34,260 bases of DNA from Minisyncoccota bacterium (GTDB taxonomy: Bacteria; Patescibacteriota; Minisyncoccia; Phycocordibacterales; GCA-2747955): assembly GCA_020629435.1 (NCBI GenBank), contig JAHDDI010000009.1, positions 1 through 34,260 on the forward strand, in the 5' to 3' direction. The translations under genes and the position numbers were made by a program. Every line of letters begins with the position of its first letter. Within the stretch, counting starts at the first letter, position 1. The notes below the pieces were generated by a model. That model was not told the DNA's origin. It ran no database searches and saw only the letters and a program-made list of their open reading frames with translations. Shown piece after piece: positions 1 through 34,260 of the stretch.

Positions 1-30
1 AAGCCGGGACTTCGACCCCGGCTTTTGCAA
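1..30. terminator. Intrinsic terminator of a gene left of the window
   Basis: An 8-bp stem (AAGCCGGG with CCCGGCTT) around a short loop is followed by TTTT. It would end a + strand transcript from outside the window. The A-run at the other side is too weak to support use on the - strand. Confidence 0.7.
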
Positions 31-68
31 TGCCAGATTATTCACAGGACACATGTAGTTGGGCATAG

Positions 69-74
69 TACAAT
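69..74 (+). promoter_or_regulatory. -10 box for rmuC, leaderless layout
   Basis: TACAAT ends 6 bases before the ATG at 81, so the predicted transcript begins at the start codon. No -35 match and no Shine-Dalgarno sequence is visible. Confidence 0.6.
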
Positions 75-80
75 GAATAT

Positions 81-1220
81 ATGGATACATCAGAACTATT
101 TATTGGAGCAATGTTGCCGTCGGTAACTTTTTTACTACTCTCGGCACTGGCAACCTTTGGGTTTTTCTACTTTTTGCGCAAGACCAAACCAGACGATTCA
201 AAACAAGACAGTGAATCAATGGTAATGCTACAACAACAACTACAGGAGATTTTACGATCAAACCAAGATATTAAATTATCTAACGAACAATTAAAATCCG
301 ACCTATCAGAAAAATTGAACGAAAAACTGGGTCAGTCACATCGTGACATGTCTGCGTCTGTGCAAACACAGTTCCAAGAGTCACAGAAACTAATAAAGGA
401 AATCACTGGTGAATTAGGAGACGTTAAAAAAGGACAAGAAAAAGTGGCGGGTTTTACTGAACAATTAAAAAATTTACAAGACATTTTACAAAACAGTAAA
501 CAACGTGGGGCATTGGGTGAATATTTTTTGGAATCCACCATATCCAATATATTACCGCCAGATAATTATGAATTTCAATATAGCTTTAAAGACGGCTTGA
601 TTGCAGATGCGATTATCAAATTAGAAGCAGGAAAAATTTTGGCTATTGATTCAAAATTTAGTTTAGAAAACTATAACAATATTATTTCAGAGTCTGATTC
701 GTCAAAACGAGAAGTGTTTGAAAAAGTATTCAAAGAAGATTTGAAAAAACGAATCATGGAAACAACAAAATATATAAAGCCCAACGAAGGAACTATGGAC
801 TTTGCGTTTATGTTTATTCCGTCAGAGGGAATTTATTATGATCTGTTAATTTCTAAAATTGGTGTGGTTAATAGTCAGAACTTTTTGGAATATGCCTTTC
901 GAGAAAAAAAGGTAATTGTCGTCTCGCCGTCGACACTGTACGCATATCTGCAGACTATCATGCAGGGACTCAAGGCCTTGCAAATAGAAAAGCAAGCAAC
1001 AACCATCATCAAAAAGGTAGAAGACTTACAAAAACATGTTAATTCATATCAAACCTATCATGAAAAATTAGGGAATAGTCTCAGTACAGTCGTAAACCAC
1101 TATGATGCGTCTGGAAAACAATTAAAAATGATTTCCCGCGACACCTTGAAAATAGTTGGAGATGGGGAAGTGTTTGAGCCATCTGCATTAGATAAACCTA
1201 AACCATTAATTGAAGACTAG
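81..1220 (+). CDS. rmuC: RmuC family DNA recombination protein
   Basis: RmuC proteins are membrane-anchored, nuclease-related proteins that limit inversions between repeats; their biochemistry is not well settled. This 379-residue protein has an N-terminal membrane helix (about residues 10-32), a long polar coiled coil (about 45-140) and then the RmuC domain, with RGALGE at 142-147, the conserved IDSKFSLE at 189-196 and MFIPSEG at 244-250. The length is normal for compact members of the family. The start is fixed by the -10 box 6 bases upstream. The next gene begins 2 bases after the stop, so the two are probably cotranscribed. Stop is TAG. Confidence 0.9.
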   Translation: MDTSELFIGAMLPSVTFLLLSALATFGFFYFLRKTKPDDSKQDSESMVMLQQQLQEILRSNQDIKLSNEQLKSDLSEKLNEKLGQSHRDMSASVQTQFQESQKLIKEITGELGDVKKGQEKVAGFTEQLKNLQDILQNSKQRGALGEYFLESTISNILPPDNYEFQYSFKDGLIADAIIKLEAGKILAIDSKFSLENYNNIISESDSSKREVFEKVFKEDLKKRIMETTKYIKPNEGTMDFAFMFIPSEGIYYDLLISKIGVVNSQNFLEYAFREKKVIVVSPSTLYAYLQTIMQGLKALQIEKQATTIIKKVEDLQKHVNSYQTYHEKLGNSLSTVVNHYDASGKQLKMISRDTLKIVGDGEVFEPSALDKPKPLIED

Positions 1221-1222
1221 TC

Positions 1223-1924
1223 ATGAATGAAACACCTGGTACTGAAAGAACGAACGGTGAGTCACTTTATAATCCTGATTTTTTTACCGAAGAAGCATTG
1301 GCACTAAAAAGAGAGATGCTTGATACTTTTATCTATGCATCTGGTTTGGTTCCTCAGACCTTTGTTTTTGTCACACCTCAGATGATGTCGATCCATGCAA
1401 AACGTAACCAAGCTGGATATGATCAGCTGTTGTTTACACAACTAAAACCAGAAGAAAAACTTCAGTTTGGAAAACAGCTCGAACGATCAAGAGATAATGC
1501 GCATAGTGGAGCGGATATACCTATGCGAAATAACCCAAGTACCGTATTTGATTTGTACGACGGTCTTTACAAGAATGCTGGTGTTAATTTGAGCGAAAGG
1601 GTGTATTCGTATTTTGCTGGGGCTGGTGTCTCTGACGAGAATATCATGATGTTCGCAGAATGGTTAAGAGAATTTTACTTACGGAATAAAGATGTGTTAC
1701 GGGAATACAAAAAGGCACTATCTGATAGATCAAAAGTGGCAGTAGGGAGTGTTCCTCCAGGCGAGGATCCAAGTCAGTTGTTACAAGGTCTCGTGAATAA
1801 CGCAGCCATGGAATTTAGAGAGTCGGACGTATATTTATCAATAAAGAAAAGTGCAGCCAATCCTAGTGTCGTAGATGAGTTATTAGATGAATATGTATTT
1901 CCGCATAGTGTTTTAGTTGGATAG
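1223..1924 (+). CDS. Hypothetical protein
   Basis: A 233-residue soluble protein that I do not recognise. It has no signal peptide, no membrane helix and no cysteine cluster. It is polar, with a helical middle and end (many Leu, Glu, Arg). It begins 2 bases after rmuC with no Shine-Dalgarno sequence and no -10 box of its own, so it is probably the second gene of an rmuC transcript and translated by reinitiation or coupling. Coding character is supported by a full-length open frame with codon use like its neighbours and by the tight junction. Stop is TAG. Confidence 0.75.
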   Translation: MNETPGTERTNGESLYNPDFFTEEALALKREMLDTFIYASGLVPQTFVFVTPQMMSIHAKRNQAGYDQLLFTQLKPEEKLQFGKQLERSRDNAHSGADIPMRNNPSTVFDLYDGLYKNAGVNLSERVYSYFAGAGVSDENIMMFAEWLREFYLRNKDVLREYKKALSDRSKVAVGSVPPGEDPSQLLQGLVNNAAMEFRESDVYLSIKKSAANPSVVDELLDEYVFPHSVLVG

Positions 1925-1991
1925 CTGTGTATAAAATATTATAGCGAATCTTTATAAACAGATAGTTTATGTTGTGCGGTCATGCACTTGG

Positions 1992-1997
1992 TATAAT
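1992..1997 (+). promoter_or_regulatory. -10 box for the cofD-like gene, leaderless layout
   Basis: A perfect TATAAT ends 6 bases before ATG 2004. An in-frame upstream start at 1974 would lie upstream of this box and outside the predicted transcript. Confidence 0.7.
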
Positions 1998-2003
1998 TGG
2001 TGT

Positions 2004-2972
2004 ATGCATAAAAAAGTAGTAACCATTGGAGGAGGGACAGGGTCTTTCATGGTATTGTCGGAACTAAAAAAACGGGAAAATATCGAAATTACAGCAATCG
2101 TAAACATGACTGATGCGGGCGGGTCAACTGGACAGCTACGTGATGAAATAGGGGTACTACCTGCTGGTGATGCAAGACAGGCATTAATAGCATTGGCACA
2201 GTCAGAACAACAGTGGCGAGACCTCATGACCTACAGGTTTGAAGATGGAAACATGTCTGGGCATAGTTTTGGAAATTTACTCTTAGGGGCACTAGAGAAA
2301 ATATCAGGCTCGTTCGAGCAAGCACTCGAACGAGCCAGTGAATTATTGCAGGTCAGAGGGACTGTTGTTCCTATTACTCTTGATGATTCACAGGTAATAA
2401 TAGAGTCACAAAATGACGAAATTTTTTACGGTGAAAACAAGATAGATGAATCAGTCGTTGCAAACCCTAAAGCAATTTATTTTAATAAATCCACCACACT
2501 GAACCCAGTTGCTGAACAAGCAATCAAGAAGGCGGATATAATTATTATTTGTCCAGGTAATTTTTACTGTTCAATAATGCCAAATTTGCTGGTTTCTGGT
2601 ATGCACCAAGCGCTATCAAAGTCCCGTGCTAAAAAATATTTTATTGCAAATTTAGTTTCTAAATACGGACATACAACTGACATGACCGTCTTCGATTTTA
2701 TAGACCGTGCACATAAGGCAGTTGATTTATCTTTTATCGATACAGTAATCTATAACACTCAAACAACAATAGACCCTCAGTTACAAGCAATTTACGATGC
2801 AGATGGTGAGCACTTGATAAGTGTAGGGGATATGGATTCATACAGAGACATCGAGCAAATTGGCGTTGACTTGATTGCTGAAGACACAATTGCTCAAAAT
2901 ACATATGACACAGTAAAAAGGTCGCTTATTCGTCACGATGCAAAAAAATTAGTAGACATTATTCTTAAGTAG
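2004..2972 (+). CDS. CofD/YvcK-like protein (gluconeogenesis factor family)
   Basis: The family includes the archaeal 2-phospho-L-lactate transferase CofD and bacterial YvcK, a UDP-sugar-binding protein needed for cell shape and growth on gluconeogenic carbon sources. The sequence shows the nucleotide-binding GGGTGS at residues 9-14, the NMTDAGGSTG stretch near 34-43, an MSGHSFGNLL motif and a CPGNFY motif, all typical. With no other F420 gene in view, a YvcK-like regulatory role in cell-wall precursor supply is more likely than cofactor synthesis; that is inference. I chose ATG 2004 (322 residues) because the protein then starts directly with a beta-strand before GGGTGS and the -10 box sits 6 bases upstream. 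The middle of the gene carries a perfect 12-bp inverted repeat (2307-2336). Stop is TAG. Confidence 0.85.
   Translation: MHKKVVTIGGGTGSFMVLSELKKRENIEITAIVNMTDAGGSTGQLRDEIGVLPAGDARQALIALAQSEQQWRDLMTYRFEDGNMSGHSFGNLLLGALEKISGSFEQALERASELLQVRGTVVPITLDDSQVIIESQNDEIFYGENKIDESVVANPKAIYFNKSTTLNPVAEQAIKKADIIIICPGNFYCSIMPNLLVSGMHQALSKSRAKKYFIANLVSKYGHTTDMTVFDFIDRAHKAVDLSFIDTVIYNTQTTIDPQLQAIYDADGEHLISVGDMDSYRDIEQIGVDLIAEDTIAQNTYDTVKRSLIRHDAKKLVDIILK
2307..2336 (+). repeat. Perfect 12-bp inverted repeat inside the cofD-like gene
   Basis: GGCTCGTTCGAG (2307-2318) and its exact complement CTCGAACGAGCC (2325-2336) flank a 6-base spacer. In mRNA this is a strong GC-rich hairpin within an otherwise AT-rich gene. 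There is no T-run after it, so it is not a standard terminator. Confidence 0.85.
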
Positions 2973-2982
2973 ATTTATTTGC

Positions 2983-2988
2983 TATTAT
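2983..2988 (+). promoter_or_regulatory. -10 box for proS, leaderless layout
   Basis: TATTAT ends 6 bases before ATG 2995, just 10 bases after the upstream stop codon. Confidence 0.55.
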
Positions 2989-2994
2989 ATTGAC

Positions 2995-4239
2995 ATGAAA
3001 CAATCACAACTATTTACAAAAACACGAAAAGAAGCACCAGCAGACGAAACAGCCAAAAATGCACAATTGTTAATCCGAGCAGGTTTTGTTCACAAAGAAA
3101 TGGCAGGAGTGTATAGTTTTTTACCTCTTGGTTGGCGCGTTTTTAATAATATTTCAAATATTATTCGTGATGAATTAAATAAATCGGGTGCACTGGAAAT
3201 GCACATGTCGACTCTGCAGGAAAAAGAAAAATGGCAAAAAACAGACCGGTGGAGTGATGATGTTGTAGACAACTGGTTTAAGACAAAACTAGTTAACGGA
3301 ACAGAGTTGGGACTGGCTTTTACTCATGAGGAAGACATTGCAAATATTATGACAAATTTTGTTAGTTCGTATAAAGATTTGCCATTTTATGCATATCACA
3401 TTCAAAACAAACTCCGAAATGAATCGCGAGCAAAATCCGGTGTTATGCGTGGACGTGAATTTTACATGAAAGATTCTTATTCATTTTCTAAAGACAAACA
3501 ACAGCACGAAGAATATTATGAAAAAATGAAAGACGTGTATATGAATATTTTTACCCGATTAGGAATCGGAGAGCAAACATTTATTACTGTTTCAAACGGC
3601 GGAAGCTTTTCTAAATATAGTTATGAATTTCAGACTGTGTGTGATGCAGGAGAAGACGTTATTTATATTGATGAAAAATCCGGTCTTGCAATCAACGCAG
3701 ACGACTGGAACGATGAGACTGTCGCTGATTTTGGATTTGAAACTGACAAATCAAAATTAAGAGAAGAAAAGTCTGCTGAAGTGGGGGACATATATTCATT
3801 AGGTACAAAATATTCAGAAGCACTTGGTTTGATGTTTAATGACGAAGAAGGAAAGAGTCAGCCTGTTGTTATGGGGTCTTACGGTATAGGTGTAAACCGA
3901 TTGCTCGGTGTGTTGGCAGAAGTATTTGGTGATGAAAATGGATTAGTGTGGCCCGAGTCCGTTGCTCCATTTCAAGTACACATTATTTCAATCAACGAAG
4001 ATGAAAAAGCAATCGGGCTTTATAATGAACTAGTAAAACGCGGTGTTGATGTTTTGTTAGATGATCGAGACGCACGTCCGGGACAAAAATTTGCTGATTC
4101 AGATTTAATCGGTATTCCACACAGAATTACAATTTCAAGTCGCTCATTAGAAAATGGTGGATACGAATACAAAAAACGGACTGAAGATGAATCAAAGATT
4201 ATTCTTCCGGAAGAATTTAATTCAATGTTTACTCGATAA
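2995..4239 (+). CDS. proS: Prolyl-tRNA synthetase, compact form without the editing insert
   Basis: Class II aminoacyl-tRNA synthetase that charges tRNA-Pro. Motif 1 surrounds GVYSFLPLGWR (38-48), motif 2 runs from RNESR at 141 to the KD at 160, and motif 3 is GSYGIGVNRL (294-303). The anticodon-binding domain fills the last ~100 residues, with the family's DDRDARPGQKFADSDLIG signature. At 414 residues it is well short of the usual bacterial ~570: only about 130 residues separate motifs 2 and 3, so the YbaK-like INS domain that removes mischarged alanine is absent, as in the short alphaproteobacterial type. A stand-alone editing factor would have to be encoded elsewhere. Stop is TAA. Confidence 0.95.
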   Translation: MKQSQLFTKTRKEAPADETAKNAQLLIRAGFVHKEMAGVYSFLPLGWRVFNNISNIIRDELNKSGALEMHMSTLQEKEKWQKTDRWSDDVVDNWFKTKLVNGTELGLAFTHEEDIANIMTNFVSSYKDLPFYAYHIQNKLRNESRAKSGVMRGREFYMKDSYSFSKDKQQHEEYYEKMKDVYMNIFTRLGIGEQTFITVSNGGSFSKYSYEFQTVCDAGEDVIYIDEKSGLAINADDWNDETVADFGFETDKSKLREEKSAEVGDIYSLGTKYSEALGLMFNDEEGKSQPVVMGSYGIGVNRLLGVLAEVFGDENGLVWPESVAPFQVHIISINEDEKAIGLYNELVKRGVDVLLDDRDARPGQKFADSDLIGIPHRITISSRSLENGGYEYKKRTEDESKIILPEEFNSMFTR

Positions 4240-4251
4240 AATACACAAACG

Positions 4252-4279
4252 TTGTTATTTATTACAGATACTGTATATT
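4252..4279 (+). promoter_or_regulatory. Promoter of the RNase P RNA gene
   Basis: TTGTTA (4252-4257) and TATATT (4274-4279) are 16 bases apart, placing the transcript start near 4286, where the P1 helix of the RNA begins. Confidence 0.5.
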
Positions 4280-4285
4280 CTTATT

Positions 4286-4604
4286 ACTTCTACGGAAGAT
4301 AGTTACTCTACGGAGAGGAAAGTCCGGACTTGTGATGATTTGATTCATAAAGCGTAGCAGGTAACACCTGTCGGGGGCGACCCTAGCGATGCGAGCAGAG
4401 ACGCCGAAACAGAAATGGGACGGCACCCATCTTGGGTGAGTCAACACGGTAACGTGTTGGGTGAAACGGCTAAATTCGTACGTGCAAGCAAAGTCGTACT
4501 GCAGTAATGCAGAGTGCCGCAAAGAATCATGTGGCAACATATGATCAAGATAAATGACTATCCTGTGTTTACACAGACAGAATCCGGCTTACGAAGTAGA
4601 AGAT
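4286..4604 (+). ncRNA. rnpB: RNase P RNA, bacterial type A-like
   Basis: Catalytic RNA that trims the 5' leader from pre-tRNAs. The universally conserved P4 strands are present: GAGGAAAGTCCGGAC at 4315-4329 and ACAGAATCCGGCTTA at 4577-4591. P1 is formed by CTTCTAC (4287-4293) and GTAGAAG (4596-4602). In between lie the GGTGAAACGG (L15 region) with GCAAGCAAAGTC downstream, and an AGTGCCGCAAAGAA block typical of the specificity domain. At about 319 nt it is on the short side for type A. Open reading frames crossing it on both strands are accidental. Confidence 0.93.
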
Positions 4605-4606
4605 AT

Positions 4607-4638
4607 CAAAAAACGGCGCTAATGGCGCAGTTTTTTTG
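4607..4638 (+). terminator. Intrinsic terminator of rnpB
   Basis: A short GC hairpin (GCGC arms with one mismatch below, extended by AAC/GTT) is followed by a run of seven T at 4631-4637. Confidence 0.75.
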
Positions 4639-4701
4639 TTAGCAAATTTACGTCATGAGCATGACAAAATTAACAACAAGCAGTACACCTTTCTAAAATG
4701 G

Positions 4702-4707
4702 TATAAT
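4702..4707 (+). promoter_or_regulatory. -10 box for ftsW, leaderless layout
   Basis: TATAAT lies 7 bases before ATG 4715. This favours the ATG over the in-frame TTG at 4709. Confidence 0.65.
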
Positions 4708-4714
4708 CTTGTTT

Positions 4715-5839
4715 ATGAGAAAAGTACGATTGTATAAATACAATAAACCTTTGTTGGTACTCACCAGTATTTTGTGTGCACTTGGTTTGCTAATTTTATT
4801 TTCTGCAGCGCTAGGAGAGTTAAATTCTACAGTTAATTTCTACAGAATTATGCTTGTTCAACTTGTTGGTCTTGCCTTGGGATTTGCTGTGATCTTTGTC
4901 GCTATCAGTAATAAAAAAGTCGACTACAGATGTTTTTACAAAAAGTACTATGCACTATATTTTTTTGTTTTTTGTATTATTTTTCAATTACTGGTTTTTT
5001 CTCCTATTGGAATAGAACGAAAAGGGGCCACAAGATGGGTAGATGTCGGAGTCACCACTGTACAACCATCTGAGTTTCTTAAGATTGGGCTCATCCTTTT
5101 CTTGGCGTCATTATTGGTTGGTTTCAAAAAAGAAATCAAAAGTATTAAATATCTGTCCATATTATTGGTATCAAGTGTCGGATTTGTTGCATTACTTATG
5201 TTGTTAATCAGGGACAAAGGTACACTGATAATCATTGGTTTGGCTTCTCTGGCAATGTTGCTCGTATCAAAAGCGAGCAATAAACATATCGCCATCTTGG
5301 CCCTTGCGGCCATGGTTGCTCTGGGTGGTCTGATAAGCCTCAATAGTAACGACGGTTATGCGCGTGACCGTATATTGTCATATCTAAATATCATAGAGAG
5401 CCCTACTGGTCAGGACTATCAAATTAATCAAGCAATCGTAACTATCGGATCAGGGCAAATTAGTGGAAAGGGGTACGGGCAATCGGTACAAAAGCACAAA
5501 TACTTACCCGAGACACTCAACGACAGTATCTTTGCAATCTATGCAGAAGAATGGGGATTTATGGGTTCAGTACTGCTAGTGGTACTTTTCTTGCTGTTTG
5601 CATGGTATGGCTTAGCAATTGCCCGTAATGCCCGAGATGAATACGGTAGATATATTGTTGTTGGGTTAACGGTATTGATCACAGCCCAAGCGTTTTTTAA
5701 TATAGCGGCACTTATGAAATTGGTACCTCTCTCAGGTATGCCTTTGATTTTTATCTCAAAAGGTGGTTCGTCATTGTTGGCGTCGCTTATTATGGTTGCA
5801 ATAATTTTAAATGTTTCTCGGTTCAACAAGAGCTCATAA
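4715..5839 (+). CDS. ftsW: Septal peptidoglycan polymerase FtsW (SEDS family)
   Basis: SEDS glycosyltransferase that polymerises lipid II at the division septum together with a class B penicillin-binding protein. About ten membrane helices fill the 374 residues. Family signatures are present: GATRWVDVG with VQPSEFLK after it, RDKGTLII, GSGQISGKGYGQS, LPETLNDSIFAIYAEEWGFMGS (the Asp in LNDSIF matches the catalytic Asp of the loop) and LPLSGMP-like VPLSGMPLIFISKGGSS near the end. RodA is the alternative, but MurG directly downstream favours FtsW. Stop is TAA. Confidence 0.9.
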   Translation: MRKVRLYKYNKPLLVLTSILCALGLLILFSAALGELNSTVNFYRIMLVQLVGLALGFAVIFVAISNKKVDYRCFYKKYYALYFFVFCIIFQLLVFSPIGIERKGATRWVDVGVTTVQPSEFLKIGLILFLASLLVGFKKEIKSIKYLSILLVSSVGFVALLMLLIRDKGTLIIIGLASLAMLLVSKASNKHIAILALAAMVALGGLISLNSNDGYARDRILSYLNIIESPTGQDYQINQAIVTIGSGQISGKGYGQSVQKHKYLPETLNDSIFAIYAEEWGFMGSVLLVVLFLLFAWYGLAIARNARDEYGRYIVVGLTVLITAQAFFNIAALMKLVPLSGMPLIFISKGGSSLLASLIMVAIILNVSRFNKSS

Positions 5840-5855
5840 AAGATAAATATTTTGT

Positions 5856-5861
5856 TACAAT
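5856..5861 (+). promoter_or_regulatory. -10 box for murG, leaderless layout
   Basis: TACAAT ends 6 bases before ATG 5868, inside the 28-base gap after ftsW. murG may therefore have its own start as well as read-through from ftsW. Confidence 0.6.
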
Positions 5862-5867
5862 GTACTT

Positions 5868-7004
5868 ATGAAAATAGTAATTACTGGTGGAGGCTCTGGA
5901 GGCCATTTTTATCCGCTTATTGCAGTAGCAGACAAAATAATTGAGCAGTCAGAGAATCGTAAAATTCTAAAGCCAGAAATTTATTATCTTGCTGATACTC
6001 CCTATGATGAAAAACTTTTGTTTCGGAAAGATATTCGTTTCCGAAAAATATCTGCCGGAAAACTGAGAAAGTATTTTTCTATTAAGAATTTCTTTGATGC
6101 ATTCAAAACACTGTGGGGGACTGTGCGGACTTTTTTCCTTATGTTTAGCCTGTATCCAGATGTAGTGTTTACTAATGGGTCGTATATAGCAATGCCTGTT
6201 TTGATTTCTGCAAAGATATTACGTATCCCAGTCTTGGTTCATGCATCTGACACGGTACCTGGACGTGCCGTAGTTTTTGGTTCAAAATTTTCAAAGAAAA
6301 TATCAATTGCATTTCAAGAAGCAGCTGAGGGATTTAGAGAAAAAGACAGAAAAAAAATTGCACTATTAGGTAATCCAATCCGAGATGAAATATTGCGACC
6401 ATTGCACAATGGTGCGTTCGAATTTTTGGAACTAGATAAAAACCTGCCAACTATTTTGATTATGGGTGGTTCACTCGGCGCACAGGCCATGAATGATGCA
6501 ATCGTAGATGCATTACCTCAGTTATTATTAAAATACAATGTTATCCACCAGTGCGGTAAGGCGAATCATGTTGAAGTATTGGGACGGTCTGATGTTCTTT
6601 TGTATGATCATCCATACAAAAATAGGTACCGACTATTCCCATATTTAGATGACTTGGCAATTCGTATGTCAGTGGGGGCATCGCAATTGGCAATAATTCG
6701 CGCAGGAGCTGGTACTATTGCTGAAATTGCCAATTGGGGGGTTCCATCAATCACAGTTCCAATACCGTCTGCCATATCTCATGACCAAGAGAAGAATGCT
6801 TTTGCTTATGCACGAAGTGGTGCATCTGTAGTTATGAAGCAAAGAAATTTGTCTGCAAACTTAATCATCTCGGAAGTTGAGCGAATTATGAACGACGCAC
6901 AATTACAAGAATCCATGTCTCAATCTGCACGAGCATTCGCCAAGCCAGATGCAGCCCAAGCAATTGCTAACGCGGTACTAGACATTGCCATCGATCACGA
7001 ATAA
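5868..7004 (+). CDS. murG: UDP-GlcNAc:lipid I N-acetylglucosaminyltransferase MurG
   Basis: Adds GlcNAc to lipid I on the inner face of the membrane, giving lipid II, the substrate of the FtsW encoded just upstream. A GT-B fold protein of 378 residues. The N-terminal glycine-rich loop reads GGGSGGHFYP (usual GGTGGH), a VFTNGSY segment and the HASDTVPGRA segment follow, and the second domain has IMGGSLGAQAMND and the donor-site RAGAGTIAEIANWG with the PSITVPIPSA stretch. Stop is TAA, 4 bases before the next gene. Confidence 0.95.
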   Translation: MKIVITGGGSGGHFYPLIAVADKIIEQSENRKILKPEIYYLADTPYDEKLLFRKDIRFRKISAGKLRKYFSIKNFFDAFKTLWGTVRTFFLMFSLYPDVVFTNGSYIAMPVLISAKILRIPVLVHASDTVPGRAVVFGSKFSKKISIAFQEAAEGFREKDRKKIALLGNPIRDEILRPLHNGAFEFLELDKNLPTILIMGGSLGAQAMNDAIVDALPQLLLKYNVIHQCGKANHVEVLGRSDVLLYDHPYKNRYRLFPYLDDLAIRMSVGASQLAIIRAGAGTIAEIANWGVPSITVPIPSAISHDQEKNAFAYARSGASVVMKQRNLSANLIISEVERIMNDAQLQESMSQSARAFAKPDAAQAIANAVLDIAIDHE

Positions 7005-7008
7005 TTAT

Positions 7009-7332
7009 ATGAACACCGTTAAACGATTTCAAAGACGAAAAGAAGATTTTGAATGCGCTGTCTGCAAAACACAAGTAGTCGGTACTGGGTACACCAATCA
7101 CTGTCCCGAGTGTCTCACTAGCAAGCATGTAGATATTTTTCCTGGTGACAGACTAGAAGAATGTGGAGGAGTCATGCCTGTTGTTGAAATAATAAGAAAA
7201 GGAGATGGATATACCTTGGTACATAAATGTCTTACCTGTAAATATACTCACACCGATCACTTCAGAGACAACGCTGATAATATAGATTCTTTAATTACGT
7301 TGTCTAAAAAACTCGCCAAGTCTAAGAGTTAA
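7009..7332 (+). CDS. RNHCP domain protein (zinc-ribbon-like)
   Basis: A 107-residue protein of the RNHCP family, small predicted metal-binding proteins of unknown function. It has FECAVCK near the N-terminus, then TNHCPECLTSKHVD and PGDR, a CGGVMP motif and a final CLTCKYT: three cysteine pairs consistent with zinc binding. An alternative ATG at 6985 would overlap murG by 20 bases; I prefer 7009, where the conserved region begins close to the N-terminus. It follows murG by 4 bases and is probably cotranscribed. Stop is TAA. Confidence 0.82.
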   Translation: MNTVKRFQRRKEDFECAVCKTQVVGTGYTNHCPECLTSKHVDIFPGDRLEECGGVMPVVEIIRKGDGYTLVHKCLTCKYTHTDHFRDNADNIDSLITLSKKLAKSKS

Positions 7333-7354
7333 GTGTTTTTTTAATACATTTTGT

Positions 7355-7360
7355 TATACT
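7355..7360 (+). promoter_or_regulatory. -10 box for secD, leaderless layout
   Basis: TATACT lies 7 bases before ATG 7368. No Shine-Dalgarno sequence is present. Confidence 0.55.
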
Positions 7361-7367
7361 GCTAGCC

Positions 7368-8756
7368 ATGAATAAATACAGATTATTTTTTGTTGTAATC
7401 ATTGCTGTGATAGCCATGCTCGCATACTACGTTGCAGTAAGTGGTTCAGAAACAGAGAACAAGGGTTTCGATTTTGGATTGGATCTTGCTGGGGGAACAC
7501 AACTGACTTATGAAGCAGACATATCTCAACTAGAAACAACTGATGTGCAGGGATCGATTTCTGCCTTACGTAACGTTCTTGAATCTAGATTAAACGCACT
7601 AGGCTCATCTGATATCAAGGTGACAACAGAAACGGCATCAGTTTTCTCTGAAAACAATGAAAATTACTATCGCGTGAATGTGGAAATACCAGGGGTATTT
7701 GATGCAACCGAAGCAAAAAACCTTATTGGAAAAATCCCATTATTGGAGTTTCGTTTAGAAGTTGACCAGTCTACATTGTTGTCAGAAATTTCGGAAGCTC
7801 AAACTGCAGGATCAAGCGTTGAAGATTTAAGTACTGAAGAATATTTTCAGGCACTAGATGCACTTGATCCTTATGATTTATATACTGCAACAGGTCTGAC
7901 GGGGCGTTATGTTGAAAACGCAGTGCTCTCTACAGGTAATGGGTCTATTGAACCCACTGTGCTATTGCAATTTGATGCAGAGGGTAGCATGCTATTTGCA
8001 GAAATAACAAAAAATAACATCGGGCGAGCCATGGCGATTTTCTTGGATGGGCAAGTCATTTCTGCGCCAATTTTGCAGGCTGTAATATTGGATGGGAACG
8101 CACAGATTTCAGGTAATTTTACTACCGAAGAAGCAACCGCACTGGTTCGAGATCTTAAATTTGGGGCACTACCAGTACCTATTAATTTGGTTTCTACGCA
8201 ATCTATATCGCCTACACTAGGTACAGATGTTGTCTCTGGTGGAATTGATGCAGGTGCGTGGACGTTTATTTTGGTGTCACTTTTGTTGATTTTCTTGTAC
8301 AGGATTGGTGGTATTGTTGGAACTATTGCACTGAGCATGTACACGCTACTTTTACTCTCGTTTTTCAAGTTCACCGGACTTGATTTAACTGCTGCAGGGA
8401 TTGCTGGATTTATAATCACTATTGGTATGGCGGTTGATGCAAACATTTTGATCTTCGAGAGAATCAAAGAAGAACTACGAAACGATGAACAGAGTGTGGA
8501 GTACGCAATTCGAGATGGTTTTTCTCGAGCATGGTTGTCTATTCGTGATGGAAACACATCATCAATCATAGTAGCAGTAATTTTATATTTCTTGACTACG
8601 TCCTTCATTAAGGGGTTCGCACTTACATTTGGTGTTGGAGTATTGATTTCAATGTTTACCGCAATTACTGTTACACGAACAATACTACTAGCGGTAAGTT
8701 CTGACAACAAACACTTCCGTAATTTATTAGTTGGTCCGATAAAAAATAAACAATAA
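7368..8756 (+). CDS. secD: Protein translocase subunit SecD
   Basis: SecD works with SecF in the membrane, using the proton gradient to help pull proteins through SecYEG. The 462-residue protein has an N-terminal helix, the FGLDLAGGTQL motif after it, a large extracytoplasmic P1 domain (about 50-280), then five C-terminal helices with the RND-like AGIAGFIITIGMAVDANILIFERIKEE region. The interior of P1 is compact. secF begins 1 base after the stop. Stop is TAA. Confidence 0.95.
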   Translation: MNKYRLFFVVIIAVIAMLAYYVAVSGSETENKGFDFGLDLAGGTQLTYEADISQLETTDVQGSISALRNVLESRLNALGSSDIKVTTETASVFSENNENYYRVNVEIPGVFDATEAKNLIGKIPLLEFRLEVDQSTLLSEISEAQTAGSSVEDLSTEEYFQALDALDPYDLYTATGLTGRYVENAVLSTGNGSIEPTVLLQFDAEGSMLFAEITKNNIGRAMAIFLDGQVISAPILQAVILDGNAQISGNFTTEEATALVRDLKFGALPVPINLVSTQSISPTLGTDVVSGGIDAGAWTFILVSLLLIFLYRIGGIVGTIALSMYTLLLLSFFKFTGLDLTAAGIAGFIITIGMAVDANILIFERIKEELRNDEQSVEYAIRDGFSRAWLSIRDGNTSSIIVAVILYFLTTSFIKGFALTFGVGVLISMFTAITVTRTILLAVSSDNKHFRNLLVGPIKNKQ

Positions 8757-8757
8757 T

Positions 8758-9756
8758 ATGTATATATTAAAACACAAAATCACACTTGCTTTAATTGCAG
8801 TTATCGCCATTGTACTTTCTCTTGTCTCAATAGTGGTAAATGGGTTTAACCCAAGCGTTGATTTTGCGGGGGGAACAATCTATGAAATAGAATATGCGTC
8901 TAATGCCCCTAGTATTTCGTTAATTAGCCCTGAGATCTCTATTATTACTCCAGGAGCAATCGTTCAAACAACTGGTGAACTAGGAGTCATTATTAAGGCA
9001 ACAGAAATTTCTGATCAACAAAAAGAAGATATTGATGCGGTTTTGTCACAAAACGAAAACTATACATACGAAGAATTACGCTACAAACAACTAGGGGCTG
9101 CGATATCAACAGAGCTGCAAAACAAATCAATATTTGCAATTTTATTTGTAGTACTAGTTATTGTCGGATTTATTGCATATACATTCAGACATGTATCCCA
9201 ACCTGTCTCGTCGTCGAAATACGGTTTGGTTGCAGTGGTTGCATTGGTACATGATACGTTTATACCACTTGGAATCTTTGCATTACTGGGTAGCCTATTT
9301 ATTAGCTACCAAATTGATGTCTTGTTTGTTACTGCATTGCTGGCGACTCTCGGATATTCGATTAATGACACAATTGTTGTATTTGATCGTGTTCGTGAAA
9401 ACTTGCGTTCAGCACACGAAAATAAGCAACCTTTCCAAGGTGCAGATTTTGAAAAAATTGTAGGTAAGTCACTGGAGCAGACTTTCAAAAGATCGTTTTA
9501 CACATCGGTTACGACCCTCTCTGCATTAGGTTTGTTATTCTTTATTGGAGGGGAGGCAACACAAGCATTTGCACTTGTACTGGCAATTGGAGTGATTGCC
9601 GGAACCTATTCATCACTATTCTTGGCGTGTCCACTGTTGGTCCTTATTGAGAGACTGCAAAAAGACCCCCATGTCCACATAGATGTTGATGACCAGACTC
9701 CAGGTGATGATTTGCCAGACGATATTCAACGTTTTCTTGCTAAGCAGAATAAATAA
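8758..9756 (+). CDS. secF: Protein translocase subunit SecF
   Basis: Partner of SecD. The 332-residue protein shows an N-terminal helix, the FNPSVDFAGGTIYEIEY motif, a small extracytoplasmic domain and five further helices with GYSINDTIVVFDRVRENLR and a YTSVTTLSALGLLFF stretch. Its TAA stop overlaps the ATG of the next gene by one base (TAATG), a coupling arrangement that makes secD-secF-CNNM one operon. Confidence 0.95.
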   Translation: MYILKHKITLALIAVIAIVLSLVSIVVNGFNPSVDFAGGTIYEIEYASNAPSISLISPEISIITPGAIVQTTGELGVIIKATEISDQQKEDIDAVLSQNENYTYEELRYKQLGAAISTELQNKSIFAILFVVLVIVGFIAYTFRHVSQPVSSSKYGLVAVVALVHDTFIPLGIFALLGSLFISYQIDVLFVTALLATLGYSINDTIVVFDRVRENLRSAHENKQPFQGADFEKIVGKSLEQTFKRSFYTSVTTLSALGLLFFIGGEATQAFALVLAIGVIAGTYSSLFLACPLLVLIERLQKDPHVHIDVDDQTPGDDLPDDIQRFLAKQNK

Positions 9757-10706
9757 TGACCTACCTTGCAATCGTTTTACTCTTAGTACTTTCGGCGTTA
9801 TTTTCTGGTCTGACACTTGGCTTTCTGGGTCTGGATAGATCTGAATTAGAAAGAAAAAAGAACTTAGGGAATCATAAGGCACGCGTAATATATGAAGTAC
9901 GAAAAAACAATAATTTACTATTGGTAACATTGTTAGTGGGAAACGTACTTGTAAATGCGATTTTATCTGTGATGCTTGCGTCGATCACATCGGGGGCATT
10001 TGCTGTAGCAGTCTCCACTTTTTTAATTGTTATCTTTGGTGAAATTATTCCGCAAGCATTTTTTGCAAAATACGCACTTACCGTCGGCTATTTTTTTGTA
10101 CCGATAGTGCGATTACTATTGTTTGTTTTTTACCCTATTGCGTTTCCTGTTGCATGGATGTTGGAAAAAGCAATGGGGAAGGAGCAGGACACCATTTGGT
10201 CCAAAGAAGAGCTGGCTGAGGTAATAAAAAGCCATGAAGATAGTAGTTTTTCTGAATTAGATTCTGATGAAGAAAAAGTTATTTTGGGTGCGCTTACTTT
10301 TTCTGACAAAAAAGCAGGTGAGGTCATGACCATGAAAAAAGAGTGTTTTATGTTATCAGAAGGTAGTATGTTAACTGAGTCGGTACTTCATAATATCAAG
10401 GAGCGTGGACATACGCGCATTCCCGTATACTACAAAAAACAACGCAATATTGTTGGGGTTCTATTTACCAAAGACCTCATTACACTGCGCGAAACAAAAC
10501 CCCTTGCGACTGTATATCGACCAGATACAATATTACAGGTGCACACACGCGAGTCCTTAGATGATGTTTTGAATAAGTTTCTTCACAAACGTATTCATAT
10601 GGCCTATGTAGTAAATGGAGACAACAAATTTGTCGGCCTAATAACACTTGAAGACATAGTCGAGGAGATAATAAAAACAGAGATAAATGATGAGTCAGAT
10701 GAATAA
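9756..10706 (+). CDS. CNNM/CorC-type membrane protein with CBS pair
   Basis: The family comprises DUF21 transmembrane proteins with a cytosolic CBS-pair domain, linked to Mg2+/Co2+ efflux or homeostasis. Residues about 1-130 form three to four membrane helices, with LSALFSGLTLGFLGLDRSELE and FGEIIPQAFFAKYAL typical of DUF21. Two CBS motifs follow (about 190-305; RIPVYYKKQRNIVGVLFTKDL and FVGLITLEDIVEEI). The C-terminal CorC_HlyC domain of longer relatives is missing, so the protein is the short form (316 residues). Start overlaps the secF stop; stop is TAA. Confidence 0.87.
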   Translation: MTYLAIVLLLVLSALFSGLTLGFLGLDRSELERKKNLGNHKARVIYEVRKNNNLLLVTLLVGNVLVNAILSVMLASITSGAFAVAVSTFLIVIFGEIIPQAFFAKYALTVGYFFVPIVRLLLFVFYPIAFPVAWMLEKAMGKEQDTIWSKEELAEVIKSHEDSSFSELDSDEEKVILGALTFSDKKAGEVMTMKKECFMLSEGSMLTESVLHNIKERGHTRIPVYYKKQRNIVGVLFTKDLITLRETKPLATVYRPDTILQVHTRESLDDVLNKFLHKRIHMAYVVNGDNKFVGLITLEDIVEEIIKTEINDESDE

Positions 10707-11319
10707 AATAAAACTGCCAAAAAGAATACGGAACCATGTTAACCCACTTGCAGATAGAACCGAAATAAAATTTGGTGGATTTACTGACAATAGACCAATC
10801 ATGATAGACATCGGAGCATATCGGGGTGAATTTTCGATGCAGTTAGTAGAGAAGTTTTCTGACAGTCACAACTTTATTGTCACTGAAATCAGAAAACCAT
10901 ATGCAAATTATTTACGTGAACTTTTTGTAGATAATCACAATGTAGCAGTATTTGATGGTGATAGCGCTAAAAACATAAGCGGGCTTTTAAAAAAATCTAT
11001 AGAAAATGGTACACTTGTGGAATATATTTTTATTAATTTTCCAGACCCTTGGTTCAAGGAAAAACACAAAAAACGTCGAGTATTGAATAGTCAATTTTTA
11101 TCTGACCTGTACTCAATCGTACCCAATAGTGATACAAAAATTATATTTCAAACTGATCAGAAGCCATTGTTCGACGAAACAGTTGAATTAATTGAAAACG
11201 ATGGGCAATGGGATATAGAATATTTTGATGAACCATTATGGAACATTCAAAGTTATTGGGAAAAAATGAAGCTATCTGAAGGTGACTCGGTCAACAGAAT
11301 GATTCTTAGCAAGAAATAG
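10687..11319 (+). CDS. trmB: tRNA (guanine-N7)-methyltransferase TrmB
   Basis: Methylates G46 in the variable loop of tRNAs with SAM. The 210-residue protein has the SAM site MIDIGAYRGEF (usual IGxGxGxF; one Gly is replaced by Ala-Tyr), the acidic VTEIRKPYA segment and the family hallmark NFPDPWFKEKHKKRR. It overlaps the CNNM gene by 20 bases. ATGs at 10690 and 10699 are also possible starts, since no Shine-Dalgarno sequence helps decide. Stop is TAG. Confidence 0.88.
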   Translation: MMSQMNKIKLPKRIRNHVNPLADRTEIKFGGFTDNRPIMIDIGAYRGEFSMQLVEKFSDSHNFIVTEIRKPYANYLRELFVDNHNVAVFDGDSAKNISGLLKKSIENGTLVEYIFINFPDPWFKEKHKKRRVLNSQFLSDLYSIVPNSDTKIIFQTDQKPLFDETVELIENDGQWDIEYFDEPLWNIQSYWEKMKLSEGDSVNRMILSKK

Positions 11320-11692
11320 GTTGTCATAAATATCTAGCTGTGCTAGTTTAGTCATAGAGGTTCAGTCTTAGGAATCCACAAGTCTCCAACTCCGGTCTTA
11401 TATTGCAAATCTTTGCCGAAATATCTCTACTGATCACAGAGAAGCAAAGTCAGTATAATTCAATTCAGAGCATGATTTGTACTTGTGTATTCTGAATCAG
11501 GCAGCTGTGAGCTCGCAAAAGGATAAGCGAAAAACCTTAACTGACGAAATGTTTATGGTTTACTGTTCTTACATGGACAAACTAGTCGTGAAGCACAATG
11601 GAGAGGCGAGAAGCGCTCCAAACATCAAGCATTATTGTGATAAACAAAAGCCCAGGCAGTTTAGATTGCCTGGGCTATTTTTAATGAGTAGA
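11320..11692. other. 373-base stretch without a convincing gene; possible structured RNA
   Basis: A TATAAT at 11454-11459 would start a + transcript near 11466, and the strong hairpin at 11650-11675 would end it. Between them several hairpins can form: TCGC/GCGA (11513-11530), an 8-bp stem 11532-11561, an alternative stem 11558-11582 that shares bases with it, and GGAG/CTCC (11600-11619). GCATGATTTG near 11471 can pair imperfectly with bases near 11620-11630, closing the whole. An 80-codon frame from a TTG at 11477 runs through the terminator and resembles nothing. I cannot assign a known RNA family: the marks of tmRNA and SRP RNA are absent, and 6S RNA cannot be decided by eye. Confidence 0.4.
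11650..11682. terminator. Bidirectional terminator between 11.4-kb region and the pilin gene
   Basis: GCCCAGGCA (11650-11658) pairs perfectly with TGCCTGGGC (11667-11675). On + it is followed by TATTTTT; on - by TTTTGTTT. On the - strand it lies just after the prepilin gene. Confidence 0.85.
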
Positions 11693-12295
11693 TTATGGGT
11701 AAAGAGTATGGTGTTCTGATATTTGAATATATACGGTACTTGTCTGAGATGTTCCTCGGTGTATTTTTCCGCAAAGCGACCCGTCGCCACCATCATAAAA
11801 AGTATCCAAGTAGTCAAATATTTCTGGACCTAATGGTCGGTTCATCATGTCTTGCGCCAAAATAGACACGCCACGGTGTGACCCAGTTGAACAATCACCA
11901 TAGTCGTAAGTCTGCAGTGCACCACCACTTACGTCAGGATTTGCATGGTATCGATACCGAACATTAAAGCTTTGATCAAGTTCAGGAAAGGGGGTTACAT
12001 TAATATCAATTAATCCGTTTTCTTGAAGATCAAGAATGTCAGGTCCAATGGAACAGCTATAAGATTGACCGGTTATTGCTTCGATTTCGTCACATAATTC
12101 ATTATGGGTTGGATAGCGTACATCATTAGAGAATGCTAACTGGATTGCACTCTCGATTGCTTTCACATCTTTAATAATATCAGTCGCTTTTGCTTTCACT
12201 CGTGCGTCTTGTAAATTTATTACAATAAAAAGTGACAACAATCCAATGATCGCAATAACCACCAAAAGTTCAATAAGAGTAAACGCTTGTTTCAT
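11693..12295 (-). CDS. Type IV prepilin / pseudopilin-like protein
   Basis: A 200-residue protein with a class III signal sequence: a short basic leader (MKQA), then FTLIELLVVIAIIGLLSLFIV with the conserved Glu at position +5, the helix that packs into the filament core. The residue before the cleavage point is Ala rather than the usual Gly, which prepilin peptidases can accept. The C-terminal domain has several cysteines (likely disulphides) and a YRYHANPDVSGGALQTYDYG stretch. It stands alone without assembly genes. A minor pilin or pseudopilin of a type IV pilus used for attachment or DNA uptake is the likely role. Start follows TATAAT by 6 bases; stop is TAA. Confidence 0.85.
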   Translation of the reverse strand: MKQAFTLIELLVVIAIIGLLSLFIVINLQDARVKAKATDIIKDVKAIESAIQLAFSNDVRYPTHNELCDEIEAITGQSYSCSIGPDILDLQENGLIDINVTPFPELDQSFNVRYRYHANPDVSGGALQTYDYGDCSTGSHRGVSILAQDMMNRPLGPEIFDYLDTFYDGGDGSLCGKIHRGTSQTSTVYIQISEHHTLYP

Positions 12296-12301
12296 AGATT
12301 T

Positions 12302-12307
12302 ATTATA
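12302..12307 (-). promoter_or_regulatory. -10 box for the prepilin gene, leaderless layout
   Basis: TATAAT on the - strand ends 6 bases before the ATG at 12295. Confidence 0.65.
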
Positions 12308-12345
12308 TCAACTATATTCGTAACCTTACAGTAGTATGCCCACAT

Positions 12346-13761
12346 CTAATTGTCGAGTTTCTCTATTTTTTGACCATCTGCTGTGTCAAGAACTATATAA
12401 CCTAAACTTGCTATTTGATCGCGCAAATCATCTGTTAGCTGCCAGTTTTTTACCTCACGTGCCTCTTTTCTTTGTTGAAGTAAGTCTTTAATATCTTCTG
12501 GTACTTCGCTGACATTAACATCTTTTGATTCATGCAAATTAAGACCCAGCACTTTATTAAATTCCATTATCGTTGCGCGCTTATCTGCATCAGAGATATC
12601 TGATTTCAAGACGTCACTTATAACTGCCAACGCACCTGCTGTATTAAAATCATCTTTAATACAGTCTAAAAAATTATTTACCTGTACCTCATTAATTGTC
12701 CCGCCCTGAGGTAGTAACTTAATTTTACTTTTTAAACGCTCAAGTGCAGTTGCAGATGCCTGTAGGGCGTCCCAAGTAAAATTCTGCTTACTACGATAGT
12801 GGGCCTGCAAAAAGAAATACCGCAAATCAATCGCATCGAAACCAGCGTCTTCAACATCTGAAATAGAAAATGATGTTCCATCTGACTTAGACATCTTTCC
12901 TCCGTTTACATCGAGGTGCTCATTGTGTAGCCAATAATTTGCAAGAGATTTGTTGTTGGCTGATTCGGACTGTGCAATTTCGTTGGTATGATGAATAGTG
13001 ATGTGTTCAATTCCACCAAGGTGAATGTCGATTGAATCTCCCAAAATATCTTTGATCATTGCAGAACATTCGATGTGCCAACCCGGGAAACCATCTACAG
13101 ATGAGAACGGGTTGCTCCAGGTCTGAAGAGCGTGTTCGTGCGAACCAGATTTAAAAAACCAAAGTGCAAAATCGGAACTGTTCTTTTTCTTTTCATCCGA
13201 GACATTACCGTGGCCATGACCTGATTGCAACATGTCTTTGTTTTGCCCTGATAACTTGTAGTAATCATCTTTTTTACTCGTGTCAAAATATATTGCCAAA
13301 TCCGTTTGATAAGCGAAGCCCTTTTGTAGTAAGTCAGTCGTCAAATGTATCATTGCGTCAATATAATCTGTGGCAGCTGGCCTATGGTCGGGGGTAATTA
13401 CTTGTAATTTCTCTAGATCGGTGTCGAATTGATTTTTGTAAAAAGCAGCAATTTCTTCAGGCGTTTTCATCTCTCTTTTTGCTGCTTTTTCCATTCTGTC
13501 TATACCAGAGTCAGCATCTCCTTCGTTGTCTCCTGATAAATGTCCCACATCCGTGTAATTTCTAACAAAGGTTACTTTGTAGCCCAGTTGACGTAGAGAC
13601 CTATTTACAATATCACCAAAAAAAGCTGCTCGCATATTTCCAATATGCTGTGTCCAGTACACTGTTGGGCCACAATGATATACAGTTACATTTTGCTTAT
13701 TAAGTGGCTTAAAAGCTTGTTTTTCACGCCCTAGAGTATTAAATAGTTGTAATTCTTTCAT
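12346..13761 (-). CDS. cysS: Cysteinyl-tRNA synthetase
   Basis: Class I aminoacyl-tRNA synthetase for tRNA-Cys. The 471-residue protein has Cys30 in YHCGPTVY (zinc and substrate site), HIGN at 39-42 in place of HIGH, GWHIECSAM with Cys232 (second zinc ligand region), HLGGIEHITIHHTNEIAQSE (zinc site) and KMSKS at 289-293. The C-terminal helical tRNA-binding domain is complete. A slightly long HGHG-containing loop (about 180-195) is not typical but does not break the fold. Start follows TACAAT by 7 bases. Stop is TAG. Confidence 0.96.
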   Translation of the reverse strand: MKELQLFNTLGREKQAFKPLNKQNVTVYHCGPTVYWTQHIGNMRAAFFGDIVNRSLRQLGYKVTFVRNYTDVGHLSGDNEGDADSGIDRMEKAAKREMKTPEEIAAFYKNQFDTDLEKLQVITPDHRPAATDYIDAMIHLTTDLLQKGFAYQTDLAIYFDTSKKDDYYKLSGQNKDMLQSGHGHGNVSDEKKKNSSDFALWFFKSGSHEHALQTWSNPFSSVDGFPGWHIECSAMIKDILGDSIDIHLGGIEHITIHHTNEIAQSESANNKSLANYWLHNEHLDVNGGKMSKSDGTSFSISDVEDAGFDAIDLRYFFLQAHYRSKQNFTWDALQASATALERLKSKIKLLPQGGTINEVQVNNFLDCIKDDFNTAGALAVISDVLKSDISDADKRATIMEFNKVLGLNLHESKDVNVSEVPEDIKDLLQQRKEAREVKNWQLTDDLRDQIASLGYIVLDTADGQKIEKLDN

Positions 13762-13768
13762 ACAAAGA

Positions 13769-13774
13769 ATTGTA
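13769..13774 (-). promoter_or_regulatory. -10 box for cysS, leaderless layout
   Basis: TACAAT on the - strand lies 7 bases before ATG 13761. It sits in the 24 bases between cysS and the CorA-like gene. Confidence 0.6.
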
Positions 13775-13785
13775 CCATGACGGAG

Positions 13786-14487
13786 CTATCTACGTCCAAA
13801 GATTTTCTCTATGAATTGCTTGGTTTTTGATTTACCATTGTCGCAATGCACATGGACCAAGCCTTGCTCTTTAATTATCACTTGCAGTTTTTCATACTCA
13901 TCCATAATTTGCTGCAGAGAATCGCTGCTTTGTAAGTTAGCAAAAAATTCTAAAGCTATGGCAGAAAATACACTAAATACTTGTTCGTGATTTATCATTG
14001 CATCTTGATACTGTTGTAGCATTTTATGAGTTTCATGATCACTAGGTTCAAACCTACTTAGAATTGGAATTTCATAAATAATGTCTTGTTTGATGTGCTG
14101 GTAAATTGAACCTAAAATTGTTTGCAAAAAAAACAGGGAAAAGGTGTCAGGTTGAACAGGTTGTTTTTTTAAGATTTTTTTTGCTTGTTTAAATCCTCGT
14201 ACATCACCAAAACGTACCGTGATTACAAAATCACTTCCAAGTACAAATGACACTCGCTTATGCGTAATGACATTTTTTTGTTCAAAATCTTCTATGCAGG
14301 GGACAAATAGTGAAATATAGATGCAGTTTTTATATACGAGCACTCCTGTGTCGTTATTGTCATTTGCTATCTTACGAACAATGTCTTTTTCAAGGTCGTA
14401 TATTGCAGAAATCTCTAACAGTTCTTCTGTATCGGCAGAGACCACATCGAACCAAGTTGTGCCTGAATAGACATATTTTCTGTACAT
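13786..14487 (-). CDS. CorA-like cytosolic domain protein without membrane helices
   Basis: The N-terminal half resembles the soluble domain of CorA Mg2+ channels: TWFDVVSADTEELLEISAIY matches the usual W-hydrophobic-D...EELxxL opening, and VSFVLGSDFVITVRFGD matches the conserved strand that reads LGxNFLITVH in the family. The middle and end are helical, like the CorA stalk, but the protein stops at 233 residues with a basic tail. The GMN motif and the two C-terminal membrane helices are absent. It cannot form a channel alone. It might be a soluble regulator or a decayed CorA; the frame is intact and has its own promoter, so a working protein is likely. Stop is TAG. Confidence 0.6.
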   Translation of the reverse strand: MYRKYVYSGTTWFDVVSADTEELLEISAIYDLEKDIVRKIANDNNDTGVLVYKNCIYISLFVPCIEDFEQKNVITHKRVSFVLGSDFVITVRFGDVRGFKQAKKILKKQPVQPDTFSLFFLQTILGSIYQHIKQDIIYEIPILSRFEPSDHETHKMLQQYQDAMINHEQVFSVFSAIALEFFANLQSSDSLQQIMDEYEKLQVIIKEQGLVHVHCDNGKSKTKQFIEKIFGRR

Positions 14488-14493
14488 GTTCTA

Positions 14494-14499
14494 ATTATA
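14494..14499 (-). promoter_or_regulatory. -10 box for the CorA-like gene, leaderless layout
   Basis: TATAAT on the - strand ends 6 bases before ATG 14487. Confidence 0.65.
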
Positions 14500-14546
14500 A
14501 TACACTTTAACACGATGTCAAAGTTTTGTTATCTGTGTTTATTTGA

Positions 14547-14552
14547 GATAAT
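14547..14552 (+). promoter_or_regulatory. -10 box for ctpA, leaderless layout
   Basis: GATAAT lies 7 bases before ATG 14560. The in-frame upstream ATG at 14515 would fall outside this transcript. Confidence 0.5.
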
Positions 14553-14559
14553 AGCGTTC

Positions 14560-15993
14560 ATGGATACAGAGAAAAGAAATATTGAACTTGTTAGAAAATA
14601 TACCCGAGAAAAAAGCATGGGCTTGTTTGGAAAAATTAATATTTGGATGTTAGGAGTTTCAGCTTTTTTGCTTATAAGCGTCTTCCTCGTATTTGTCTCT
14701 TTTTCAGTTGGAATGGCCATCGGGAAGCATCAATTCAGTGACCTTGTCTCTGGAAAATTCGGAGCAATCTACAGCAGTCCTAGCAGTGAAGACGTTCTTG
14801 TGGATGTTGACTTCCAGCCATTCTGGGATGCATGGGTGCTCCTGGAAGACAATTTTGTTGGGGGAGCATCAGTAGCGTCTTCAACAACAGAGGACGACGA
14901 CACTGATCAGGATAGAGTCTGGGGGGCGATTGAGGGTTTGACTCGTTCATATGGGGACCCATTCACTTCATTTTTACCACCAGAGGAAAGTGAAAATTTT
15001 GCAGCTGACATAGCAGGTGAATTTAGTGGAGTCGGAATGGAGATTGGAAACAGAGATGGGTATTTAACGGTCATTTCACCATTACCGGGCACTCCCGCAG
15101 ACAGAGCAGGTATGCTACCTCAGGATGTTATTTCAAAAATTGACGGAGTCGACGCACTGCGTATGCCCACAGAACAGGCGGTTAAATTAATTAGAGGACC
15201 AAAAGGAGAACCTGTTGAGCTTACTATTCTTCGGTCAGGTGAGATTGATGAACTTACGATAACTGTTGTTCGTGATGTTATAAAAATACCAACACTCGAG
15301 ACTGCAGTCATCGATGACGTATTTGTTATAAAACTATATTCTTTTACTGCTGAATCCCCAAAACTATTCCAGAACGCAATCAAGGAGATGGCTGAATCAG
15401 GAAAAGACAAACTTATCCTTGACCTACGTGGTAATCCCGGAGGATATCTAGAGGCTGCAATTAGTATGTCATCATGGTTTTTACCTGCAGATAAAACAAT
15501 TGTTACCGAAGAATATGGATCCGGTAAACCAAACAAAGAACATGTTTCAGCAGGGTACGATGTATTTAGCGATAACTTGAAAATGGCAATTTTAGTAAAT
15601 GGCGGATCAGCATCTGCATCTGAAATTGTTGCTGGCGCACTTCGTGATCACAATATCGCACTACTATTAGGTGATACAACATTTGGAAAAGGGTCTGTTC
15701 AGGAATTATTTAACTTAACAAAAGAAACCTCAATAAAAATAACAATTGCAAAGTGGCTAACGCCATCAGGAGACCACATTAGCGAAGACGGTATTGTGCC
15801 AGACATATTTTTGGCACCTATCGAACGTGACGACTCTGACGAAGGCTCCTATAATTCTGACCTTTCTCAGGACCAACAAATTATAGACACGATTAAGGTT
15901 CTTCAAAGAAGTGACTTTAAACAATTATTCGATTCAGTGCCAGAAGAGCTCCAGTATCGGACAGCTACTAGTACTATAGAAATTAATAACTAA
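14560..15993 (+). CDS. ctpA: C-terminal processing protease, S41 family
   Basis: Serine protease of the CtpA/Prc family that acts outside the membrane on exported proteins by recognising their C-termini. The 477 residues comprise an N-terminal membrane helix (about 27-55), a linker, a PDZ domain (with [10 protein letters not shown] and the [16 protein letters not shown] signature) and the S41 domain with [26 protein letters not shown] (Ser-rich motif at about 350-354) and the lysine of TFGKGSVQ at 377, which forms the Ser-Lys dyad. I start at ATG 14560 because of the -10 box and because it removes a 15-residue extension that lacks a family match. rplI follows after 7 bases. Stop is TAA. Confidence 0.93.
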
Positions 15994-16000
15994 AAAGCAT

Positions 16001-16426
16001 ATGAAAATAATTTTACTTAAAGATGTCAAAAAAATGGGACAAAAGGGGACAATCATTGACGTTGCAGACGGATACGCAAACAGTTTCTTAATCCCAAAAG
16101 GTATGGCAAAGGTAGCTAGTGCAAACGACATTTCTGGGTCTGCGCAAAAAATTGCATCCGCAATAGAAAAGAAAGAAAATAAAGACCAGGCTGATAATGA
16201 TTTGTTTAAAAAATTAAATAAAAAAACGGTTACTATTTCTGGAAACACAAACCCTCAGGGACACCTGTTTGCTGCAGTAAAAGCAACTGACATCACTTCG
16301 CAATTGCCAGGGTTAAAGCCTGAACACTTGATACTAAAGGGAAGTATAAAAGAAATCGGTCAGTACGAAATTCCATTGAAAATCGGAAACAACAAAGGGG
16401 TAATCATTGCAGATATTCAGCGATAA
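16001..16426 (+). CDS. rplI: 50S ribosomal protein bL9
   Basis: Large-subunit protein that binds near the L1 stalk and helps keep the reading frame. [16 protein letters not shown] and the [16 protein letters not shown] signature identify it, followed by the long connecting helix and the C-terminal domain with [12 protein letters not shown]. The 141 residues are close to the usual ~148. It starts 7 bases after ctpA and shares that transcript. Its TAA stop lies inside the stem of the following terminator. Presence of bL9 is a useful lineage marker because some Patescibacteria groups lack it. Confidence 0.96.
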
Positions 16427-16461
16427 ACAAAAAAACACTCAGTCCGAGTGTTTTTTTGTTT
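16425..16461. terminator. Bidirectional terminator shared by rplI and rpmA
   Basis: A perfect 16-bp stem (16425-16440 with 16446-16461) around a 5-base loop has seven T after the GC core on either strand. The stop codons of both convergent genes (16424-16426 and 16460-16462) lie within its arms. Confidence 0.9.
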
Positions 16462-16738
16462 ATGCTGTGACTACGTTTGCAACTTTTCTTCGTGTAGTAG
16501 TGTTATCAAAATTCAACTTTCTTTTGCTTGTGAATTTAACTTTACCATCTGCTAGAGCAAATAATGTGTGGTCTTTTGCAACACCGACATTTTCTCCAGC
16601 CATAATTTTTGTTCCTCGTTGTCGTACGATTGATTGTCCTGTTCGTGCAGCTTGCCCGTCAGTCAATTTTATCCCTAAATATTGTGGATTAGAGTCTCGT
16701 AGGTTTTTTGCCGAACCACCGGCTTTTCTATGTGCCAT
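16460..16738 (-). CDS. rpmA: 50S ribosomal protein bL27
   Basis: Protein whose N-terminus reaches toward the peptidyl transferase centre. [12 protein letters not shown] opens the protein directly, without the cleavable extension seen in Firmicutes, and [21 protein letters not shown] and [12 protein letters not shown] follow. The 92 residues are normal. Its usual partner bL21 is not next to it. Stop is TAA. Confidence 0.97.
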
Positions 16739-16767
16739 ACTGTTTATTTATTAATTAAGTTAGCGGT

Positions 16768-16773
16768 ATTATA
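16768..16773 (-). promoter_or_regulatory. -10 box for rpmA with a short leader
   Basis: TATAAT on the - strand would start a transcript near 16761, giving an AT-rich leader of about 23 bases without a Shine-Dalgarno sequence. This differs from the leaderless neighbours. Confidence 0.5.
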
Positions 16774-16826
16774 GCGTTTTTTTTCTTCTCTGCAAGGGTT
16801 AATTACACAGTATCGATTATTGATGA

Positions 16827-16832
16827 TAAAAT
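16827..16832 (+). promoter_or_regulatory. -10 box for the small membrane protein gene, leaderless layout
   Basis: TAAAAT ends 6 bases before ATG 16839. Confidence 0.5.
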
Positions 16833-16838
16833 ATAAGA

Positions 16839-17153
16839 ATGACAAATAAAAAAACAGACAGCAGTGATAAAGAAAACTTTTTTAAAAATCTTAATGATTT
16901 TCTTATTAAGAGTGGGGCAGTAGCAGCAGGTATTAAAGCCGTGACAACTAATTTCTCGGCAAAAGTAGAGGAGGTAAAAAAAGATACTGAAAAAAAGGCG
17001 ATCATGGGTGGGCTGTCATTTTTCGGAGCAATATTGGCATTTTATGGATCTGCTCAATTGATTATGTTTTATCTAGATTTGTCTATGTACACAAATCTTG
17101 CTGTGGGTGTTATTTTCTTGATCGGAGCTTTGTGTATTAAGGCATTTAAGTAA
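16839..17153 (+). CDS. Small membrane protein, holin/DUF1469-like in layout
   Basis: A 104-residue protein with a charged, Lys/Asp-rich N-terminal third, an amphipathic middle and two adjacent C-terminal membrane helices (about 55-75 and 83-102). The layout resembles the phage-holin-superfamily III / DUF1469 type proteins common in bacterial genomes, which in most cases are not phage genes. I do not recognise the family with certainty. It has its own promoter and terminator. Stop is TAA. Confidence 0.7.
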   Translation: MTNKKTDSSDKENFFKNLNDFLIKSGAVAAGIKAVTTNFSAKVEEVKKDTEKKAIMGGLSFFGAILAFYGSAQLIMFYLDLSMYTNLAVGVIFLIGALCIKAFK

Positions 17154-17162
17154 GAAGTTACA

Positions 17163-17194
17163 AAAAAACCATTACTGTAGAGTAATGGTTTTTT
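17163..17194. terminator. Bidirectional terminator
   Basis: A perfect 14-bp stem (17163-17176 with 17181-17194) with loop GTAG ends in six T on + and six or more T on -. It serves the small membrane gene and the ABC permease gene, which converge here. Confidence 0.9.
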
Positions 17195-17216
17195 GCTACA
17201 TATTTTATACGATGTC

Positions 17217-17978
17217 TTATGGTCGTAACCGATAGCCAGTTTTGAATATCCACAAAATGATTAATGTGTTTATTGTCGCAAATGCAGCTACCACTGTCAG
17301 GCAAAGTAGGGGGGAAACATCGGATATTCCATAAAACCCGTAACGCAGTCCGTTAATCATGTACACAAATGGATTAAATAAAGACACCGTTTGCCAAAAT
17401 GGAGGCAGTATGTCGATACTATAGAAAATTCCACCCAAGAACGACATTGGTGTAATAATAAAATTAGGAATCAGAGCTAACTGGTCAAATGATTTTGACC
17501 AAAGCCCCAAAACAAATCCAAACAATGCAAATGACAGTGTAACTAGCAATGCAAATCCAATACTAAATAGCGGATGTGCGATTGTAATATTTACAAAAGC
17601 CAAGGACACGAACATTATAATAATCGCAATAATTACTGCTCGTGTCGCTGCAGCCAAAACAAATCCAAGACAAATTTCCAAATATGACAACGGAGCAGAG
17701 AGCATTTCATAAATAGTTCCTGCCCATTTCGGGAAGAATATTCCAGATGATGCTGCTGACAGTGCATTAGTTGTCAGCGCCAACATGATCAGACCTGGGA
17801 CAATATACGCCCCATATGAAACACCTTCAATGTGAGAAATGGTGGTGCCTAATGCGGCCCCGAATACCACAAAGTAGAGTGAGGTGGAGATAACCGGCGC
17901 AAGTATAGTCTGTGACATAATACGCAACGTACGATTCATTTCTCGTTTATAAATGGTTAATAATCCAATATAATTCAT
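17217..17978 (-). CDS. ABC-2 type exporter permease
   Basis: Membrane subunit of an ABC exporter; 253 residues with six predicted helices. The ABC-2 signature is visible around FITPMSFLGGIFYSIDILPPF followed by FNPFVYMINGLRYGFYG, as in the YadH/NodJ group. The substrate cannot be told from sequence; relatives export drugs, polysaccharides or are of unknown use. The gene starts 11 bases after the ATPase gene and is translated from the same transcript. Stop is TAA. Confidence 0.88.
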   Translation of the reverse strand: MNYIGLLTIYKREMNRTLRIMSQTILAPVISTSLYFVVFGAALGTTISHIEGVSYGAYIVPGLIMLALTTNALSAASSGIFFPKWAGTIYEMLSAPLSYLEICLGFVLAAATRAVIIAIIIMFVSLAFVNITIAHPLFSIGFALLVTLSFALFGFVLGLWSKSFDQLALIPNFIITPMSFLGGIFYSIDILPPFWQTVSLFNPFVYMINGLRYGFYGISDVSPLLCLTVVAAFATINTLIILWIFKTGYRLRP

Positions 17979-17989
17979 AGTATTTATAA

Positions 17990-18715
17990 TTAGTATTTTT
18001 TAGTCAGTTCCACGTAAATGTCTTCTAATGATTTTCCTGGGTATTCAGCCATCAACTCCTCCTTTTTCTTCACAAAATGCAATACACCGTTTGCGATATA
18101 CCCAATACGGTCAGCGTATCGCTCTGCCTCTTCAAGATAGTGTGTAGTCAAAAATACAGTTGTTCCATCAGATTTTAATTGTTTAACCATATCCCACATA
18201 CTACGACGCAATTCAACATCAACACCTGCAGTTGGCTCATCCAAAAAAAGCAATTCTGGTTCATTCATAAGCGCCTTGGCAATGAGAACACGTCGTTTCA
18301 TACCTCCAGACAATTGTGCGGTTTTCGAATCTTTTTTCTCCCATAAACCAACACTCTTTAGCACCTTTTCTTCTAAATCATGATCAGTCTTTTTGCCAAA
18401 ATAGCCACGCGCTAGTCTGATTGTCTCTAGTACTGTAATAAACGGGTCAAGCATGATTTCTTGAGGCACCAACGACAGTTTTGACCGTGCAGAGCGATAA
18501 TCAGACCACGCATCATGACCACATACCGATATAGTCCCTGATGTTGGCTGAACAATACCGCATACAGAATTAATCAGCGTTGTTTTCCCAGCACCATTTG
18601 CACCTAAAAGGCAAAATATTTCTCCTGAACGAACCTGTAAATTGACGTCAGACAGGGCAGTGTGACCACCGTCGTATATTTTGTTTAAATTAGTAATTTC
18701 TAGCGAGTTTTTCAT
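17990..18715 (-). CDS. ABC exporter ATP-binding protein
   Basis: ATPase that powers the permease encoded just downstream. Walker A is GANGAGKTT (38-46), the Q-loop is VPQE (83-86), the signature is LSGGMKR (135-141), Walker B is LLFLDEP (155-161) and the switch His lies in TTHYLEEAE. It belongs to the CcmA/YadG type with 241 residues. I chose ATG 18715 over 18745 because the -10 box TACAAT ends 6 bases before it and the shorter protein starts directly at the first beta-strand. Stop is TAA. Confidence 0.93.
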   Translation of the reverse strand: MKNSLEITNLNKIYDGGHTALSDVNLQVRSGEIFCLLGANGAGKTTLINSVCGIVQPTSGTISVCGHDAWSDYRSARSKLSLVPQEIMLDPFITVLETIRLARGYFGKKTDHDLEEKVLKSVGLWEKKDSKTAQLSGGMKRRVLIAKALMNEPELLFLDEPTAGVDVELRRSMWDMVKQLKSDGTTVFLTTHYLEEAERYADRIGYIANGVLHFVKKKEELMAEYPGKSLEDIYVELTKKY

Positions 18716-18721
18716 TTTGCA

Positions 18722-18727
18722 ATTGTA
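18722..18727 (-). promoter_or_regulatory. -10 box for the ABC exporter operon, leaderless layout
   Basis: TACAAT on the - strand ends 6 bases before ATG 18715. Confidence 0.6.
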
Positions 18728-18821
18728 ACATACTACTTTTGGCACGAGTGATCACATCAGTAAAAAACAAGTTATCGTGATCTACCAATGTTTTGTCTTT
18801 TCTTATTATGTACATATACGC

Positions 18822-18840
18822 TATAATTTAACTAAAGGAG
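18822..18840 (+). promoter_or_regulatory. -10 box and Shine-Dalgarno of the 18847 gene
   Basis: TATAAT (18822-18827) is followed by AAAGGAG (18834-18840), 6 bases before ATG 18847. A proper ribosome binding site is exceptional here. The -35 region shows no good match. Confidence 0.7.
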
Positions 18841-18846
18841 ATTGGT

Positions 18847-19254
18847 ATGTCCAAAAAAAACCAAAATGAGAGCTATTCGATTGATACTCTGATTGATAAA
18901 TGTCTTGAATCAGAGAGAAACGCGCACGACGTTTACATAACGATTAATGACGAGTACTCCGAAACACATGATTATGTTGGGCTTGTGACCTTTGTCACTA
19001 GAACAAGAATCGGGGCTTGGTTTAAAGACCAGATAACAGGTGAGTGCATCTTTTTGTCTAACTTGATACACGATCACCAGGGTGGTGTTGACTGGAAAGT
19101 TATCACAAACGAGGCCGAAGCAGCCAATGCAATTGCTTGTGTTAAAGCTTGGCACAAGAAATGGCTTCCAGTCGATAGTGCATTATTCGAAAATGCAGCG
19201 GGGCTTGAAACACTGAGAATGTTCGACTCAGAATCGAGACGAAGACAAACGTAG
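18847..19254 (+). CDS. Hypothetical protein
   Basis: A 135-residue soluble protein that I do not recognise. Notable are an N-terminal helix with DTLIDKCLESERNAHDVY, a beta-rich centre (DYVGLVTFVTRTRIGAWFKD) and a Trp-containing helical end (VKAWHKKWLPVD). The central strands could be a small barrel domain, but no family is claimed. Unlike core genes it has a strong Shine-Dalgarno sequence and less AT-rich codon use. It converges on 19396-19752 with a hairpin cluster between them. Stop is TAG. Confidence 0.75.
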   Translation: MSKKNQNESYSIDTLIDKCLESERNAHDVYITINDEYSETHDYVGLVTFVTRTRIGAWFKDQITGECIFLSNLIHDHQGGVDWKVITNEAEAANAIACVKAWHKKWLPVDSALFENAAGLETLRMFDSESRRRQT

Positions 19255-19270
19255 GGGGCAGATAGGTCAC

Positions 19271-19379
19271 CCTATTTGCTTATTTGTTTATGTCGCACGA
19301 TATACATCTTGCGACATAATAACACATACAAATAGGCTAATTCTTCAACTAGCCCTTCTGGCGCCAAATTGCGCCAGAA
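19271..19379. other. Cluster of three hairpins between convergent orphan genes
   Basis: CCTATTTG (19271-19278) can pair with CAAATAGG (19329-19336) around an inner 9-bp hairpin TATGTCGCA/TGCGACATA (19289-19297 with 19310-19318). GGCTA/TAGCC follows (19335-19354), then a 9-bp hairpin TTCTGGCGC/GCGCCAGAA (19356-19364 with 19371-19379). No T-run follows, so these are not classical terminators, though they may stabilise 3' ends of both transcripts. Confidence 0.65.
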
Positions 19380-19395
19380 CTATCTATCTTAACAG

Positions 19396-19752
19396 TTATA
19401 GTCTGCATCCAATATCTTCAACGAAGACCATCGCCTCAGCAAGCGACATTTGAATAGTATTGCCTCTGCGTGTAACGATTGCATGTGGTAATCCTAATCC
19501 AACATACCTGTACCTGTTGCAGTCATCCTCCTCGACAAAGATGATCCGTGTTGGCTTGAGACCATTGAGACCTGAAATGGACTCTGGACTATGACACGTA
19601 TACGCGTCGCAGATGGCGTCTAGTCGACCAAATGTGCTTGTATCGATGACTTGCATCGATTCGATTCTGTCTTTTTCTGCTGTAAATTTTTCTTGGGCAT
19701 TTTCTACGCCGTTCCACAGCAGTGTCATTACTGAAAATAAAATCTTTAGCAT
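19396..19752 (-). CDS. Hypothetical protein, possibly exported
   Basis: A 118-residue protein with a hydrophobic N-terminus (about residues 2-15) that could be a signal peptide or an anchor. The rest is soluble, with cysteines in AICDAYTCH, DDCNRY and near the C-terminus (GCRL). I recognise no family. It has a GAGGAA Shine-Dalgarno sequence and a consensus-like promoter, unlike core genes. Stop is TAA. Confidence 0.68.
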   Translation of the reverse strand: MLKILFSVMTLLWNGVENAQEKFTAEKDRIESMQVIDTSTFGRLDAICDAYTCHSPESISGLNGLKPTRIIFVEEDDCNRYRYVGLGLPHAIVTRRGNTIQMSLAEAMVFVEDIGCRL

Positions 19753-19799
19753 TTCAATTCCTCGCTTTGGCTCTGTTACTTCCCTGCACTCTTAATAAA

Positions 19800-19828
19800 A
19801 CAATACGTTTTATTAATTAAAAAGTCAA
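19800..19828 (-). promoter_or_regulatory. Promoter of 19396-19752, -35 and -10
   Basis: TTGACT (19828-19823) and TATTGT (19805-19800) are 17 bases apart. The leader is about 40 bases and ends in GAGGAA 7 bases before the ATG. Confidence 0.7.
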
Positions 19829-19831
19829 GTT

Positions 19832-20197
19832 TTATTGTTCCACCTGAGGACTATTGTTTTGGATAAATTGCTCTGAACTAACGCTTGCGTTGCTCCAGTC
19901 AAAATTCTCTAGTGTTCTCCATGCAAATTCGATCATAGGACCTATAATATTCCATATAACAGCCCAATACTCTGCCAAGTAATTATTCCATATATCAGCA
20001 ATAAATTGTCCTAAAAAAGAGAAATTCGCCTCTGTTTGTGGATTTTCGACTGCTGCGCGAATATCAAAACCTAGAACCGATATAATAATGATTCCAATCA
20101 CAATCACTACGGCCATTTTTAAAAGACCTTGTTTATTCCCAGGATGATACTTATCAATTAGTTGTGCGCGTTTTTCAGGTGATATTAGAAGTTTCAT
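19832..20197 (-). CDS. Small single-helix membrane protein
   Basis: A 121-residue protein with a basic N-terminal 25 residues, one membrane helix (about 27-45) followed by SVLGFDIRAAVEN, then a Trp-rich amphipathic stretch (WNNYLAEYWAVIWNIIG) that may lie on the membrane, and a polar tail. It is not a family I can name. The upstream tiny gene has the same helix-then-SxxGxxxxxI arrangement, so both may be related. The upstream stop is 2 bases before this ATG, so they share a transcript. Stop is TAA. Confidence 0.72.
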   Translation of the reverse strand: MKLLISPEKRAQLIDKYHPGNKQGLLKMAVVIVIGIIIISVLGFDIRAAVENPQTEANFSFLGQFIADIWNNYLAEYWAVIWNIIGPMIEFAWRTLENFDWSNASVSSEQFIQNNSPQVEQ

Positions 20198-20199
20198 AT

Positions 20200-20358
20200 T
20201 TAGAATACAAAGAAATTAGTAATTAGTAGTGCAACATCATTAAACCAATCGAGTGCAATGATATCTTTGGCGGTTACACCAAATGCAGACAAAACTAGTA
20301 TCCACGCCGTAATAGTAAAAATAATTTTTATAAAACTACCATTTTTTTTTGATGACAT
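20200..20358 (-). CDS. Tiny membrane protein, 52 residues
   Basis: Reads MSSKKNGSFIKIIFTITAWI at its start, one membrane helix (about 9-28), then SAFGVTAKDIIALDWFNDVA and a second hydrophobic end. The frame is open from ATG 20358 to a TAA at 20202-20200, and the next gene starts 2 bases later. The leaderless promoter rule fits a TACGAT 6 bases upstream. Function unknown; the similar layout of the downstream gene suggests that they work together. Confidence 0.68.
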   Translation of the reverse strand: MSSKKNGSFIKIIFTITAWILVLSAFGVTAKDIIALDWFNDVALLITNFFVF

Positions 20359-20364
20359 ATTATA

Positions 20365-20370
20365 ATCGTA
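20365..20370 (-). promoter_or_regulatory. -10 box for the tiny membrane gene pair, leaderless layout
   Basis: TACGAT on the - strand is 6 bases from ATG 20358. A TATAAT touching the ATG (20364-20359) is a better sequence match but would start transcription inside the gene. Confidence 0.4.
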
Positions 20371-20410
20371 ACAGGATTAGTAAAATTGTAAACAAAAACT
20401 GTTGAAATTC

Positions 20411-21085
20411 CTAGGAATTGTCCCTGCGCCACTGTTCAATTTTTTTGTGATCACCTTGCAGCAATACTCTGGGTACACTATATGTTTTGCCTTTGTGTTT
20501 AATAACCTCTGGTCGAGTATAGTATTTCCCCGCGGCTATTCGCTGTTCTTCACGAGAGTCTGTATCCCCCAAGACACCAGGTAATTGTCTGGTTACACTG
20601 TCTATTACAACCATTGCTGGTAGCTCTCCACCGGTCAGTACATAATCCCCAATAGACAATGTTCGTCCTGGATACATTTCGTTAATACGACTATCAATTC
20701 CCTCGTACCGTCCACAAACTATAACCAAATCAGTGATTGCAGATTTTTTAAGTAACGACTCTTGTGCAATTTGTTTTGCAATTTCTGTAGTAAATTTTTC
20801 TGCTCTGGGAGCAAAGTGTACTACCCCATAATTTCGTTTTCTCCCTATTGCTGCTTTAATTGCAGCCATGACTGGTTCTGCGCGAACCACCATTCCAGGT
20901 CCACCTGCGTATGGTTTGTCGTCGACTCGTCGTGGTAATTTTCCGTATTTTGAGTCTTCTGTGTAATCCATGGGGTTGTAGCACTTTATCGAGATAATCT
21001 TGTTTTTTTGTGCCCGCCCTAAAATTGATTCATTAGTGTATGAATCAAGCATTTTTGGAAATAATGTGATGACGTGAAATTTCAT
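20411..21085 (-). CDS. trmD: tRNA (guanine-N1)-methyltransferase TrmD
   Basis: SPOUT methyltransferase that modifies G37 next to the anticodon and prevents frameshifting. MKFHVITLFPKML opens the protein; DDKPYAGGPGMV, the trefoil-knot motif CGRYEGIDSR (124-133), SIGDYVLTGGELPAM and TRPEVIKHKGK follow, all TrmD hallmarks. The 224 residues match the normal ~240. Its ATG lies 1 base after the stop of the upstream membrane protein gene. The usual operon partners rpsP, rimM and rplS are not here. Stop is TAG. Confidence 0.96.
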   Translation of the reverse strand: MKFHVITLFPKMLDSYTNESILGRAQKNKIISIKCYNPMDYTEDSKYGKLPRRVDDKPYAGGPGMVVRAEPVMAAIKAAIGRKRNYGVVHFAPRAEKFTTEIAKQIAQESLLKKSAITDLVIVCGRYEGIDSRINEMYPGRTLSIGDYVLTGGELPAMVVIDSVTRQLPGVLGDTDSREEQRIAAGKYYTRPEVIKHKGKTYSVPRVLLQGDHKKIEQWRRDNS

Positions 21086-21086
21086 A

Positions 21087-21482
21087 TTATATGCCGCAGC
21101 AATTAGAGGTTTGTTCTAAAACCGTGCTCCATATTACAGGCACAGCAACCGTGACAAAAAAATAATAAAGAATTGTTGTAAACACAATTGTCTGAATCAC
21201 TGTTAGGACAATTACTGTTTTATTTCTTATTATATCTGCATGCGAAGTAATCCCTTGATGGTAAAAAAACAATACTACCGAGACAGCTAAAATAACAAAC
21301 CCTACTACTAATAACTGCCACCAATAATCAACAAAAAAATACTGAATGCTAGTAAATCCAAAAAGAAAAAATAAGGGTGTGGTCGCACAACATCCTGCCG
21401 CAAACACAGACGGCATCAGTGACAATCCCAGAATTGTTTGTGCGTTTGTATTTTCTAACTGATTATTCTCCTTCTGGCTCAT
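21087..21482 (-). CDS. Membrane protein with two vicinal Cys pairs (MerT-like layout)
   Basis: A 131-residue protein with about four membrane helices. The first holds a CC pair in FAAGCCATTPLFFLFGF, and another CC ends the protein (SNCCGI). A CC pair in the first helix recalls mercuric transport protein MerT, and small MauE/MerT-like membrane proteins, so metal or thiol chemistry is plausible but unproven. It overlaps khpA by 20 bases and is followed by trmD after 1 base, so it is translated within that operon. Stop is TAA. Confidence 0.72.
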   Translation of the reverse strand: MSQKENNQLENTNAQTILGLSLMPSVFAAGCCATTPLFFLFGFTSIQYFFVDYWWQLLVVGFVILAVSVVLFFYHQGITSHADIIRNKTVIVLTVIQTIVFTTILYYFFVTVAVPVIWSTVLEQTSNCCGI

Positions 21483-21714
21483 TAACTTTTAGGTTTACCC
21501 GTGCATTGTGTTTCATTCCAACTACCCGCAACAATGTTCTGATTGATTTTGCCGTGTTCCCCATTTTCCCGATAATCTGCCCCATATCATCTGGATTGAC
21601 TGTCAGCGTTAGCAAAACTCCCATTTCGTCTACTTTGCGTTCAACGACAACATCGTCTGGGTTTTGCACCAGTTGCTTAACTATATATTCTAGAAATTCT
21701 TGATCGTGTTCCAT
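21463..21714 (-). CDS. khpA: KH domain RNA-binding protein KhpA
   Basis: Small RNA-binding protein of the KhpA/YlqC family that, with KhpB, affects cell division and RNA metabolism in Gram-positive bacteria. The type II KH fold and the GKMG loop (IIGKMGN, 47-53) are present, in 83 residues. Its usual place is between rpsP and rimM-trmD; here only trmD remains, with a membrane gene between. The C-terminal 20 bases overlap that gene. A TATAAT lies 9 bases upstream of ATG 21714. Stop is TAA. Confidence 0.92.
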   Translation of the reverse strand: MEHDQEFLEYIVKQLVQNPDDVVVERKVDEMGVLLTLTVNPDDMGQIIGKMGNTAKSIRTLLRVVGMKHNARVNLKVNEPEGE

Positions 21715-21764
21715 ATATTATTTATTATATTTTGATACTACCTGTCCGGACTATATTTCGCAAG

Positions 21765-22745
21765 CTACCCCCTAACTCGCTTATATACTTTTCTCAGAAC
21801 CGTATATACAAACCAAGCGAGTAGTGCATACACAATCAAGAGTGGTAACATCACAGCCATCGCTACAAGTTTATCTACAAGGCCTGTTAGTCCGACTAGT
21901 AAATTTTGGTACGACTGTCGAATATTATCCCATGGCGACCAAGACACACCTGCAATTTCATATTGTTGTTCTGATTCTAAATATACGTTTATTGTCGAAA
22001 GTTCGATTTGGTTTGAGAGAACGTTTAGCTGCCCTTCCAGTCGTTCTGCGTCTGATCGTGCCTGTTCAACATATCGGGTTACTTCTAATATATCGCTTAT
22101 CTTGGCTGCCTTTTTTAAGATTTGTCTGTATTGTGCTTCCTCAGCTAGTTTGTTTTCAAGACGTAACTGCAAGTCTGCATACTGTTCAGTTACATCAGAC
22201 GAATTTGTATTGTCGGACGTGACAACCAATGCGATTTCTCTTAATTGGGTCATACTTGCCTCATAATTGTTTGTTGGAATCCGTAAAACCATAGAGCCAT
22301 AACGCCCTCCCGGTTCAATTGCATATTCATTTCTGTTGTATGATTGCCCAAAACTATTTGACGCAACAAACCCCTTGTTGGAAAGTACAATATTTTCTAT
22401 CTGTGTCCGTGCCGCAGCAATATCTTTTACTACCAAATTCAAAGACCCATTTTTGATCAGCTGTCTTTCGGACTGTTCGTCATAAGGCGCTTCGTTTACC
22501 GATGGTGCTGGCAGATAACTCTCTGCCATGTCACTTTCAATGCGGGCGCTTTTGAACATCCCCATGTCCATAGATTCGTCATAACCCAGTGATTGTGTTG
22601 CAATCGTCGAGTTACCTGAATATGAATAGTTTTTATTTGTGTCTTTTGTAAATGCGTACAATCCAACTACTAATAATCCAATAATTAGAATTGGTGTGTA
22701 TTGTTTTGTCTGTTTTATTTTTCTAAAAATTCTTTCTTTATTCAT
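21765..22745 (-). CDS. DUF4349 membrane protein
   Basis: A 326-residue protein with a helix near the N-terminus (about 17-32), a long extracytoplasmic domain, and a C-terminal helix (about 288-315) followed by a basic tail. The DUF4349 region is marked by LIKNGSLNLVVKDIAAARTQIENIV, GSMVLRIPTNNYEASM and a coiled coil (about 205-250) with LSNQIELSTINVYLE. The function of the family is not known; it is a cell-surface or envelope protein by topology. It begins 2 bases after the SIMPL gene, so the two are probably cotranslated. Stop is TAG. Confidence 0.88.
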   Translation of the reverse strand: MNKERIFRKIKQTKQYTPILIIGLLVVGLYAFTKDTNKNYSYSGNSTIATQSLGYDESMDMGMFKSARIESDMAESYLPAPSVNEAPYDEQSERQLIKNGSLNLVVKDIAAARTQIENIVLSNKGFVASNSFGQSYNRNEYAIEPGGRYGSMVLRIPTNNYEASMTQLREIALVVTSDNTNSSDVTEQYADLQLRLENKLAEEAQYRQILKKAAKISDILEVTRYVEQARSDAERLEGQLNVLSNQIELSTINVYLESEQQYEIAGVSWSPWDNIRQSYQNLLVGLTGLVDKLVAMAVMLPLLIVYALLAWFVYTVLRKVYKRVRG

Positions 22746-22747
22746 AA

Positions 22748-23509
22748 TTATTTTGTGATCTTATAAGTAATAGATACTTGGGATTGTAATTTGTCTTCCC
22801 CTGTTGGAATTGATGCCTCGGCAACACCATATTCGGCATCTTCTGCAAATGACCGCGCGTACACGGGTCCGTAATAATTATTGCCGTTGTTTTCGTTAAA
22901 GCCCACAATAACATCTAATTCTACCCCTAAATCACGTGCTAATTTTTTTGCTTCTTGCTTGGCATCATCGATTGCTTCTGTTCGTAATTCTTCTCGGATT
23001 TCTTCATCCTCGTCTACAAAAAACCGTAATCCTGATACATTGTCTACTTCAAACGAAGCAATCTGCGTCATGATGGGTCCCACCTGGTCCAAGTCCCTGA
23101 TTGTCAGCTGCAATGATTGGTTAATCCGGTAGCCATCAAAAGTTCTTTGTCCGTCGTTTCGGTTATATACGTACTGTGGATTGACCGAATAATTTGTTGT
23201 TTTGATGTCCTTTTCTTCAATACCAAATCCAGACAACTGTTTTATCATTTCAGAAATACGAGAATTCACAGAATCTGTCGCGACAGATAAACTGTTGTTT
23301 TTTCTAGTCATGGAAAAAGTCACACTGGCTGTATCTGGCGCTACCAAACGTTCTGATTGTCCCGAAACAGTAATTGTGTTTTCTTGACTGTCGTCGCTCA
23401 ATTGAACATCGACTGTCGATTGAGATTTCATAATCAATACCAATGCAACCAGTGCAACCAGTGCAACCAGCGCCACAATAACTATGTGATTTTGTTTTAA
23501 ATTTTCCAT
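22748..23509 (-). CDS. SIMPL (DUF541) domain protein
   Basis: A 253-residue envelope protein with an N-terminal membrane helix followed by the SIMPL domain: NTITVSGQSERLVAPDTASVTF, the central GYRINQSLQLTIRDLDQVGPIM and the AIDDAKQEAKKLARDLGVELD helix. The domain is named from a mammalian signalling molecule; bacterial members act in the periplasm with undefined roles. I use ATG 23509 instead of 23578 because the 23 extra residues lack a match and cross the divergent promoter. The membrane helix is built from a tandem Val-Ala-Leu repeat. Stop is TAA. Confidence 0.87.
   Translation of the reverse strand: MENLKQNHIVIVALVALVALVALVLIMKSQSTVDVQLSDDSQENTITVSGQSERLVAPDTASVTFSMTRKNNSLSVATDSVNSRISEMIKQLSGFGIEEKDIKTTNYSVNPQYVYNRNDGQRTFDGYRINQSLQLTIRDLDQVGPIMTQIASFEVDNVSGLRFFVDEDEEIREELRTEAIDDAKQEAKKLARDLGVELDVIVGFNENNGNNYYGPVYARSFAEDAEYGVAEASIPTGEDKLQSQVSITYKITK
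23441..23474 (-). repeat. Tandem 9-base repeat in the SIMPL gene
   Basis: The unit CAACCAGTG (+ strand) is repeated about three and a half times, the last copy with a base change. It encodes VAL-VAL-VAL-VAL in the membrane helix. Confidence 0.8.
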
Positions 23510-23531
23510 GATTTTCTGTTTATTTCTAATG

Positions 23532-23544
23532 TATAATAATTGTA
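23532..23544. promoter_or_regulatory. Overlapping divergent -10 boxes
   Basis: TATAAT on + (23532-23537) and TACAAT on - (23544-23539) lie within 13 bases. They would give leaders of about 21-23 bases to the 23565 gene and the SIMPL gene. Only one can be used at a time by RNA polymerase. Confidence 0.4.
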
Positions 23545-23564
23545 TCACGAGCAAGAGTAAAAAT

Positions 23565-24281
23565 ATGAAAATAATCACACTAGTTACAAAACGTTCAGTC
23601 AGAGAGACTCTTAAGGAGCTGCGTTACAAAAAATACTATTCTTCGTCTGAATTTCATCCAGGTGACGTGATAGAAATTATTGATGGCAACAAAAAGTCAC
23701 CTGCCATTATTCTTAAATCAGAACCAGCATCAGCATACAAACAACAAATTCGTGACGGCAGTCTAGATATTTCAAAACCGAAATTTTCGAAAACAGGTGA
23801 ATTTGCGAATGGTGTGGTGGTTTGTAGTTTCTCAATGGACGATATTCGAAAATACCTAAAGGATCCTGCGTTGGCACACAAAACCGACAATAAAATTCTC
23901 AAGGATTTCTTTCCAAAAAAGAAACCAGTTCAAAACAAAGAACCCAAAAAAGTGTCTGCAACTAGTGACGGTACACTCTCTACCCTGTCTCTAGACCGAT
24001 ACAAACAAACAGACAAAACACATCACAGCGAATTACAGTTGTTTGTAGACGAAGTACGAAAATATTTCGGAGAACAAGCGCGCTTTGGTCAGGGTTCGTT
24101 TTCTTATTATCTAGGATTCTGCAAAAAAATTCCCATGACAGATTTATGGCAAATGTTTGGTGAAGCCAAACAATCCAGGAAAAACCACGAAGGACAAAAG
24201 AAATTGTTTTGGTGGAAAATTGGACAACATTTGCGTGGTCCAAAAGACGACACAGAAATTGACAACACAAAAAATAATTAG
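23565..24281 (+). CDS. Hypothetical protein
   Basis: A 238-residue basic soluble protein that I do not recognise. The N-terminal ~95 residues have beta-rich character (FHPGDVIEIIDGNKKSPAI). A Lys-rich linker (about 115-135: FFPKKKPVQNKEPKK) leads to a C-terminal helical part with LQLFVDEVRKYFGE and KLFWWKIGQHLRG. The two-part plan with a basic linker could fit nucleic acid binding; this is only a guess. ATG 23565 is chosen since upstream codons cross the divergent promoter. Stop is TAG. Confidence 0.7.
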   Translation: MKIITLVTKRSVRETLKELRYKKYYSSSEFHPGDVIEIIDGNKKSPAIILKSEPASAYKQQIRDGSLDISKPKFSKTGEFANGVVVCSFSMDDIRKYLKDPALAHKTDNKILKDFFPKKKPVQNKEPKKVSATSDGTLSTLSLDRYKQTDKTHHSELQLFVDEVRKYFGEQARFGQGSFSYYLGFCKKIPMTDLWQMFGEAKQSRKNHEGQKKLFWWKIGQHLRGPKDDTEIDNTKNN

Positions 24282-24287
24282 TATTGT
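24259..24287 (+). promoter_or_regulatory. Promoter of the 24314 gene, -35 and -10
   Basis: TTGACA (24259-24264) and TATTGT (24282-24287) are 17 bases apart, overlapping the end of the upstream gene. Its -10 is the same as that of the promoter at 19800-19828. Confidence 0.7.
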
Positions 24288-24313
24288 AATAAAAAATCTT
24301 TAGGAGAGTATAA

Positions 24314-24640
24314 ATGGTTGCAGCGCACAAGTCATCAATCTATGACGACTGCGAAATTGAGAATAATTACCCCTGTGTTGACGGTATACACAGAGACGCA
24401 CTAATTATGCCCGGGCACTTGTTTTTAGATCATGATTCTACTCATGACTCACACCATCAACTTCATGACTATTTTGCTGAAATGAGATACTGCTTGTTCT
24501 GGTACAGTCAGATTAAGTTTCCACACCAGCCAAATGTTAATGTTGCCCAATGGAGATTCGAACATCATAAAATTTGGTTCAAAGATGGTGATGACCCAGC
24601 ACAAAAAGCGAAAGATTATGTTCGGTCTCACTCTTTATAG
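24314..24640 (+). CDS. Hypothetical His/Asp-rich protein
   Basis: A 108-residue soluble protein, rich in His, Asp, Trp and Tyr; the stretch LDHDSTHDSHHQLHDYFAEM (about 38-57) could bind metal ions. I recognise no family. It is preceded by AGGAG (24303-24307) 6 bases before the ATG, and by a consensus-like promoter, and is followed by a strong terminator, so it is a single-gene unit. Stop is TAG. Confidence 0.7.
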   Translation: MVAAHKSSIYDDCEIENNYPCVDGIHRDALIMPGHLFLDHDSTHDSHHQLHDYFAEMRYCLFWYSQIKFPHQPNVNVAQWRFEHHKIWFKDGDDPAQKAKDYVRSHSL

Positions 24641-24650
24641 TCTCGCACCG

Positions 24651-24684
24651 CCCCGCATCAGACTTGAATGCGGGGTTTGTTTTA
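24651..24684 (+). terminator. Intrinsic terminator of the 24314 gene
   Basis: CCCCGCAT (24651-24658) pairs with ATGCGGGG (24668-24675), followed by TTTGTTTT. Confidence 0.85.
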
Positions 24685-24711
24685 TCAAATTTGATGATTA
24701 TAAAAACAATA

Positions 24712-25488
24712 CTAGACAATCAGCTTAGATTTAAATCCAAGTATATTAGTATACCTATTATTTCCGAACAGTATTGGATAAAAGTCTTCTCGAGAGTAGA
24801 CATTCTCACCAGATTCACTGGTACATACTATTTGACCTTTCTTACATAAACTAAAATTCTCCATAGCAGCATCTAGTGTGTAGCCTCCCACAAAATCCTT
24901 TTCAAAAGCTGCATAGACATCGTAGATTTTTGTTTTTTTATAAATCCTAGGATTACTATAAGGATTATTTTTTATGATCCCACTGAAAATTAGTATTTCA
25001 ACAATATCAAATAACGTTGCCTGTAAAACATCGTGACTATCATCCATTCCGTATTCAAATGCGATCCCAGCCTTTGCTGCTGATATCAATGCATTATCAG
25101 ATTTGTATTTCATTAATAATACTTTTGGGGGCTTAATAGTGTCTATAATCTCTTGAGTCTCAGAATTAATTTTTGTCACTATCAACATGGAATCATCTCC
25201 CAAGTCAGTTGTTTTTGTAGAATGCACGTCTATAACAATATCAAAATCTTCTATAATAGACTGCAGTTGGTCCGCTCTTCGTTCCTCATAATTACCGTCT
25301 TTCTTACCTGGAAATATTCTATTGAGATCACTCTCTAGATATGGAATATTCTTTTCAGAGGCCATAGGGTTACCTATCTCTAAACGTAAAGAGGTCTTAT
25401 CTATTTTTAGCTTAACAAGCTCCTCTATCACCTTCAGGCCAATACGTTCGTGTCCATGTGTTGACGCTACAACAAGTACTTTTTTCAT
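24712..25488 (-). CDS. AstE/AspA family zinc hydrolase (M14-like)
   Basis: The succinylglutamate desuccinylase/aspartoacylase family removes acyl groups from amino acids or related amides with one zinc ion. Zinc and substrate residues are visible: HGHE (11-14; His11 and Glu14), DLNR (54-57), DVHS (87-90; His89 as third ligand) and Glu145 in AFEYG as likely general base. At 258 residues it is shorter than AstE (~320). With no arginine degradation genes nearby, the substrate is unknown. Start follows TATAAT by 7 bases. Stop is TAG. Confidence 0.83.
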   Translation of the reverse strand: MKKVLVVASTHGHERIGLKVIEELVKLKIDKTSLRLEIGNPMASEKNIPYLESDLNRIFPGKKDGNYEERRADQLQSIIEDFDIVIDVHSTKTTDLGDDSMLIVTKINSETQEIIDTIKPPKVLLMKYKSDNALISAAKAGIAFEYGMDDSHDVLQATLFDIVEILIFSGIIKNNPYSNPRIYKKTKIYDVYAAFEKDFVGGYTLDAAMENFSLCKKGQIVCTSESGENVYSREDFYPILFGNNRYTNILGFKSKLIV

Positions 25489-25495
25489 AGAACAG

Positions 25496-25501
25496 ATTAT
25501 A
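25496..25501 (-). promoter_or_regulatory. -10 box for the AstE/AspA-like gene, leaderless layout
   Basis: TATAAT on the - strand lies 7 bases before ATG 25488. Confidence 0.65.
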
Positions 25502-25518
25502 CATGAAAAAAATATGTG

Positions 25519-25547
25519 AAAAAGGCCCTCGAATGAATCCGAGGGCC
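25519..25547 (-). terminator. Terminator of the trpS operon
   Basis: CGAGGGCC/GGCCCTCG form an 8-bp GC-only stem except one AT pair, with five T following on the - strand. It sits just downstream of the GNAT gene. Confidence 0.87.
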
Positions 25548-25552
25548 CCTAG

Positions 25553-26254
25553 TTATCTGCGCCAAACACAATACGCAGCATCGCCATTATCTTGATCAAG
25601 ACTGGCAAAGTTTGTGCCAATGCTTTTCTTGACGATGTCGTAGTCGCGTCCATACATCGATGAACCGTATACCCCTCTTGAAACAAGAGTGGTGGGATCG
25701 AGATGTGTATCGTCTATGACATTTGCAATACATGTAGCAGCATTTTGGACATCCTGCGGTATCTCTTTGTCACCGAAAAGGAACAAGTCTTTGGTCCCCG
25801 TCACTTTTGCAAAGCATTTCTGCATTACTGGGTTCTGAGTACGAAGAACCATGTGAGACCATTCTGAAGCGTGCTCACTGGAATGATCGACAACATACCT
25901 GAGCATTGAAGTTCCCACTCCTTTGCCCTGCGAATGCTTGTCAACGCACATTCCCGCCAGGTAGATAACAGAACTATCGCCCATAGGTATTCTGTCCCAC
26001 ATACGAAACGCCCTTGGATTCCCCGAGAGGTCACTCAAGACCACCACATCAGAATTCATCATAACGTGATCGTATACATCTTGATGAAACTCAGGATTAT
26101 CCTTCTGATTGAACGCACTACGAGCGATAGGATACAGCTCCTCAATGAGTTCATCTTTGGACTTGTCGTCGAGTTTTTGTGGGCACAAGTGATGCCCAAC
26201 AAAGTTTTTATTGCCTCCTACTTCACAGGAGACGGTTAAATCTCTCCATGGCAT
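25553..26254 (-). CDS. GNAT family N-acetyltransferase
   Basis: Transfers an acyl group from acetyl-CoA (or a related donor) to an amine. The acetyl-CoA pyrophosphate loop is SQGKGVGTSML (108-118), after the strand VIYLAGMCV (96-104), which is the usual motif A. The C-terminal ~75 residues (with CIANVID and SSMYGRDYDIV) do not match the common fold and may form the acceptor pocket. The substrate is unknown. A strong Shine-Dalgarno AAGGAG lies at the end of the upstream gene, 5 bases away. It is the last gene of the trpS operon. Stop is TAA. Confidence 0.82.
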   Translation of the reverse strand: MPWRDLTVSCEVGGNKNFVGHHLCPQKLDDKSKDELIEELYPIARSAFNQKDNPEFHQDVYDHVMMNSDVVVLSDLSGNPRAFRMWDRIPMGDSSVIYLAGMCVDKHSQGKGVGTSMLRYVVDHSSEHASEWSHMVLRTQNPVMQKCFAKVTGTKDLFLFGDKEIPQDVQNAATCIANVIDDTHLDPTTLVSRGVYGSSMYGRDYDIVKKSIGTNFASLDQDNGDAAYCVWRR

Positions 26255-26259
26255 TGGAC

Positions 26260-27363
26260 TTACTCCTTCTTGCCTGTTACGAGCAGATATGCTCCTTGGT
26301 TAGTGTCAGAAAGAGTTCTATCAATTTCCGAAATCTTTTTGGTTACAGTGGTATTTTTTAAGATAACCCTTGGAACCAAAGAAGACACAACGGGATAGGA
26401 ATTCTTTCCTTCGATGACAAGACCTTTTGGAACCATGTCATCTATTTGCTGCAAAGAATATGGTGTTGCGTGTATGCGGTAGGTTTTGCCTGCCACCTTC
26501 ACGTTAAGACACTCTTCATCAACGTCGATGAATGCTGCCCAACCATTGTGCACCGGAACATATGATGACTCATACATCAATGCCTCAGAATTGTGAAAAG
26601 AGAGAACGAAACGCCCACCTGGACGCAGAACTCTCTGCACTTCTCGGAACAAGTTCTCTGCTGAAGACAGATTACTTGCAGAACCAAGACCCATCACAAT
26701 CATCGAGGCGCTTTCATCTTCCAAGGGAATACCCTCGTCCAAATCTGCTACCTCGAATTTTCCTTTTGGAAACTGACCTTGTGCTGCAGCAATCATGTCG
26801 GGACTAATGTCGTACCCGCGCACAACATCGAACTTAGGAGACAGCCATGGGAAAATATTTCCCTTGCCACACCCTAAGTCGACTGCTACACCGGCAACCT
26901 CTACCCTTGAGACCACTTCCTGAATAACCTCACCTTCATACACAGCATAGTCGGCTGTTGCGGGATATTCAGCAAAGCGCAGCTGATGATCTGTTGCACT
27001 TACCACTTTAGCAAGTTCCAAAAGATTCTTTTTGCACCATTTCAAACGCTCTTCTGCGTCTTGTGGTTGAACAACCGAATCTCCTGATTGGAGCTGGATC
27101 ATCTGCTGTTTGCATGATTCACCAATCAAGGCGTAGAGCATGCTTTCAGCGAAATTCGGACTCAGGTCGATGCTTTCGGCAAAGACCCTTATCTCTGCGA
27201 TCCTATCGTCTTCAATCTCGCTCCTGAAGATAGGGTCACCCGTTGTCTGCTTGGATGCTCCCACCAGAAGTGCAAGCTCCATTCTCTTTCGCGCTAGACG
27301 CATTATTTCGAGGTCGACACCCTTGAGTCTCGTCCCCAAGATGGATAAATTTAGCTGTGGCAT
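26260..27363 (-). CDS. Chorismate-mutase-like domain fused to a SAM methyltransferase
   Basis: A two-domain, 367-residue protein. Residues 1-92 look like an AroQ-type (type II) chorismate mutase: Arg12, a VDLEIMRL helix, Arg27 in ARKRMELALLVG, Lys38, acidic 49/51, and Ser83 with Gln87 at the end of the third helix follow the order of the enzyme's active residues; Arg12 is about two residues out of register, so activity is uncertain. Residues ~140-290 are a class I methyltransferase with VDLGCGKGN (161-169), YDISPDM (184-190) and VLRPGGRFVLSFHN. This suggests methylation of a shikimate-related compound; that is inference. AAGGAAAAG precedes the ATG. trpS lies 13 bases upstream. Stop is TAA. 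Confidence 0.68.
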   Translation of the reverse strand: MPQLNLSILGTRLKGVDLEIMRLARKRMELALLVGASKQTTGDPIFRSEIEDDRIAEIRVFAESIDLSPNFAESMLYALIGESCKQQMIQLQSGDSVVQPQDAEERLKWCKKNLLELAKVVSATDHQLRFAEYPATADYAVYEGEVIQEVVSRVEVAGVAVDLGCGKGNIFPWLSPKFDVVRGYDISPDMIAAAQGQFPKGKFEVADLDEGIPLEDESASMIVMGLGSASNLSSAENLFREVQRVLRPGGRFVLSFHNSEALMYESSYVPVHNGWAAFIDVDEECLNVKVAGKTYRIHATPYSLQQIDDMVPKGLVIEGKNSYPVVSSLVPRVILKNTTVTKKISEIDRTLSDTNQGAYLLVTGKKE

Positions 27364-27376
27364 TTTCTTTTCCTTT

Positions 27377-28378
27377 TCAGTAAGTTACGATTCCCATTTT
27401 ATCAGAAACCAACCCGATAGTGGGCATAATGATTTGACGGGCCTTTTTTCCTCCCTCATGAAGGATTTCCCGAACCATTTCGTCTTTATCTTCGAACGAG
27501 GCTCTGCGTTCTTGAAACAATTCAAGCTGATCACTGATGCGGTCAGCAAGTAAACCCTTGCACTGTGCACAACCAATTTCAGCGGCCATGCACTTTTTTG
27601 CAATTGTTCGAGATTGTACTTCACCTGGTGAAACAAGTTCGTGGACAGGATAGACTGACAAGCAGTCTTCGTATGGGTTACCTGGATCGCTGACCGAAAC
27701 ACGATTTGCATCGGTTACACCGAATCTTCTATACCGATCATGAACCTCTTCCCTTTCCATTGTCAACGAAATAGCGTTATCGGCGTCTGACTTCCCCATT
27801 TTATTTCCATCAAGGCCGGGAACCTTTACCATTTCTTCCAACATTTCAGGGATAACGAAAGTCTCACCGAAACGCTTGTTGAATTTTCGCGCTAGCTTTT
27901 GGGCTAGCTCAACGTTTGGAATTTGGTCACTGCCCACAGGTACGATGTTTGCCTGTGGACCCAAAATATCTGCCGCCATCAAAACTGGATAGCTAAACAA
28001 ACCATGGGTTACCCTGTTTGGGTTCTTTTTGACCAAGTCCTTGTAGGTGGGAATATTCTTAAGCGCACCGAACGACTGCAGCATCCCCAAATACATCGAG
28101 AGCTGCGCAATCTCCGGAATACTCGACTGAGCATACAAGATCGACTTGTCCGGGTCTAAACCCGCAGCAAGGTAATCTTTTACCATTTCGGTCAAGTTTA
28201 GTTTCATTGCTTCGGGATCGTCGAGGGTGGTCAGTGTGTGGAAGTCAGCAACAAAATACATACAACGTGTGTCTGCATCGTCTTGAAACTTCACAAAATT
28301 CTGAACAGCCCCAAGGAAACTACCGAAGTGAAGTCTACCTGTTGCTCGGATACCCGAGAGTACTGTCTTACTATGCAT
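27377..28378 (-). CDS. trpS: Tryptophanyl-tRNA synthetase
   Basis: Charges tRNA-Trp; class I. HFGSFLGA (17-24) replaces the HIGH box, PVLMAADIL and VPVGSDQ are conserved, and KMGKS (193-197) is the KMSKS loop. There is a CAQCKG motif near the C-terminus. The 333 residues are normal. Unlike the other synthetase genes in the window (proS, cysS) it has a -35, a leader of about 50 bases and a Shine-Dalgarno AAAGGA, and its TGA stop is the only one I find in the window. Whether it is the sole trpS copy cannot be judged from here. Confidence 0.95.
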   Translation of the reverse strand: MHSKTVLSGIRATGRLHFGSFLGAVQNFVKFQDDADTRCMYFVADFHTLTTLDDPEAMKLNLTEMVKDYLAAGLDPDKSILYAQSSIPEIAQLSMYLGMLQSFGALKNIPTYKDLVKKNPNRVTHGLFSYPVLMAADILGPQANIVPVGSDQIPNVELAQKLARKFNKRFGETFVIPEMLEEMVKVPGLDGNKMGKSDADNAISLTMEREEVHDRYRRFGVTDANRVSVSDPGNPYEDCLSVYPVHELVSPGEVQSRTIAKKCMAAEIGCAQCKGLLADRISDQLELFQERRASFEDKDEMVREILHEGGKKARQIIMPTIGLVSDKMGIVTY

Positions 28379-28431
28379 GTTCTTGTCCTTTGTGTTTGCG
28401 TTGTAAAGAGCATAAATATCTCTTAAAATTA

Positions 28432-28459
28432 ACTATAAACTGAATAATTTTATTGTCAA
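28432..28459 (-). promoter_or_regulatory. Promoter of the trpS operon, -35 and -10
   Basis: A perfect TTGACA (28459-28454) and TATAGT (28437-28432) are 16 bases apart (positions of the -10 could be off by one). The -35 touches the stop codon of the neighbouring methyltransferase-like gene. Confidence 0.75.
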
Positions 28460-28460
28460 A

Positions 28461-29348
28461 CTATCCTCTTGTTAGTTTTTGCAGAACTCTTTTTTGTTTA
28501 TCCACACTTAGGTTACCGAACGTGTTATTGATTATTGTTGTTACATTAGAAATTCCTTTGTTCGGACAAATACTCACCACCAACGAACGGCCTTTTTCAT
28601 ACTGCTTTATGAAATATTTTTCCTCTGAGAAAAAAGACTTCGCCAGATTAAACAAAAAATCTTTTCGATACCAGCATGAGGAAAAAATAGTGTCCCCATT
28701 ATCATCTTCACTTAGAACCATCACTCCGTTTTTCTGTTTATTGCAAATATCCAAAAATGTTTTTTTATTTTCATCTTTGTTTTTTTGGTACTCTTCAATA
28801 CTGCACGACCAGAGCACTTTATCTTCTGAAAGAGAATCCTCGTCACTAAAATCAAGCGCGTGTATCTTAAAAGCACTCCCTAGTTTATTACTTTGCATGT
28901 ACATATCTAATGCAGAGTACTCTGAGCTATCCTGTGGTGCGAGACTGTCGATGTTGTATACACCAAGCATTAAACATCCTGGTTCATTTGGATTCGTATC
29001 AATCGCCTCTTCGATATCTCCCGTGAATGTCGAACAGTCAGAGAGTGGAAATTTATTCTTTATATTTCTTTCTGCAAGAACCACCATCTCCGACGAAATG
29101 TCATTAAAAAAAATACTTTCCACCTCTACTTTCATATTTGTAAGAGTCTCAATTAAAAAAATTGGGTCTCGTAGCCCTGTTGCTCCTCCATAAGTTGTCA
29201 CGTTTAATTTATCACCAGACAACCACAGCTCCTCACATATGTCACTCAATATATCTAGTTCACCTTCATTATCAGTGAGGGATGCCTCATCATAAATACC
29301 TGCTCTTTCATCCCAAAAGTTTTTAATTTTTTTTTGATCAATTTTCAT
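28461..29348 (-). CDS. Diverged SAM-dependent methyltransferase-like protein
   Basis: A 295-residue protein. The N-terminal IKNFWDERAGIYDEA is a typical opening of class I methyltransferases. Motif I reads TYGGATGLRDP (52-62) where DxGxGxG is usual, and the acidic residue after strand 2 is in FFNDISSEM (80-88). The binding loop is unusual, so the assignment is tentative. The C-terminal part has YRKDFLFNLAKSFFSEE, resembling the substrate-handling helices of such enzymes. ATG 29348 is chosen because TATAAT ends exactly 6 bases before it. Stop is TAG. Confidence 0.6.
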   Translation of the reverse strand: MKIDQKKIKNFWDERAGIYDEASLTDNEGELDILSDICEELWLSGDKLNVTTYGGATGLRDPIFLIETLTNMKVEVESIFFNDISSEMVVLAERNIKNKFPLSDCSTFTGDIEEAIDTNPNEPGCLMLGVYNIDSLAPQDSSEYSALDMYMQSNKLGSAFKIHALDFSDEDSLSEDKVLWSCSIEEYQKNKDENKKTFLDICNKQKNGVMVLSEDDNGDTIFSSCWYRKDFLFNLAKSFFSEEKYFIKQYEKGRSLVVSICPNKGISNVTTIINNTFGNLSVDKQKRVLQKLTRG

Positions 29349-29354
29349 AACCAT

Positions 29355-29360
29355 ATTATA
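29355..29360 (-). promoter_or_regulatory. -10 box for the methyltransferase-like gene, leaderless layout
   Basis: TATAAT is 6 bases from ATG 29348. The alternative in-frame ATG at 29354 would touch the box. Confidence 0.6.
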
Positions 29361-29519
29361 CACAATAATGTGTGCTAGGTAATATGGCACATAGATAATA
29401 TATTCCACAGAATACACACAATAGCTAGCTGTTTCTAGTGAAAATTACAAAAATTACTATGAAATCTAATCGAGATCAAGCCTGCATTTGTTTTTTTCAT
29501 TTTATGTAAATACATTTGT

Positions 29520-29525
29520 TATAAT
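29520..29525 (+). promoter_or_regulatory. -10 box for def-fmt, leaderless layout
   Basis: TATAAT ends 6 bases before ATG 29532. Confidence 0.7.
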
Positions 29526-29531
29526 AGACAC

Positions 29532-30119
29532 ATGAAAAACAGAGACCTCTCTATTGATGACCCCGTAGTTCAGGACGGTGACGCAGTCCTGCGCAAGAAA
29601 GCACTGGCTGTTGCACCAGAACTGATTGGTGGCAAAACCATTACAGCTGAAATACAAAAAATGAAAGACATCCTGGCCCTAGAATACGATGGTGTAGCCA
29701 TCGCCGCACCACAGATTGGCTATTCTCGGCGTATTTTTGTGGTTTCTGGGCGTGCATTCCAAGAAAAACCATCTGACCCCCTGCCAGCTGATATGGTCTG
29801 TATTAATCCAGAAATAGTCAAACGTTCTTCCAAAACAGAATTAATGGACGAGGGTTGTTTATCGGTTCGATATCACTATGGTCAGGTCAAACGACACACC
29901 AATGTATCGTTACAGTACACAGACGAACAGGGGTCTGTGCATCTGCGTGGCGCAGGTGGACTGTTGGCCCACATATTTCAGCACGAAATCGACCACCTGG
30001 ATGGAATACTCTTTACTGACAAGGTGCATAATTTAGAAGTCATGAAAGGTAAAGACAAAATCCAACTAGACAGGCAGCGCCAAAATTACATTGAATCACA
30101 AATAAAACATGGACAATAA
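29532..30119 (+). CDS. def: Peptide deformylase
   Basis: Removes the formyl group from the initiator Met of new proteins. Motifs are complete: GVAIAAPQ (54-61; usual GxGLAAPQ), EGCLS (107-111, metal Cys109) and HEIDH (151-155, metal His pair and catalytic Glu). The 195 residues are a little longer than the E. coli form. fmt overlaps its end by 11 bases, so formylation and deformylation are made from one transcript. Stop is TAA. Confidence 0.96.
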   Translation: MKNRDLSIDDPVVQDGDAVLRKKALAVAPELIGGKTITAEIQKMKDILALEYDGVAIAAPQIGYSRRIFVVSGRAFQEKPSDPLPADMVCINPEIVKRSSKTELMDEGCLSVRYHYGQVKRHTNVSLQYTDEQGSVHLRGAGGLLAHIFQHEIDHLDGILFTDKVHNLEVMKGKDKIQLDRQRQNYIESQIKHGQ

Positions 30120-30939
30120 CAAAAAAATTAAATGGGTGTTTATGGGGACACCGCAGATTGCTGTTGATTTTTTGCAGAGTCTCAAAGACAACTACGATAT
30201 GATCCCCGATTTAATTGTGTGCAATCCAGACGAAAAAGTCGGGCGCAAACAAATAGTCACTGCCCCACCCGTTAAAAATTTTGCTCTTGAAAATAACATT
30301 CCACTGTTGCAGACACATACACTGGATTCTATTGAATCAGATATTTCAGGATACGATTTATTCTGTGTCTTTGCATTTGGTTCATTACTAAAACAAAACC
30401 ACTTGGATTTGCCCAAACATGGTGTCGTTAATATTCACCCATCACTGTTGCCACAGTACCGTGGTCCATCTCCTATTGTATCGGCTATTTTAGATGACCA
30501 AAAAGAAACAGGTGTTACACTAATGCAGCTAGAACGTGCAATGGACAGCGGCCCAATTATCGCCCAAAAACCAGTAACAATTACTGAATGGGAAAAATAC
30601 TATGTTCATGAAAAAAACATGGCTGTAATCGGGGCCGGTTTATTTCACGACACTATTGAAAAATATATATCACAAGAAATAACACCCGAGATACAAAACC
30701 ACGAACAAGCAACATATTGTGGTAAATATAACAAATCTGACATGCAGATTGACCTAGACAGCAATTATTATGCACAATATTTGACCTACTGTGCCTTTGA
30801 AAAACCATGGTTTTTCAACAAAAAACGGTTTGTAGTTACTGCCGCACACTATGATGCAGAACACGATAAATTTGTTATACTACGCGTTGTTCCAGAGGGG
30901 AAAAAAGAGCGAGACTTTCTAGAGCAAGACATACTATAA
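30109..30939 (+). CDS. fmt: Methionyl-tRNA formyltransferase, short form
   Basis: Formylates Met-tRNA for initiation. The catalytic Asn108 and His110 lie in VNIHPSLLPQYRGPSP, and Asp146 in MDSGPI. The N-terminal domain (1-~190) is complete. The C-terminal OB-like tRNA-binding domain is short: 276 residues compared with ~315 in E. coli. Stop is TAA. Confidence 0.95.
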   Translation: MDNNKKIKWVFMGTPQIAVDFLQSLKDNYDMIPDLIVCNPDEKVGRKQIVTAPPVKNFALENNIPLLQTHTLDSIESDISGYDLFCVFAFGSLLKQNHLDLPKHGVVNIHPSLLPQYRGPSPIVSAILDDQKETGVTLMQLERAMDSGPIIAQKPVTITEWEKYYVHEKNMAVIGAGLFHDTIEKYISQEITPEIQNHEQATYCGKYNKSDMQIDLDSNYYAQYLTYCAFEKPWFFNKKRFVVTAAHYDAEHDKFVILRVVPEGKKERDFLEQDIL

Positions 30940-30940
30940 A

Positions 30941-30969
30941 TTGACAATTCATATAATAATTGCTATAGT
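30941..30969 (+). promoter_or_regulatory. Strong promoter of the candidate RNA at 30976
   Basis: A perfect TTGACA (30941-30946), 17-base spacer, and TATAGT (30964-30969) with a TGC extension just before it. This is the closest match to a full consensus promoter in the window. Confidence 0.8.
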
Positions 30970-30975
30970 AGTACT

Positions 30976-31134
30976 AGATTGTGACATCACTGTCGCAGTT
31001 CAACCTTAGGTTTACATTCTGTAAATCTAAACAATCAAAAAATTTCTTTCCCAAATCACTTTTTTGTTGAACTGTGACATTGAAATCATAATCAAAACAA
31101 AAACCACATACATTGTGGTTTTTGTTTTGATTAA
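30976..31134 (+). ncRNA. Candidate small structured RNA, about 158 nt
   Basis: The predicted transcript from the strong promoter ends at a 20-bp terminator. A 14-bp stem (30991-31004 with 31066-31079, one G-U) encloses a 10-bp hairpin (31006-31015 with 31021-31030, loop of 5) and about 35 unpaired A/U-rich bases. GATT/AATC (30977-30980 with 31084-31087) may close the outside. No open frame on + fits. It does not show the marks of SRP RNA or tmRNA. 6S RNA is not excluded but the fold is not its typical one. The short frame on the opposite strand is accidental. Confidence 0.62.
31089..31134. terminator. Bidirectional terminator with a 20-bp stem
   Basis: TAATCAAAACAAAAACCACA (31089-31108) pairs perfectly with its complement at 31114-31133 around a 5-base loop. 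T-rich arms follow on both strands, so it ends the RNA on + and the FKBP gene on -. Confidence 0.9.
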
Positions 31135-31136
31135 TT

Positions 31137-31493
31137 TTATTGAATATCAAATAGTTCGACTTCAAATATCAAATCTGACCCCGCAGGAATCAATGGTGAC
31201 GGTGACATGTCTCCGTATGCCAAGTGTGCTGGAATGTTAAATTCAAACACATCCCCTACTGACATTAATTGCAGACCTTCTGTCCAACCAGAAATAACCT
31301 GGTTTAGTCCAAACGAAATTGTTTCACCCCGTGCTCGTGATGAATCAAATACTGTTCCATCTGCCAATGTTCCGTGATAATGGACTGTTACCTGCGATAC
31401 TTCTGTTGGGTTTTCTGTCCCTGTACCCTTGTTGATTACACGGTACTGTAGTCCCGAATCAGTTTTGGTATATTGTGATTGTTCTTCTGTCAT
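31137..31493 (-). CDS. FKBP-type peptidyl-prolyl isomerase
   Basis: Speeds up proline isomerisation in protein folding. A single FKBP domain of 118 residues without signal peptide: SGLQYRVINKGTG, VTVHYHGTLADGTVFDSS, VISGWTEGLQLMSVGD (with the pocket Trp), AYGD and IPAGSDLIFEVEL. An AATAAT ends 7 bases before the ATG. The stop TAA lies just behind the large terminator. Confidence 0.95.
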   Translation of the reverse strand: MTEEQSQYTKTDSGLQYRVINKGTGTENPTEVSQVTVHYHGTLADGTVFDSSRARGETISFGLNQVISGWTEGLQLMSVGDVFEFNIPAHLAYGDMSPSPLIPAGSDLIFEVELFDIQ

Positions 31494-31500
31494 ATGATCT

Positions 31501-31506
31501 ATTATT
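31501..31506 (-). promoter_or_regulatory. -10-like box for the FKBP gene, leaderless layout
   Basis: AATAAT on the - strand, 7 bases from ATG 31493. Five of six bases match TATAAT. Confidence 0.4.
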
Positions 31507-31526
31507 TATAATAATCTATTAGAATT

Positions 31527-31886
31527 CTATTGCATTCGTAATAGTTTTTTTGCCATTGCGGCTCCTTTCTTAAATTTAGTAATACGTTTATCTTTGTGAT
31601 GAGTAATCTTTTTTTGCATTTCAGCCCGCAGTTCATCAATTGCTCCATACATTGTTTCGGCGTGTGCGCTGGCACCAAAGTTCTTTTTAGCAGTTTTCAG
31701 CTGTCCGTCTGCATGAAAAATATCACCTTTGTTTGGTCCACCCTCTTTTGAAAATCGCAAATTCCAACGCATGTTGTCTTGATTTTTTACCAAGTCTTGT
31801 AGTGTTCCCAAATGTTTTTCTGCGTATTCCAACACCTCTTCTTGGTTATCAATATTTTTGAATTGAGTCTTTAGTTTCTTAAGCAT
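31527..31886 (-). CDS. HPF/YfiA-like ribosome hibernation factor
   Basis: A 119-residue basic protein. The middle GDIFHADGQLKTAKKNFGASAHAETMYGAIDELRAEMQKKI matches the S30AE/HPF pattern of a beta-strand with Asp/Asn, then YxAIDxxxxKLxxQ-type helix, followed by a Lys-rich tail (HHKDKRITKFKKG). HPF proteins bind the 30S decoding centre to silence ribosomes in starvation. It is the short form, without the C-terminal dimerisation domain. The assignment rests on this pattern only. Stop is TAG. Confidence 0.68.
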   Translation of the reverse strand: MLKKLKTQFKNIDNQEEVLEYAEKHLGTLQDLVKNQDNMRWNLRFSKEGGPNKGDIFHADGQLKTAKKNFGASAHAETMYGAIDELRAEMQKKITHHKDKRITKFKKGAAMAKKLLRMQ

Positions 31887-31892
31887 AATATA

Positions 31893-31898
31893 AGATTA
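31893..31898 (-). promoter_or_regulatory. -10-like box for the HPF-like gene, leaderless layout
   Basis: TAATCT on the - strand, 6 bases from ATG 31886; a weak match that fits only by position. Confidence 0.35.
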
Positions 31899-31960
31899 TT
31901 AGAATGATAAAGTGATTACCTTTTTATTATAGCAAACAATGTTTATGGTCCTGTTTATAA

Positions 31961-33994
31961 TTATTTCGACTTTTCAATTTGTACTTGCAAATAGTTTATT
32001 TCATCGCGCAAGACTGCTGCTGTTTCAAAATCCAATTCTGCTACCGCTAGTTCCATTTCTTTTTGCTTTTTCTTAACAAATTTTTCTGGATTCTTTTCGA
32101 AATCTGATTTTTCAGCAGACAGTGCAGCCATTACGGTCTTTTTGTGTTTTGATTCTATTTCGTTGGTAATGTCTTTGATGTTCTTTGCAATTGTCTTGGG
32201 TGTGATTCCGTGTTTTTTGTTGTATGCCAACTGTGTGTCGCGGCGTCGCTGTGTCTCATCCATGGCACGCTTCATGGAATCAGTAATCCTGTCAGCATAC
32301 AATATTACACGTCCATTTTCATTACGTGCTGCACGTCCAATTGTCTGCACCAAGGCCGTTTCACTACGCAAGAATCCTTCTTTGTCAGCGTCCAAAATAC
32401 CAATCAACTCTACTTCGGGCATATCCAGGCCTTCTCGTAACAAGTTCACTCCCACTAGAACATCATATTTCCCTGCTCTAAAGTCAGATATGATGGCAAT
32501 GCGATCTAGAGTGTCTACTTCGCTGTGCAGATATACTGCCTTTATATCTTTGTCTTTTAAAAATTCAGATAAATCCTCTGCCATTTTCTTGGTCAGAGTT
32601 GTTGCCAACACTCGAGCATCTCGTGCAATTATTTTTTCTGCTTCGGCAATAAAATCAAATACCTGTCCTGGATATTTTCCTTTTTCAATAACTGGTCGCA
32701 CAACAATCACCGGATCAACAAGCCCTGTTGGGCGAATGATTTGCTCTGCAACATTTTGTTGGTTGGCGGCCTCGAACCGGCTAGGTGTAGCAGAGACCAT
32801 CACCATTTGCCCGACTCGGTCCTGAAATTCTTCAAACTGCAGTGGTCTATTATCGCGTGCCGACGGCAGTCGGAACCCATGGTCAACCAAGTTTTGTTTT
32901 CGTGACCTGTCTGCGTTATACATCCCACCAATTTGCGGTAATGTCATGTGTGATTCATCAATAAAACAAAGAAAATCGGGGTTACCGTGTTCGTCTTTTG
33001 GAAAATATGACAACAGAGTGTCCGGCGCTTCTCCTTGTTGTTTTCCTGACAGATGTCTCGAATAGTTCTCTACTCCTTGGCAAAATCCAATTTCTCGCAA
33101 TAGTGCCAGGTCTTGGCGTGTTCTACGCTCTAGGCGTTGCGCCTCAAGCAGTTTATTTTCTTTTTCAAAATAGGCCAATTGTTCTTCTAGTTCGTTTTCA
33201 ATTTTTGTAATTGCCAATTCTAATTTTTCGGGAGCAGTTACAAAGTGTTTTGCTGGAAACAAAAATACTGTTGGCACCTCTTCTTGAATCTGTCGTGTAA
33301 CTGGGTCGACCACAAGAACCGCTTGAACATGTCCTGCTTGCACTTCGATACGAAATACAATCTCTTCATTAACAGGCATGATTTCAATCACGGGGCCAAC
33401 CACACGAAACATTCCTGGTTCCAAGTCAGCGGTGGTTCGTTTGTACTGGATTTCTATCAAATGTTTTAGAAACTCAGACCTGTTGTGTTTGTCACCTACC
33501 GAAATCGGCATGTGTACTTTTTTGTATTGTTCAGGACTACCTAAACCATAGATACAAGACACAGACGCAACGATTATCACATCTTTGCGGGTCAGCAGTG
33601 ACTGAGTAGACGCATGACGTAGCATGTCAATTTCTTTATTAATTGTTGCTTCTTTTTCTATAAACGTGTCTGATGCAACCACGTATGCCTCTGGTTGGTA
33701 GTAGTCATAATATGACACAAAATAATGCACAGCATTATCGGGGAAAAATGTTCTAAATTCTTGGGCTAATTGTGCTGCCAGTGTTTTGTTATGGGCGATT
33801 ACCAACGTTGGTTTTTGACGGTCAGCAATAATATTTGCCATGGTAAATGTCTTACCAGTCCCTGTAGCGCCATGCAGTGTCTGGTAACGCAGGTTGTTGT
33901 CTAGTCCGTCAACAATAGATGCAATAGCGGTTCCCTGGTCACCAGCGGGTTTATAGTCACCAAATAGTTTAAATTGTTGCTCTGTCTTTTTCAT
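31961..33994 (-). CDS. uvrB: Excinuclease ABC subunit B
   Basis: DNA helicase-like damage verifier of nucleotide excision repair that receives DNA from UvrA and recruits UvrC. Walker A is GATGTGKT (42-49), the damage-probing beta-hairpin region is YYDYYQPEAYV (95-105), helicase motifs continue with IDESH, VSATPSR, and GVNLLREGLDMPEVE with IGRAARN, and a C-terminal UVR motif (about 640-675) contacts UvrC. The 677 residues are complete. Stop is TAA. Confidence 0.98.
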   Translation of the reverse strand: MKKTEQQFKLFGDYKPAGDQGTAIASIVDGLDNNLRYQTLHGATGTGKTFTMANIIADRQKPTLVIAHNKTLAAQLAQEFRTFFPDNAVHYFVSYYDYYQPEAYVVASDTFIEKEATINKEIDMLRHASTQSLLTRKDVIIVASVSCIYGLGSPEQYKKVHMPISVGDKHNRSEFLKHLIEIQYKRTTADLEPGMFRVVGPVIEIMPVNEEIVFRIEVQAGHVQAVLVVDPVTRQIQEEVPTVFLFPAKHFVTAPEKLELAITKIENELEEQLAYFEKENKLLEAQRLERRTRQDLALLREIGFCQGVENYSRHLSGKQQGEAPDTLLSYFPKDEHGNPDFLCFIDESHMTLPQIGGMYNADRSRKQNLVDHGFRLPSARDNRPLQFEEFQDRVGQMVMVSATPSRFEAANQQNVAEQIIRPTGLVDPVIVVRPVIEKGKYPGQVFDFIAEAEKIIARDARVLATTLTKKMAEDLSEFLKDKDIKAVYLHSEVDTLDRIAIISDFRAGKYDVLVGVNLLREGLDMPEVELIGILDADKEGFLRSETALVQTIGRAARNENGRVILYADRITDSMKRAMDETQRRRDTQLAYNKKHGITPKTIAKNIKDITNEIESKHKKTVMAALSAEKSDFEKNPEKFVKKKQKEMELAVAELDFETAAVLRDEINYLQVQIEKSK

Positions 33995-34002
33995 GTTGTG
34001 AC

Positions 34003-34008
34003 ATTATA
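34003..34008 (-). promoter_or_regulatory. -10 box for uvrB, near-leaderless layout
   Basis: TATAAT on the - strand, 8 bases from ATG 33994. No Shine-Dalgarno sequence. Confidence 0.6.
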
Positions 34009-34056
34009 ACACCTATCAGCATGTTGCTGATTCCAAGTTATTAGTCGTTGCATGTT

Positions 34057-34260
34057 TTATGTACTCAACCAGTGGTCGCGATAGGTCTGTAATTCTGCAA
34101 TTGATTCCATAATGTCATCTAGTGCACGGTGTGAACCTTCTTTGTTGAATTGTGTCTGTATTATTGGATTCCACCGCATTGATAATTCTTTTAATGTAGA
34201 CACATCGATATTTCGATAATGAAAATGTTCTTCCAATTCTGGCATGTCTTTGTACAACAC
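34057..34260 (-). CDS. orn: Oligoribonuclease, C-terminal part (cut by window end)
   Basis: DEDDh exonuclease that degrades 2-5 nt RNAs, the last step of mRNA decay. Only the last ~67 residues are present: [21 protein letters not shown] and the catalytic HRALDDI (His and Asp of the active site) identify it, and the end [11 protein letters not shown] matches the family. The N-terminal part with the DEx motif lies beyond 34260. Stop is TAA. Confidence 0.93.

Follow-up and report, generated by a model that had tools for sequence, protein, structure and literature searches.

What is a second tryptophanyl-tRNA synthetase gene doing beside a rare enzyme fusion in a patescibacterial genome? The analysed stretch of 34,260 nt from a Minisyncoccota bacterium (contig JAHDDI010000009.1), called the window below, carries at 25519-28459 a unit of three genes, bounded by a dedicated promoter and terminator and encoding the synthetase (trpS2, product TrpRS2), a chorismate-mutase-like/methyltransferase fusion (CM-MT), and a GNAT-like acyltransferase. 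An earlier note on the sequence had read the three genes as a transferred set forming a small tryptophan- or chorismate-related pathway, with trpS2 perhaps a self-protection copy. Patescibacteria are thought to produce few specialised metabolites and to rely on other cells for amino acids.

Structure and composition of the unit

Coordinates of the features are provided in Table 1. The promoter was the top-scoring site of a scan in which the overall number of sites in the region was at the level of the shuffles, and the terminator hairpin ends in a U5 run and was equalled in 0 of 200 shuffles, which bears out the reading as a complete promoter-to-terminator unit. The richer GC seen by eye was also confirmed, at 0.46 in the unit and 0.38 in the flanks (0.457-0.465 for trpS2, CM-MT, and GNAT individually against a flank value of 0.384), with GC3 raised as well (0.457-0.466 against mostly 0.26-0.43 in the other genes). 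As had been remarked, trpS2 has the only TGA stop among the 40 genes of the window. Shine-Dalgarno-like sites were found for 7 of the 40 genes and a -10 match 4-13 nt 5' of the start for 18. All three unit genes have a Shine-Dalgarno site, as claimed, but the contrast with leaderless neighbours is not absolute, since the genes at 18847, 19396, and 24314 have one too (16407 is doubtful).

Table 1. Predicted features of the unit and its flanking genes
Feature	Coordinates	Strand	Length	Basis and remarks
AstE/aspartoacylase-like hydrolase	24712..25488	-	258 aa	Pfam AstE_AspA_cat, E 1.3e-15
Intrinsic terminator hairpin, unit end	25521..25550	-		-20.7 kcal/mol, z -4.83
GNAT-like acyltransferase	25553..26254	-	233 aa	Pfam Acetyltransf_1, E 8.8e-6, above cut-off
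CM-MT, AroQ-like domain fused to class I SAM methyltransferase	26260..27363	-	367 aa	Pfam and structure model
Shine-Dalgarno AAGGAG of GNAT	26263..26268	-		Sequence; immediately 5' of CM-MT stop codon
Shine-Dalgarno AAGGA of CM-MT	27371..27375	-		Sequence; inside 13-nt gap 3' of trpS2 stop
trpS2, second tryptophanyl-tRNA synthetase	27377..28378	-	333 aa	TIGR00233 match, Fe-S type cysteine motif, TGA stop
Shine-Dalgarno AAAGGA of trpS2	28386..28391	-		Sequence
Sigma70-type promoter TTGACA-16-TATAGT	28432..28459	-		11/12 matches
MT2, possible SAM-methyltransferase-like protein	28461..29348	-		Leaderless; relative in genome G408

The functional unit probably extends beyond these limits, because both flanking genes, native-looking in composition and start, yet have relatives within this cassette at other loci. 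The AstE-like gene is AT-rich and leaderless and lies 3' of the unit terminator. Relatives occur near CM-MT at L015 (42%), L062 (33%), and L084 (30%), with more distant ones at L011, L014, and L016, and the short AstE genes of L015 and L084 are AT-rich to the same degree; judged by these relationships, the hydrolase is probably a cassette member. MT2 is a possible member, since the gene immediately 5' of CM-MT in G408 (L082 2654-3655) encodes a relative of it (25% identity, E 9e-22). MT2 matched no known family in Pfam or NCBIfam, its comparison with the CM-MT profile was not significant, and its single-sequence structure model has a pLDDT of 34.6.

Distribution and transfer of the cassette

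Screening 197 genomes of the order to which the window belongs yielded CM-MT in 5, and a phylum sample of 380 genomes yielded it in 2. It is linked to trpS2 in the window and at L004/L062, L011, L013, L015, L016, L061, and L084, and the two genes form the core of a cassette that occurs patchily among Patescibacteria. Accessory gene content differs from locus to locus. Recurring partners are an AstE-like hydrolase, an amidoligase, a TrpD-like protein, BtpA, a PPDK-like enzyme, and a zinc ribbon, the last fused to TrpRS2 in G408 and encoded by a separate adjoining gene at L011, L013, and L062. The genome of the window has no amidoligase. A weak match to IDO, a Trp-degrading family, was seen among the cassette-associated genes; neither the IDO-like nor the GNAT proteins have a sequence relative in the PDB. 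In G408, CM-MT and TrpRS2 are on separate contigs. G420 has CM-MT, BtpA, and the TrpD-like gene without TrpRS2, so TrpRS2 is not obligatory in the cassette. The proposed conserved three-gene set thus holds for the trpS2/CM-MT linkage but not for GNAT, which lacks relatives at the remaining cassette loci and is an accessory gene specific to the window rather than a conserved pathway member.

A search of the window genome (G000) recovered a housekeeping trpS elsewhere, 34% identical to trpS2, as the idea of a spare copy had predicted, and a housekeeping and cassette pair is also present in G180, G380, G382, G384, G385, G408, and G440. Ten cassette TrpRS2 sequences form one clade (support 100/99), separate from the housekeeping enzymes. 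Identities of the cassette and housekeeping enzymes, respectively, were 77% and 38% for G380/G408, 74 and 35 for G384/G380, and 71 and 34 for G408/G440. TrpRS2 was therefore transferred rather than vertically inherited, because distant hosts share up to 77% identity in TrpRS2 against 38% in the housekeeping enzyme. Together with the odd composition and patchy distribution, this makes it very probable that the unit is a transferred, Trp-linked cassette, as the earlier note held. A source outside Patescibacteria was not borne out, as the close TrpRS2 relatives found are all within the group, with one CM-MT in a contig labelled Nitrospinota.

Phages and plasmids were considered as vectors and rejected, CM-MT matches being limited to the methyltransferase domain and TrpRS2 reaching at most ~39% identity among the matches listed. 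Viral contigs likewise matched the methyltransferase domain only, and no amidoligase was found on plasmids. An anti-phage defence role was also set aside, the sole match being that of the methyltransferase domain to mad2.

Every gene here comes from a common superfamily, GNAT is unique to the window, and accessory content varies among loci, as would be expected if transfer had merely joined a spare trpS to unrelated metabolic genes with no common pathway. That explanation is nevertheless highly improbable, as the same divergent TrpRS2 clade adjoins the same rare CM-MT fusion in far-apart lineages, and partners and RNA elements recur. The cassette has an extra aminoacyl-tRNA synthetase of a distinct clade beside conserved biosynthetic genes, with the housekeeping copy elsewhere, an arrangement typical of natural-product clusters with a self-resistant synthetase.

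The encoded enzymes

TrpRS2 scored 256.1 bits against the bacterial TrpRS model TIGR00233 (cut-off 176.75). It has the signature AADILGP, with HFGS and KMGKS as variants of HIGH and KMSKS, and D137 and Q152, which we take to be the counterparts of the Trp-pocket residues D132 and Q147 of the Bst enzyme, are invariant in the TrpRS alignment (A2). The Fe-S motif C-x22-C-x6-C-x2-C is present, the first spacing being 23 in the window protein, and the four cysteines align with those of T. maritima TrpRS (2g36).

CM-MT consists of an N-terminal AroQ (chorismate-mutase type II)-like domain at about residues 1-90 (Pfam CM_2, E 3.7e-11, 43.5 bits against a cut-off of 27; profile match to 1ECM, E 2.6e-13) and a methyltransferase domain at about 120-367 (Methyltransf_11, E 9.9e-16) with the SAM-binding motif DLGCGKG. 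The predicted structure (pLDDT 76.5) has small-molecule methyltransferases as PDB neighbours (Foldseek E 2e-13). CmoA, a carboxy-SAM synthase that uses prephenate, was rejected as the identity of this domain, being absent among the family and structure matches listed. The helical AroQ-type domain is shared with the bifunctional chorismate mutases PheA and TyrA and with PchB, and R28, K39, E52, and Q88 of the E. coli enzyme, which bind the ether and carboxylate groups, are invariant across 11 CM domains. Where those bifunctional enzymes join the domain to a dehydratase or dehydrogenase, CM-MT joins it to a SAM methyltransferase; R11 is replaced (most rows have an Arg two positions further on), D48 is mostly Arg, and R51 is mostly Ile, Val, or Lys. 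CM-MT was not classed as a proven chorismate mutase because of these three positions, and for the same reason chorismate is an uncertain substrate. The hosts also differ in lacking chorismate synthase, which was found in 0 of 10 Patescibacteria host genomes and in 14 of 14 controls.

tRNA-Trp genes and T-box leaders

A tRNA-Trp(CCA) gene with discriminator G73 lies inside the cassette in four relatives (L013, L015, L062, and L093); none was found near the window unit. Self-resistance does not account for the extra tRNA-Trp gene.

T-box riboswitches are best known from amino-acid operons of Firmicutes and Actinobacteria, and their genes are switched on by uncharged tRNA. Eight T-box leaders were found in the genomes of relatives, 7 of which precede cassette enzyme genes; the genes downstream encode amidoligase, PPDK-like, TrpD-like, and LMWPc proteins. 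They share with classic T-boxes the T-box motif (UGGN), a competing terminator, and a Stem I specifier, and differ in occurring in Patescibacteria, in their short Stem I, and in standing 5' of amidoligase, PPDK-like, and TrpD-like genes. The Stem I bulge RUUGG is conserved, and lower-stem cells are paired in 62 of 63 cases against 21-34 when slid. The best Rfam score was 58.1 bits (E 4e-10), below the gathering score of 93; on the 14 control genomes, the model gave matches in 6, above cut-off in 2. The specifier reads most simply as UGG and is probably Trp, preferred over UUG (Leu) because UGGC, present in three of the T-boxes, is compatible with G73; the five with UGGU require a G-U wobble for this reading. 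No T-box was found directly 5' of TrpRS2 in the loci read or near the window unit, and in the literature searched, no paper linked T-box control with Patescibacteria.

Relief of Trp starvation would fit a Trp specifier on genes activated by uncharged tRNA, in hosts unable to make their own chorismate, the precursor of Trp. The cassette would then salvage Trp or a substitute, AstE deacylating N-acyl amino acids and TrpD-like/BtpA converting precursors of the indole or anthranilate kind, while TrpRS2 and the extra tRNA-Trp raise charging when Trp is scarce. This is distinctly unlikely given the amidoligase, PPDK-like, methyltransferase, and weak IDO-like proteins, which are not salvage enzymes, the lack, at the loci read, of a T-box immediately 5' of TrpRS2, and the very patchy distribution.

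Proposed pathway

The trpS2/CM-MT linkage, the recurring amidoligase, AstE, TrpD-like, and PPDK-like genes, the tRNA-Trp genes, and the probable Trp T-boxes of relatives lend support to the proposed tryptophan- or chorismate-related pathway. We give about even credence to the fuller reading, in which the unit forms the core of a modular cassette that circulates horizontally, makes an aromatic small molecule, and is coupled to how far tRNA-Trp is charged. CM-MT would bind a chorismate-like compound, presumably scavenged from outside, given the absence of chorismate synthase from the hosts, and methylate it or its rearrangement product. A variable module (amidoligase and AstE, TrpD-like and BtpA, or PPDK-like and phosphatase) would complete the compound. 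TrpRS2 would be a dedicated second Trp-charging enzyme that sustains Trp-tRNA under limitation or inhibition of the housekeeping TrpRS, the inhibitor most likely being the cassette product itself; self-protection is a plausible, if tentative, role for it. In relatives, the T-box operons would be activated when Trp-tRNA runs low, and in the window, a plain promoter would take the place of this control.

Alternatively, Trp-tRNA may itself be a substrate, TrpRS2 and the cassette tRNA-Trp supplying a tryptophanyl group that is moved, in the window perhaps by GNAT, to a CM-MT-derived acceptor and trimmed by the AstE hydrolase. The tRNA-Trp genes within four cassettes, the zinc ribbon fused to TrpRS2 (G408) or beside it (L011, L013, and L062), and the use of aminoacyl-tRNA by GNAT-fold transferases in natural-product pathways (PMC12945691) speak for this. 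It is unlikely on balance, as the known transferases of this kind have two GNAT domains (PMC12945691) and the 233-aa window protein gave one match and is not conserved, G420 is without TrpRS2, and T-box activation of enzyme operons at Trp-tRNA scarcity would be odd for a Trp-tRNA consumer. A more speculative, rather improbable reading is a mobile, orthogonal-like TrpRS2/tRNA-Trp pair for secondary metabolism in hosts unable to make chorismate, in which the T-boxes sense Trp-tRNA shortage and the building block or substitute is either the charged tRNA-Trp of the pair or a Trp analogue that derives from chorismate and is loaded by TrpRS2.

If the preferred pathway reading is true, Patescibacteria would possess a biosynthetic system not described before, a transferred pathway linked to Trp-tRNA and built around a CM-methyltransferase fusion, T-box control would be demonstrated in that group, and the synthetase link would be a lead towards new tryptophanyl-tRNA synthetase inhibitors.

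Comparison with known systems

Extra synthetase copies act as resistance enzymes in the clusters of AcmD and SbzA (PMC12945691). Indolmycin-type TrpRS resistance belongs to the same class of systems with a resistant or repurposed additional synthetase. Like the AcmD/AcmF (ascamycin) and SbzA (SB-203208) clusters, the cassette has an extra synthetase for the same amino acid beside biosynthetic enzymes and the housekeeping copy elsewhere (PMC12945691). It differs in its patescibacterial host, in the CM-MT fusion, and in the tRNA-Trp and T-box control of its relatives, and resistance is putative here.

Operons of TrpRS-A, tRNA-Trp(A73), and ORF1 with a suspected tie to Trp availability have been described in CPR bacteria and DPANN archaea (PMC5370408), and there too, bacteria of candidate phyla carry an additional TrpRS together with a gene for tRNA-Trp. 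TrpRS2 is, in contrast, of the bacterial rather than the archaeal type, the cassette tRNAs of its relatives have G73 instead of A73, and no ORF1 was seen, TrpRS2 travelling instead with CM-MT and biosynthetic genes.

Gene layout and composition

The window carries a reduced form of the cassette, under promoter control and with an extra GNAT gene. The unit is compact: trpS, which encodes the second, cassette-type tryptophanyl-tRNA synthetase (TrpRS2), CM-MT, a chorismate-mutase-like (CM-like) domain fused to a methyltransferase, and GNAT are separated by gaps of 13 and 5 bases, with Shine-Dalgarno (SD) sites that overlap or adjoin the 3' end of the gene before. The features claimed from the sequence in the earlier note were recovered: a promoter upstream (TTGACA-16-TATAGT) and a strong terminator downstream, higher GC (0.457–0.465; GC3 0.457–0.466) than in the flanks (0.384), SD sites on all three genes (SD-like sites in 7/40 window genes in total), and, on trpS, the sole TGA stop among the 40 genes scanned. 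A −10 match lies 4–13 nt ahead of the start in 18 of these 40.

Coordinates of the features discussed (G000, genome of the window; L, cassette or T-box locus; C, contig)
Feature	Location	Strand
trpS (TrpRS2)	window 27377–28378	−
CM-MT	window 26260–27363	−
GNAT	window 25553–26254	−
AstE-like gene	window 24712–25488	−
MT2, possible methyltransferase	window 28461–29348	−
108-aa ORF	window 24314–24640	+
uvrB	window 31961–33994	
uvrB, GWA2_40_14	L015:1531–3669	
Housekeeping TrpRS	G000:C4:6147–7100	
Zinc-ribbon-fused TrpRS2, 467 aa	L093:11854–13257	−
IDO-like protein	L061:9954–10967	−
Prephenate-dehydrogenase-like protein	L061:6873–7673	+
T-box before serS	G000:C13:5710–5918 (L129)	
T-box before aspS	G000:C4:8213–8360 (L135)	
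T-box before ileS	G384:C7	
T-box before zinc-ribbon ORF and membrane protein	G408:C35:7580–7779 (L136)	

Distribution and transfer

A single scan of genome contigs, with CM-MT as query, returned six CM-MT relatives (five in Patescibacteria MAGs, the sixth in a contig labelled Nitrospinota) along with a methyltransferase-domain match in Bacillus. CM-MT was found in 5/197 genomes of the window's order and 2/380 of a phylum sample, each match from a different family, and was missing from three further members of the family to which the window belongs. TrpRS2 adjoins or lies near CM-MT in the window and in L011, L013, L015, L016, L061, L062 (genome G180) and L084; of the three genes that the earlier note proposed to search for together, trpS2 and CM-MT recur, and GNAT is specific to the window. 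The contigs of L014 and L012 stop close to CM-MT, and each genome has a single trpS (36% and 42% identical). TrpRS2 is absent from G420, although CM-MT is present, and in G408 the two are on separate contigs. The CM-MT frames of L012 and L016, interrupted as deposited, were taken as separate pieces; G459 and G382 are apparently one genome (identical coordinates).

A second trpS, which the earlier note proposed to look for, is present in the window's genome, 34% identical to TrpRS2. Across all genomes with a cassette TrpRS2, the housekeeping copy is 32–42% and the cassette copy 49–63% identical to the window TrpRS2. G385 and G408 each hold two cassette copies; since the fused TrpRS2 of L093 adjoins a second TrpRS2 and the housekeeping TrpRS is ~8 kb away, G408 has three trpS genes in 12 kb. 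A maximum-likelihood tree of 30 rows places the ten cassette TrpRS2 in a single clade (100/99) apart from all housekeeping enzymes, and the AADILGP motif is diagnostic (10/10 rows; at G and P the housekeeping enzymes have other residues). TrpRS2 identity far exceeds housekeeping identity between distant hosts (77 vs 38, 74 vs 35 and 71 vs 34); some closer pairs lack the excess (G384/G382, 63 vs 69). The CM-MT tree did not resolve the branching. The clade and identity excess, with the compositional contrast and patchy occurrence, support transfer within Patescibacteria; the earlier note had suspected transfer from sequence.

RNA elements

tRNA-Trp(CCA) genes with G73 lie inside the cassettes of L013, L015, L062 and L093 (ARAGORN). 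Matches to the Rfam T-box model, with E from 4e-10 to 0.02 and every one under the gathering score, lie ahead of the amidoligase (G440, G384, G385:C35), the PPDK-like gene (G385:C45, G382), the TrpD-like gene (G380) and the LMWPc/TrpD-like gene (G408:C2). An eighth T-box, with a Stem I of this type too, lies before the zinc-ribbon ORF and membrane protein on G408:C35 and is possibly another cassette part. The eight have in common a Stem I hairpin whose 3' bulge reads [A/G]UUGG, and downstream of each come a terminator-like hairpin and a U-run; in a ninth element (G385:C45) the bulge is GUUCG. Across the nine, 62/63 lower-stem cells are paired vs 21–34 when slid (at most five pair types per position), in a register picked for the most pairing, a choice that biases the comparison towards the unslid version. 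The specifier would more parsimoniously be UGG (Trp) than UUG (Leu), because UGGC (three) fits G73 and UGGU (five) can wobble with G73, and UUG (A73) would clash with the three. Ordinary T-boxes in the same genomes, before serS, aspS and ileS, match the discriminators expected of their tRNAs. A literature search found no paper linking T-boxes to Patescibacteria or the candidate phyla radiation.

CM-MT chemistry and partner genes

In the CM-like domain, counterparts of the E. coli CM active-site residues R28, K39, E52 and Q88 are kept in 11/11 rows, and most rows also keep S84. At the D48 position Arg predominates and at R51 Ile, Val or Lys; R11 gives way to other residues, and most rows have an Arg two positions further. 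Chorismate synthase was found in 0/10 Patescibacteria hosts (G000 is 86% complete), so the substrate is either scavenged or another compound; it is present in G381 (Nitrospinota) and in 14/14 controls. The predicted structure (pLDDT 76.5, CM domain lower) has small-molecule methyltransferases, natural-product C-methyltransferases among them, as nearest PDB neighbours, with small score differences. The genes, their linkage, the phylogeny and the RNA elements are established by sequence, and the product class, the role of TrpRS2 and the direction of regulation are our inference.

Partner genes encode an AstE/aspartoacylase-like hydrolase (window, L011, L014, L015, L016, L062, L082, L084), an amidoligase/GCS2-like ligase (L015, L016, L062, L084; 44–49% identity between loci; absent from G000), TrpD-like Glycos_transf_3 (L011, L083, L093), BtpA (L011, L082, L083), a PPDK_N/PEP-utilizer protein (L013, L014, L061) and a zinc ribbon (L011, L013, L016, L062; fused to the N-terminus of one TrpRS2 in L093), with no detectable kinship between those of L062 and L013. 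The Kaiserbacteria region L061 gave weak matches to indoleamine-2,3-dioxygenase (23.5 bits, cut-off 26) and prephenate dehydrogenase (25.9 bits, cut-off 26.5). MT2, upstream of trpS, is related to the gene that immediately precedes CM-MT in G408 (25%, E 9e-22). Because the short AstE of L015 and L084 is as AT-rich as the window copy, composition is no bar to its cassette membership. Just past the window copy lies the 108-aa ORF, which has an SD site and matched no Pfam family. In the window, as in GWA2_40_14, uvrB (59% identical) sits within a few kb of the cassette, which may reflect a shared insertion neighbourhood or be a coincidence.
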